DNA from: Mixia osmundae IAM 14324
Lineage: Eukaryota; Basidiomycota; Mixiomycetes; Mixiales; Mixiaceae
DNA: 64,000 nucleotides
Reading direction: 5' to 3'
NCBI RefSeq assembly: GCF_000708205.1
Contig: NW_014575562.1
Location: forward strand, 497,616 to 561,615
The notes under the pieces are model-generated. The model saw only the letters and a program-made list of their open reading frames with translations, was not told the DNA's origin and did not search any database. Of the stretch, positions 1 to 64,000 are shown one piece after another. The translations under genes and the position numbers were made by a program. Positions within the stretch are counted from its first letter, which is position 1, and every line of letters begins with the position of its first letter.

Positions 1-679
1 GCAGGTAGCCTCAACAACAGGTAGCCAAGCACCTCTGTGCGCTGTGCAGCAAGATGGGGGTCGCCGACGGGCATACGCCAATCGAGCATGCACAAAGTTG
101 TACTGTTGATCTGGCGAGGATCCAAGGAGTCGATGATGGCAAATTGTCGCCAGATCATGAGCTCCGTTGCATCTACTGTGAGATAGCCTTCCCCCCTGAT
201 CGTTTGCAGATTGGGAAGCATGGCCAAGAGCTCTTGCAGATCGGCCCAGGAGGTGTGATGGCTCCTATTGGATGCCTTGCGCGTGTTGACGGCGACGCTT
301 CGCACAGTACGCCGCCTTTCTGGCCTGAGACGAAGCGCACGGATGAGTCCCTGACAGCGTGAGCCTGTTGGTGCCCTTATCATGAGCAAGGAACGCGCGC
401 TAATCGAGTCCCTATTGCACCTTTACTGCTGCTGAATCCATCTTGTGACGTGCGGACGGGGTACAGTAGGCAGATGTGTCGGTACAGGTGTATCGCCGCA
501 AGCTTGCCCCACGATCGGTCGACAAACAGGCAAGAGTGAAGCGTGCCGATGTCACCGGATGTCAGTAATTCTTCGAAGATGAGACTGAGTACGTCCTCCG
601 GCAGCTCTGGTACACGTGAGAGAGCGGGATGGGCCACGTAGTCCGGACCAGCCGTGAGGAGGAGCAGCCTTCGCAGCAT
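1..679 (-). CDS. F-box-like protein, 5' part (runs off the left edge)
   Basis: The reading frame starts at 679 and carries an F-box-like segment around residues 22-60 (LPEDVLSLIFEELL, then SWGKLAAIHLYRHI). F-box proteins of this fungal type act as substrate receptors of SCF ubiquitin ligases. One intron is needed near 351-457 (edges approximate). The frame then continues to base 1 with leucine-rich, repeat-like text such as DLQELLAMLPNLQTIRG. The carboxyl end lies outside the window. Such genes are numerous and fast-evolving in basidiomycetes, so the target cannot be guessed. Confidence 0.6.
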
Positions 680-738
680 GTCGGGTCTTTGACGCCGCCG
701 ACGGACACACGACGCGTCTCCTCTGGCGTCATCATCGC

Positions 739-1664
739 ATGCCTGAAAGAGCTTACCTGAGCTTCTTCGTCAAGGCCATCTCGAAAGCATTCCTTGGAAC
801 GGCATGTCGTGTACACGTCAACGGTCTCGAGCGATTCGTGTCTCTCGTCGAACGCAAGAAAGGATTGATCACTTATTCCAACCACATCTCTGTCCTCGAT
901 GATCCTCTCACTTGGGGCGTCATGCCCTTGCGCAATTGTCTCGACAAGCGCACTGTTCGTGAGTCGGTCCAATGCCCCGGCTGTGCTCGTGCTCACGGGA
1001 TAGGCATAAAGGGACGACACTGGGCGCATCTGATATTTGCTTCACCAACCCGCTCTTCACAGCATTCTTCAGTGCAGGCCAGACGATAGAGACGCACCGA
1101 GGTGCAGGAATCTATCAGCATGCGATTGATGTGGCCATTGAGAAGCTCAATGCCGGGCATTGGCTACATATCTATCCGGAAGGATACGTTGGGCAGACTT
1201 CGCCGACGACGGGCAAGCTAAGACGCTTCAAATGGGGCCTAGCACGGTTGCTGCTCGAAGCGAACCATGCACTACCGCATGAGCAAGGCGTGGAAATTGT
1301 ACCCATCTTCATACAAGGCTTTGAGAAAGTTATGCCCGAAGAACGTGGATTTCCTCGCTTCTTGCCTCGACTGGGTCAACGGATCACCATCACCTTTGGG
1401 GAGCCAGTCACTCAACTCGTCAGGCCTCTCATCGAGCTGGAAGATCTTTCAACAGGCAAGGTCGTCAAGCAGATCACGCTCCAGACAACAGATTCGCAAG
1501 AAGGCTCCCTGGCAATTGAGGACAGAGCGGGCGTTCGCGGCAGGCCGCGGCCACCACTGTATAAACGCGAAGATCCTACGCTGCCAGATCGACGCTCCAA
1601 ACTCGTTGCTGTCTTGCAAGATGCGCTCGAAAGCCTCGGCGCCAGAACGCTGCCAGAAGCGTGA
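739..1664 (+). CDS. TAZ1: Tafazzin, cardiolipin-remodelling acyltransferase
   Basis: Two exons (739-958 and 1012-1664) give 290 residues, close to the usual tafazzin size. The acyltransferase HX4D box is visible as NHISVLDDP in exon 1. After the 53-nt intron come the family segment LGASDICFTNPLF and then IYPEGYVG, the substrate-binding FPEG-like box, followed by FKWGLARLL. Tafazzin is a phospholipid-lysophospholipid transacylase of mitochondrial membranes that matures cardiolipin. The splice is set by the continuous match to the yeast protein across the junction. The gene is divergent from the F-box gene, with only 59 bp between the start codons, so the two probably share a promoter. Confidence 0.92.
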
Positions 1665-2169
1665 CGGTGCCGCCAAGCGCACACATGAGAAATAAACTCT
1701 TGCCTGGACATCGCGCTCTCAGGCTCTCGTGCGCGGAAGATCCAGCTAGAATGGGTCGACGTTGGCGCAAGTGCTGGAACAATTGCCACACCTACCTCCA
1801 GCTACAGCTTGTCGAGTCATGTAGCACCTCGAGTGCCTGCTACGGTCCTCGGTCTGTTAGGATTTCGCGATGGCTCCTGGGTCACATTTCTCGTCGCTAT
1901 TGTGCCTCACTCGTCTTTCACCCCATTGAGAAGCACAATAACAATACTGACTGTATAGAGACATCTGGTCTCACGAATCAATGCCCTCACTCGGTGGTGA
2001 CCTTGAGATTGGCTTCTCGCAGAGCGCCATGCCGGACCGTAGAGCAAGCCTGTAGGCACATGCACTTCTTTCAATCGCGAGAAGCAAGGGGCTCAGAGGA
2101 CTTCTACGTGATGTCTTCCTCAGTGAATGAGTAGCGCCTGCACTGCTGCACAACAAGCATGTCTAAGTA
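1665..2169. other. Intergenic region between convergent TAZ1 and G-alpha
   Basis: About 500 bp lie between two stop codons. Open frames are present on both strands, but they begin with non-ATG codons, have no recognisable domain and overlap each other. I see no RNA gene or repeat. The stretch presumably holds the two 3' untranslated regions. Confidence 0.5.
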
Positions 2170-3406
2170 CTAAAATGCGATCGCTTGAAGATTCGTGGAG
2201 ATGATCATGTCCATCACGCTGCTCATGACGACCCGGAGTAGCTGAGTGTCTATCGCAGAAGTGTAGTGGCAGTAGACCGCCTTCTTCTTGTCGTGCACGC
2301 GGTCAAGGAACTGCCTCTTGAAATAGCTTCTGACGTCTTGTGAACTGCGCGAGTTACCCGTGAACGATGGGAAGAAGGCTTTCACATCCGAGGCCAGCAC
2401 TTTGGTATTCAATAGATCCGTCTTGTTGAGCAGCAGAACCATGTCTGTCGACTTGAACCAGAGCGAGTTGGCAATGACTTCGAACAGCATCAAGGCTTCT
2501 GTCATTTGGTTGGACTGTTGATCTTCAAGCAGATATTGATCGTATGCTGCCACTGAAGCGACAAAGATGACGCAAGTGACGTTTTCGAAGCAATGAAGCC
2601 ATTTCCGTCGCTCTGACCGTTGTCCACCTACATCAAAGAGTCTGTATTTCCGCTATCAGCGGTGAAGCTAGAAGGTGAGCAAGCGACGAGACCTGCCTGT
2701 AGTCATGATGCTGCGTCTTGAACTGGATCTCGTGTATACCAGTCGTCTTACCTCTACAGTGCAGAATGTCTTGTTCTGTGGGCGCATAACGGGGCGAAAA
2801 CAAGCGATCCAGATGCGAATAAAAGTAAAGCGTACTGAAATTTCGTCTGAGCGCAAGCCCGACAGACAAAAGCAGAACTTACTTTTCGGGCAGTGCGAGA
2901 GCCGCGGATCGAAGTGTACACGCACGAGCGATAGGTTCGAGCCAAAGCGCTTGCATGGCGATACGGTATCGCGCCGGATAAGGCTGGCCCTCGGCAAGAT
3001 GGGGAATGTCGATCCTGAAAAGATCCAGATGCCGCTCGTTGTCCTCCTCTTCGAGCGTGACTTTGCCTGCGCTTTCCTCGTCCAAGACACGCACAATCAT
3101 CTGCATACTGACGCAGATGTTGCGAAATACCTGTTGTCTATATCGTTCCTGTGTGAAGCGCGGATCAGTCCCGTCTTGCCACAAGCCCGACGCGTGACTA
3201 ACAATTTCGTGATGACCGAAGCCTTTGAGGTGAATGATCTTCATCTGCTTGAGCACAGTCGTCTTTCCACTTTCGCCCGGCCCGAGGAGAAGCATCTTGA
3301 CTTGCTGAGCATAGATCTGCTCGTCTCGCTTGATCTCGCGAGTGATGAGGACATCGCGAGCTTTGGCTCGTGCCTCTTCCTCTGGCAGAGATTGTGCACA
3401 TCCCAT
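2170..3406 (-). CDS. Heterotrimeric G protein alpha subunit
   Basis: Three exons (3406-2883, about 2834-2697, 2641-2170) give 377 residues. The start MGCAQS offers Gly2 for myristoylation and Cys3 for palmitoylation. The P-loop is GPGESGKT at 42-49, where most family members have GAGESGKS. Switch I (RGKTTGI, with the catalytic Arg), switch II (DVGGQRSERRKW), the NKTD guanine box and a TSA box in place of TCA follow. The protein ends AIAF and has no Cys at -4, so it is not a typical pertussis-substrate Gi end. The second intron (2642-2696) has no usable GT donor and must start with GC. The first intron's acceptor is ambiguous; a second AG lies 15 nt upstream of the chosen one. It acts at the plasma membrane downstream of 7-TM receptors; which fungal class it belongs to I cannot say. 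Confidence 0.93.
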
Positions 3407-3592
3407 CTTTTGAGCTGAATGCAGCCGAGAAGCTGGAGCGAGAGAACAGAAGAGGACATGGTGTGATCACCGAGCAGTACAGCTCTCGATCAAGAGCACA
3501 AAGAAGAGCGGTCGAGGTTCGCCCGAATCGCCGAAGCAGCGCGACACGGCCGACACGGCTCAGCGGCGAAGCGAGTTGCGAGCCCAACAAGC

Positions 3593-5848
3593 ATGGCTGA
3601 TCTCGACGGCGAACCGCTTGCGGATGCTTCGGCTACGTCTGTAGCAGCACCAGAAGTCAGCTCTGTGCCGCGTTCCTCGCCAAAGGGCGACACCACCTCA
3701 CCTGCGCTGCCAGAGACGAGCAGCTTTCCAGACGACACAGAGGATGGCGAGGCGATAGATGAGCCTCCAAGCGGCACTGTTGCAACAATGCGCAAGCGTG
3801 AGCGCGAGTCTATGGAAGGTGGTGCGACACCGACACCTGTGAGTCGCTCATGAGCTGCGCCTCGTTACGCCCTTTGCTGAAGTGTGCTCGCCATGCAGAC
3901 CGGCAGCGAAGCAGACGAGAGCAGGATAACACACACAGCGAAGAAGAAGTTCGTCCTGCTCTCAGCTGACCAGCGCGAGAACTGACTTCGCAGCGCAGTC
4001 GACTACAGCCTGGCGATTCGCCGCGAGCGAGCAGCATTGACGGACAAGATCTGGACGATGATCTGCTGCCCGGTGACGAAGATGAGGAGCGCGCAAGTCC
4101 ATCCACACCTCCAGAGACCGTACTTGCGCCGCCTATAGGAGGCTACAGCGCGCAGAGTTCCCACAATAGCCAGCAAACGCTCCTACAACAGCAAAGAGAA
4201 TCGCTACAGGAGACGCGCAAGGTGGCATCCATCCGACAGAAGGTCGGCAGAATGACGACAAACGACTCTTTACGAGCTGCGACGCTTCAGACGGCTGCTG
4301 CGCCCGACGAAGCTGGACAGGAGGATGATGGTGCAAAGACGCCTACCGGTGTGGGATCACCAAAAGCAGCCACTGCTGATAGTGGTAGCTCGCCAAGGCC
4401 CGTCGCTGAGACCGTGGTGGCTGCTCCTGCGCCATTGACAGCAGCCAATCTAGCGGAGCGCACCGCTGCAGAGAGGTCCGCGGCGGATCTTGATGCTGCC
4501 AAATCCCGTTCAGTCTCGCCAAAGTCACCTCGCTCACAACCCACTTTTGCGTCCTTCTCGGGCGCCTCATCACCTTTTTCGCAAGTGCCAACAACTTCAA
4601 AGACGTCTCTAGGCGCAGCAGACTCGAGCCTTGCAAAGGTGCCGCCTGCTGCAGTGCCCGTCTTTACTTCTGCTTCCTTGCCACTTGTCACACCGGAAGC
4701 ACCTTCGCCCGCTAGCTCTGTTCGAGTAGAAGTAGCCTCGGAAGCACCGGGACTGAGCAGACAGAACAGTCTACAACCTGCCTCTAGCCCCAGCACGGCT
4801 GGCGCTCGCATAAGTAAGCTGGACAAGCCAAGCGCGTCTGTGGCCAGCAAGTCACCGGAGCCACTGGCAGTGCCACCACCGACGCCTGCAACAAACAAGA
4901 CCGATCTGTCAAACTCACAGTCGCCAACGCTCGCCATAAAGCCTCTCAGCGGTATAGCGGAGCGCGGCGCGAACGCTGCAAGCCCGACTCCGAGTACAAG
5001 TTCGAGCACAAGCATGGGCTTCGGCGCCTTTTCCGGTGGGTCTGGCTTCGCAGCAGCTAAGCCTACACCTGCCAAGCCCAGCTCTGGCTTCGGCGGCTTC
5101 TCATCCTCTGCTTCACCGTTCGGTGCAACGCCCTCAAAGTCATTTGGCACTACTTCCGCAGATATAGCGGGACCCAGCTCGACGCTGACGCCTAGCATGC
5201 GCAAGATGAACGATCCCTCGAGCAAACGGACATTTGGTCAGATTATACGCGACGGCAGTCCTGCAGAAGATGGTGCGAGTACAGAGGATGCTCGAAAGCG
5301 TCTCTTCTCTGAGCAAAGCAGTATGTCTGCTTTCGAAGCCTGCTACCGTTCCATTCTGATGCATGAAATCAGGCTTTACGGGCGAGGAGGAGGAATTCGT
5401 CATGCACACAGCGCGGTGCAAGCTATTCATCATGGATGAAGGTAATTGGCGGGAGAGAGGGGTCGGCACGCTCAAAGTTCTCAACAAGATGGAAGATGCT
5501 ACGGCCCACCTCACTTATCGTCTGGGTATGTCACGTCCAAAATCCAGTGGTGTCTTGCTGACCGTCAACCAGTAATGCGAGCGGAAGGCGTCTTTCGACT
5601 TTTACTGAATATGCCTCTCTTCAAAGGCATGTCATGTGAGCTCGCGCAGGAGAAGTTTATACGCTTCAGCGGGCTCGATCAAGGCAAGATGCGCAGCTTC
5701 ACTTTGCGAGTATGTTCTTACCCACTTACACTTTACGCGCTCTAATCTATTTACGCCCATTCAGTTAGGGACAGCAGCCGCTGCGCAATCGCTCTACAAG
5801 GTCATCTCTGTAAGCATCGATCAGCTCGATACTGTCTTGGATGCATGA
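3593..5848 (+). CDS. Ran-binding FG protein (Yrb2/Hba1/Nup2-like)
   Basis: Six exons (3593-3838, 3899-3952, 3994-5320, 5373-5525, 5573-5709, 5765-5848) give 666 residues. The carboxyl 120 residues are a RanBP1-type domain: FIMDEGNWRERGVGTLKVL, then RLVMRAEGVFRLLLN and SFTLRLGTAAAAQSLYKVI. Upstream is a long Ser/Pro/Ala-rich region with FG-type motifs (SSGFGGFSSSASPFG) at about residues 440-490, as in nucleoporins and nuclear export cofactors. The early segment RKRERE resembles a nuclear localisation signal. The family binds Ran-GTP and helps exportin cargo loading or pore docking. The borders of intron 2 are the least certain, because two acceptors 15 nt apart both keep the frame. Confidence 0.85.
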
Positions 5849-6097
5849 GAATGGCCGTGTATGTTCTGGACCAAAATGAGATGGTTCAAGCTCAGATGTG
5901 AAGAGGCAATAAAAGCAAAGGCGCGCGCCGCGACAAAAGTACTTAGGAAGTATGCAATGACCGTAACCCATGGTCTATTGTCTAATTGCAGTGTAGCTCG
6001 CCGGCTTCTCTGCTTTTGGTTTTGCGATATTGGTGACAACAATGTAGTTCTCTAATGTTCTGCGTTGCTTGCGTTAAGATGTTGGTCGACAGCTAAT

Positions 6098-6701
6098 CTA
6101 AGTGTAGGACCAGGTGATGCCGATGAGGCCGGCGCTCATGTCTGCGAGCGCTGAGAAGACGCCAGTGGACAGATCGATGGAGCCATAGCCGCAGGTGGGG
6201 CACTCGTCAGCGACGGTAGCAGTGACGCTCTTGCCGCCAGAGTAGATAGTGACCTGCTTGCCACAGCTGCCGCTGAACTGAGCAGAGTTCATGGCGACGA
6301 TGTAGGCAGAGTCTGAGTTGACTGCGCCACAAGCACCGGCATTGCCGCCCTGGTAGTAGTAGGTGCCGGAGCCGCTGTATGAGCCGCTGTTAGCCGAGCC
6401 AGATGTGCTGGCACCGTAGGTGGTGGGCTTGGGGGAGTCGCCCGTGCTGGTTGCGGACCAAGGGGAGCTGTTGGGGCAAGCATACCAGCTGCCGTCGGCC
6501 TTGTAGTAACCTTCGCCGACGAGACCACCCTTGCAGCTGAGAAAGACGCGTTCAGAGTCAGCGCGTGTACTGTGACAGTGAAGAGCAAGTAGCTCACTCG
6601 TCGACCCAGCGGTCACCGGACCAGTAACCACCGCGCTTCTCGAGGGGAGCAGCGACGGCGAGGGCAGCAAGCGTGGCAGCGATGATAGTCTTTGCGAACA
6701 T
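6098..6701 (-). CDS. Secreted RlpA-like double-psi beta-barrel protein
   Basis: Two exons (6701-6598 and 6536-6098) give 180 residues. A signal peptide (MFAKTIIAATLAALAVAAP) is followed by a Lys-Arg pair that Kex2-type proteases cut. The mature part has two Cys-containing pieces, a Ser/Gly/Tyr-rich linker, and a terminal double-psi barrel with GACGAVNSDSAYIVAMN, then VADECPTCGYGSIDLS. This matches the RlpA-like/expansin-like group of small secreted fungal proteins, some of which are induced on hosts or loosen walls. No catalytic function can be assigned. The 61-nt intron splits an Asp codon. Confidence 0.87.
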
Positions 6702-7621
6702 ATTGAGAGTTTGTTCTTTGCTTGCGTTGGCTAGCTTGTAGTGATTGTGGTTGCGAGAGAAAGTGTGGTGAGGATAGAGGTGCGAGACAGGCGCTCTTTA
6801 TGGCTTCTCACATCAGAGAGGGCGATGAGTATTTTCGGCCTGGCGCGAGCCATAGATTCAGTGACAAGCCAGATTCAGAGGTGGAGCGCAAGACAAAAGT
6901 GGACGCCGTCGCCCTCGTTCTGAGCTGCTCGATCGCGACAAAACTGGCTGAATTGCAATTTGCTATTCTGTCACGCCGTGGTTCGGCGAATTTGTCGAAT
7001 GATCGAAAATTCACGAGCCACGTCGATCGCGTGAAGCGTTAGAAAGAAGAAATGCGAGAAAGGGGGTGGTGGGCGAGGACCAAGGGCGGCGAAGACCGGG
7101 CGTTGTGAGAAGGCGATGGTCACCCTCAGCCTTCCGATTCAGTCCAATTTGGCGAGTTGAAATTGCAAAGTGGATGTCTGAATCAGTCGTGCATGAGTGT
7201 GCACACGCCACGATCTGGGGGTTTAGCGTGGTCTGGCCAAGCATAGCCGCAGAGTAGCCGCATCGAGGGTAGCCACTTCGGTGTGTCACAGATGCTTACA
7301 GCAGGCCCAAGCATCGGAAGGGGATCTTGAACATAAGCGGCGGACACGTGCGTGGTCGGCGCTCGTCGTGCTCATTTGCAAATGTAACAGTCTGTCGTGT
7401 CGACATGGATGCGCGCGAGTCGCTAGAGTGATACGCGTACGAGCCTATCACAGTGTTTGCGCATGCCAGACTGAAGATGGAGCATCTGCGCTGTCGCATG
7501 CTGGCCATTCCCCTCGCAGCAGCGAACGCTGAGGATGGCCGCCGGAGCATGCTGATATGCTACCAAATGAATAAGTTTCAAATGCGAAAAACAATTTGCG
7601 TGAGCCTGGCGAAGGAGCATC
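6702..7621. promoter_or_regulatory. 920-bp divergent intergenic region
   Basis: This lies between the starts of the secreted RlpA-like gene (left) and RLP24 (right). It holds AT-rich islands and several short overlapping open frames with no domain or codon pattern resembling the neighbours. It is long for this window, so an undetected small gene, upstream exon or non-coding RNA is possible. I could not support one. Confidence 0.35.
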
Positions 7622-8347
7622 ATGCGTATTGAGACATGCTACTTCTGCTCGGCCAGGGTCTACCCTGGTCACGGCACCATGTTTGTGCGCAACGACTCGA
7701 AAGTGTTTCGATTCTGTCGGTCGAAGTGCTCAAAGAATTTCAAGATGAAGAGAAATCCTCGCAAGGTTCGATGGACCAAGGCATTCCGCAAGGCAGCAGG
7801 CAAAGAGATGGCCATTGACTCGACGCTCGAATTTGAGAAGAGGAGGAATGTGCCTGTCAAATATGACCGAGAACTGATGGAGCAGACCGTCAAAGCTGTC
7901 AAGCGAGTATCAGAGATCAGGTCAAAACGAGAACGGGCATTCTGGAAGAACAGGTTAGCTCGGCTCACTGACGATGCGCGTACGAGGCTGATATGAGAGG
8001 ACAGGATGTCTGCACATGCTCCTATGGCTTTGGCAGCAGACTCGCTCGAAGTGACGCGCTCCTCGCACTTGCTGGGCCATACGCCCACCGAGAGGACAAA
8101 GAAGGCAGTTGCCGCTGCTCTTGCTCAATCTACATCTGCGTCTGTACCTGCAGAGGCAACAGAAGAGGCAATGACGACGGACGAACTGGTCGATCTGGCC
8201 CTGCAAACCTCGGCGCCACCCACGACGAAGCAGGCCAAGACGAGATCAATTGGTAAGGAAAAGATCAAGATCAAGGCGAGAGGCAAGAAGCCGGTCGTGT
8301 CAGCTCTCGTGCCTGCTGCTGGCGGTCGCTCGATGGATCTCAGCTAA
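7622..8347 (+). CDS. RLP24: Ribosome biogenesis factor Rlp24
   Basis: Two exons (7622-7953, 8005-8347) give 224 residues. The start [18 protein letters not shown] and [18 protein letters not shown] are the L24e-type zinc ribbon (Cys6, Cys9, Cys32, Cys36). The downstream segment [16 protein letters not shown] is typical of Rlp24 rather than ribosomal eL24. Rlp24 holds the eL24 site on pre-60S particles and is released by the AAA-ATPase Drg1/Afg2 in the cytoplasm. The C-terminal extension with [12 protein letters not shown] is basic. The 51-nt intron falls within an Arg codon. Confidence 0.95.
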
Positions 8348-8693
8348 ACGAGCATGCTTGTTGTACTCAATTTGTCAAGTTTACGTTTGTTTCCTCTTCA
8401 GCCATGCTTGCAATGCACAGCTGCAGCGACCGGGGGCTGTGATGAGCCTGAACAAATCGTCTGAGTTCGGAGCTCTAGGCTATGCCGAGTCGCAACGAGC
8501 TCGTGCTGGCCTGAGGCTGGACAAGAAATCAGCGATGTGGCGGACTCATTCCGCCTGCAGTCGAGCGAGCCCTGCGGAGCTGCCCAATTCTTCTGCTAGA
8601 TGCTAGGCTGGATACTGAGATCGTGCTCCAAGCTGACAGAGGCTATTTCGGCGGGACCTTATGTAATTTCCGGATGCTGATCGACTCTGACAT
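8348..8693. other. Intergenic region between convergent RLP24 and DPH3
   Basis: There are 346 bp between stop codons. No conserved frame, tRNA or repeat is seen; it is presumed 3' untranslated sequence of both genes. Confidence 0.45.
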
Positions 8694-9157
8694 TCAGACG
8701 ATAATAGCAGGCAGTGATGCAGTGAGGTTGTCGTGCTTGTCAGCCGCTTTCACTGAAGCAGTTTGCTCTTGACCGACGAGCGTGCCTGCGTCGTCATCGC
8801 TCTCGTAGTCTTCATAGTCCATCTGCTCATCCGGTTGGTCAGCGCCAAGTGGTCATGCGTTGGCAACGTACATAATCGTAGATGACCCGTATGAGCAACG
8901 AGCAAGACGGACAGGTCGCTACTTCCTCGGCAGCAGCGAGTTGTCTCTGCATGCATTCCAATCCACGAGAGGTCGGCCTAGCAAGGAGGAGCTCACCTTT
9001 GAGATCTCGAATCGGTCGCCGCAGGGACAAGGGTAGTGGTAGACTCGTCTGTCGTCGTCCCAGACCATGTCCTCGATCTCAATCTCATCATCTGCTCACA
9101 AGATGTCAGCTGTAGGTCGACTGCAAGAAAGCAGTCCGGCTCACAGTACGAGACCAT
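8694..9157 (-). CDS. DPH3: Diphthamide biosynthesis protein 3 (CSL zinc finger)
   Basis: Four exons (9157-9145, 9091-8997, 8946-8872, 8822-8694) give 103 residues; the first exon is only 13 nt. The CSL zinc finger is clear: DEIEIEDM at residues 6-13, then [12 protein letters not shown] (Cys26, Cys28) and [18 protein letters not shown] (Cys48, Cys51). Dph3 passes electrons to the Dph1-Dph2 radical enzyme that starts diphthamide synthesis on eEF2, and it also supports Elongator. The acidic tail (EDYESDDD) is usual. All three introns are 49-53 nt. It is divergent from the uS10m gene with 81 bp between start codons. Confidence 0.93.
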
Positions 9158-9238
9158 CGTCACTCCCTCTGCCGGCCAGGAGACAAATTTTGTCGCGATC
9201 AAAGGCAAGCCAGCGACCGAGAAGGCTCGAGGGACCCA

Positions 9239-11058
9239 ATGACGGTGCCATGTAGAGCGTGTCGGGCGAGCTGCAGCATCCTGTCCAGACGCACAAGGTC
9301 AGGCGATCTCCATTCGGTGAAGCGTGCGCAGCCTGACCGGACGACGTGATATGCAGACCGACTGCGACACCTCGATCATGGCAGACCAGACAGGCCTCCA
9401 CCTCTCGTGTCGTCCGGGCAGCCCAGTCCTCGCAGGCCACTGCAGCCTCGCCCTCTTCGCGTACGCTACCCACGGCACGAGGCAATCCGGATACGTTCAT
9501 GACGTCTCAGATCCCCGACGGCTATGATATGGTGCCTATCCCCAAAGCTTTCCTCAAGCTTGAACACCTCCCTCCCACTCATGGCATACATGTAGCGTCG
9601 ATACAGTTCAGGTGCTTCACGCCTCAGATCGAAGACATGAACTTTTACATCGATTTCTGTATCCGAGTCGCCAATGCGCTCAACATACCCGCCTCTTTCC
9701 CTGCCAGCTTGCCCATACGTACCAAGCTCGTCACCGTGCCCAAGTCGCCCTTTGCTCACAAGAAGTCTCAAGAGAACTTCTGGCAGAGACGGCATGCGAG
9801 GGTGATCAAATTGTACGACGCAGACGAACGCGTTCTCCAGCTCTTTCTGGCTTACATCCACGAGCATGAGATGGGCGGCGTAGCTATGAAAGCACAGACG
9901 ATTGCTCATCGCAAGATGGGCTTTGCCAGGAAGACGGCGTCAGATGATGAGCCGTCTGATCAGATTGTCAAGAAGCTGGGCGAGAAGCTCATCGAGCAAC
10001 AGCTAAGACGCAAGGCTGAGAATCAGGCCAAACTCGATGCTGCTCGTCCTCAGCCGGTAGCGACGCCAGAAGCCACACTCGTTTCGGGCCCTGTTCCTGC
10101 CTCGACGCCAGCTGCAGCAGCGACCGACGCCTCGCCAGACGTGCCAAAGGAGACTGCCGCACCGACAGAGCAAGAAGTGCCTGTTGCTGCCACAGAGGCC
10201 CCGGCGGAAGCTTCGCAGATCACAAAAGATGATCCGCCGGCGATACAAGCTCTTCTTGCGACTGCCGGCTCGGCCACCAAGGCGTCAACTGCCGCCCCTG
10301 ATCACGCTGTCACTGCAGCAGCAGAGGACGAGCAGGGTGAAGCCACTGTCAGCGAGATTGCGCCGACAGCCGAGGCTGAAGCGAGCGAGGTACAAGCGGC
10401 GACTGCGCCAGCTGCAGCAGCCTCTGAAAGCGTGTCCGCGATAGCAGAGACAGCCAGCGCGTCCACCCCTGCCGATGACGCATCGAAAGAGTCAGTAGCA
10501 GAGATGACGCCTGCGACCAGCGTGGAGCAAGATCACTCCTCACACCCAACACAGTCCTCATCGCCGTCTCCGACTGCCGACGCAGCGAGTAACGAGCTGC
10601 CTAGCGAAGCCGTTGCTGCTCCAGCGGATCCATCGCCGGAAGCAACCGCAAATGTCGAAAGCGTCCCTTCAGCGACGCCTGCAGTCGAGGTATCGTCCGC
10701 TGCTGGACCGAAGCCCAAAGCGGCTGCGGCTGCGAAGAAGGCGACTCCAAAGACGACTGCAAGGAAACCGAGGGCAAAGAAGGAGACGTCTACAACAAAA
10801 GGAGCAAAGGCAGAGGTTGCAGATGCAGCGCATGCTGAGGCAGTGGCGACAGATCCGCCCATCGAAGCAAGCAAAGAAAGCCCGGCGAAGTCAGCCTCAT
10901 CTTCTTATGAAACAGTGCCCACAGGAGAAGATCCGGTGACGACCGAAGCTGCAACAGCGGAAGAGCCTTTACGGGTCGAGGCAGTCGAGGAGCCTGCTAT
11001 CGAGCAGGTAGCAGAAAGTGGCGCGCCTGACAGTGAACCCTCTGGCAGATCATCGTAG
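9239..11058 (+). CDS. RSM10: Mitochondrial ribosomal protein uS10m with long low-complexity tail
   Basis: Two exons (9239-9297, 9357-11058) give 586 residues. The upstream exon is chosen because it supplies an ATG and an Arg/Ser-rich mitochondrial presequence (MTVPCRACRASCSILSRR) in phase across a 59-nt intron; otherwise no nearby ATG precedes the domain. The uS10 domain covers about residues 85-210: VASIQFRCFTP, KSPFAHKKSQENFWQRR, VIKLYDADE and HEMGGVAMKAQT. After about residue 225 the frame stays open for some 360 residues of Ala/Glu/Pro/Thr/Ser-rich text with one Lys-rich patch (KKATPKTTARKPRAKK). Typical uS10m is about 200 residues, so the tail is unusual. Confidence 0.85.
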
Positions 11059-11257
11059 TCGTGATGCTCGTCGCTGTTGTAGTATTGCACCTCGCCGCAT
11101 GACCTACCTGCCTCGGCCACAAAGCGAATGCCAGCCGAGCAGTGACAGAGCCATGCGTCGCGTCTAATAACGCGTCTTATACGATCTACTAGCTGTGCTT
11201 GGGCATGGTCACAGTGAGCTCTTCGTCGTGCTCCGAAGTTTGTTGTCGCTGATCACG

Positions 11258-12602
11258 ATGGCTTCACAGTTCATTTTCTCGCCGAACGAACGAGTGCTCT
11301 GCTTTCACGGTCCGCTCATCTACGAAGCAAAGGTCGATTCTCAGCACCTACCCTTCCTCTTTCCACCGCTCATCTCACGTACTCCAGGTCCTGACGGCCG
11401 AGAACTGGACGGATGCACACAACTCTGGCCCAGGCAGAGGACCGCATTACAAAGTACACTACAAGGGCTGGAAGCAAACGTCCGTTTTTCCCTTGACCAA
11501 TTCATTTCTCGCGACTGACTTGGGCACGGGTGCTTGGGGACAGATGGGACGAATGGGTACCCGAAGATCGAGCACTGAAGTACAATGAAGAATCGCTAGC
11601 GAGACAGAGGCAACTGATCGACTCGCGCAAGGCGAAAGATCGTGCAGAACGAGAGCACAATAATGCGCTCAAGGCGTCCGCTGCTGCTGGACCCAGCAAG
11701 CCCAAAGATGGCTCGAGAGGCACAAAGCGAGGCAGGGAGAGCGGCGTGGAGCAGGTGCGACTCGCCACTCTCTCGGAAGTCGGAGAAGGCTGAAGAGGCA
11801 ATGCGTTGTGCAGGAAGAGGAGTTCTTGAAAAGACCCGAGATCAGACTGCCGATTCCTGACTCGCTCAAGATCCAGCTCGTAGAGGACTGGGAATCTGTC
11901 ACAAAGAATCAGCAGGTGCGCATGCCAAGCTTGCCCGGACTTGATCAGCTGACTTGATGAGCAGTTGGTGCCTTTGCCACGCGATCCGACGGTGAGCAAG
12001 ATTTTGTACAAGTATACCGAACATCTCAAGACCGTCAAGCCTACCGACAAGCTATCGTATATCGTCTTCTTTGTCCAGGTTGGCGATGCGCGGGACTGAT
12101 GTGAGGCGCAGACGATCACCTGCAACGGCGAAAGAAGTCGTGGCAGGTCTGCAAATCTACTTCAACAAGGCGCTCGGGAACAACCTGCTCTATCGGTTCG
12201 AGAGACCGCAGTACGGTGATATCCGGAAGCAACGTCAGTCTCGTACCACCTGAGACACACGTAAGCTGATCGAGTGCACGCAGACGATGGCGTAGAGATG
12301 TGTGACGTGTACGGCGCAGAACACCTCTTGCGTCTGTTTGGTGAGACACTGACAGTCTAGCTCTGCAAAGCTGAGCAAGAGCGACAGTCAATTTGCCGGA
12401 GCTCATCGCGCACACGTCCATGGATCCAGAAAGCACGGGCATCATCAAAGATGCCCTCGGCGACTTCCTCAAGTGAGACGCCTGACCGCAAGTCGGAAGC
12501 CGCTGACGAAGGTGCAGATGGTTCGCCAAGAATCAAAAGACGTTCTTCGTGTCCCACTATGACAATTCGAGCCCGTCTTACCAATCTCTGGCGAGACAAT
12601 AA
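11258..12602 (+). CDS. EAF3: Chromodomain-MRG protein, Eaf3/MRG15
   Basis: Nine exons (11258-11332, 11388-11479, 11544-11754, 11814-11915, 11965-12056, 12112-12215, 12284-12340, 12388-12472, 12518-12602) give 300 residues with phases closing exactly. The chromodomain runs from [19 protein letters not shown] through [20 protein letters not shown]. The MRG domain has [12 protein letters not shown], then [38 protein letters not shown] and [11 protein letters not shown]. Eaf3 reads H3K36 methylation in the NuA4 acetyltransferase and Rpd3S deacetylase complexes. Its stop codon lies only 9 bp from that of the convergent EMC8/9 gene. Confidence 0.94.
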
Positions 12603-12611
12603 GCTTGCAAT

Positions 12612-13359
12612 CTACAATGCCACTGTGGCTTCGTCAGGCTCGTCCCATCGCAGCCATCGGCAGCCGATATCGTCGAGATGCTCGTCGTAGTCGTGCACAG
12701 TCTGATGCGCTGCCTCCTTGAGCCCTTGTAACGCTATTGCAGGCAGTTCAGGCGCGACCTTCAATGTAGGCGCTTTGCTCGTCCCTATCGCTCTTGTCTG
12801 CTCTCTATGAATCAGCGCCTCGTCAACAAGGCTGCGAGGAGGACATACGATGAAGCCGGTCTGGCTTGCTGCTGCTTGCTTTGCATCGAGCTACAGTCAC
12901 AGCACTCGTCAGTCAGCCGACGGCGCGTACGGACCGAGAACGAAGCACCATCAGAAGTAGCGGCGGCGTTTGTGATCGCTTGGCTAGATGCAACGCCGCT
13001 TGCTCTAGTACTGGCGGTATCGCATTGTCGTCCAAGCGCGCATTGGCATAGTAGAACCCGACGAGTTGCTGCTTGGGTATCAACGTCGAAAGATGTGTGT
13101 CGAGCTGCAAGACTCTAAGCGTTCAGCACATGACAGGGGCTGCAAGCTGGGTGCTGACTATTGCCAGAGCCGACTGTAGAGCCATCGTGAGGCCCGTCCA
13201 GTGATGCAGCAGAGGAATGGCGTCGATGATATCCTCTGATGAGCTTTGGCTTGCAGTGAGGGCGCCGATACAGCATGCGTGTGGCCACTTGGCCGTGTGA
13301 TAGAACGACCTCAGATAGCTCCTTCTGTGCAGCACGTAGCTCGACTCTGCCTCTGTCAT
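12612..13359 (-). CDS. ER membrane protein complex subunit 8/9
   Basis: Four exons (13359-13159, 13104-12949, 12890-12849, 12797-12612) give 194 residues. The family pattern is clear: HTAKWPHACCIGALTA, IIDAIPLLHHWTGLTMALQ, LVGFYYANARLDD, and the end VHDYDEHLDDIGCRW. EMC8/9 are inactive MPN-like cytosolic subunits of the insertase that places tail-anchored and multi-pass proteins in the ER. The MPN metal residues are absent, as expected for EMC8/9. The third exon is only 42 nt. The gene is convergent with EAF3 and divergent from TPS1 (104 bp between start codons). Confidence 0.9.
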
Positions 13360-13463
13360 CGTACCTGACACTCGACCTGACGGGTGACGTTGACTTGCTC
13401 GCGTCGTGTAGCGCTTAGCTGGCAGCCTCCTCCTGAGGACGCTCGAGTCTCTGCAAAGCAGCC

Positions 13464-15831
13464 ATGGCATCGCCTGAAGAGTCATCAGACGAGCGTATGG
13501 CCGGCTCCTCCCTCACAGATGACGAGAGCAGACCAGCACGCCCACACATCGCACTAGACGCAGCAGCTCGAGCAAGTCGACAGACAAGACGGTCTCAAAC
13601 GCCCAGCACGGCCACATCCTATCGTCCGGCTTCTAGCTTCGGCTATTCTCATCCTCCCATTCGTCCACAGCTTGGACCTGGTCTGGCCGGTACTTCACCG
13701 CCCCGCCCACGTTCACGTTTGGGCGGTTCATCAAAGAATGGACTGATTGAGATGGTCCCTGTGCCCGCTAGCGGAGCTTCCATGAACCGACAACCCGCAA
13801 AGACAATCAAAAAGGATCAGGATGGCCATGCGAAAGCGCCCAGTCTGACAAAACTGGACAACAATTCGAGGATCATCATCGTTTCCAATCGTTTGCCTGT
13901 CACGATCAGTCGCAAGGAAGACGGGACGTACGACTTTGCAATGAGCAGCGGTGGACTCGTCTCTGCTCTCTCTGGTTGCAAACGTCAGATGGCCTTTACC
14001 TGGATCGGCTGGCCTGGTGCGCAACCTTGCCTGCACCCGCGCCCTCTTTTCTGATGAGACGCGTCAGGGTTTGATCCGCCCGACGACGAGAAGGAAGAGC
14101 TCACTCGACGACTCATGGAAGAGTACTCCTGCAAGCCTGTCTTCATGTCGGCCGAAATCGCGGATCGGCATTACAACGGCTTCTCCAATTCCATCCTCTG
14201 GCCACTTTTTCACTACCGTGCGTTTGTTAGATGCGTCTTTGACATGTGCTCAAGGTCTTCGTCGTCGTCCACAGATCCAGCGGAGATCGTTTTTGACGAG
14301 CTGAACTGGCTTGCGTATCGTGAAGCCAACATGCTCTTTGCAGAGGCCGTCAGAAAGGAAGTCAGAGCGTCCGACATGGTATGGGTACAAGATTATCACC
14401 TCATGCTCCTGCCGATGATGCTACGCGTCACCATCGAAGGCCTCTCGAGTATGGGCGAATCGGCCGAGAAAGAGATGAAGAATCTCTATCGGGGCTTGCA
14501 GCGAACCGAGAGCAGAAAGCGAATCGCAACCCAGGGCGCAGGCACGAGCGATGGCGATACCACTCGAGGCAATATCAAGATTGGCTTCTTCCTTCACACT
14601 CCCTTTCCGAGTTCGGAAATCTACAGGTGCACTTCTTTCGATCGTCCAGAGACGCGGCTGATGCGCCCACAGGATCTTGCCGGTACGGCGAGAGATCTTG
14701 ATGGGTCTCTTGCATTGTGACCTCATCGGCTTCCACACCTACGACTATGCCCGTCATTTTCTGTCGAGTTGTACGCGCATTCTCGGCGTGCCCACCATGC
14801 CCAACGGTGAGCTTCTTTCACGAGTGAGAGAGGGCGAAGCTCATGTGGTCGCGCAGCTGTCGAATTCGATGACCGGTACGCCAACGTGGGCACCTTCCCC
14901 ATCGGCATCGATCCGGACACTTTTGTCGAGGTTGCTTCTCACCCTTGTCGCATGATCTCGGCTGACACATCGGTCAGGCGCTGGCTAAACCGAAAGTGTC
15001 GGATCGGATCGCTGCTCTCCGACATCGGTTCGAGGGCATCAAGATCATCGTTGGCGTGGACAGACTCGACTACATCAAAGGCGTGCCCCAGGTGCGCAGT
15101 AGATTTCATGGATTTTGAGCACGCTGACATGGTAACAGAAACTGCACGCCTTTGAGATCTTTCTCTCAGAGCATCCGGAATGGATTGGTAAGGTCGTTCT
15201 CGTTCAAGTCGCGGTACCCTCTCGAGGCGACGTCGAAGAGTATCAAACCTTACGCGCAATGGTCAATGAGCTCGTCGGACGTATCAACGGACGATTCGGA
15301 ACCGTCGAACATATGCCGATACATTTCATGCACCGGAGCGTCGACTTTGACGAGCTGTGCGCTCTCTATGCCATCTCTGATGCCGCTCTCATCACTTCTA
15401 CACGCGACGGCATGAACCTCGTACGTCTATGCGCTGCCTGGTAGAGACAAAGACTGAGACGGAGTCAGGTCTCATACGAGTATATCGCTTGTCAGAAGGG
15501 TCAGCACGGCGCGTTGATCCTATCAGAGTTTACGGGTGCTGCGCATTCTCTCAACGGATCCATCATCGTCAATCCTGTACGTACTTCGTCTCGTCTACCG
15601 ATGGCGATTGACAGTTCTGCAGTGGAACACAGCGGAAGTAGCGGACGGCATTCACAAAGCGTTGACGATGCCGCCCGCATTGCGCAAGGCGAACTACGAG
15701 AAGCTCTACAGCTACATCTCCAAATACACGGCCGCATAGTGAGTCTTTCTTGACTTGCCCTTTACCGTCACACTCAAGTGACGTGTAGCTGGGGACTCTC
15801 ATTCGCAAGTTGGTTGCAACATCAGGCCTAG
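13464..15831 (+). CDS. TPS1: Trehalose-6-phosphate synthase (GT20)
   Basis: Ten exons give 641 residues: 13464-14016, 14068-14217, 14275-14626, 14673-14806, 14857-14930, 14978-15091, 15139-15420, 15469-15576, 15623-15738, 15789-15831. A disordered extension of about 130 residues precedes the GT20 domain (IIIVSNRLPVTI). Landmarks are AEIADRHYNGFSNSILWPLF, WVQDYHLMLLP, GVDRLDYIKGVPQKLHAFE and TSTRDGMNLVSYEYIACQ. The enzyme joins UDP-glucose and glucose-6-phosphate to make trehalose-6-phosphate, a stress protectant precursor and glycolysis regulator. No TPS2-like phosphatase domain is attached. Fungal Tps1 is usually near 500 residues, so the amino-terminal extension is extra and of unknown role. 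Confidence 0.95.
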
Positions 15832-15888
15832 ATACACACGCAGGATACGATCGTGTTGATGTACAAACACTGCAGCGAGATACAATGA

Positions 15889-17034
15889 TTATAGATGGAC
15901 CATGTCTGGCCTAGAGACCTGGCTGTCTGCAAACGGATTCTGTGCATCGGACTCGGGCGTATTTGGCTGGAAGCTGCTTCGTGTTCGTCCTGTGCTTTCC
16001 GAATAGATTGATGAAGACGAAACGCGCGACATTGCGAGTTGGGCATGCAAAAAGGCCAGATAGCTTTGCTGCTGAGGTGCTCGCTCGGCATACGATGGCG
16101 GCGACGACGACAGTCTCGAGAGGTGGTTGTGCCGTTTGGGAAAGGATGTCTGCGCCATATCACCAGCAGCAAAAACGTCTGTCATTGAGCTTCGCATGGT
16201 CGATGTTGGCGAGGAAGGTCTCAATCTTGCGTGCGATCTTCGCGAGCGTGATCGAGAGACTTTGCGTGCTACGAATGTGAGTAGCATGGCAAAGAGCACG
16301 AGCGGGACGAGAATGGCAACGATGAGGATGCTCGATGAGATGTGGGTCGGAGAAGTCTGGTCAGTGCCGGCTTGTATAGAGGTCGGCAGTGGAGTGACAG
16401 GTTCCAGAGCGGTAGGTGTGGGTGAGACGATGGTAGGTACGGCGAGAAAGGTACTCGTTGGAGCTGCTATGGCGCTCGTGGCACTCGTCTTTGGCTTTCG
16501 GCCCTATCTCAATTCAATGTGAGATATATGCGTCATTTTGGCAGTAAGCTCACTTTGTAATCGCTTGCTGCAATGTTGAAGAGCTTGTCAGAGCTACCGC
16601 AAGGATCGCTGGTCATGCCAGGGCAGTCTGCGTTGCATCTCGAGATTGCCACCGCATCCTGCAAAGAATCAGCCACAGAAATCAGGAGATACCAAAACAC
16701 AAACGTCTGCATCGGGAAAGCCTAGACATCCACAAGCACTGATGGAGACGCCAAAGTAGCCATAGTGCTGATTTTGACAGTGATCTGCGCATGCTTGCCA
16801 GGCGACATTGGAAGTATTGCTCGAGACCGCGCTCAGATCGGAAAGGCCGAGCGTATAGCAGCCAACGTATGCTTGGGAGTTGATGTTGTAAGGATCTCGC
16901 TCCACGCTGACATCCTGCGCTGATGAGCTGCTTGAGGCCGGACTGGTCGAAGCGTTTTGAGCAGTCTGATTGGACGCCATTCCATCGTTTCTTGGTGATG
17001 GCGGTGCAGGATCGCGATCAGCTTTCTTTGGCAT
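15889..17034 (-). CDS. WSC-domain single-pass membrane protein (5' end uncertain)
   Basis: Three exons are supported (17034-16705, 16658-16554, 16503-15889), about 349 residues. A WSC-type domain has eight Cys: YVGCYTLGLSDL, WQACADHCQNQHYGYFG, ACGCLGFPDAD, CNADCPG and DPCGSSDKLFN. A Ser/Thr/Pro-rich stalk follows, then one membrane segment (SSILIVAILVPLVLFAMLL) and a basic, Ser-rich cytosolic tail. This is the layout of wall-stress sensors of the Wsc/Slg1 kind. The ATG at 17034 gives no signal peptide, so an upstream exon is likely missing. A hydrophobic stretch (SLSLVILFV) is encoded around 17230 but I could not join it. The stop is 57 bp from that of TPS1. Confidence 0.75.
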
Positions 17035-18530
17035 GCTGGTACGATAAGCTCGCTTCGGAAGGAGGAGATGAGATGTATCGCCGCAGTGCTGCGAGGGCTG
17101 TGATCCGACATTCTGCCGCTCTGCCTCTCAGAGAATCGGCTCGGTAGCGAGAAAGAGGCGAATTGTAGTCCGTGCGCAAAGGTGAGAATGCATTGAACAA
17201 CACTGCACAAAGAGGATGACGAGAGAGAGGGAGATATCGAGGAGGTCAGGTAAATCCCTTGTAGGGTCTTCACAGCGCAGCGCGGAGACGCAAGCATCGT
17301 CCGGCTTGCTCGGCTAATGTAGATAAGTTTGTATTTGATCATCATTGGATGGGATGAGGAATGTAGGCTACCAGAAATGACGCTATGAGGCGGAAGATGA
17401 GGCTGCATTGTTGGGTATAAGAGGCCAAGCGCAGCGGACAGACGAACGCGCGTGCGGAACAGCGCAGAATAGAAGAAAAAAAAACGAATTTCAAGAGAGA
17501 CACGCGCGCGAAAAATGAATGTTTTCAGCCGAGACGCCACCCCGCTGCTGGACGAGCCAGCTGCGAGACTTCCTCGCCGGTCAATCAGGCAGTTCTCTCG
17601 AGCGAGAGTGTGCTCAGCAGTACACGGATCCGAGTCACTGGATCAAACAGGTCGTCAGGAGACCCATTTGACCGAGAGCGACTCGATTGCGAGCGCCAGG
17701 CACCGTACCGGAGAATCGCCCACCCTGCTTCTCTGGCAAGCTTGGACTCGTTCCGTCTGCCCACCACCGACGCATTGGTGACCACGCCACGATAGCTACA
17801 CTATCTATTGATACACATCCCTGCCAGCAAAGCCAGCAAGACTTTATCGCCCGCAAAGGATCTGTTCAGCCAGGCACAGCACCGCGCTCAACCGCCGGCT
17901 CAGACCGTCACCCTTACTGTCGAGGCCTACGGCATACAATTGGCACCCGCTGACCGAGTACTCTGCTACAGACACGAGCGCGAGCTTTCCGCTCGGTCGC
18001 GAGAGTAAGCAGACTCGATCCGAGGTCGAAGCGTCAGATCCTCGCAGTCTTTGCAGAAGATTGTCTGCCTCTTACGCGGTCAGCTCGACCTCATTGACGG
18101 ACTTGTTAAGCTCGTCTGCACAAGGGCATTTCTCACTTCCAATCACACGGCACGCTATTCACACTTTGTCTCCCTCACATTGCGATAGAGTTTGAGCCTC
18201 ATCGAGCCTAGATCGCTCGCATCGCATCGCCTTTAGGTCAGTCCATCCAAGTAACACCGTATCTGAGCCCTAGCTGACTGTCATTGCTCATCCCTTCTCA
18301 CTGCTGACCGTCGTTGCCACCTTTTACACCGCTCTCCCGCTCGTCTGCATCTGCCGCATACCGCCTACACTCTCCACCTCGGCCGTGGCTAAATCTGCCG
18401 AAATTGTTCGCCTGGATCAATGTCAACGCTGTGTTGCTCTTACGCACGGACGTCGCTCCATCTCGCCTTCACGCGCATCGGTTGATATTACGCGCTTCTG
18501 TGCAATCAGGCGCGATCTACGCTGCCCAGC
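17035..18530. promoter_or_regulatory. 1.5-kb divergent intergenic region
   Basis: This sits between the WSC gene (left) and the AT3-GT2 fusion gene (right). It contains pyrimidine-rich tracts on both strands. Several open frames of 60-90 codons have no recognisable domain. It may hold the missing first exon of the WSC gene near 17200-17340 and 5' leader exons of the fusion gene. No RNA gene was recognised. Confidence 0.35.
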
Positions 18531-21500
18531 ATGTTCAGCTCGGGCAACTATGACGCCGACGAGCGCAATGCTCGTCACAGGCAACACTCGACAGAGTCTG
18601 GCTCATCCAGACCGTCTTACGAGATGCCCAACAGTCGCAATCTTGGCACTTTTGGGTATGGCTCATCTCAGGCAAGCCCTCATCACTCGCACCAGAACTC
18701 ATCAGTCTCTTCGGTCTCTGGTGTGGACGATGAGGATGCGCCATACCATCCATCGGCGCTAGCACAACAGCCTTATCATTCGCTCTCGACGTATCAGCAG
18801 ACTTCCAGACCAGGCACGCCTGGTCTTGACGCTTCGCCAGATCGTAGAGATACCGACCGGACCTCCAACGGCTCTTCGAACTCGTCTGGCGAACATACCA
18901 AGGTTGACTCTAGAAGTCCGAGCGAGCAGAATCTGCGCGATCCACACCGAGAGGTTCGTTTTGACCGCTTGCATGTTGACGTGAACTCAACTGACCGATC
19001 ATGTCTTAGTCTGATGCGTCTCACTATGACAACGAGGGCATGTACAACCAGCGATCCAACGATTCGACCGCCTACATAGGCTCGCCCGTCTACCCGCCAG
19101 GCTCGCCCACTTCCGGACAGTCTCACAATGGCATGTTCGGTCAAGTTTACGGCAGTCGCTATCGGCAAGGCTCGTACACAACCGATAGTGCTCGCGCATC
19201 AACGATCTTGAATGACCAGATCCAGACTATACCCTACAACAACTCTTCGCGGGTAGCGCTCAATAGCGAATGGCGAAGCTCTGTTGGTTCGGATCTCGGT
19301 GGGCATCACAAAGATGCTCTTTACGGTACCGGCAAAGAAGGCTTCGACTCGGGCGAGATGGCCATCCTCGATCCTGACACAAAGGAGAAGTCAGGCGGCA
19401 AGGGCTCGACTTATGTCTCTCTACCACCAGGCTCGCCTACAATGAACGAAAAGGGCGGATTTCCCGCGTCGCCGACCAAGGCAGAACCGGCAATTGTGCT
19501 CAGCCGTGTCAATCGTCTGGCCTGGATCGACGGGCTCCGTGGTCTGGCATCGATTGTCATTTTCACCCATCATTTTGCCGATCTGACATGGTCACGGAGT
19601 CATCCCGATACACTTGCAGAAGGCTCGGTCTACTTCTTCATCCGCAACGGTCAACTGGCGGTCTGCATGTACTTCTTGCTCGGTGGTCGCGTTCTGGCGC
19701 ACTCGTTTCTCAAGTCCGCCTTCGCTGTGCCTAAAGTCCCCAAGGATTCGCACGGCGTGCCGATTCCGGGCGCAGTAGCACCCAAGATGGGTTCGCCTAA
19801 ATGGCTCACATTGTCTTCATCGCTCTTCCGTCGCTCAATCCGTCTTGCCTTGCCCGCCATCGCCATTGGCTTCATTCAATGGGTCGTCGCTAAGTCTGGC
19901 ATCATCAATGATACCCCGATCCAGGCCGCAACGATGTACTTGCAACCTAGCGATCTTTGGGCGCCAACGTGGAACTACATTGGCAACTTCTGGGGTTTCC
20001 TGCAGTTCGTTCTCGATCTGTTTACGAATAACAACCATCAGTACATGCTGGCCGCTGGCTCGGCTCTCTGGACGACTTACAACCAGTTCTGGGGATCTGT
20101 GCTTGTCTACATCGTCGCTGCTACCGTCGCTCCCCTCGCCTGGCGCGGCCGATACCTGCTATACTCCCTTATCTTGCTTGCGCTCTGGCATTACTCCTCA
20201 CCCAATTTCCTATACATCGCAGGACTTTGGCTGGCCGACGCTCATGCGGCCGGGTTCATCCGCAAGATCCAGGATCATTGGATGCCCACGGTCGCTATCG
20301 AGATCTGCGTCATGGCGATAGCTCTGGCGTTCATCGCAGGAGGAGGCAAGGTAGCCACGCCTGCGAACAACGCTATTGCTTCCATCTCGATCAACGATGG
20401 CAAATATGGTTATGATGCGACACTAGTCTGGCCGCAACTCATGCTGATGGCCAACTGGATCCCGCCCACTATGATCATCATCTGGATCGAGCTCAGTCAC
20501 GCCATGCAATGGTTCGCCAGCTGGGGCATCTTCGTCTGGATCGGCAAAGTCTCCTACGGGTTCTATCTCATGCAGTTCCTGACGCTCTACGGCATCATGC
20601 CTCATCTGATCATCCACTTTGCCAGCCAAGGCAAATCGTACTGGGACTATGTCATCCCCGCATACATCCTGTCTTTACTGTTCAACTTTGTCGTCGCATG
20701 GGTTGCTTATCACGTACTCGATCGTCTCGGTCTTAAGCTCGGCAAGTGGATCTGGGACGGCTTCTTTGTCACCAAGCCGAAAAACGCAAGCGCACTGCCT
20801 TACAAGATGGTTCGCGCTTTCGGACATTGGGTCGTTCACCAGCCTGGTGAGAGCTATCGCGACATGGTCAACGGCACGGCAAGCTCTGTTCGTGGCTTCA
20901 TCAAGACCTGCAAGACCATTCGGCATTGGCGTTCGCCGGCGGTCAGACCCGTCATTGTCAGCCCAACCGATCCGGATCTTCTTGCTCAGCTACACTCGAC
21001 GCGATGGACTGCAGATCTCAGTCAGGACCGCGAAGCGGTCAGAACGGCACGCTTGCTCAACGTCCAGCAGTACGCCTGGCTCGTGCACATTTGGCTGATC
21101 CCTGCTATCGCCGGCATGTGGGTCTACTTCCACCCTACGGGTGGCTGGACATTTGACGGTATCACCTTTTCGACTCTGTGGCGATTCATCTGGATCCTGT
21201 CGGTGCCGAATTGTCTCGCTGCCTACATTGGCTTCTGTACACCCGATCGAGCGCCGAGCAAGAAGGTCATGGATAAGAAGCCCGTTTGCCGAGAGCATAT
21301 CCGCAACTTCTTCATCTTGCTCGTCACAAAGGGCTCAAACGAGGGCGCGGTCCGACGTGGTTACAACAAGCTCATCAAACTCGAGAAGTACCATCCTGCA
21401 GTCAAGGTCATCCTGCTTTCCGACGAGCCATACTCTTACCCTGGTGCGTCGCTTGGCGTAATGACGTGTATCTGCGCTGATAGTCGTCTGCAGATCTGCA

Positions 21501-22506
21501 AAATGTGGTTTGTCCCAAGGCGTACAAGTCACCGCTCGGCAAGGCAAAGTACAAAGCCCGCGCGCTTGACTATTTCCGATACCATGTCTCACTTGGCGTG
21601 TACGACTGGATTTTGCACATGGACGAAGAATCGGTCACAGACGGAGAGTCGCTTCGTCGATGCATGGACTTCATCCGATACACGCCACATCACTTTGGTC
21701 AAGGCATTATCCTATACAATGGCGAAGGCTTCTGGAACAACTGGTATTTCACTGTCGCAGACGGTATTCGTGTTGGCGACGATCTCGCGCGCTTCCACTT
21801 CCAGAACAGCGTCATTCATCGGCCAGTCTTTGGCGTCCACGGCTCTTTCCTCATGACATCTGGCGAAATGGAAAACGAGTGCACTTGGGATTTCGGCTCG
21901 CTTGCCGAAGATTTCGAATTCTCCCAGGACGCATGGAACAGGGGCTTCACTTGCGGACGCATACACGGCATCGTTCGCGAGCAGTCTCCGACATCCTTGC
22001 GCGATTTCCTCAAGCAACGTCGGCGTTGGTTTATGGGTATCCGAGACATCAAGGGTCTTTACGGCTTACCGAATCTCGCTATCAACTTGTGGATCGTCGG
22101 CGTGTTCACGCTCGCAGTCACAATCATCAATTTGCCTTTTGGTACGTTGCTTGACGTAGCATCAATTTGCATCCGCTGACCTGCAGATTGCAGTCATCAT
22201 CGACAGCTCAAAGACACCGCTCTGGATCGCCATCTGTGCCGATTTCTGCTTCATTACGTTCTACACGCTATATCTATGGGGTATTCTATTCCAAGAGCTT
22301 GACGCAGGCACAAAGTGGTGGAAGATCTGCATCCACATGCCTTGCTCGATCGTCATCCAACCGTTTGCTTCGGTCGCAGAAGGTCTGTCGGCTATCTGGG
22401 CAATGAGCTCCGAAGACTTTGGCAAATTCGAAGTCATCGTCGTACGTACTTCTGCTGCTTCACCGCAATCGAATGCTGATGTGCTGTCAATCTGCAGAAA
22501 AAGTAA
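18531..22506 (+). CDS. Fusion of acyltransferase-3 membrane domain and Egghead-like GT2 glycosyltransferase
   Basis: Five exons (18531-18953, 19010-21443, 21494-22141, 22194-22441, 22498-22506) give 1253 residues. Residues 1-300 are a Ser/Tyr/Gly-rich cytosolic region. From about 308 an acyltransferase-3 domain begins with RLAWIDGLRGLASIVIFTHH (conserved His); FRRSIRLALP and about ten membrane segments follow to about 725. After a linker and two more membrane segments comes a GT2 domain with ILHMDEES near 995, FGQGIILYNGE, AEDFEF near 1090 and FLKQRRRWFMGI near 1126. These are the DxD-like, ED and Q(R)RRW motifs of processive GT2 enzymes and resemble Egghead/BRE-3. The final membrane segments end in VIVKK. 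One exon crosses both domains, so the fusion is not two mis-joined genes. Likely a polysaccharide or glycolipid enzyme coupling sugar transfer with O-acylation; substrates unknown. Confidence 0.9.
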
Positions 22507-23065
22507 GGTAGCTCGCACACCCCGCCCGGCAGACTCGCATCATCGCAATCTCATATGGACACTTTGTTCGCACACGACCGTAGGCTCATTGCCACACAGC
22601 TCAGTGGTCTTCCTGTGCCCTAGACATGTAATGCAATCATTATGGCATCCATAGTTACTGCAGCGTGAATGTCACCGCGCTTGGCAATGACCACGTGACG
22701 TGAAGCGGCCGACAGGCCACCCCGCACTTGATTCGTCAAAGGTTGCAATCACTTACTCGACGCAATAGGACACAAGCAAGCGCGGACAGTATCGAGTGAG
22801 GCAAGCACGTCAAGCACGTGCCTGCCTCTGCGCTAGAGGCTGCGCCGCTGCACACTACGCTCGACCGCTGTCCGAGGCTGCGGAACGGAGCAAAGAACCG
22901 CGTGACCACCTTTGTCCGAGGAGCTGAGCCTGGGTAGCTGACCGAGCGTGCCCAAGAGCGCCCTCGCCTGTTCATACGGTTCGATAAAGCTTCGTACCAA
23001 CCAACCTCAACAGTCATACGCCTAGCACAACGCTGGGGAACGCTCGTTGGGCTTATCGCGCAGTC
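22507..23065. other. Intergenic region
   Basis: About 560 bp lie between the fusion gene and the next gene on the same strand. It would hold the 3' untranslated region of one and the promoter of the other. No conserved frame or RNA gene is seen. Confidence 0.4.
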
Positions 23066-24214
23066 ATGTCCACGCCGAACACCAACGCAAAGTCAGCTGA
23101 GGACCAGAAGCAAGAAGCTTATCAAAGCAGAGCCAGAAGAGCATCGCTATCTACAGTCAGCCATGACGATGTAGGCTTTGCGTTCGCTCACAATCACTAT
23201 CAATCGCCCAAAGCGACTCGTAAGCCGGCCCTAGAGCCACTCAAGGAGCAGACGATCGCCCGTACCGACTCCGGTCGAGGGAAGAGTCGCTCTTCATCGT
23301 TCTCTTATCCTACTGGACCAGGCTCGGACGATCATCATCTGCCGCGTGACGCACTCGAGACTGACTGCCGTTTCAAGCTCTTGCACGGCCCAATCGATCA
23401 CCCCACCACGCCCCAGCCGCAGCCTCATCATCAGCGACCTCACCACCATCCTGGCGGACATCATCACTCGCATACCCTTTCGCATCCGCCCGAGATCCGC
23501 TTGACCGACCTGGACAAGACGACGGCGGAACCGGCTGACAGGCCCGCGGGCATGCTGGCCACCCTGCTCTCCATGGGCGGACTAATCTCGCCGAGCATCA
23601 AGACCTCTCCCCTACCTGTCGATGCAATCGACGCGCCTGCCACGCCCCGACAGCTGTCAGTGCCGAATGCTGCATTGTCCGCGCCATCAGCTTCACAAGC
23701 TCCAGAGCTCACTCCTGCCGGCTCACCTATGTCGACGGCATCATACGCATCAGAAGCGCGCACGCCGCTGTCTACCTCTCCTCTGTTCAAGCATCTCTCG
23801 CTGCGCGACCGTGATGCCGGCTTTCCCGGTTTTGAGCTTTGGAAGTCACGACTCGAGGCAGCAGAGGAAGGCGATGGTGTGGCAGATCTCAAGCCTACGT
23901 CGCCAGATGAGCTACGTCACAATCGTCGAAGCTCATGGGGCTACAGTCTCAACAACTCTGTTCCGGACCATTTCTCCTTGCAGAGTCCGCCCCTCGCATC
24001 GCCGGCTGTAGATTCATCTGTCGGCGGGGGCGCATTGGGTCTCTTTAGATCACTCAGTCTGACGAAATCCGGACCGGTCAAGCTGCCTCAAGTTCAAACT
24101 GCTGCTCAGCCTGCTCCCCCTGTGCCTATCGCCGAACCGGAGACTAGCCCGAGCGAGCGTCCTGGTCGCCCAGCCGCTCGTCGCAAAAGCGTCCGAAAGC
24201 TTAGCCCAATGTGA
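23066..24214 (+). CDS. Unknown intrinsically disordered protein
   Basis: A single uninterrupted frame of 382 residues starts at an ATG. It is rich in Ser, Pro, Ala and His. A His/Pro-rich stretch (HHQRPHHHPGGHHHSH) lies near residues 122-137. The start and end are basic, and the segment RRKSVRKLSPM at the terminus could be phosphorylated by basophilic kinases. No domain or membrane segment is recognised. Codon use looks like the neighbours and the frame is long, so I take it as a real gene of unknown function. Confidence 0.6.
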   Translation: MSTPNTNAKSAEDQKQEAYQSRARRASLSTVSHDDVGFAFAHNHYQSPKATRKPALEPLKEQTIARTDSGRGKSRSSSFSYPTGPGSDDHHLPRDALETDCRFKLLHGPIDHPTTPQPQPHHQRPHHHPGGHHHSHTLSHPPEIRLTDLDKTTAEPADRPAGMLATLLSMGGLISPSIKTSPLPVDAIDAPATPRQLSVPNAALSAPSASQAPELTPAGSPMSTASYASEARTPLSTSPLFKHLSLRDRDAGFPGFELWKSRLEAAEEGDGVADLKPTSPDELRHNRRSSWGYSLNNSVPDHFSLQSPPLASPAVDSSVGGGALGLFRSLSLTKSGPVKLPQVQTAAQPAPPVPIAEPETSPSERPGRPAARRKSVRKLSPM

Positions 24215-24521
24215 GCCTACTTGCAAATCATACTCTCCTCGAAGCTGACAAAGACTGACAGGGGCGAGCGAATGATACGCTCTCATCAATTCTAGGATGT
24301 AACGCAGAATGTCTGGGCTAAAGCTATCAAGAATAAGAACACGATCATGTTGTACGATGTATTGCAACTCTACAATCCGACGGACTGTCCCTTTTTGTTG
24401 CCTCTCTCGAGGCAGTCTACCTCTATTCCCCTCTTTATAGTTCTATTGCCTCTCCAGCTTCGTTGTGCTTGTGAGTGATGCCAACACCTGGAAAGATAGA
24501 CGATGGCAGGCTGAGGATGTG
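24215..24521. other. Intergenic region between convergent genes
   Basis: There are 307 bp between the stop of the disordered protein gene and the stop of malic enzyme. A short antisense frame here overlaps the upstream gene and has no support. No RNA gene or repeat is seen. Confidence 0.4.
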
Positions 24522-26775
24522 TCACAGCTTGCTCAGAGATTGAGGCGCACCGGTCAGAACGCCATGAGCTCGGCCATCCGGCATGGGGTCGTAGCGTCTC
24601 TTAGCAATGTACGCGTCCATCTCTGCGTCCGTCATTCCTTTCAGATCCTTGTTGCCGTCAACACCCTGCCGTAGCGAGTCAGCTCATGAGCAGTACCACA
24701 CAAGAGGATGCTCACTAGAGCTTGAGCAGTCTTGACGACTTCTCGAGCAATAACGGCACTGATCTCTCTGATACGTGGCAGAGAGGGGTACAGCATACCG
24801 GGCGTGTTGCGTTCTTCTTCGTTCATGGAGATACTAAGCGATTCTGCTGCTGTATGCACGAGACCTTCCGGAATCTTGGTGACTTGCGCCATGATGCAGC
24901 CTAAGCCAAGGCCGGGAAACGAAAAAACGTTGTTGCCTTGGTTATTCTTGCCTGGCCATCTCTCGCTAGGCCATGGCGAGCCGCTTGCAAAGATGGCACG
25001 TCCTTCTGACCAAGTCATGGCTTCTCTGAAGGTACACTCGCTCTTGCTCGAAGGGTTGGACAGAGGGAAGATGATAGGCGCATGCTGAATCTCTGCCATG
25101 AAGCGCACAATGTCTTCTGTGAAAGTCGATCCGACTGTCGAGAGACCCAACAATGCAGTCGGTCGGACGTGTTGAACAACGGACAGCAATGTCGTCAGCC
25201 GTGGTGCGTCTGCTTCTGGCCGCGAGAAGTAGACTTTGTGCGCGGGAAGCTTGTCGCCTCGATTGTCCGCTACCAGGCCCTGCAAAGCTGTCAGATCGCG
25301 ATACAAGCCCATTGCAGGTCACACACTTTAGAATCGACGAGCCAGAACATCCGTCTGGCTGTCTCCTCTGGTACGCCTTGCTTGACGAAATGCTCGCAGA
25401 TGAGCTGAGCGATGCCGACAGCCGCCGAGCCCGCACCGAAGAAGACAAGCTTGTGATCTCTGAGCGGGGAACCTGACTGCTTGATTGCGTTGATGATGCC
25501 TGCGAGGCAGACTGCAGCTGTGCCCTGGATGTCATCGTTGAAGCAAGGATATTGCTCTCGTTGAGAGGCCAGCACATCAAAAGCCCTGTGTCAACACACG
25601 TCAGCTTTGAACCTCGTCTTCAGGCGGAAATGTACAGTTCGGTGTTGAGATCCTCAAACTGAACAATGAGCTGTGGCCAACGCTTCGAGACCGCGACCAT
25701 GAACTCGCTTATGAATTCTTGCGCCTGTTCGTTGGACACGCGCGGTTGCTTAATGCCGACGTAGAGCGGGTCTTGCAGATTCTTGGCATTTGCAGTGCCA
25801 AGGTCAAAGACAATGGGCAGCGTCCTGCTCGGGTCGATGCCGGCACAGGCGACATATAGAGACAGCTTGCCGATGGGAATGCCCATTCCGTTCACGCCGA
25901 GATCACCTAATCCGAGAATTCGACTGCCGTCAGTAGCAACTGCGATCTGCGGCGCTTCGCCAGGATAGCTGTTGATGATATCTTGCAAGTGACCCTTGTC
26001 GTGCCATGAGAGGTAGAGCCCATTATCGACGTAGGCGAAGATGTGCGAGAATGACAGACATGCGAGGCCGATCGTAGGCGTGTAGACGAGACCTAACAGT
26101 TCCGAAATATGGTCGATCAAGAGGCGGTAGAATAGGTCTGTGTTGCTTGCTCGCAGACCGCTCAAGAACTCGTACTTGTCCAAGTCATCCGTCTTCTGGC
26201 GCAGACGTGCAAGCAACCGCTTCTTCTGGATCTCGAGTGTGCCAATCTCGGCGGGTAGCGAACCTCTATACCTGCGAATATCTTGCGAGTTGCTTTCAAC
26301 GGGCGCAAGGGCAGTAGGGTTGGGTGTTGTTCCATTCCCTGTTATTCGAGTCAATACTGAATGAAGAGTGGAGTCGCGGCAGATACGTGCCATTGAGCGA
26401 AAGCCAAGGTTTAGCATCTTTGGCTTGCGTCTGAGTAAACTGATAGCGATGATCGTCCGCGAGTCGGTTGGCATCATCTGCTGGCGAATGCTTGCCGTTC
26501 AGACCAGCTACATGGCCATTCGTTTTGCTATCGTTGACCATGCTCGAAGCTTGTCTGGACGAGCCAGAGACAACTGAATCGAAGTACGTCAGCTTGACCT
26601 GCCTCTCGCACGCTGAAGGTCGCCGGGGAAGTGTCGTGTGACGTTGGGAGACAGATTGTCGCTCTTTGCTTGATGCAGCGTGGCTCTCGCTCAAGGCGTG
26701 CAGATGTCGTACTTGCTCGGGGACGGTAAGAAGTCGTCTGGTTTGCCTTGCAAGACGGAAGGATACTGCTTTCAT
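24522..26775 (-). CDS. MAE1: Mitochondrial NAD(P)-malic enzyme
   Basis: The core exons are secure: up to 25636, 25585-25327, 25279-24716 and 24665-24522. Motifs include GLVYTPTIG, LGLGDLGVNGMGIPIGKL, FEDLNTEL, CFNDDIQGTAA (metal and active-site residues), FFGAGSAAVGIA (nucleotide fold) and FPLSNPSSKSE. The enzyme decarboxylates malate to pyruvate in the matrix. The start at 26775 gives a basic presequence (MKAVSFRLARQTRRLLTV). Between about 26370 and 26330 the reading frame must shift. The only GT-AG candidate there is 19 nt (26339-26357), which would give 695 residues in perfect phase but is extraordinarily short. A different upstream exon or a sequence error is possible. Confidence 0.88.
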
Positions 26776-26899
26776 GCATGCACCCTGCAAGCTAACCGAG
26801 ACCGAGCGCCGCCGGCCAGTAGACAAATTAGAGTTTGCGCTTTGCCGCGTCCAAGAGAATTGCGTGCGCGCAAAGACATAAAAGTAGTTCCACCAGAAG

Positions 26900-29108
26900 A
26901 TGGTCGCAACAGGTGAGTGTGAGAGCTATAGCGCCCGCCTTTCTTGCTGATATGTCACTCTTGGGTAGCGCTCCTGTCAGTCTCTGACAAGTCTGGCCTG
27001 CTCGACTTTGCGCGTGGCCTGCATGAGGCTGGTGTGCGCCTCATTGGCTCTGGCGGTACGGCAAAGGCAGTCAGAGAGGCTGGTCTCCCCATAGAGCAAG
27101 TCGAACGCTCGTCGTACTCTTTGCGCTGACGTTCGGGCTTCAGAGATGTGTCGTCTATCACGGGCGCGCCTGAAATGCTCGGTGGCAGAGTCAAGACCTT
27201 GCACCCCGTTGTTCATGGAGGTACGCCCCCCCCCCCAACACTTGCGCCCTCTTCTCTTGGAGCTGACAGTCGAGTCAGGCATCCTGTCACGATCCATCGA
27301 ATCTGACTTGGCGGACTTGAAAAAGCACAATATTGCGCCCATTGACATTGTCGTTTGCAACTTGTACCCCTTCAGTCAGACGGTCTCAAAGGTGCCTGCG
27401 CCATCAATCGCAGAGGCAGTTGAAGAAGTCGACATTGGCGGTGTCACACTCCTGAGGGCAGGCGCAAAGAATCATGCAAGGTACGTAACGCGCTCATAGG
27501 GGTCAACCAGCTAAAAGAGGGCTCTTGGCAGAGTAGCGACTCTCTGCGATCCTGCCGACTATGCACCTTTTCTTGAAGAGTGGAATGCGACGAGCGGCAG
27601 GCCAAGCACTGCGCTCCTCAACCGGTTTGCTTTGAAGGCGTTCACACACACGGCGGCATACGACACTGCTATCGCCAACTACTTCAGAAAGAGCTATGCC
27701 TCGACGGAGCTCATCCAAGAGGCAAAGCCAGAGGATCGAGCTGCTGCCCGAGAACATGTCCAACGCATCGAGTTGCGATATGGCGCAAATCCCCACCAGA
27801 AGCCTGCGCAAGCATATGTCACGGAAGGCAAGCTGCCCTTTACAGGTACGGCCATCTAGACTCGTATCGCGTCAGAACAGCTCACAGGTTGTTACAGTAC
27901 TGTCTGGCTCACCTGGCTACATCAATCTGCTTGATGCGCTCAACTCCTTTGCGCTCGTCAAAGAAATGTCGCTCGCTTTCGATCCGCCTTTGCCTGCAGC
28001 AGCATCCTTCAAGCACGTCAGCCCGGCAGGCGCAGCAGTGGGAACATCGCAGCCACTGAGCGAGACCGAGGTCAAAGTCTTTGATGTTGCTGGTATTGAG
28101 CTCTCGCAACTAGCGAGAGCGTACGCCAGAGCACGAGGCGCCGACCGAATGTCATCGTTTGGCGACTTTCTCGCGCTCTCGCACACTTGCGACGTACCAA
28201 CAGCCAAGATCATCTCGCGCGAGGTCTCTGACGGCGTCATTGCGCCAGGCTACGAGCCAGAGGCGCTCGAGATCCTCAAAAAGAAAAAGGGGGGCAAGTA
28301 CTGCGTCCTACAAGTGAGTCTATCCAGACTGGAGTGTGACGAGCCTGATACAGCATCGACAGATGGATCCCACCTTCGAGCCATCGCTGGTCGAGACTCG
28401 ACAAGTCTACGGTGTTTCGCTTGAGCAACGTCGCAACGACTGCAAGATCGATGCGTCGCTCTTCACGAATGTTGTGTCTGATAAGAAAGAGGTGCGGCGA
28501 TCAAGTCGAACAAAGGCTTCAGCTCATGATGTTCAATCGCGCAGATCCCCAGCTCGGCCATCACAGACTTGATCGTTGCCACCATCGCGCTCAAGTATAC
28601 GCAGTCCAACTCGGTCTGCTATGCTCTCAACGGGGGTGTCATCGGATTGGGTGCCGGACAACAGTCCCGTATACATTGTACGCGACTCGCAGGCGACAAA
28701 GCCGACGTCTGGTGGCTCAGACATCACCCAAAGGTGCTAAATCTGCCCTGGAAAGAGGGCACGAAGCGGGCAGACCGGGCCAACGCGATCGACCTTTACG
28801 TGACGGACACGATTTGGCAGATCGACGAATCGAGCTCAGAACGCAAAGACTGGCAAGCGCTCTTCAAGAGTCTGCCCGAATGCATAAGTCCATCAGAGCG
28901 CAAGCAATGGCTCTCGTCGTTCAGCGGCGTCTCTCTCTCGAGCGATGCCTTTATGCCATTCTCGGACAACGTCTACAGAGCCAGCCGTAGCGGAGTGAGC
29001 TACATCTGTGCGCCGTCCGGCTCGGTCATGGACGGCGCTGTCGTGTCTGCAGCCAATGAGGTCGGTATCACGTACACCTTTAGTCCGCTAAGGTTGTTCC
29101 ATCATTGA
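26900..29108 (+). CDS. ADE17: Bifunctional AICAR transformylase / IMP cyclohydrolase
   Basis: Eight exons (26900-26912, 26969-27095, 27144-27220, 27279-27480, 27532-27845, 27898-28313, 28363-28491, 28545-29108) give 613 residues. The cyclohydrolase half has [25 protein letters not shown] and VVCNLYPF. The transformylase half has [29 protein letters not shown] (catalytic Lys-His), [11 protein letters not shown] and [16 protein letters not shown]. It catalyses the last two steps of IMP synthesis. The first exon is 13 nt. Intron 2 (27096-27143) begins GCAAGT, and this placement aligns residue for residue with yeast Ade17 at the junction. Intron 3 holds a run of 11 C. The gene is divergent from MAE1, 124 bp between start codons. 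Confidence 0.95.
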
Positions 29109-29392
29109 ATAATTGTCGACTTTGTCCGTGACTCGGAATTAAGTGAGCGACGTCAAATTGGCGTGAAATGCAAATTGGCTGCAAGCGCGCACATAAGGCC
29201 GTAAGGCAGGAAGCACACGCCCACTCGTCGGCGCACGGAGCTGCAAGCAGTCACAGCGAGTCAGGCGAGTGGAGCTCAAAGTCTTATCATCTAGTCTTCC
29301 GTCTGTGACGACCGACTGCCGCTCTTCAGTCTGAAAGAGCTTGCAATTGTCGCCGCCGGGAGCAATCACGCACAGGAAAGACGCAAGCCGAC

Positions 29393-31949
29393 ATGGAGCC
29401 CATGAGCAGGAGTATGTCGATACAGGCGCTCTGTAACCCCACGGATGATTCTTCTGAGAACCCAGCACAGCCAGCTTCGATCACTGGCAGCTCACAGATT
29501 CATCAGTCAGACAGATCAGCAGGGCTCTCTTCAGCGCTCTTAGATCGACAGCTGAGTAGCTCAACCTCGGGATCGAGACCCAACTCTGCTTCTTCTTCCT
29601 CCTTCGCCGCCTCGCCGATTGCTACAACGCAAGCAAAAACGGTCGATGATGAAGAGGACACGCGGGTCCTCATGGCCATAACCGCGCTGGGCAAAATGCG
29701 CACGGGCTCTTTCTCCAGTGCTCCTGCCACGCAACCTCCCGCTAGTCTACGACCCTACCTTGACACCAACGGCGCGCAATCCGAAGCTTACGCTTCAAAC
29801 CAGCGCGGCAACCCGGTCAAAGCATTTTCACAAGACGATTCTGTGTCTTCATCTTCACAAACGACATTGGACAGCGAAACAGGCTTGACGACATCTGCAC
29901 AATCTCTTTTGTCCTACTCGGCCGATGGCGCACAGAGGAGTAGCATGGCAACTCCGAGCAGTGCTGCTACCGAGGCCTCTTCGATCGCATCATCCGTCAT
30001 GGCGGACGAAGACGCCATCTACATGAGCAAAGATGGCATGTCGGTCGAAGGAGGGAAGCTACGACGGTATCCTGATGAGCACGACGAGCACGGAGGCGAC
30101 GAGACACTGGACGAAGGCGATGCGCGTTTTTTGGATCGCATGTCTCAATTTCCCATCGTGTCGGGCGCACTTAAAGCCTACGAAAGGGGCCGTAACTCAA
30201 GTCGGGTAGTCAAATACGGTGCCGACCTTGTCGAGTCGTCTGTAAAGACCATTTCTCGGCCAGTAATAGGCCGAGTCGTTGGGCCTGAGCTCGCCGGGCA
30301 AATAGATGATTTTGCGTGTCGACAGCTAGATCGAGTCAGTCTCATCCCATCCGCCATATATCGTACTGATCATCTATTCACAGTTTGGGAAAGCGCGTCC
30401 GCCGAACGATCAGGCCAGCCCGACGGAAGAAGGAGAGTCGAGCAGAACACCCATCGCAAGTCAAACTAATCTGCTTGCTATGTCAACAAGTGCGCCACAA
30501 GGCTTTGACGAGCATCATTCTGGCAGGCTCAGAGCGGGCGAAAGCAGTTCAGCAGCAGCACACCGGTACGTCGCGCCGGATGAAGGGATCTTCAAGGTAC
30601 CTCAAACGCCGCTTGCGACCGCATCGCGCAACAGTGCACCGGTCTCCGTCAGCGACAACGGCAAGCGCAAGGCCATCAGTCAAAGCCTAGACTCGCCTGA
30701 TGAGTCGATGACGGCCGATAGCTCTGTGGCTCTGCATAGCAGTGGTTCGAGGAGCCGATGGCAGGCTATGCTTGTCGAGGCAGGTGTCACAGCCGGCGGT
30801 ATCAGCGCGGCTGTCAGCGAGGAAAGTATGAAGAGCCTCAAGTACTGCCTACAATGGCTTCAGTATGCCACTGCCCACCTTGATCATCAGATCGGCGTTC
30901 TCCGCGACTTTATCGCCGCCCTGAATGCAGATGCTGCAGAAGGCACTATGATCACGGCGCATTCCGCAGCCACGCTGTCGAACATCAAGCGCGATGTCGT
31001 TGAGACTATCCGACGGGTCGTTGACGTCGTCTCGAAGTATGCTGGCGCTGCTTTGCCAGAGCATGCGAAGCGGTTCGTGAGACAGTCGATCCTCAGTCTA
31101 CCTGTCAAATGGGCAGCAGCAATACAGCAACCAGCTGCCAATCGACAACGACCATCCGGTCTCGGATCTCGCAGCCCGACACCTGGTTCCCCGATGTCAG
31201 CGGCCAGTCCACGCATGGGCGCGTCCCCTCAGATGTTCGGCTCAAGTCCTGCCTCGCCCTCTTTCTCGCCATCGCACGCTAGCGGTGGCTACTTTGCCCA
31301 GCGCCGTTCGATGCTCGCTAGCTCGGCAGGATCACCATCACAAAGCATGAGCAGAAGCGCCTCGTCCGATCGTGGCGCCTCCAGTCGGACCAATACGGAG
31401 GAGGCAGCAGAGAGAGTGCTGACATTCGCCGTCGAGTCTCTTGACATGCTCCGTGGCGTTATGATCATCTTCGGCGAGTCTGTCGATCGTGCTGAAGCGT
31501 GCGTGCATTTTCCGTCTTGTGGTTGCTTATGCTTACTCGGTTAGATCAGTTGGGTCGAGCGTCTACGGCTTGTCGGACTTGCTCAACAGCGTAAGCGGCA
31601 AGCGATGGAGGACAACGTCGACGAGTTCGAACTGTCGAACGCGAGTGCAGGTCATGCAAGTGCCTCACCGGAAGACTCGACGTATGTGCAATCAACGAGC
31701 ACAGCTCTGCTTGGATCATCTAGCAGCACAAAGCGCCGCAGAGTACCATCCACGGCAGATCAATCGCAAATGCCGATCGCAGATGGCTTTGTCACTTCCC
31801 CCAAGCTGACGAGCACGCCCACTGCCGCTTTTGCCCGCAGTGATCTCAGCGCGCGGCAAAGGCGATCGGCGGTCCGGTCGACGGGCGACGATGACTGCGA
31901 TGCGCTTTCGGCGCCTGCATCACGACCTACAATGCAAGTTGACCAGTAA
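29393..31949 (+). CDS. OPI1: OPI1-domain transcriptional regulator
   Basis: Three exons (29393-30334, 30384-31498, 31550-31949) give 818 residues. The Opi1 pattern starts near residue 250 (FPIVSGALKAYERGRNSS, then VVKYGADLVESSVKTISRP, FACRQLDR). It resumes in exon 2 with LKYCLQWLQYATAHLDHQI and ends at AEAWVERLRLVGLAQQR across the last junction. Long Ser/Thr-rich disordered regions flank it. In yeast, Opi1 represses phospholipid synthesis genes and is held at the ER by phosphatidic acid and Scs2. An FFAT motif for Scs2 binding is not obvious here. The protein is about twice the length of yeast Opi1. Confidence 0.85.
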
Positions 31950-32024
31950 CCTCTTCGGTCTACGTCCACACGGGAGACTTGACCACCTCATATCATGTTG
32001 TGACAAAACTGCATGTACTCAAAT

Positions 32025-32857
32025 CTACCAATATATCAGGCTTATCAAGTAATCGACCGCTGCAGTAGCGGGTGCTACAATTTGGGTCGTTATCAGGTGA
32101 CAGAGCTGATCCTGGGATGTAAGCGCTCGACGGTCGCGCAAGATGCCCTTGAGCGGCGGTGGTGGCCGATACTTCTCGTCTCCCGTACTTCTATAGGCTA
32201 ACAACTGCGAATCAGAGCCGGAATGTGTACATGCTGAATTGGCAAGCTCGGGATCCTCAAAGCGACTATGCTGTCCGAATGATTCGAGCCAGATGGTAAC
32301 TTTGTCCACTCGATCCAGATCGGGCGCATCGAGCTCATCTGTGGATCCCGAGCATTCAGGCCAGATCTTGTCCGGTTCCGCAAATCGTATGCGAGGCTTG
32401 GGAGCTGCGAGCAAGATTCAAAGCCTTAGGCCGACCAATCATGCGACAGTTGCAAAGCAGGCTTACTAGAGTCCGTGAGGACGATCTGATCTTGCCGAGC
32501 AGTGACACTAGCTTCGACGGTCATCCGGTTAATATCTGGCCTTGGGTGAGTCTGCCTGACCGTGTCTTCTTGATAGACTTCATGTAGAGTCGTATGCTTC
32601 ATCCAATGTTGATCGTACAGAGGCGCAACAGATTGGGATTCTTGGAGCGACAGCTTGATGCCCCGAATTTGGCGGAACTCTGCGGAACATGTATGTGATT
32701 TCGTCAGCGTCTGACTGTCGAGAGCTTTGATCTCTTGTCCGCCAGTCACGCTTTGCCGGCTGGCGTTCGTATCAGGCAAACGGTCTGCAGCTACCCTCCC
32801 ATCGGAGGCCGTGTTTCCATCAGACTGTCGGCTCATGCTGACTAGTGTCTCGTCCAT
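32025..32857 (-). CDS. Unknown small disordered protein with PP1-docking-like motifs
   Basis: Two exons (32857-32467, 32404-32025) joined by a 62-nt intron with a consensus GTAAGC donor give 256 residues. No known domain is seen. The second exon carries KPRIRFAEPDKIW, whose RIRF fits the RVxF protein-phosphatase-1 docking pattern. It also carries PPPPLKGILRDRR, whose GILR fits the SILK pattern found in PP1 inhibitor-2 and Glc8. Having both is suggestive, but the order is reversed from the usual SILK-then-RVxF, so a PP1 link is only inference. The stop is 75 bp from that of OPI1. Confidence 0.5.
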
Positions 32858-33053
32858 GCTCGTGAGAGGACGAGAATGGGAGCATCTGATGAGAGAGGGA
32901 CGAGGGATAATCTGAACCGGCTCAGAAATGCTGGGCGAGGCAAACGAGCCGATGACGTGTCCGGCAAAAGGTGGAGATGTGGGGGTTGCCGCGGCAAATC
33001 ATTTCTCTTTAGATTTGACGTAAAGAAGACCGCCGAGCTGTCAACCTGTCAAG

Positions 33054-34840
<1,787 letters not shown>

Positions 34841-35045
34841 ACCGTTAGCCTTGGGGAGACTCTTGCCCATACTTTCAGACTTGAGACGAGCTGGAACTCA
34901 CCTTCTGGCTTCTGTCGTCGCATTGCACTGTACCCTGATCTGCTAGCTCGAAGACCTGAGATCTCTGTTTGGATTGAGTACTGATGCCCCCCGGCTTGGC
35001 GCGGCAAGTCGACGTAGATTTACCCCGGTCTGTGAGCTTACAGAG

Positions 35046-37185
35046 ATGGAGGACAGAGATGCAGAGCAAGGCGGGGTGAAGCCGTCGAACTCGAGGACGA
35101 CGGAGAGTGGGAGTGATACAAGGGCAGCAAGCTCGGACAATACTCGCACAGGCAGCACGTCCGGCGATGAGTGGGATCGCCAAGCCGAGGGCCTGCCATG
35201 GTCCCAACGCTCTCTGGGGTATCAATACACTCCCTTTCGAGGCATCTGTCACGATATCAAGCGTCGACTGCCTTACTATCGCACAGACTGGACCATTGCC
35301 TTTGCCTCAAAGCAGAATGCCTACACAACGACGGTGGCGTGCATCAGGATGTACTTCATCAACCTCATGCCGGCCATCGCCTATCTGCTTGACATGAACC
35401 ACCGAACCAACGGTCAATATGGTCTCAACGAAGGCATCCTCGCTTCAGCACTGGCCGCCATCGTGTTCCCCCTCTTCTCGTGTCAGCCATTGACAATCGT
35501 GGGCGTCACCGGTCTGATCAACCTGTTCAACTATACAAATTATGACATCGTCGTTGTACGACATGGCGTCAACTATCTCCAGTTCCAAGCCTGGGTCTTC
35601 ATCTGGTCTGCCGTATCGCACTGGCTCGTGGCAATCATCAACTTGGCAGACTACACGCGCTTCATTACAGACATGACGAGCGAGACCTTTGGCGCCTATG
35701 TTGGTGTCATCTACATCCAAAAGGGTGTCGAGCTGTTGCTGTACGAGTTTGACCACACTCAGGTCGATGGCTGGCTATCAGTCCTCGTCGCGGTACTTTT
35801 CGCAATCTGCGTTTATCTTGTCGAGCGAGTTGGCAGCAGATATCACATCGGGCCTTTCTGGCTTCGCAAAGGCTTGAAGGATTATGCATTCATTGCCGGC
35901 ATCCTCTTCTTTACTGGCTTCGTCCACATTCCAGGCGACCTCAAGAGCGCAAACATTGAGAAGCTGCCAATCACCCGAAGCTTTTATCCATCGACAGAGT
36001 GAGTACAGTAGTTCTGGCGAGAGATGCGCGATCTGATGCTTTGCTGTCAGTCGAAGCTGGTTGGTGCACTTTTGGGAGCTGCCGATCAAATGGATCTTTG
36101 TTGCTATTCCCTTTGGACTCGTACGTACTCAGCAAGCAGCCACACCATCCGCTGACAAGATTGCTGCAGCTTGTTACAGTCAGTCGCTATGTCTTGGATC
36201 GTCGCTAATGCTAATCTAGTGACACAGCTGCTGTTCTATGTCGATCATCAGATCTCATCCGTCATGGCTCAAGCGCGACAGTTCCCCATCAAGCGCCCTG
36301 CCGGCTTCCACTGGGACTTTTTCTTGCTGGGAATCACCACGCTAGTCTCTGGCCTACTCGGGCTGCCAGCGCCTAATGGTCTCGTACCTCAAGCGCCCTA
36401 TCACACAGAGGGATTGGCGGTCTTCAAGCAAGTAGATGATACGAGGGCAGAAGACGAGCCTCTGCTGGGGGAGAAAAGCGAGCAGGCTATCAGAAGGCGA
36501 CCGCAAAAGGTCGTGTTGAGCCGGGTAGTGGAACAGCGCGTCAGCCATCTTGCCATGGGTGTAGGCCACCTTCATCCATCCTGCAGATTTCCCCGAGCTG
36601 ACACTGATCTAGCTCTTGACGCTCGCAACAATGACCCGACCGTTTCTTGTGGCTCTAGGTACCATGCCACGCGCTCTCTTTGCAGGCGTATTCCTCATGG
36701 TCGGATGGGCGTCTGTCGAAAACAACGGGATCCTACACAAAACGCTCTTTCTGCTTCGCGATCCGAAGATGACGCCTGTCGATCATCCGCTACTCAAAGT
36801 GAGCAAGAGAACCATACTTCGCTTCATCTCTGTCCAGTGGTTCGTCTTTGGCGCTTCTGTTGCGGTCAGCCAGACGCTTGCTGGCATCTCATTCCCCGTC
36901 TTCTTTGCGGGTCTCATGGTCTACCGCACACTCTACGTTCCGCGCGTCTTCAGTCCGGAAGAGCTAGCTGTGCTCGACTCGCCTACCGCTGATTCCGAGG
37001 CCGTTCTCGTCTCGCTGGGCGGAGAAGCAGGTCGAGCGACCGGCGAAGGATACGCCGTCGCGCCCGACACGGGTATCGCTGGCACCGAATTCGGCAAGGA
37101 GGCCGCGCCTCATGCTACTCTACGCCACAGAGCACGACCAGCGGCAACGTTCACTTCCGAAAAAGCCGACCGCGCGTCGGCCTAA
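35046..37185 (+). CDS. BOR1: BOR1-type borate/bicarbonate (SLC4-like) anion transporter
   Basis: Five exons (35046-35998, 36051-36120, 36170-36178, 36228-36560, 36613-37185) give 645 residues. The ATG at 35046 is the first in frame. About 12 membrane segments are visible, with family landmarks GICHDIKRRLPYY, FSCQPLTIVGVTGLI, VDHQISSVMAQARQFP, FHWDFFLLGITTLVSGLLGL, NGLVPQAPYHTEGL and QRVSHLAMGLLTLATM. The third exon is a 9-nt microexon encoding Leu-Val-Thr; including it makes FGLLVTLLFYVDH align with yeast Bor1 without a gap. The protein would export borate or bicarbonate at the plasma membrane. The cytosolic tail is Gly/Ala/Glu-rich. Confidence 0.94.
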
Positions 37186-37301
37186 TCACTCATAATCCCA
37201 TTCCTGTTGTTGTGCGTGTGGTCATCGCGTCTGAGACAAATTGACACTCTTGGCGTTCGTGACTGTCGAGAAGTCAACGTGAACGGGTCTGAGGGATCAG
37301 G

Positions 37302-40004
37302 ATGGCATCAGGCAACGGCTGGGCACCTGATCCTTTCCCACGACCCTCGACGGATGAGCATGGCCAGCCACGCAAGGCGATGACGAGTTACGGACAGCCA
37401 AGATCAAAGACGGCGTCATGCAAAGAGTGCAAGCGATTGAAGCTCAAGTGCAGTCGAACATGGCCCTGCGCAGCTTGTGTCAAGCGAGGCTGCGGCCACC
37501 TCTGTCCAGATGGCGTGCTCAAGGAGTCCAGAAACAAGACGAAAGAGATCGCTCAGCTCACAGAGCGAGTGAAGCAGCTTGAAGCCGCCTTGCGACGGGC
37601 AGGTCTGGATCCTGCAACAGCGGTACAATCTCCAGCGGGGACTGCTCACCACTCTGTCTCGCCCGGAAGCAGTGGGACGAGTCAGCGGGCAGGCAGCGAT
37701 GCAGATCAGCAGCTCGCCCTCCTGACGCTTAAGGGCGAGGACGAAAGCACATTTCACGGCTTTAGCGCAGCAGGCTCGGCCTTCCTCGAAGATGCAGAGG
37801 CTTACGACGCCTACACGTCGTCATCTGAGGACCTGTCAGATACAGAAGCCCTGCCGCCTCGACAGCAACGTGCAGTCAACCATCCCAGCGCGTTTCCCCT
37901 TGCCGGCGGGTTCGAGATCAAATACCTGAGGTCACTACTGCCGCCTCGTGCACAAGGCGAGGCGTTTGTCAAGAGCTTCTTCGACAGAGTGGCCTGCTGT
38001 CTCATGCCTATGCGAGAAGATCATGCCTTTTCGACTTACGTCGTGCCGGCGTATGATGCCACCGAAGCCAATGCCGTCCATCCGCACCGTCTCGCGCTTC
38101 TCTTCGCCATTATGAGCATCGGCGCGCTCTTCATGCCCAACGCACGAGATCCGAGGCGTGACGCCCATCGATACCATTGTATCAGTCAAGCCTGTATCGC
38201 CTCGTCGCGCTTTATGACCCACACAACTCTCGCATCTGTTCTGACGCTCATGCTTAGCTCTCGATACTACCACTGTACGCACAGGAATCCAGCAGACCAT
38301 TCGTGGCCGATCGTTGGCCTTGCCGTCAGACTGTCATTGGCAATGGGCTTGCATCGTGATGGCAAGCTTTGGGGACTTGAGGGCGTAGAGCTCGAGCAGA
38401 GACGCGCGATGTGGTACGAATGTGCGTCATCTTGCTCATGGATGCCAGGATCGTCTCACAGATAGGGTCTAGGCATGTTCTTCGATCGAGCGCAAGCCTT
38501 ACTGCTCGGTCGACCTTACGCGATCGCCGATAGCCAATTCGATACATTGCCGCCGTCATTCGACTCGCTGGGAAGCTCGAGCCATATCGATTTCTTCCAG
38601 GCGAAATGCAAGCTGACAAAGTTTATGGGCAAAGTCGGCGACGAAGTCCACGGCGTCAACAATGCCACTTATGAGACTGTCACAGCGCTCTCCGCCGAAT
38701 GGCAGCAGCTCAAGTCGGAACTGCCCGAGACGCTGAGTCACGATGCCGTCTTTGAGTCGGCTATGCAGCAAGTAATCGCGCCGACTCGTGATCAGGCCAT
38801 ACAGCAGCATTTCACAACTGTCATGTATGCGGAGACACTTATCTCTCTTCACAAGAGCCACTTTGCTCAGGCCCTGCTCAACAATCCTGACGAGCCTCTT
38901 GAGAGCAAGTACGCCGCCTCGGTCGTCGCGGTCATCGTGACAGCCTGTCGTGACATCATCACGACTGTAAAATCGGCGCTTGATAGCTACGAAGCCCTCG
39001 CTTCGCGATTCATGTTCGCCTTTCATGTTTTCAACGCCGGCATCTGTCTCGCACTGTTGCTCATCAGATCGCCCGGGAGCCTCTTGGCACGGTTTGCGTG
39101 GGATCTCCTCTGTCTTGGCATCTCGAATCTTCTCAGAGAGGCGCCTCATGACATGCCGACCCGAGAATTCCTACCGCGGTTGCATAAACTGCGGTTGACC
39201 GCTCGTACCAAGCTGCAAGAGTATCAAGCTAATCGCGCATCGAGCGGGACATCTACGCCTTCTGCCTCTCACCTACAACCGATGAGCAGTTCTGACTCGA
39301 AGTCGGCACAAGAGGGCGACGAGGCAAAGTACCTTTCTCACGGACCCAAGCTTGCTCGCAAAGTCTCGTCGCCGCATCATCTGCAGAGTCAACATGGTGG
39401 TCAACGATCGGGTACTGGCTCGCCTGCTCGGCTTGCCTACTCTGCCTCGGTTTCTGCCGACAACAATGAAGCAGAATACAAGGAGATCTCTGACAGCTTC
39501 GCAGCGCTATCGAGCCACAAGAGCTTACTGGGCATAGATCAGTCGATCTTGGAGAAGCTCTTTCGAGCAGATCCGACGATATTAGCCCGGCCTACGTTCC
39601 GCCCGGCTCTTGATTCGAGTCCCGTCGAGATCTTGCCGGAGGTCCCTGAGCCCATTGTCTCGGCGAGTGATGAGCTCGCAGGCAATGACTTTGCACCTCC
39701 GGACGCTCCTTCATGGCGCGACCCCTTCGATACATCTGGCTTCGCGACAAGTCTACCGGCTGCTCCCGAGATAGATGAGAGCTACTTCAACTTTGCAAGC
39801 TACGATCAGCCTTCGAATGCTGAATCTGGCATCGGCAAAGGCCAGTTCGATCTGGACAGCCTCATGGCGCTGCTAGATGATCCCGCTGCGGCTAACACTC
39901 AGACCGGCATGCAAGGCGTGGAAGTTCCGTTTGCGCACGTCAGACAGGACTCGCGGACACGCTCCAATGCTTTCGATGATATCCTGCGCAGTATTGCTTC
40001 TTAG
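37302..40004 (+). CDS. Zn2Cys6 transcription factor with fungal-specific middle domain
   Basis: Two exons (37302-38421, 38473-40004) give 883 residues. The zinc cluster is CKECKRLKLKCSRTWPCAAC followed by VKRGCGHLC (Cys40, 43, 50, 56, 59, 68). A short coiled coil follows (IAQLTERVKQLEAALRRA). The fungal_trans domain spans about residues 200-560: FKI-like FEIKYLRSLLPP, LLFAIMSIGALF, then VGLAVRLSLAMGLHRDG and WYECMFFDRAQALLLGRPY across the junction. The rest is Ser/Pro-rich with an acidic end. Regulators of this kind bind CGG-type repeats; the regulated pathway cannot be told from sequence. It is not next to an obvious biosynthetic cluster. Confidence 0.9.
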
Positions 40005-40038
40005 ATGTACAACAACAGCTGTTTGTTGATCTGTAATG

Positions 40039-40782
40039 TCATAGCTCGTCGTGAATCTTGCCACTCGGATCGCCGGGATCGAGTGCAATCATCCGCTTCA
40101 TTGCTAGCGTGAAGAAGGGCCGGATCTCGTTGAGCTCGAGTTGGGAGATGTTGGTCATCTATAGCCAAGTCAGCTCTGTCCATACGGAAGTCTAATGCTT
40201 GAAGGTCACCTCGAGATGAGTCGTATTGATTGCTTCGACACCTCTGCGTGTCTTGCTTTGCCTGACCTCTCGGAGGTCTTTAAGGATCATGCGTATCCTG
40301 GCAGCATCGGGGATGTCGTCCGAGGCGCTGTCCGCCCCTTGAGCTTGGGTGTCAACAGGCGTACGGACTACTTACACCTCGAGCAACACGCGCGATATCT
40401 CCATATAGCAGAATGGCAGCGCACTGAAGCCCAGCGATGTCGTGTCCTCTCGCAAGAGCTCCTCTAATTTCTCTAGCAGCATCCATGGCGGCGCGACGAT
40501 TCGGCACTTCCTTTTCCTTTTGAGCGTGACGGCCAGCCATAGTGGTATTCGAGCTCGTCTGGGAGGCTCAAAAGGGCCGACGGTACGACTCTTGCCGTTC
40601 AATTTCTGCGCCGAACGAGTCAGAGCAAGCGCGAGAGTTCAAGGAGCGCGACGAACGCCTGTCAGTCGGAACGGCGTTTGCATTCGGAAGAGCGGCACGA
40701 TCTCGACGAGGACATCTTGTTCTGGGCCGAACTGGAGTTCCGAAGGAGCAAACCCGCCTTGCAGAGCGCGAGGCAGCGACAT
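40039..40782 (-). CDS. PSF2: GINS complex subunit Psf2
   Basis: Four exons (40782-40657, 40605-40376, 40327-40210, 40158-40039) give 197 residues. The start MSLPRALQGGFAPSELQF, the segment VEIVPLFRMQTPFRLTG, then RIPLWLAVTLKRKRKCRIV, MILKDLREVRQSKTRRG and LELNEIRPFFTLAMKRM are the GINS B- and A-domain hallmarks. GINS is part of the CMG replicative helicase. The protein ends HDEL, but GINS is nuclear and there is no signal peptide, so this is not an ER-retention case. The stop lies 34 bp from that of the convergent zinc-cluster gene. Confidence 0.93.
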
Positions 40783-41329
40783 GCCCTCTCGCTCGCTCGC
40801 GTGTGAGCCGCGCGCAATTTCCTCGGCGTCGGTTCCCGTCGTCGCCACCTGCTGTTCCCCGGATTGCTTGAACACCGAGCTAACTGCTTTTGAAAACGTT
40901 GAGCAGGCGAGAAGGTCAGCTGGCCTCCGTCTTGTACTGCCACTCCGCCTATCGACGAGTGTATTCATCGCATCATCCCGTAGGATTGGCAGGATCGGCA
41001 GGCTAACCCACAAAGACGTTCAGGCCGCGACCAAGCGGGCGCCAACTCCACAAAGAGCAGAGCCCCGGCAACTGGCTCATACGTCCTTCAACGACGCTCA
41101 GCACGTGTCGGAGCCTACACAACGTCGTCTGGCCCGCCGCTTTGGCACATTCAAGCAAGCATCGAGGCCTGCTTTGGTCGCCGCCCTGTCACCCTCCAAT
41201 AGCTCACATGCCGATCTAGCGAGTCACTTGCAGTCTCTTGAACCAGCAAGACACCTGCGGGTCAGCCAACAAACAGCGCCGGACACGTGTAGCTAGCGCT
41301 AGTGCTGCCGTTGAGCGCTTTGGACGGCC
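40783..41329. promoter_or_regulatory. 547-bp divergent intergenic region between PSF2 and ECL1-like gene
   Basis: A plus-strand open frame crosses this stretch from inside PSF2 to 41296, but it is antisense to PSF2, has no domain and no convincing start. I treat the region as promoter. No RNA gene or repeat was recognised. Confidence 0.4.
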
Positions 41330-43461
41330 ATGGATCTCAGTTGGTGCCTCGTATGCGAAAGAGGGCTAGAGTAGGTCCCTTGCCTCATACCTTAGAAGAG
41401 AGCCTGACAGCTGGTCCAGACGCGAAGGATCGATCTATTGCTCGGATGTGTGCAAAGTCCAGGCGCAGCGCGAGTCACTCAAGAGCAAGTTTGATCGCGA
41501 CGAGGAGGAGGCGAACCAAAATCGCTCGAGATCCTACCAGTCCCCTCGCTTGAAGCCACAAACTCTCGAACGCCAATCTCCGAGTCGTCTTGGACACTCT
41601 GAGCCAGAGGAGCAGCGCAAGAATGGCCACCTGAACTCAGTCCCGAGCGTCAAGCGGATCGCGCAGTGGTTCTCGAGCAGTAAGCCAGGCAGTCCGGCGC
41701 CAAGCGATGCGGCGCCTGCCACAATGGGATTGACGAAGCAAACGAGCGTCAAGAGACCAGCCAAACATGCTCCGCAACCGGTCACGAGCTCGAGCGGCGC
41801 GCCTCGGCCATCCGTTCACGATCATCGATTTGGAGCGTCGCCCGGCTATGGATCTCGTCGCGCTGAACGAGGCAGCGAGACGTCATCGATCAGCACGACG
41901 GGCCTCGATAGCCAATCAGGAGATACAGACGGCATCGCCTCCATCTTGACCCAAGAGACGGGCGAGAGCATACTGTTCCCGTCCGGACTGACTTGCTCCG
42001 AAGAGCAGAACGAAGATCAGCCAGTTCATATGAGCTCACAGCATCCTGTCTTGGAGGACAGCCCGGAGCGCTCATCGCATCGACCGACGGCATTGCATCT
42101 GTACGCTGTCTCGCCTTCGCATACAAAAGCAGCATCACCCTCATTCGTATCTGCCAACGCCGGTTCGCCGTCTTCGCCGGCCAAACACAATTATTCGAGC
42201 ATGTACCCCATGTACCATAATCGCAGCGGACACCGACATCATGACCTTCGCTCTTCAAACCCACACGCGCATACTCAAGATACCCCACCCCACAATAGCG
42301 GTCCTAGCCAAGCGAGACCCTTCACTGCAGCTTCTGATGCCCGCTCGGTCATCTCGGGGGCAGTCGCATCTGCGAGCTCTTCTGTCAAGACGACCACACC
42401 GCTGGACAGAGGCTCAGGTTCAGCATCTGCCTCGACAAACGGCTCGATCAGACACACGCGCGATCTCTTGCCGCATACAGCATCATTACGCGCTCGCTCT
42501 TCTCAATCTGACGGCTCAACGCAGAGTCGCAAACATCTCCAGCGAGGCGACTTCAAGGACGACGTGCCTGCGTCCCGTCGGATACCGCAAATGAGAGCGG
42601 CCTCGCCCTTGACGGACTCTGACCTGAGTTCGGAGGAGGAAGGATCTCAATCAGATGACAGCTTAGCTTCAGGGTCTGTCGATTCCGACGCATCCGAGCA
42701 ATCATTGCGGATACACGCAAGACGGGGCCGATTCGCTAGACCCGAATCCCGGCAAAGTCGTAGCCGAAGTCGATCCCGGCGGCCAGTGGCAATGTCAAAG
42801 CTGACCAGAACACAGTCTACGTATATGGACCGTACCGAATCGAGCCGATCAGGTCGAAGCGACCGGTCTTCTTCCTCTGTCATCATCGGACCTCATGAGA
42901 GTCATCGACAAAGAGCCCCTTCACGTCCCTCGCTCGGCAAGGTGGTCGCCAATTCACGCGTAGCGCCTCATATTCCATCCCCCGTTGTTCAGCCCATCAG
43001 ATCGCATGTGCACCGTCCTTCGCTCCAGGAGAACAACTTGAGCCAGGTCGAGCACGTCGAGGAAGCTCAGCCGTCCTCTCCAGAGTCCTTCAGTAAGTCG
43101 CTCGCGCATCCACTCGAAAGCATGACTGATGCTTCAGACAGCCTATGCCGAGCGCTCGCTAGGTCGCTCGGCGAGCAGGACGAATCGATCCGGCCAATGC
43201 ACACCGCTCGGACTGCTCGGCGCCAACTCAAATTCATTCACTTCGCTCGCTGCTCAGTCGGTACAGGGCAGATCGGTGTGGACATCGCATGAACTCAGTC
43301 TGGACGACGAGCTGCGTACGAGTCCTGCGGGCAAGGATACCGAACGCGCGATCAGGCGGGCAGCTCTGGCAGGACCGGAAGATGACTCTGATGATGAGCT
43401 CGATCGGAGAGGGCGTTCACATACGACGCTAGCGCGTCTGCAAGCTCGCATCACCGCTTAG
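41330..43461 (+). CDS. ECL1-like zinc protein (life-span regulator family), long form
   Basis: Three exons (41330-41370, 41411-43092, 43142-43461) give 680 residues. The start MDLSWCLVCERGL and, across a 40-nt intron, SIYCSDVCKVQAQ form the CX2C...CX3C zinc motif of fungal Ecl1-type proteins. In fission yeast these extend chronological life span and respond to nutrient or zinc limitation. The rest is a long Ser/Arg/His-rich disordered region with SR-type repeats (RQSRSRSRSRRP) near residue 450 and an acidic stretch just before it. Yeast Ecl1 is only about 80 residues; long basidiomycete forms share just the amino-terminal motif. Function here is inference. Confidence 0.8.
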
Positions 43462-43482
43462 ACAGTTGCATTGCTGTGCTGC

Positions 43483-43505
43483 GCATTGCATTGCATTGCA
43501 TTGCA
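43483..43505. repeat. Short GCATT tandem repeat
   Basis: About 4.6 copies of GCATT lie in the 186-bp gap between the ECL1-like gene and the TMEM184-like gene. It is a simple microsatellite, in the 3' untranslated region of one or the promoter of the other. Confidence 0.85.
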
Positions 43506-43647
43506 GTCCGGTGGACCTGGCCTTGACCTTGGGACACTTCTTTGAGATGCCAATTGCTGGGCTTGGCGTTTGCCCACATGTGCAAAGCGCGCGTCGTCGC
43601 GTCTGCGACTTTGAGCCAACGGTCAAAGCAATCCGAGGCTCAGGGCC

Positions 43648-45190
43648 ATGGTGGCGACTTGTCCGCAGACGAGTGCGGCTATACGAGACGAAAGCAGCTG
43701 GCTTGACAGCGATGGAATTCACTTCACCGCTCACAGGATCGGTCTGGCATTCTGCGGCGCATGTGCATTATTGGCGCTGGTCATCTCCCTCGTCAACATC
43801 ATGGGCCATGCCAGAAGCTACCGGCAGCCGTTCGAGCAGCGACAGATCATACGAATCCTCCTCATGCCCGTCGTCTTCTCCATCGTGGCCTTTGCCAGCT
43901 TTGTGTGGTTCCGCGAGTTCAATTACTACGCCATTGTCGAAGCGCTGTACGAGACTGTCGCTATAGCTGCCTTTCTGACGCTCATGTTGACCTTGTATGC
44001 CCTCGTATATACGACTCACTACTTTTGGCTGATCAAAATCGAGCAGTATTGGCCAAACAACGGCGGAACAGCAAGAAACGCTGCGCTTCAAGGACAAGCG
44101 CTCATTGCCCTTTCCTTTCTGCTGCTGGCGGTACAGACCAACAAAGGCCTATGTCATACCGGCCGTACAGTGCTCTGTGCTCCAGCTCGTCGTGCTCAAG
44201 CCGCTCATTTCGCTCGCCGCCATCGTCACCGAAGCGCTCAATCTGTATTGCGTCCAATCACACTCGCTTAAATTTGCGCACGTCTGGCTGGCCAGCGTCG
44301 ACTTTATCAGCGTCTCGGTTGCATTGTATGGTCTCTTCGTCATGTATGCGCTCAGCCGACAAGAATTAGAAGGGAAACGACCGCTGGCAAAGTTCATGAC
44401 CATCAAAGCGATCGTCGCGCTTTCCTTCTATCAGTCATTTCTGTTCAGCTGGCTCGCATCAGCTGGCATACTCCGGTCAACAGATTTCTACTCGAGTGTC
44501 GATATTGCGAATGGCCTGTCAGCCATGCTGTTGGTCTTTGAGATGGTCTTCATCGCCCTGTTCCAGCTGTACGCCTTCCCGGCATCGGACTATTACCAAG
44601 TCATGCGCGACGACTCAGCAAAGCATACAGGTTTCTGGCGGAGTATGGGCCACGCTCTCAATCTGAGCGACTTCTTCGTCGCTCTGTGGCAATCCGTGCG
44701 CTTCTTCTTCAGGCAAGATCGCAGTCAAAGCATGCCAATGCCACCTATCGATCAGCCAGGCCTTGACTTTGAAGCCGCTTATGGCTTGAGAGATTCTTGC
44801 GCCAGTCGGTCATCGGCTTGGCGGGAGAAGCAGATCATGCAGCGCAGCAACTCGGATTATCCACCGAGCACAGCTTCTCTCGGCGACGAACAGCCGGTCA
44901 ATTTTGATAATTCCGCCTATGAGAAGCCTGTCTTTGCAAGCTCCTTGGCTCGGCTATACCCGACCGACCTGACGCCGATAGCCCTAGCGCAGCCGCCTCG
45001 AACGAACGTAGCACGAGGCTATGCAGCACCGGACTATACCGCGCTAAGTACAGAGTCACCCGCGCCTTCACCCTTGACGGTGGTACGACCGCGCGCACCC
45101 CCAGAACCTCCAAGGACTGTCTTGCCTTATTCACTAGACCGCCCAGCTCAGCTCCAAGACGAGCAGCACGAATTGGGCTACGCCCTATAG
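43648..45190 (+). CDS. TMEM184 / organic-solute-transporter-alpha-like membrane protein
   Basis: Two exons (43648-43994, 44047-45190) give 496 residues. Seven membrane segments are visible. Family landmarks are SYRQPFEQRQIIRILLM, YYAIVEALYETVAIAAFLTL, then LPFPFCCWRYRPTKAYVI with its Cys-Cys-Trp, and CSVLQLVVLKPL. The junction is set by the need to pass from the frame of exon 1 to that of the CCW motif; the intron is 52 nt. Members are vacuolar or endosomal membrane proteins of poorly known function. The cytosolic tail of about 170 residues is Pro/Ser-rich and ends QHELGYAL. The stop is 58 bp from that of the convergent neighbour. Confidence 0.87.
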
Positions 45191-45248
45191 AAGTAGCAGG
45201 AACTTGTTGTATCGCATTGTTGCATTGAATCACGCGCATTTTCACTCT

Positions 45249-47430
45249 CTACAAGGCCTTGCTTGTTGCCGAAAGCTGCTTTGACAGTGCAGCCAGATGG
45301 TTCGAGAAATCCACCCGCGAGTTTGAGATGCCCTTCATGTCATCATAGCTGCTGTGACGCATGAGCTAGCACAAGCTAATTAGGTAATGACATACAAGAT
45401 GTCGACTTTGGCGTGCAGCACTCTGCGGGCGTGGCGCGACAACTGTACGCAGCTAGCATCGAGCTCGGACTTGCGGCGAGCAGTCCGCTCTGCCGCGCGT
45501 GCACGAACTAGTTGCTCCAAAAGCTCGAATAGCTCGCGCTGGTTTCGCTTGCGTCTATGATGTCCGCCGATCTGTGGAACCTTGGCTGGCGCGATATCGG
45601 CAATCCTGCGAGGACGGGCAACATTGGACTGAACGAGGTCGTGCACTTGATGGACGGGAGTACGCAGAAGCGGTGAGGCGTACAAGTTGGCCGGTACGCA
45701 AGAGGGAAGATCGGTTTGCTCGCATTGGCGAGCCGTCATGAATTCAGCAACGAAAGGGGCCGTAACGCCGGCGTCTTCTTCCTCGGAAAGTGCTTTGTCG
45801 CGCTTGACTTGAAGGCTGAGTAGTGGTGATGCCGCAGGACGTTTCTTCGGATTAGACGGCTGCGCCGGGGACCTCGTGGAAAGCTTCGGATCCGTAAATG
45901 GCTTGCTGGAGCGAGGGGAAGCAGTGCGCGGTTCATTGGGAGGACCTTTACGTTTGTCAAAGATATGATCAGAGTTGACGAGTGTGCGATCAGATGTGAG
46001 TGCAGCGTGCCAGATAGGCAAATCGCTAGGTTCCTGCATTGTGGCCGGGTGCTCGGACGAATCCGGGCTGGATCTCATGGCTTCTTGGATCGCTTGCATG
46101 CGCTCGTTGCGATTCACGCTACTGGGAAGGACTTGCTCGATGGCCAAAACGGATTGCGAAGCTTTGACAAAACCATCAAGAGGAAGCATGTGAGAGTGAG
46201 CCGTGATCTGATCGGTCCGTCGTTCCTGGAGCTCGAGGACGAGCTGCGGGACAAATCAGCTCATCAGAACATGCAAGCGAGCTGATAGCTCACTCGATCA
46301 GGTTCTTCGGAGCAAGCGATCTCCTCGAATGTTGTGAGCCAGTCTGCAAGCTGTTGTCCATCCTTGCAATGAACATCGAAAGAGCAGGGCTCGATTTGAC
46401 GCTCGCCAAGCCAAAGACGCGCAGGAGTCACCGTAATAGCGCGCATGCCTTTGAGATGATATGTAGCTGGAAACATGGCTTCCAAGAGTACGGCATCACC
46501 GTCGACCTGCAATACGTTCAGGCGACTGACATGGTGAACTTGAACGCCTGCCTCGACAAACGCAGTCAAGCTGAATCTGTTCAGGTGCAGCATTCGATTC
46601 TCAGCGAGCACCCATGTCGTCTCGTCGCACGAGATGGTCTCGATAGGCTGCACGACAGCTCTGACCGGCTGATCAGCCAATGTCTTCAGCATCCCGAGGC
46701 CCTCACCCTTGAGGCGAGCACCACCAGTCCCGCAGTAAGGTCGGTGCGCGCTGTCTGCACTTAGCTCGTGCTCGTTCGATGACTGCAAGACTAGCAAACC
46801 TCATCAAACACTTCGACTGTTAGCTTGGCAAATGCGTCTCTGATCTTTGTAGCTGCGCGAAGCGTCCAGCGAGGTGACTTGAACTCGGCAAAGATCGCTC
46901 TGAGAAAGTCTGCTCTTGACTTTCTTTGATTCGCTCTGGGCTGCACACGGAACATGATCTCGAGCATGGCACTCGCAGATAGAAAGTCCTGCGTCTCTGC
47001 GAGATACCTTCCTAGTCGCGTCCTGAGTGTTGCCGTCAGCCAGCCAGACTCACTGGTCCTGACGCGTGACTGACGGTCCACAGGAAGGATGCGACTGCAT
47101 GAGAGCTTTGTTCGAGTCCGACTTGGACAGCAAGTCGCTCGAGATAGCGCTCAAGATCTGGCTGAAGCCTTTGAGAAGGTCGTATGCAAGATGGACCCTT
47201 ACTCACTTTGCGCTGTAAGCGGAGCGAAAGCTGACCCACGCAGACAGCTCTTGTGAGCCAAGGCAGAAACCGTCTACCCATGGCATCCTTGACTGGCTTA
47301 AGATCTTTGATGTCAGTACGCAAAAGAGTCGCCTGTCATTTGACCTGTGGTCGGCGTTGCGAGTGTCTTCGTCTTTGCGAGGACGCACCTGAATATGCAC
47401 GAGAGTCTGTTCGACGGCTACTTCCGTCAT
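45249..47430 (-). CDS. Candidate meiotic chromosome-axis protein (Red1/SYCP2-like layout)
   Basis: Seven exons (47430-47389, 47332-47207, 47161-47064, 47022-46818, 46782-46294, 46243-45396, 45351-45249) close in phase to give 636 residues; the intron after 46818 is the least certain. Residues 1-155 are helical, with a segment SASAMLEIMFRVQPRANQRK like the SYCP2 ARM-like domain. Next is a beta-rich domain (VVQPIETISCDETTWVLAEN, then LHLNRFSLTAF) ending in a helix (QQLADWLTTFEEI), as in the PH-like Spt16M-like domain of SYCP2 and Red1. About 200 disordered residues follow. A terminal coiled coil has LFELLEQLVRARAAERTARR and LAALSKQLSATSKAL. I recognise the layout, not a strong sequence match. 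Confidence 0.5.
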
Positions 47431-47562
47431 ACCGCCAAAGGAGAGGTAGGAAAGGGACAGATGAAGCCAAGCCGGCAGCCGGGTGGACGTGCAGTCGAGA
47501 CAGTCGCGTCATCCGACCGACAGCAAAGTCAACGCTTCTGCTCGAGCTGATGACATAGCTGC

Positions 47563-50500
47563 ATGTCAGGCAGTGCCCCGCCTGCGCCAGCAGTGAGTTT
47601 CAGTCTCATATCTATCTAGAGCCACTAGTCTGACCCCGAACCGTCGACAGTGGCGGCACTTCGCTTTCTTCGACGCTACGCCCGTCAAGGACGCTCAAGA
47701 CCTTGCGCAGACCCCGGAAGCCTTTAGGGTACGCTCGAAATGTCAACGCGAAAGGAACGGTACTCAAGTCTTGGCTTCAGGACGCAGGAAGGATTGCAGC
47801 AGTTGCATCCGGACAGAGCACCGTCGTTCTCGCGGATCATCAGGGCTCACTGCACTGCCTGTCGCCCGACTTTGAGGAGCTACAGGCTTGGGTAGCCTAT
47901 GATGGCGGCAGAGCGCTCCTCGTCAAAGTCAGCGGCGTCAAGGGTATCATAGTCAGCTTGGGCGTACGTCTCTGAAGCTCGCAGACATGCTCAGGCTCAT
48001 GATAGCTTTGCAGGAGGATGCCAGTCAGACACTCGTCCTCAAGGTCTGGGACATCAGACATCTCGAAAAAACCTCTGGCAATCCTCGTCTGCTCGGTCAG
48101 GCTCGTGTACAGCAGGGACAGCGACCCCATCCTGTAGGCGCGCTTCCTGCACGCTCCTGAAGATCACTGACCATCTCGCAGGCGACCGTACTCAGCCTCA
48201 CGTCATCCCTTTCACACATTGCCGCTGGTTTTGCAGATGGATCCGTGCTCTTCTGGCGTAATGTTGATCAGGCCCTGTCCAGCCACGCTGCATCAGACAA
48301 TGCTGCGACCGTCACGCTCGCCAAACCCAAGGCAGTGCCGTCTTTCTCGTCTGAGCCCATCACAGGCCTCGAATTCTGGACATCGGCAGCGCAACAGCAA
48401 GCTCTATGGATCGTGACGACCAGCAAGGTCTGGTCGTATACGTTGACAGGCAAAGCGAGTGGCAATGCGCCTACGATCACAGATGAGCTGGGCGCACCTT
48501 TGCGATGTGTGGCGTCGATGCCCAACGGCGATATGGTACTGGCCCGCAGTGAGGCTCTGTACGTGTACGGAAGCGAAGGAAGAGGCGCATGCTTTGCGTA
48601 CGAAGGTCCCAAAACCCTGATAGCATCTCATGGCTCGTACATCGTCATTGTCTCACCTCCCCAATCGCCTAGTGCAGCTTCTGCATCACCCACAGTGCGT
48701 AGATACGTCAATAACCGAAACGGAAAGGTTCTAGCCGACGTCTCGAGGATAACACTCTTTGATCCGGAAAACAAGCTCGTTGCGTTCAGCGATACGATCG
48801 AGTCGACTATCACTCAGGTCGTCTCGGAATGGGGCGACATCTTTCTCGTCCTACTGGACGGTCGGCTGATACGGCTTGAAGAACGCTCAATGGATCACAA
48901 GCTCAACGCGCTGTACAGCAAGAACCTGTACCTGCTCGCACTCGGCATGGCAAAGTCAAAGAACGCAAGCATAGCGGAATCCTCGATCATACACAAGCGA
49001 TATGGCGACTACTTGTATTCAAAGGGCGATTTTGATGGAGCTATGCATCAGTTCATTCAAACAATTGGTCATTTGCAACCGAGCTATGTCATTCGCAAGG
49101 CAAGTTTCCTTGTCTCCCGTTTGCCGCCGTGCTGATACTCGTAATACAGTTCCTCGATGCGCAGCGCATATATACCCTTTCACTTTACTTGCAGGAGCTA
49201 CACGCCCAACAGCTCGCCGGTTCAGACGTCACTACGCTTCTAATCAATTGTTACACCAAACTGAAAGACGTCGAACGACTAGACGCGTTCCTCAAAGCCG
49301 ATGGACCTGGACACAGCAATACTGGAGAGCTACATTTCGATCTCGAAACAGCTATCCGCGTCTGTCGACAAGCCGGCTACCACGAACATGCACTCTACTT
49401 GGCGAAAAGATACCAAGAGCATGAGGAATACCTCCGAATACAGATCGAAGATCGTCACGATTGGACAGATGCTGTGCATTACATCCGTTCGCTTGGTGTG
49501 GCCGGTGCAGAGCCTGCGCTCAGGCAATACGGACCTGCTTTGCTTGCCAACGCGCCCACCGAGACGACTCGCATTCTTATCGATCTTTGCTGTGGCACAT
49601 TCGAGCAACCTAGTGAGGAGGCCCAGCAAGTGATGAGTCCTGTTGCTGCAAACGAAGCAGGACCCTCGTACATGTCTTACCTGTCACTCGGCGGCAAGCC
49701 AGCAAGCGTAGCCAAGTCGACAGATGCGCTAGATTCGCCCCGGTTGGCGCCCGAGCGTGCTCGAAAACCGGAACGAACGGCGACGAATCGGACAGTACGC
49801 GAATCCAGTCCGGTTCTTCCGAAATCAATCGATCTCCCGTCCCCTCGCCAGTTCTTTGCCTTCTTCATTGATCATCCCGAAGAGTTTGTGACTTTTCTGG
49901 AAGCCATTGCCGCGCAACGTTGGCAGCAAACTCTAGACGACGCGACGGACACCTCACGGGAGACAACGATGCTCGAGCGAGCAGAACAGCAAGCGATATG
50001 GAATACGCTGCTCGAGCTCTACCTGACCCTGAAGGGTCTGAAGAGCGAGGGCACGCCGAGCAAGGCTGCTCGATCTCAGGCGCGCGAGTACGAAGACAGG
50101 GCGATGAAAGTGCTGCGATCTGTCGATATACCGTATACGATCAATCAAGCGCTGATTGTCTGTACAGTTCGACAGTTCGTACCTGGCCTCATGCTACTCT
50201 ACGAAAAGCTGGGCATGTTTGAAGATATCCTACGCTTCCATATCGACAGGGCGCGCTCGGCGCCTTCTTCCTCTAGCCTAGCTACCGACTCTGCACGTCA
50301 CGTCGTGCAAGCCTTAGACAAGTATGGCGAAGGACGACCAGAGCTGTATCCGATAGTCTTGCGATTCCTCGTCTCGGACGCTCAGATCTTGACGCGGCAC
50401 CAGCAAGATCTCGCTCGGTTGCTGACTTACATCGAGGAAAACAAGATTATGGCGCCTATCTCGGTCATCGACTGCCTGTCTCAGACTGAGCATGCGAGTA

Positions 50501-51002
50501 TCGGCGCAGTCAAAGAATATCTGCGCAAGCATATGCTCGAGGAGCGAGCGGAAATCGAAGCAGATAAGGCCCTCATTGCTTCATATCGGACAGAGACGGC
50601 AAAGAAGCTCAAGGATCTCGAAGAGCTTTCCGACCTCAATGCGCCGCGCATCTTCCAGGTGACCCGATGCTCAGCGTGTGGTAGTCAGCTCGAGCTACCG
50701 AGCGTGCACTATATGTGTCGCCACTCTTACCACCAGAGGTGCGCACTGCAAAGGTCTCTTTAGGATTGACTGACATTGTCGAGTGCAGGTGCTTACCGGA
50801 TAACGAGACGTCGTGTCCGAATTGCGCTCGACAGCACGGCCTGTTGCAAGATATCCAGCGCAGCAATGAACGCTACCCCGAGCTCTTTCTCAGTGAAATC
50901 GAAGAGAGCGAGGATGGCTTTGCGACGATCAGCCAGGCCTTTTCGAAGGGCATCATGGATCTCCCCAAGATCAGCAAGGAGATGACGCCACCGATGCAGT
51001 AG
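47563..51002 (+). CDS. VPS11: Vacuolar sorting protein Vps11 (HOPS/CORVET core)
   Basis: Seven exons (47563-47592, 47651-47728, 47781-47963, 48014-48133, 48182-49099, 49150-50738, 50789-51002) give 1043 residues. The start is followed by WRHFAFFD and a WD-type beta-propeller (LVLKVWDIRHL, then IAAGFADGSVLFWRN). A clathrin-repeat solenoid follows (YVIRKFLDAQRIYTLSLYLQ, TTLLINCYTKLKDVERLDAF). The protein ends in a RING-H2 finger (RCSACGSQLELP, HYMCRHSYHQRC, CPNC). Vps11 scaffolds HOPS and CORVET tethers on endosomes and vacuoles. Intron 5 (49100-49149) starts GCAAGT; a GT donor would break the invariant VIRKFLDAQRI segment. Confidence 0.95.
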
Positions 51003-51051
51003 CACCACACGCGCGCATGCAACATCGTATGACATTGCAATCTGGGGTTCA

Positions 51052-51664
51052 TCACAGTATTGCGCGCTTGGAAGCGAGAAAGGCTTTGACATGCGCCGTG
51101 AGCGGCAGGGGCGACTTGATCTCTATCCTGGAGAAGTGCTGGACCACTCTTGATTCGAACTTGATGTCCTCTTGAGCAAAGTGATTGACGAGATCCAGCT
51201 GTAGCGCTGTCAAGTCTCCCTCGATCTTGCGTATGACCGTCATGCGTGCGCCATTCTCTGCAAATTTTGGCTCAGCAGTAGAGACTCGGTCAAGCAGACA
51301 TGCGCTCACTTGAGTCACCGTAGACGGGCAGATTGCCGGATGGACCGACTTGAGGGACAGCATAGGGACTCGCACGCCCTTTGCTCTTTTCCGCTTCGAG
51401 TCTGGCTTGCAAAGCCGCCAACCTTGCTTCTACTACTGCTGCATCTTGTCTCTCGACGAGCTGACGGGCTTGTACGTTTGGGTCGCCGTGCGGGTACTTC
51501 TTCAAGAGTTGTAGTCGATTCTGACGGGGCAGTGTCTTGAGTAGCCCGTTACGATAGCGAATGTCATCGCTCGTGAGCCAGCCTTGTTGCGTCATCGATT
51601 TGGCAGTCTGCCTTGCGCTCGAGCTGAACCTGCGTACGCTCATACATAAACAGGCTTGCATCAT
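51052..51664 (-). CDS. IMG2: Mitochondrial large ribosomal subunit protein mL49 (Img2)
   Basis: Two exons (51664-51310, 51257-51052) give 186 residues. The start MMQACLCMSVRRFSSSAR is a basic, Ser-rich mitochondrial presequence. After a helical, Gln/Glu-rich middle, the mL49 domain reads LPVYGDSKNGARMTVIRKIE, then EDIKFESRVVQHFSRIEIKS and TAHVKAFLASKRAIL. The IRKI-GD motif and the ending are typical of Img2/mL49 of the mitoribosome. The stop lies 49 bp from that of VPS11. Start codons of this gene and the small frame at 51756 are 91 bp apart. Confidence 0.88.
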
Positions 51665-51755
51665 TGCCGTTCTTCCGTTTTCGTCGTCGTCGCGACAACG
51701 AAGGGCAAGGCGATTGGCTCCTGACCGCAAGCAGCTGATCGGAACCCCTCGGTAG

Positions 51756-52003
51756 ATGCCTCAAGAGGATGATGGCTACGCAGAGGAAGCCGACGACGCA
51801 GTCCTCCTACGACCGGTAAGTCGAGCCCACCTCGGCTCGAGCAGCCAACTCTCTTTCAGCCCTCGGCGTTGGCTCAGTCGCGCGGATGCATCGAGGCCCA
51901 CTATCGACGTCGCTGCTTTCCCCTCTCTGGCCTCGAACAGTCTGATTCTCGTCCTCCTCAGCCTCATTCTCGATCAATGCTGACTGCCCGCGTAGCACGC
52001 TAG
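51756..52003 (+). CDS. Possible small protein gene of unknown function
   Basis: An ATG at 51756 opens 20 acidic codons (MPQEDDGYAEEADDAVLLRP). A consensus GTAAGT donor at 51816 and CTTTCAG acceptor at 51859 remove 44 nt in phase. The joined frame ends at 52003 with 67 residues and two Cys. No domain is recognised. It could be a real small gene sharing a promoter with IMG2, or an upstream exon or leader frame of the transporter gene that follows. Weak support. Confidence 0.3.
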
Positions 52004-52151
52004 CTCATCAAGGTCTGTGCATCGGCACAACATTCGACCGAGCGCAAAGGCACGCCAGGCGTTTCTCGACCTATACGACTGGCTGTCAGGCCCACTTGTA
52101 GGCTATCGTCGTCGTCGGCCCTACGAACCAGTATATCGCAGTGGCAGCACG

Positions 52152-53707
52152 ATGTCTGCCGAAGCCGTTCAGTCGCGTCACGTTGACTTGCCCCCGTCTC
52201 GACGTGATGGCGTGATGAAGCGAGTCTATCACAACCTGCCTCGCATACCAAAGTCTCAAGCTCGACTTGATGAACCGACTACCCCGGCATTGCTGCGTAA
52301 GCTCACGGGCATGCAATGGCTGTACTTCTTTGCCATCTTTATAGCCTGGATGTCAGATTCCGTCGACTTCTTCTCCGTCGCGCTCAACGTCACGCTCCTG
52401 CGCAACTTCTTCGCAACAAAACAACCAGACATCTCGATTGGTGACATTACGACCTCCATCACCCTCACTCTCTTATTCAGAACACTTGGCGCTATCATCT
52501 TTGGCATCGCTGCCGATAAGTACGGTCGCAAATGGCCCCTCGTTGTCGATTTGCTGCTCTGTGCTGCCTTTTCGCTCGCTACGGGCTTCGTCACCACCTT
52601 TGAGCAGTTTCTCGTCGTCCGATCGTGCTTCGGCATCGCCATGGGCGGCGTCAGCGGCATGACCATTGCCAGCCTCGAACGCTTACCCATTGAGACCCGT
52701 GGCCTCTTGGGCGGCGTGCTCCAGCAAGGCTATTCGACCGGGTTCTTGGTTGCCTCGATCTTCAAACTTGCATACGTAGACAGTCATACACATGGCTACT
52801 GGCAGGCTAGCTTCTGGTTCGCATGCGGCATCACCACTTTTGCGGCTGCCTTGCGGGCGGCAATACCCGAGCCTGCAAAGACCAAGCGCACATCGATTCC
52901 TGCACGATGTCAAGATTGCAGCAAGACGCCATTGGCGACGTTTTCTTTATGCCGTCGCTCTCATGGCTGGCTTCAATTTCTACTCGCACGGATCTCAGGT
53001 GGGTTTCCTGTGGACCAATATGAGGTATAACTCACTCGATCAGTCAGGACTTGTATCCGAGCTTCATCCAGCAGACAAAGGGTCTGAGCGCAAGCCTGGC
53101 GACGAAGTCCACCATCATTGGAAATCTGGGCGCCCTTGTCGGTTCGCTGGCTGGCGGCTTGTCTCAGCACCTCGGCCGTCGCCTTACCATCATCGTGTGC
53201 TGCATCTGGGCAGCATGCTTCATACCGCTCTGGATCCTGCCGAGCAGCTTCAGCGCGTTGGCTCTGGGCGCATTTTGCTTGCAGATTGGCATCCAAGGCG
53301 CCTTCTCCGTCGTACCCGCCTATCTGCTCGAGCTGTCGCCAGTTGCTGTTCGTGCGACATTTCCGGGTAAGTGCCCTGCTCGCGATCATAGACGAAGCTC
53401 AGATACGAAACGAGCAGGCGTGGCTTATCAGCTCGGTAATGCCATCTCCGCATCGAGTGCTCAAATCGAGGCCCGGGCAGGCGAAGGTCTCATGACGCCC
53501 GAAGGCCGGCCAGACTATGGCAAGGCACAGGCCATCCTCGTCGCCGTCGTCTCGATCTACCTTATCGTCCTCGTCTGCTTCGGCCGGGAGTATCCCGAAG
53601 GTGAGAGCAAGGAGGATGCCAACAAGGAAGAGAGCAACGAGGGAGAGAAAGCGATAGACGAGGAGAACGCAACAGGCAAGCCGGAAGTTCAGAACACGGA
53701 AGAGTAG
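52152..53707 (+). CDS. JEN1-like carboxylate/sugar major-facilitator transporter (frame break in middle)
   Basis: The ATG at 52152 is followed by a 12-helix MFS protein. Landmarks are FAIFIAWMSDSVDFFSVALN, GIAADKYGRKWPLVVDLLL, FGIAMGGVSG, then ALMAGFNFYSHGSQDLYPSF and LSQHLGRRLTIIVCC. The SHGSQDLYP and DKYGRKWP segments fit the Jen1 lactate/pyruvate proton symporter group. Introns lie at 52999-53047 and 53367-53417. Between about 52870 and 52900 the frame shifts by one base; homology continues on both sides (AALRAAIPEP, then AHRFLHDVKIAARRHW). There is no GT there to start an intron, so a real frameshift, a sequence error or a non-canonical intron must be considered. The tail is rich in Glu and Lys. 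Confidence 0.82.
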
Positions 53708-53723
53708 TGCTAGACCATATGCA

Positions 53724-55384
53724 TTACAGCCTGTCGTGAATGTGTGCGCTAGCCTTCCTTGCTGTCCGCTTGAGGGCCCAGTGCCCATCTTTGCATGATC
53801 GCTCGTCGCGTCAGACTTACCTGTTTTCTCGCTGTCAGCACAACAAATGTCGAACAGACGTGACAGACGTACTCTGAGACGCGTGGCAGGGTCACGCTGC
53901 ATAACAGATTCGTTGTGCCGCGGTACGATGAGGCCATCGTGTCGCCAGATTCGCTCTATTGTTGAGTCTTGCAGGAGGCCGCTCCAAGGACTGCCCAGGC
54001 CTGGTTGTATGTCACTCGGCGTATCTTTGCTCTGGATGATGATGGGTGGTTCTATACTGTAAGCTTCCAATGCGCCAGCGCGAATAAAGGTCGAAACGGC
54101 AGTATCGACAGGAAGCTGGTAGGCCAGCCAGGGGTCTGACATCTGTCGCAGAAGTCTGTCTCTGCCCGCGATGGAGACGGTCCAGCCATGCAAGCATCTG
54201 GGCGCATAGGACCGATATAGGTGAGGATGGAAATATGCGCCTCTTGAGGTTTCTGCTCCCCAACAGTGACCGAGGAAGACCATCTCCCAAGGTTCGCTGC
54301 CCTCGCGGGGCTTTTCCTCGGTCGGCAAGAAGGTCTTGATCGTGTTCCACATATTCTCGATATCCCATTCGAAATCGACGTCGTCTTCCAGCACGAGCGC
54401 GGTCGTATCGCCATTCTCTTTCATCTTGTGCAAGGCGCGCGTTTGCGAGTGCCAGGTGGCGATGACGGCGTCGTTGACTTGTCGAGCTGCGTACGAGTCG
54501 AGGTAGTCCCATAGTGCGCTCGTGACATTGAGGTCAGGATCGTCTGGCTTGAGTGTCAGGTAGGGATCGGGGCGAGTATTGAGGTATTCGACCCAGTCCA
54601 TGCCCTCGTAATGATCCTTCTTGAGCGAGGGCCAGATGACTTTGTCTGTTCCTTCCCAGTCTGTCTCCTCACTAGGCTGTTCCAGCGCCGGGTTGATCTT
54701 CCAGGGTACGGAGGGGGCCAGCCAGACGCTGCCGACTGTCGAGCCGCCGAGCTCGGCTTCGTCCACCGAACGCGCTCGAGCAATGAGCCGTCGCTTCTCG
54801 CTCCTGACCTTGACGACGCGCTCTGCTATCCATTTGATAAGATCGGAATCTTTCGGTGCCGCGTCGATAAAGGTCAGCTCGATGCCGAGCGCATGCGCTA
54901 TCCTCTTCATTCGCGCGCGTCGGTCGGTCCGTGATGCAAGTGAGATGACATAAATACGGCTGAACCCGAGTGTTTTGGAGTGAGGCAAGGCCGGCCTGAT
55001 CTCTTTGAGCTTATTGCGATAGGCAAGTGAGATCTGGCTCGCATGATCGGCCGATATGTGTGAAGGTGCAATTTGGATGTCATCGACAAGCTCGCTTTCC
55101 TTGGCCGCTTCGCCTGTCAAGCCCATCCGGAGCCATCTCGCGGGGCCATTCGTGTACCGCATCGCGGTAGAGCCGATGTGCAGGCCCAGTCCTTTGAGCT
55201 TCGAGGTCGCTCTCCCTCCTGCCGCGACGATCCCTCTGTCCGAGTCCGATGCGTTCTGACTGACCAGCAGACATACGAATAGTGTCAATGGCAAGCCGAT
55301 AAGTATCAGCCATCGCGTGCGGCCTAACGACGGCATGGTTTGTGGCCAACTGGCGCGCGGTTTGCTTCCGATTTGGCTAGACAT
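53724..55384 (-). CDS. GT25-like type II membrane glycosyltransferase
   Basis: Two exons (55384-53821, 53788-53724) give 542 residues. A signal anchor lies at about residues 25-45 (WLILIGLPLTLFVCLLV). The catalytic region starts FSRIYVISLASRTDRRARM and has the DxD-type box LVLEDDVDFEWDIE; WEMVFLGHCWGAE and CLHGWTVSIAGRDRLL follow. This fits the LPS-type GT25 family, whose eukaryotic members add galactose or other sugars in the ER or Golgi. The last intron is only 32 nt. If it is kept, the frame stays open for some 130 further codons, antisense into the transporter gene. The spliced stop is 16 bp from the transporter stop. Confidence 0.85.
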
Positions 55385-55508
55385 TTGGCTCGTCGCGTCC
55401 TCCTCGTGTTCTTTTGCCGCTCAGCGCAAGTGTCCCACCTCGAGTCCACTCCGCACCCATCTACGCCATGACGGTACGCTGCCAGAGGAACGTCTGCCTC
55501 GAGCTAAG

Positions 55509-56665
55509 ATGTACGAACAGACGTGGACACGCCTCATTCGCTTCACGACTGCAGAATCAAGCGTGCCGGTCTACGGTCAGCCCGTGCCACCATCCGGGGT
55601 ATCCGAGCGAGATGACGACATCGGTCTGCGCTATCACGCATCCAAAGTGTCGGGCGCAGCTCCCGTACAAGCACATCTCATCGTTGGCGATCCATTCGGC
55701 AGCGAAAGCTGCATCGTAACAAAGTCATTGCTCTCTGTCCGCACTTTGCTCTCGCCGCTGCCTGCCGAGCTCGTCGGCGCACCTCGCTGCCTCGGGGCAA
55801 ATTACCAAGGTGAGCATGACGAAGTATTAAAATCATCACTGATGGAAGCGCTCAGGACCGGCCGCCAAGAAGGGATCTGTGCCCATCTTGTTCCTCAAGC
55901 CGGCGAGTAGTCTATCTCATCCAGAATCGACTATCGTTGTGCCTGCGCATGCCAGCGATGATCAGGCAGACTACGAAGCAGAACTTGTCATCGTCGTCGG
56001 TCGTACAGCCAAAGACGTCGAGCCCGCCAATGCGCTTGATTATGTTGCAGGCTATACGCTCTGTAACGACGTCAGCGCTCGCAAGCTCATGGCAGCCGCT
56101 TCGCAATGGGGTATGGGCAAGAGTCTGTAAGCAAAGCTTATCTCATACAAGCCAGACGCTGATGTACTGCGCAGTGATGGTCAGTCCGCCCTTCTGCGCC
56201 AAACCGAGACAGCCTAACGCCGATTCTAGGTTGGTTGCCTTTCGGGCCCGTCATCGTCTCTTCCAAGCTTGTAGAAGATCCTCAGAAGATAACCCTGAAG
56301 GCAGTACTGAATGGCAAAGAGTACCAAGTGAGTGCATCGCCGGCCCTGCGATCGATCTGACGTGCCTCAGAACGACACAACGGCGAAGCAACTCTGGACT
56401 GTTGCAGAGACCATCGTCGAGCTCTCAAAAGGCTCGACGCTCTCGCCAGGCACAATCATCGCAACAGGCACTCCGGCAGGACAAGGCTCAACGCAGAAGC
56501 CTCCGGTTTGGCTCCGTCATGGCGACGACATCCGCATTTCGGTAGGCGCTTCGTCCGTCGCTCAGTGGTAGGCTGATGTTGTTTTTGCAGGGCTCACATG
56601 GGCTTGGAACTCTCATCAACACAGTCGTCGAAGTAAAGAAGGGCGCTGTTCGCGCCAAGCTATGA
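55509..56665 (+). CDS. Fumarylacetoacetate-hydrolase-family protein
   Basis: Six exons (55509-55809, 55856-56126, 56175-56179, 56230-56327, 56371-56541, 56591-56665) give 306 residues. The fold is marked by PILFLKPASSLSHPE, YEAELVIVVGRTAKDVE (metal-binding Glu), GYTLCNDVSARK (metal-binding Asp), DGWLPFGPVIVSSKL, LNGKEYQ and IIATGTPAGQG. Eukaryotic relatives (FAHD type) are oxaloacetate decarboxylases or acylpyruvases; the true substrate cannot be read here. Exon 3 is only 5 nt (TGATG). Without it neither the frame nor the conserved KSLDGWLPFGP segment can be formed. It is divergent from the GT25 gene with 124 bp between start codons. Confidence 0.9.
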
Positions 56666-56724
56666 TCGTCCCTGTGCACTGCAAATCACAAAGTCTCATG
56701 TTGTGCAATGAAGCGTCATGACAT

Positions 56725-59700
56725 TCAGATCTTGCGCGAGTCGACCGGAAAGACAAGTGCCATATGAACCTTTCCACGACGCGTGTTCTTGTCCTGCAAA
56801 GCTTGTCAGTAGTATACCCCGTAAAGTCGGAGGGGGACACACCTTCTCGACGGTGATCTCAACTTTGACCTTGTCAAAGACACCAATGGTCACAGCCCCA
56901 GTGTTGGTCGGAACCGAGAGCTCGTAACGGTCCGGGTCATATTTAACTTCGCGCTTGAATGTCACCAAGCCTTCTAGGCCGAGCCTTTGTGTGATGTCAG
57001 CGCATGCGCCAGCAAGAGGTGAGAATCTCACTTTGAGACGAACACGGCCACCCCGTTCTTGAAGGCCCGGATGACGTACGCATCCTCCCGTATCTTGCCT
57101 GCACCCGCTTCGACGCTGGCCTCTTCCTTGCCTTGCAATGCAAGAGCAACGTAAAATTCAACGGAAGCTCTCCCCGCTTGTTGACCGCTGCGGTGACGCT
57201 TGTTGATATTGCTCATCAGTCCGTCGACGTGATCTCGCGAATGCATGGCCGAATGCAGCGGTGTCGATGATATGGCTGCAAAGAGCTGTCGATGTACAAG
57301 AATATCAGCGTATCGTCTTATCGGCGAGGTGAAATGGGTGTAGATCGGTGTGGCAAGACCGTAGTGCCCAAAGGCATTAGCTGCCACGCTACCAGAACAA
57401 AAGTACTCTGCACTGAGCATGCAACGCGTCGCCATGATTCGCACGAGGGTGTTGAAGTCCGGGTTGCTCGGATCGACACATTCGTCAAGCGAGCTTGCGA
57501 GTCGGCCTGAGCTTGAGACATCGAGCGTAACACCTTTGCGCTTTGTCAACACATCCGTCAAAACATCGAAGTTGTCGGACGGTGGGGGCAAATGACGACG
57601 CAAGACCGCAGTCTGCGGGAACTGCTGCTGTATCCTGGCCGCAACGCTGATATTGGCAAGAAGCATGAACTCTTCAACCAAGCTATTTGTCTCGTAAGAT
57701 TGCTTCTGCTCTACATCGACCGGACCTGTGCTTTCTGGGCTCTCCATATGGATTTTGACTTCTGGAGAAGCGAGATTCAGGGCACCGGCTGCCATGCGCT
57801 TGCCTCGAAGAGCAATCGCAAGTTTATTCAGCAAGCGGATATTTTGCGCAAGTTCGTCTGTCTGCGTTTGATCGTCTTTATGCTTTTGCGCGGCTTCGTA
57901 TGTGAATGCGGCTTTGGACGCAATGACAGACTTCGTGAAGCGAGTACTGACGATGTTGGCATTGCTGTCGAGCTCCCAGATGACTGAGAATGCCAGCCGC
58001 TCAACGTAAGGGCGCAATGAGCAGAGATTGGTGCCCAGCAAAGCGGGAAGCATGTCGATGCGTTTGTCGACCAGATAAACTGTTGTGCCACGCGAGGCTG
58101 CTTCTGCGTCCATTGGGTTGTCGGGATGGACAAAGTACGACACATCTGCGATATGCACGCCGGCTTCAACATTGCCATTGGGCAGCATGCGAGCATGCAA
58201 GGCGTCGTCGATGTCTTGACAGCCAGGCGGATCGATGCTGCAAATGTTAAGCTCGCGCAGATCTTCGCGTCCGCGCCATGCTGGGCCACCATCTTGCTTA
58301 GGCGGGACATGCCAGGTGTCACCCTCGGCAGGCAAGCATTTGAGCACTGAGCCGGAAAAGGGTCGATATGGCACATCCCACTCGAGCAGCAAGCTTTCAA
58401 TTTCTGCTTCCTTGTTCTCTACTGTGCCGAGTGCTCGGATGAAATGACCTTCCGGACTGCGTGAACTGACCTCCCACGAATCGATCGAGACAAGAAACTT
58501 TTGACCGACGAGTGCAGAGATCTGACGCGTCCGAATGCGAATCCGTGGTATTTTGCGATCGGTAGGCACAGCGAAGACGCTCTGTGTGCCAAGCGATTCG
58601 AGCGCAGCGGGGGCGAGAGTCGACGTATCTAGATGACAGACGTACGATCGCCAAGCTCGACGTAATATACCGACGACTCGGCCTGTCGGCTGCGCCTGGC
58701 CCTGATCTGACACCGCAGTTTCCTTTTGCTCCTTTGCGTCTGTGCTATCTGGCTCTTCAGTCGTCTCTTCTGGGTCATCGTCCTTTGCGACCGCATCACG
58801 ATCGACGACTTGATCGGCTGCACGCTTCCATTGGGTAGATGGCAAGAGTTGAACGACGACCAAATCACCGGCAGTACTCCTGTTCATTGCTTCCCGCCCC
58901 ACGAGCAATATTGGCTTCTGCAGACCTCCGCCCATCACCGAGCCCTCGAGATAATTGTATGGATTTGGATTGAAGTGGCCCTGCAGATACCGGCCGCTCG
59001 CCACACCGGACTGCAATTCGCCAAGAGGAAGATACTAGAACACGTATTAGTCATGAGAGGTGATATTTCTCCCGGCTGACCTCTGAGAAGAAGCTGGTGG
59101 GCTTCGTGGAGCTTATGAGATCTTCAGGATCGCTGACGTGACCGACGCGCGCTACCAGATCGACGAGGTAAGTCGAGGCTTCCGTTGGCATTGCGTCGAC
59201 GTATGTTTTTGTAGAGTACACCGTAATTCCTTCGGCTTGTGCTTTGCCTCGGTTGCCGGCATCATCGCTGACAAGTACTATGTCGGGCGTACTTTTGCCT
59301 TTGCGGCTCTGCTTAGCGAGATGTCTCGAGTACCATCGGACTGCTTGGCGTATCGCACGATCATTCCTATCATTGATCGTTTCGCCATCCACCTTTTGCG
59401 CATACGTGTCACTGTCGTGATGTAAGCACTCGCCATCAGTCAGAACGTAGCAAGTCTGCCTACTTTCTCGCTTCGTTCCAAAAGGTATAGACTCGTCGAT
59501 CTTCATCCGCAATGAGTGCACGCAGTCGATTATACAGCGGCAGAGAGCGATGTCGCGTCTCGTCGATGACGGTCTGTAGCAGTATGATATCTTGTCCAAA
59601 GTGTGACGACTCTAACAAATCCATCTGTCCCAGGTGTTAGTGCACATCAGAAAGAACCACGGCAAGCGTGCCTGATGTAAGGCAATATTGGTATCAATGA

Positions 59701-60095
59701 CCAGGTAATGTGACGCTGAACTGCCCTGCAACGGCGGACGACCCTGTGAGCTGAGTACAGGGCCCTGTACATCGTCTTGAGCCCGTCTGCCTGCCCTCTC
59801 TTGGGCCGTCATGTTCAATCGAGGAACATCATCGGGTACATAAAGGCTGCCGCAGTCTCGGCAGCACAAGGATCCACATGGCAGATCGTTGCGCAAATAC
59901 TGCTCTCTTATGACTGCATCGCACGCATTGGCTTTGCCTTCTGCAATGCTTCAGGGACACACCTTTGATGACACGTCCTTTTGCCGTCTTGCGCATGAAA
60001 TGTCGCTTCGTCTGCTGTACACCTGTCGCACTGCTCGCTGTGCCATCTTCGGCATCTACTGCCTCGAATGGTCGCTTTTGCAAGATAGTGATCAT
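56725..60095 (-). CDS. DIS3: Exosome ribonuclease Dis3/Rrp44
   Basis: Seven exons (60095-59963, 59913-59672, 59624-59464, 59411-59081, 59034-57032, 56984-56843, 56793-56725) give 1026 residues. The order is CR3 zinc motif (EQYLRNDLPCGSLCCRDC), PIN endonuclease (YLVIDTNIALHQMDLLESS; NDRNDRAIRQ), cold-shock domains, RNB exonuclease (SIDPPGCQDIDDALHARML with its four Asp) and an S1 domain. DGGPAWRGREDLRELNICSI and FTSPIRRYADILVHRQL are also conserved. Dis3 is the catalytic subunit of the nuclear and cytoplasmic exosome. The intron at 59625-59671 must start with GC to keep HQMDLLE intact. Its stop is 59 bp from that of the FAH gene. Confidence 0.96.
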
Positions 60096-60187
60096 GATTG
60101 CTCGTCCCTCGAGGAAGAGGAAAGTCTCGCTCTGTCGCGTTCCTGTGATTTCGTGAATGACCTCACCGGCCTCACCAGCATTTGATC

Positions 60188-61299
60188 ATGACAGACACGA
60201 CATTGCTAGCGCCCATAGAGCTGTCCGATGATGACAGCGACGAGCTCATCTTCGTCTCCAGCGTCAAGCTCGGCAAGCGCAAATCCTCAGACTCGCCCAA
60301 GCCTCGCAAAGCGTTGAAGCAGACAAGCTTGCAGGCTGCTCCCGTCACACCGACTGCTGACCGGAGCGATGCCGCAAAGGCGCAATTGATCCAGCTCGGA
60401 CAGTCCCCAGGCTCGGGCTCTTTCGCCATACATCCTCATATATTCGATCTCGAAGCTGCGTTCACGCGCAAGGCAGCCAAACCAATCATCAAGCCGCCCG
60501 ATCTCGATCTGCTCCTGTTCAAGCCTCTGATGACACCAGAAGGCTGTAGCAAGGTCTATAGCTATCTGCTCAATGAGTTGCCCTGGTACAAAGTCAAATA
60601 CACTGTGCGGAAAGGCATCGACATTGTGACGCCGCGCTATACGACTGTATTTGGACAAGATGATACCAAGACGCAAGCACTCAGTAGGTACAAGAAGCGT
60701 CCACGACCGATACCCTATCTTCTTGAAGAGCTCAAGCGGCATGTCGAGTCTATCTCTGGCGCGACATACAACTTTGTGCTTTGCAACTTCTATTCAGACG
60801 GCAAAGACTCGATCAGCTGGCACTCGTCAGTGGATCTACATATCAAAAGCTGATTGCGCTGATATGCTCGCAGTGACGATGAGGCTTTCCTTGTGCGTTT
60901 GTCCCTGAACGCTGAGGCAAAGCTGATCTCACAACAGGGCCCGCAACCGACGATCAGCTCGCTCAGCCTGGGCGGCGCAAGAGACTTCTACATCAAGCAC
61001 AAGGCAGATGGTACGGATAAGCACCATTTCTCATTGCAAGACGGCGACCTGCTCGTCATGCGAGGCAAGACACAGGAGCGTTATCTGCATTCGATCCCAA
61101 AGCGTGCTGTGGCCCGACCGCGGATCAATATCACCTTTCGGCGCGCGATTAACACCTATGGCACTGATAATTATTACAGTGCGTCTGCTGAATGCTGGAC
61201 GAGAGCTGATCTGACGGGTGAGCAGAGTACAACGTCGGTGATGGACCGATTTACCGCTTCAGGGACGGCAAAATGTGCCTAGCTGACTCGACCGACTGA
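60188..61299 (+). CDS. AlkB-like Fe(II)/2-oxoglutarate dioxygenase (ALKBH2/3 type)
   Basis: Four exons (60188-60825, 60874-60892, 60938-61178, 61226-61299) give 323 residues. The first 110 residues are acidic/basic and disordered. The core has PLMTPEGCSKVYSYLLNELP, TPRYTTVFGQDD, NFYSDGKDSISWHSDDEAFL (HxD iron ligands), PTISSLSLGGARDF, MRGKTQERYLHSIPKR (second His) and RINITFRRAI (2-oxoglutarate-binding Arg). It ends NYYKYNVGDGPIYRF. ALKBH2/3-type enzymes repair alkylated bases in DNA or RNA. Exon 2 is only 19 nt. The start codon is 92 bp from that of DIS3, pointing to a shared promoter. Confidence 0.93.
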
Positions 61300-61412
61300 G
61301 TCTTTCCCATGACTCCAGCCTACTGCTCAGTCTGTGCTCGCGATAGCTGCAACCCCGCACTGCCACGAATGCACACTCCACGCGACGCATGGCTATGGCA
61401 AGCCCCACAGCG

Positions 61413-62150
61413 TTATTGCGACTTGGAGAGGGACGCGATCTTCCGTTCCTTGACGATCCGCTTGAACTCTGAAAACCCAGCGACGCCGAGCAGAAAAGTC
61501 AGGAAGACCCAGAGGAACTATGCAATGTAATCAGCATGTCATCTGTTGTACGGAAGGAAACGTACCGTATTGCGCACGCCCGTCTTGTGCTTTCTGCAGA
61601 GTGTATATTGGTAGTATGCCTCGGCGATGTGGCAGGAAATTGCAAATATCCAAGCAGCTACAATTGTACGCATGCCACCGGCAGCATTGCGGATTCTTCC
61701 GCCGAATTCGTGATCCTCCATGACAGTGCAAGCGACGAGAAACGTGACGAGCGTCATGATGAAGGGCACAAGTCGTCCCAGCCGGAAGCTGTCAACTACA
61801 GGTACAGTGTCCTAGTGATAGAGATTTGCATAAGCATGCTAGTGATGCACAAGGCTCAGGCTTACCATTCTTAGTGCTTGTTCTGCTTCCGCCTTCATGG
61901 CCAGCAAGCGCGGTCTCGCCTCGTCGTACGACTGCAAACGTGGTTCAAAGGGTATTGTGACGGTTTTTGGCTCTGAAGCGTCTCTGTAAGGCAGATAGCT
62001 GATGATCATTGAATCAGATGAGATCGAGTCCATTTTGGCATTGACGGCTCGTTTCACTTTGCCATAGTGCATGCAGTATGCGACAAGAGTATCACGATGA
62101 TTACTCATGTACATTGACAGAAAGCCTGACTTGCTTGCTACCTCGTCCAT
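61413..62150 (-). CDS. DUF2470 domain membrane protein
   Basis: Three exons (62150-61866, 61811-61566, 61517-61413) give 211 residues. Residues 1-95 form a DUF2470-type domain (LSMYMSNHRDTLVAYCMHYG, DSMIISYLPYR, IPFEPRLQSYDEARPRLLAM), the fold found at the end of HugZ-type haem-utilisation proteins. Three membrane segments follow (FIMTLVTFLVAC, TIVAAWIFAISCHIAEAYY, FLWVFLTFLLGVAGF) with a short basic tail. The pairing is common in fungal proteins of unknown role; a link to haem is only inference. The ATG at 62150 was chosen because the domain starts just after it; the frame is open further upstream. Confidence 0.78.
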
Positions 62151-62328
62151 CTTGTGATGCGCTTGCCCGCGCCGCGCAACGTGCAATACGCGCCAGCAGA
62201 ACTGCCAAAAATGTATTCGCGCCCGAAATTTCTGCCAACTCGCAAGAAACGCGCCAAAGAATGAAAGCCCACCCAGTCGTATGCCATCAGAATAAGCAAA
62301 AGTAAAGGGCGCAGGCGGTCCTCGGGGC

Positions 62329-62333
62329 AAAAA
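62329..62333 (-). terminator. Pol III terminator of tRNA-Ser
   Basis: A run of five Ts on the minus strand starts seven bases after the discriminator base, as expected for RNA polymerase III termination. Confidence 0.8.
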
Positions 62334-62339
62334 TGGTCT

Positions 62340-62471
62340 CGAACAGAAAGTGATTCGAACACTTGCTCCCGAAGGAACTGCCTTAGCAGGGCAGCCTATG
62401 TATGGTCGTCAGCAGGAATTCGGGTGAAAATTTCAGCATAGCTCACGCGTTAACCACTCCGCCATCTGTCC
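62340..62471 (-). tRNA. tRNA-Ser (GCU) with a 51-nt insertion after the D arm
   Basis: The 5' acceptor strand GGACAGA (62471-62465) pairs with TCTGTTC (62347-62341), with discriminator G at 62340. The D arm is GCG...CGC with an A-box-like TGGCGGAGTGG. The anticodon arm CTGCC-CTGCTAA-GGCAG gives anticodon GCT. A Ser-type variable arm (TCC-TTCG-GGA) and the T arm AAGTG-TTCGAAT-CACTT follow. The parts make a perfect 81-nt tRNA-Ser only if 62396-62446 is removed. That segment sits between positions 25 and 26, not at the usual 37/38 site. Five Ts (62333-62329) follow as a Pol III terminator. Confidence 0.92.
62396..62446 (-). other. Pre-mRNA-like intron inside tRNA-Ser(GCU)
   Basis: The 51-nt segment begins GTGAGC and ends CATAG. 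It carries GCTGAC with its A 14 nt from the 3' end. These are the same donor, branch-like and acceptor patterns, and the same length, as the protein-gene introns in this window. It is not at the position cut by the tRNA splicing endonuclease. That it is removed by the spliceosome is inference. Confidence 0.65.
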
Positions 62472-62931
62472 TCTTCTTATCGGCCACCAGAATTTTGCCA
62501 TAATATACATCGTTTGATTTTTGCAGCTGGTAACCTCTTTTCGCTGGTGCGAATGCCTCGAGCGGGGCGTCTGTGCGTGCTTCGCCAATCGCGAACGTAG
62601 TCTGTCATGATGCATCTCTCGCGAGTACATACATTGGTCTTAGCGAGCATCCAATTTAGACTTAGTGAGAGTATGATGTCCAACAAGTCTTTCAGTGCTC
62701 GCAGAATCGTCAGCAAAAATTCAACAGACTAAAGTATGCGTTCTCTGTTGCGTGATCAAGCACGCGGGTCACCTTATACAGAGAGGAGCAGGGCCAGTTG
62801 TTATGAGATCCTCATATCATGTCGAGCTTCTGTTTGCTCGGTTTCTACTGATCGGTGCTGCGTAGGCATGACCGTTCCTCGTCCAACATCGAATTTGACA
62901 ATATATAGTCATGTGTCGGTCCAACAGACAA
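62472..62931. other. Intergenic region between the two tRNA genes
   Basis: There are 460 bp with AT-rich patches (for example near 62505-62520 and 62900-62910) that may serve as upstream Pol III promoter context. No protein frame with support, no 5S rRNA and no further tRNA cloverleaf was found. Confidence 0.4.
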
Positions 62932-63028
62932 GCCTTGGTAGCTCACGTTGGAAGAGCGTCAGACTCTTAGCAGCCACTCACAGGGACTTGTTATCTGAAG
63001 GCACCGGGATCGTTGCCCGGCCAGGGCT
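62932..63028 (+). tRNA. tRNA-Lys (CUU) with 23-nt canonical intron and odd T loop
   Basis: Acceptor GCCTTGG pairs with CCAGGGC (one G-U). The D arm is GCTC...GAGC. The anticodon stem TCAGA/TCTGA encloses a loop CTCTTA-A interrupted after position 37 by 23 nt (63-nt-scale pieces at 62970-62992), the normal eukaryotic intron site. Anticodon is CTT. The T stem CCGGG/CCCGG is sound, but the loop reads ATCGTTG instead of TTCGA-type, and the discriminator is T. A run of six Ts follows at 63032. It may be functional with an altered T loop, or a decaying copy. Confidence 0.75.
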
Positions 63029-63031
63029 TTC

Positions 63032-63037
63032 TTTTTT
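63032..63037 (+). terminator. Pol III terminator of tRNA-Lys
   Basis: Six consecutive Ts lie four bases after the tRNA end, a standard RNA polymerase III stop. Confidence 0.75.
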
Positions 63038-63398
63038 GCATTTTGCAACACATGACCAGATGTCTGTGCCTTTGCGAATGGCCTGAACACCTGTTCGACA
63101 GGCATAGTCTCGATCTCTTTCTGCCAATACTTTTGACGCGTTCTCAACTATGCTCGTGTACGCGCGCCATTTTCCAAAATCGTACAGATTGCGACCGGAG
63201 GACGACCGGCTGGACCGAAATGAAGACGCTAGAGCCTGGCCGGCTCCTCATGACGCGGATGCTTATAACATTCACTGCTGAGACTCCCTTCAGCCATAGT
63301 GTGACCACACACGCCTCAGCAGAAGCAAGATGGTACGTCTACCGTAGCAGCTCAATGTCGACACTCATGTGCGCCCTTAGATTCCAACATCGCCGCTG
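63038..63398. other. Intergenic region
   Basis: About 360 bp separate tRNA-Lys from the last gene. Short frames on both strands have no domain. It presumably contains the promoter of the membrane protein gene at the right edge. Confidence 0.35.
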
Positions 63399-64000
63399 AT
63401 GACGAGCACTGACCTGATCGGCCTCGGACTGCACTGTCGCTCGCCATCAACGAAGCACCAGCCCAAGGTCTCATCGCCTCTCTCGCGAGATCGCTTTGAC
63501 CATCATTCTCGTTCGCCCATATGCAGTCCAATGCTCGCCAGCGCAGCACTGGGCAGTGCTATACTAGACAGTCCGATACTGACCACAAGACGACTCAGTT
63601 CGAGGAGACTACGAAGTTCGCTTGCCGTCAAGGTGGCATCGCTCGCTTGGATTGCAGCACTGTCTTTTGGCGTGCTCTACCTGTTCAGCAGCATCGATCG
63701 ATCCGCAAAGGCCGCCAAATACTACATTCAGCCAGTCACTTACCCCGCATCATCTCGCTGGCTCGAATTTGGCGAAGAGCACGAATTCTTATTCGGACTC
63801 GAAGAGGCGGCGCGAGATATCAATGCGCAACCAGAGCTAGTGCCATACTGGTCGCATGAAATAAAGCCAAGTCGACTCCAACATGCGCTCGCCATAGTCG
63901 CCCGTGGACCCCGTCGTCTGACCAAACCAGATCTGCTGACTTTGGAGGAGCTCGAACAAGCGAATGACACCGCTGACGAAGATGCTCTTGACTTTAGCGC
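63399..64000 (+). CDS. Unknown type II membrane protein, 5' part (runs off the right edge)
   Basis: From an ATG at 63399 the frame stays open to the end of the window (200 codons). A basic Ser/Arg-rich cytosolic part (RRLSSRRLRSSLAVKVA) precedes one membrane segment near residues 81-97 (LAWIAALSFGVLYLFSS). A soluble part follows (SSRWLEFGEEHEFLFGLEEA and beyond), Glu- and Asp-rich toward the edge. This is the layout of a Golgi or ER signal-anchored protein. The visible part shows no known catalytic motif. A second in-frame ATG at 63531 is an alternative start. Confidence 0.6.
   Translation, partial: MTSTDLIGLGLHCRSPSTKHQPKVSSPLSRDRFDHHSRSPICSPMLASAALGSAILDSPILTTRRLSSRRLRSSLAVKVASLAWIAALSFGVLYLFSSIDRSAKAAKYYIQPVTYPASSRWLEFGEEHEFLFGLEEAARDINAQPELVPYWSHEIKPSRLQHALAIVARGPRRLTKPDLLTLEELEQANDTADEDALDFS

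Follow-up and report, generated by a model that had tools for sequence, protein, structure and literature searches.

The small fern-parasitic basidiomycete Mixia osmundae IAM 14324 (Pucciniomycotina) carries a tRNA-Ser(GCU) gene, the only one found, that is very probably a working nuclear gene with a spliceosomal intron between tRNA positions 25 and 26. Four more tRNA genes of this genome, those for Arg(UCU), Leu(UAA), Pro(AGG) and Lys(UUU), are interrupted as well, and the best reading of the five inserts, judged from the DNA, is that they are spliceosomal introns in tRNA genes that would be transcribed by Pol III and be functional. Directly visible are the complementarity of the exons, the splice signals, a match in length to mRNA introns, a single copy within the searches made, and the promoter and terminator context. 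In the proposed pathway, an upstream TATA element together with the intact internal boxes (A and B) would direct Pol III transcription of Ser(GCU) as far as a T run, the spliceosome would recognize GUGAGC, the GCUGAC branch site and CAUAG and join the exons, like those of U6 in fission yeast, and a functional Ser(GCU) tRNA would result; at least the Arg-UCU, Leu-UAA, Pro-AGG and Lys-UUU tRNAs would apparently be matured likewise. Removal by the spliceosome would account at once for the termini, branch sites, lengths and varied positions of the inserts.

The interrupted tRNA-Ser(GCU) gene

The gene lies in the window, i.e. the whole 64-kb stretch of DNA that was analysed, and comprises the following features, with A and B box positions taken from the available text of PMC3978253.

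62500..62507, (-) strand: TATA-like element TATATTAT, 36 nt upstream of the gene (motif search)
62340..62471, (-) strand: interrupted tRNA-Ser(GCU) gene (Rfam RF00005, 37.2 bits; ARAGORN on the exon-joined form)
62447..62471, (-) strand: exon 1, with the acceptor 5' strand, positions 8-9 and the D arm (tRNA positions 1-25; sequence and cloverleaf)
62453..62464, (-) strand: A box (positions 8-19), uninterrupted in the sequence
62396..62446, (-) strand: putative mRNA-type intron, 51 nt, at tRNA positions 25/26 (blind best-cut test; comparison with mRNA-intron signals)
62441..62446, (-) strand: putative 5' splice site GTGAGC (5.8% of the window's GTs reach its score with the mRNA donor weights)
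62408..62413, (-) strand: branch-like site GCTGAC, 13 nt from its A to the 3' end of the insert (13-14 nt is commonest in predicted mRNA introns)
62396..62400, (-) strand: putative 3' splice site CATAG (sequence)
62340..62395, (-) strand: exon 2, with position 26, the anticodon arm, variable arm, T arm, acceptor 3' strand and discriminator (sequence and cloverleaf)
62385..62387, (-) strand: anticodon GCT in the loop CTGCTAA (cloverleaf)
62351..62361, (-) strand: B box (positions 52-62), uninterrupted in the sequence
62329..62333, (-) strand: T5 run, resembling a Pol III terminator, starting 7 nt downstream of the gene (sequence)

When its exons are joined, the gene is read by ARAGORN as a regular 81-nt tRNA-Ser(gct) with a full cloverleaf and a long variable arm. 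The first-pass annotation had located both the gene and its 51-nt insert correctly, as the sequence and the cloverleaf after exon joining confirm, and had rightly described the A and B boxes as intact; its statement that every arm is perfect holds in that all stems are paired, but one acceptor pair is G-T. In an Rfam scan of the short stretch, RF00005 matches the entire 132 nt of the gene with 37.2 bits (cut-off 29), whereas the gene went unreported when the entire window was scanned with Rfam defaults and when ARAGORN was run without introns. With introns allowed, ARAGORN misread the gene in its unspliced form, calling it Leu(AAG) and putting the intron in the wrong place; tRNA finders can therefore miss or misname such genes, and others may hide in fungal genomes.

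Four further interrupted genes and the placement of the inserts

The first-pass annotation had proposed looking for other tRNA genes with inserts away from positions 37/38. Searches of the assembly (13,508,641 bases in 19 contigs) brought four to light, each with a single BLAST match.

L024: tRNA-Arg(UCU), 51-nt insert at positions 53/54 (RF00005 family search, 43.4 bits; unreadable by ARAGORN)
L027: tRNA-Lys(UUU), 55-nt insert at positions 60/61 (RF00005 family search, 27.6 bits, below the Rfam cut-off; unreadable by ARAGORN)
L062: tRNA-Leu(UAA), 51-nt insert at positions 22/23 (scanner for T arm, acceptor stem and D-arm signature)
L047: tRNA-Pro(AGG), 49-nt insert at positions 52/53, plus a 12-nt 37/38 intron (GY..YAG removal scan)

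The RF00005 family search gave at least 19 places, with 63 of 180 candidates scored and the Ser(GCU) gene not among them. Rfam itself places the Arg(UCU) insert, since in its alignment the T loop spans 58 positions instead of 7; in that scan, at E 0.01, the Arg locus was reported and the Lys, Leu and Pro loci were not. In the removal scan, each GY..YAG stretch of 40-75 nt was deleted and the remainder run through ARAGORN, which added Pro(AGG) and also recovered the Arg, Lys and Leu genes. Within the 64-kb window it restored Ser(GCU) alone (2,665 constructs); at the loci there were 10 hits among 9,533 constructs. Matches at L010, L019 and L068, which merely swap one end of an already complete tRNA, were discarded, as was a second reading at L047 that is poorer than the 49-nt reading of Pro(AGG). 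The same scan restored no tRNA in first-order Markov controls modelled on the window and most of the loci (three sets of 273 kb, 13,325-13,480 constructs each). Ser and Arg are the firmest of the interrupted genes, and Pro, Leu and Lys each have one blemish or more: a weak D stem in Pro(AGG), a C31-U39 mismatch in Leu(UAA), and an A-C mismatch in the acceptor stem of Lys(UUU). None of the inserts in the five tRNAs sits at 37/38, their positions being 25/26, 22/23, 53/54, 52/53 and 60/61. They share no match longer than 8 nt, and BLAST with each gene including its insert found no copy elsewhere in the assembly, so that no introner-like family is seen.

The borders were assessed with a blind cut test, in which every cut of 35-75 nt was scored by tRNA quality alone (1,551-2,235 cuts per gene). 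The top-scoring class includes a GU/GC..AG cut in Ser (two equivalent placements), Arg (three), Lys (one, unique) and Pro (four), and in Leu the splice-site cut falls 0.5 under the best score. An ARAGORN check over 48 border classes, in which an edge rule left Lys outside the GY..YAG class, also 'restored' tRNAs with other classes, mostly the same five genes through inexact nearby cuts and in some instances spuriously; other classes were called because ARAGORN tolerates inexact cuts, and ARAGORN alone thus does not fix the borders. A joint pattern composed after the inserts were seen (donor GTRNGY or GCAAGT, 3' YAG, and YTNAY in the branch interval) occurs in all five tRNA inserts and in 6 of 127,880 random 51-mers of the window (10 at a length of 49 nt and 2 at 55 nt); donor and YAG together occur in 20 of the 127,880. 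Assembly error was rejected as the source of the inserts, as it would not yield splice signals, and self-splicing was set aside, since a self-splicing intron needs more than 51 nt.

Intron signals, transcription context and the tRNA set

For comparison, mRNA introns of the window were predicted from coding potential and self-trained splice-site weights, with length left free between 35 and 130 nt. Two settings gave 47 and 32 introns, and the 47-intron set was used; a first prediction from coding potential alone (103 introns) was dropped as noisy, and an iteration with a lax intron penalty was dropped after running away to 477 'introns'. Thirty-four of the 47 introns are 40-62 nt long, with a median of 51 nt once the 13 outside this range are left out, in agreement with the first-pass claim that the Ser(GCU) insert has the modal length of mRNA introns in this genome. 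The range of 49-55 nt holds 19 of these 34 core introns (the same 19 of all 47), and the tRNA inserts measure 49, 51, 51, 51 and 55 nt. For one mRNA intron, GTGCGT..TCTAG near 38422, a length of 51 nt is established by the protein L969DRAFT_303565, whose 883 residues the window encodes completely in two exactly matching stretches.

The tRNA inserts start with GUGAGC (two), GUACGU (one) or GCAAGU (two, in Arg and Leu), and all end in YAG (CATAG, TCCAG, CACAG, TGCAG and GATAG); the donor pattern fits 23 of the 34 core mRNA introns. Each insert has a branch-like YUNAY with 11-16 nt from its A to the end, counted by the same convention as in the mRNA introns, where CTNAY most commonly lies 13-14 nt from the 3' end (13 of 42 matches, with 24 of the 42 at 10-16 nt and no match in four of the 34 introns). 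Within the branch interval, YTNAY is present in all five inserts, in 25 of the 34 core mRNA introns, and in 9.2% of random 51-mers. In donor, 3' YAG, branch distance and length, the inserts all have the properties of a spliceosomal (U2-type) intron. The spliceosomal reading that had been proposed for the Ser insert is strengthened by the four additional genes, with their similar lengths and signals. As a separate observation, a single predicted mRNA intron, in the 32-intron setting only, has GCAAGT as its donor and so parallels the inserts of Arg(UCU) and Leu(UAA): a 50-nt GC-AG intron of a VPS11-like gene (window 49100-49149, (+) strand) with a CTGATAC branch-like site.

The transcription context was compared with that of 24 other tRNA genes (loci L009-L026, L030, L054, L060, L068, L093 and L104, and the window gene at 62932-63028). 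A TATA-like motif stands no more than 70 nt upstream of 19 of these 24, in 18 of them at -27 to -46, against a background of 7.5% of 45-mers, which suggests that Pol III transcription in Mixia is TATA-dependent. Among the interrupted genes, Ser, Leu and Arg have the element between -30 and -46, the Lys motif is at -65, and none was found upstream of Pro(AGG) by the pattern used. A run of four or more Ts starts within 10 nt downstream of all five interrupted genes and of 18 of the 24 others. TTTT also occurs inside two of the five inserts (Ser and Leu), and since several Mixia 37/38 introns contain it too, T4 alone is probably no Pol III stop in Mixia. The Ser and Leu inserts lie between the A and B boxes, the 3' AG of the intron rebuilds the start of the B box in Arg (53/54) and Pro (52/53), and the final B-box letters are altered in Lys; the inserts thus appear to leave the internal Pol III promoter largely intact. 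The neighbouring gene in the window, a tRNA-Lys(CUU) at 62932-63028 on the (+) strand, is divergent from the Ser(GCU) gene at a distance of about 460 bp; its 37/38 intron measures 23 nt, and a TATATA of its own stands at about -29.

The tRNA census stands at 29 genes and lacks, for example, Asn, Cys, His, Ile, Phe, Val and Ser-UGA. Behind it is a B-box pattern search with 72 overlapping entries, inspected at all but about 21 places; in a second B-box search all 34 entries were inspected (30 loci and 4 more) and contained few tRNAs. Among a further 9 candidate places, 4 of them inspected, 2 are known tRNAs and 2 more (L106 and L107) are without an ARAGORN tRNA; among another 17, the 3 that were assigned are known tRNA genes. 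Within the 24 other genes, CAT is represented by two genes and every other anticodon found by one. So far as this incomplete census reaches, the Mixia tRNA set is apparently intron-rich and minimal. Across the whole assembly, the B-box pattern GGTTCRANYCC occurs 34 times, compared with 85 times for the pattern read backwards, a scarcity that may mean that this compact genome avoids stray Pol III promoters.

An uninterrupted Ser(GCU) gene, which the first-pass annotation had also suggested looking for, was not found in the 13.5-Mb assembly, nor was any second Ser(GCU) gene, in lower-bound searches with the anticodon-arm 18-mer, a loop/B-box pattern and BLAST. With up to three mismatches the 18-mer occurs at 13 places, but without mismatch only at the Ser(GCU) gene, the next best having two; the GCU loop with B box occurs at two places, the Ser(GCU) gene and one without an ARAGORN tRNA; and BLAST with the gene returned the self match only. 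With an incomplete census and searches that set lower bounds, a second Ser(GCU) copy could have been missed, for instance one whose 37/38 intron or unusual B box the pattern would not catch. In the predicted coding sequence of the window (15,103 codons), AGC is used 361 times and AGT 149 times, so that a Ser(GCU) tRNA is needed; the corresponding counts are 135 for AGA, 177 for AAA, 242 for CCT, 215 for CCC and 26 for TTA.

Alternative explanations, known parallels and significance

It is improbable that the tRNA endonuclease cuts these ectopic inserts and tRNA ligase seals the exons, as proposed for Cyanidioschyzon merolae. The enzyme is presumably present in Mixia, as 21 of the 24 other tRNA genes found have 37/38 introns, and ectopic introns in the D and T arms are known from C. 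merolae and the Guillardia theta nucleomorph, many of the latter without a defined bulge-helix-bulge (BHB) in the available text of PMC3978253 and PMC4090602. However, the Mixia 37/38 introns form a shorter set (9-28 nt, one of 22 or 35), and endonuclease cleavage leaves unexplained the GU/GC starts, the YAG ends, the branch site at the mRNA distance and the mRNA-intron length. The endonuclease route depends on position 37/38 or on a BHB. A BHB at the insert borders, which the first-pass annotation had named as contrary evidence, was looked for at all equivalent placements in the five genes, and none goes beyond shuffled controls: at best, 3 of the 4 central-helix positions pair in Arg and 2 of 4 in each of the other genes, and shuffled inserts do as well or better in 11% (Arg) to 86% (Lys) of cases. 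As many Guillardia ectopic introns also have no defined motif (PMC3978253, available text), an absent BHB is in itself compatible with the endonuclease. The inserts differ from canonical 37/38 introns in position and length, and the two kinds coexist in Pro(AGG). Four of the five interrupted genes have no 37/38 intron, versus 3 of the 24 others (Fisher p = 0.0067), a negative association that may be an artefact, as detection is harder when a gene has both kinds.

Decay offers a very unlikely account, according to which the interrupted copies are dead and intact genes with the same anticodons were missed or unassembled. The incomplete census, the lower-bound nature of the searches and a possibly incomplete assembly speak for it, but BLAST and the pattern searches returned no second copy, and five exact, signal-bearing inserts in genes with largely intact stems, T runs and mostly a TATA element are not a product of decay. 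Chance, in the sense of a tRNA-like match broken by unrelated intron-resembling sequence, would draw on the freedom of the borders (1-4 equivalent placements per gene); it is scarcely credible given the full cloverleaf, GCU anticodon and long variable arm of Ser, the Rfam scores of 37.2 (Ser) and 43.4 bits (Arg), the failure of the Markov controls to restore any tRNA, and the number of cases, five.

The interpretation as spliceosomal introns joins two components that are each known, and what is new is their combination, in several tRNAs of one genome. In the literature covered, open-licence PMC papers, no spliceosomal intron in a nuclear tRNA gene is reported; the available text of PMC2586383, PMC6726248, PMC3978253, PMC11782384, PMC4090602, PMC4494063, PMC6461891, PMC13149111, PMC9602550 and PMC10484740 contains none, and tRNA splicing is still described as spliceosome-independent in the available part of a 2026 review (PMC13149111). 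The first-pass statement that known nuclear tRNA introns sit at 37/38 was too narrow, as the accessible portions of PMC4090602, PMC3978253 and PMC9602550 describe ectopic introns in the nucleus of the red alga C. merolae and in the nucleomorph of G. theta. Like the Mixia inserts, these lie in D and T arms and affect several genes per genome. The C. merolae introns are, however, attributed to BHB recognition by the endonuclease, whereas the Mixia inserts have no BHB beyond chance; the Guillardia introns are 3-24 nt long, whereas those of Mixia have GU/GC..AG ends, a branch site and the length of mRNA introns.

A second parallel had been drawn to U6 snRNA introns of some yeasts, including Rhodotorula relatives. 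It is documented for fission yeast, whose U6 snRNA has an mRNA-type intron near the catalytic nucleotides for which reverse splicing is suggested (PMC10484740, available text), but for Rhodotorula the evidence is the title of a work on a Rhodotorula hasegawae U2 intron, among the references in the accessible part of PMC2586383. These cases resemble the present one in that a spliceosomal intron resides in a small non-coding RNA gene, U6 being a Pol III transcript, and Mixia belongs to the Pucciniomycotina. They differ in that tRNAs are not parts of the spliceosome and that Mixia has five inserts with no sequence in common in five tRNAs, while the Rfam model aligns along its entire length with the U6 of Mixia (109 nt), which thus appears uninterrupted.

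It is likely that a sizeable share of the essential tRNA set, at least the decoders of AGY-Ser, AGA-Arg, UUA-Leu, CCU/CCC-Pro and AAA-Lys, each found once, depends on the spliceosome, so that spliceosome activity would gate decoding, with inserts placed where the internal promoter is largely spared. If true, this would break the rule that tRNA splicing is independent of the spliceosome, it would mean that the spliceosome can act on Pol III transcripts as short as these, with tRNA exon parts of 13 to about 63 nt, and it would make Mixia a natural test of intron entry into non-coding genes.
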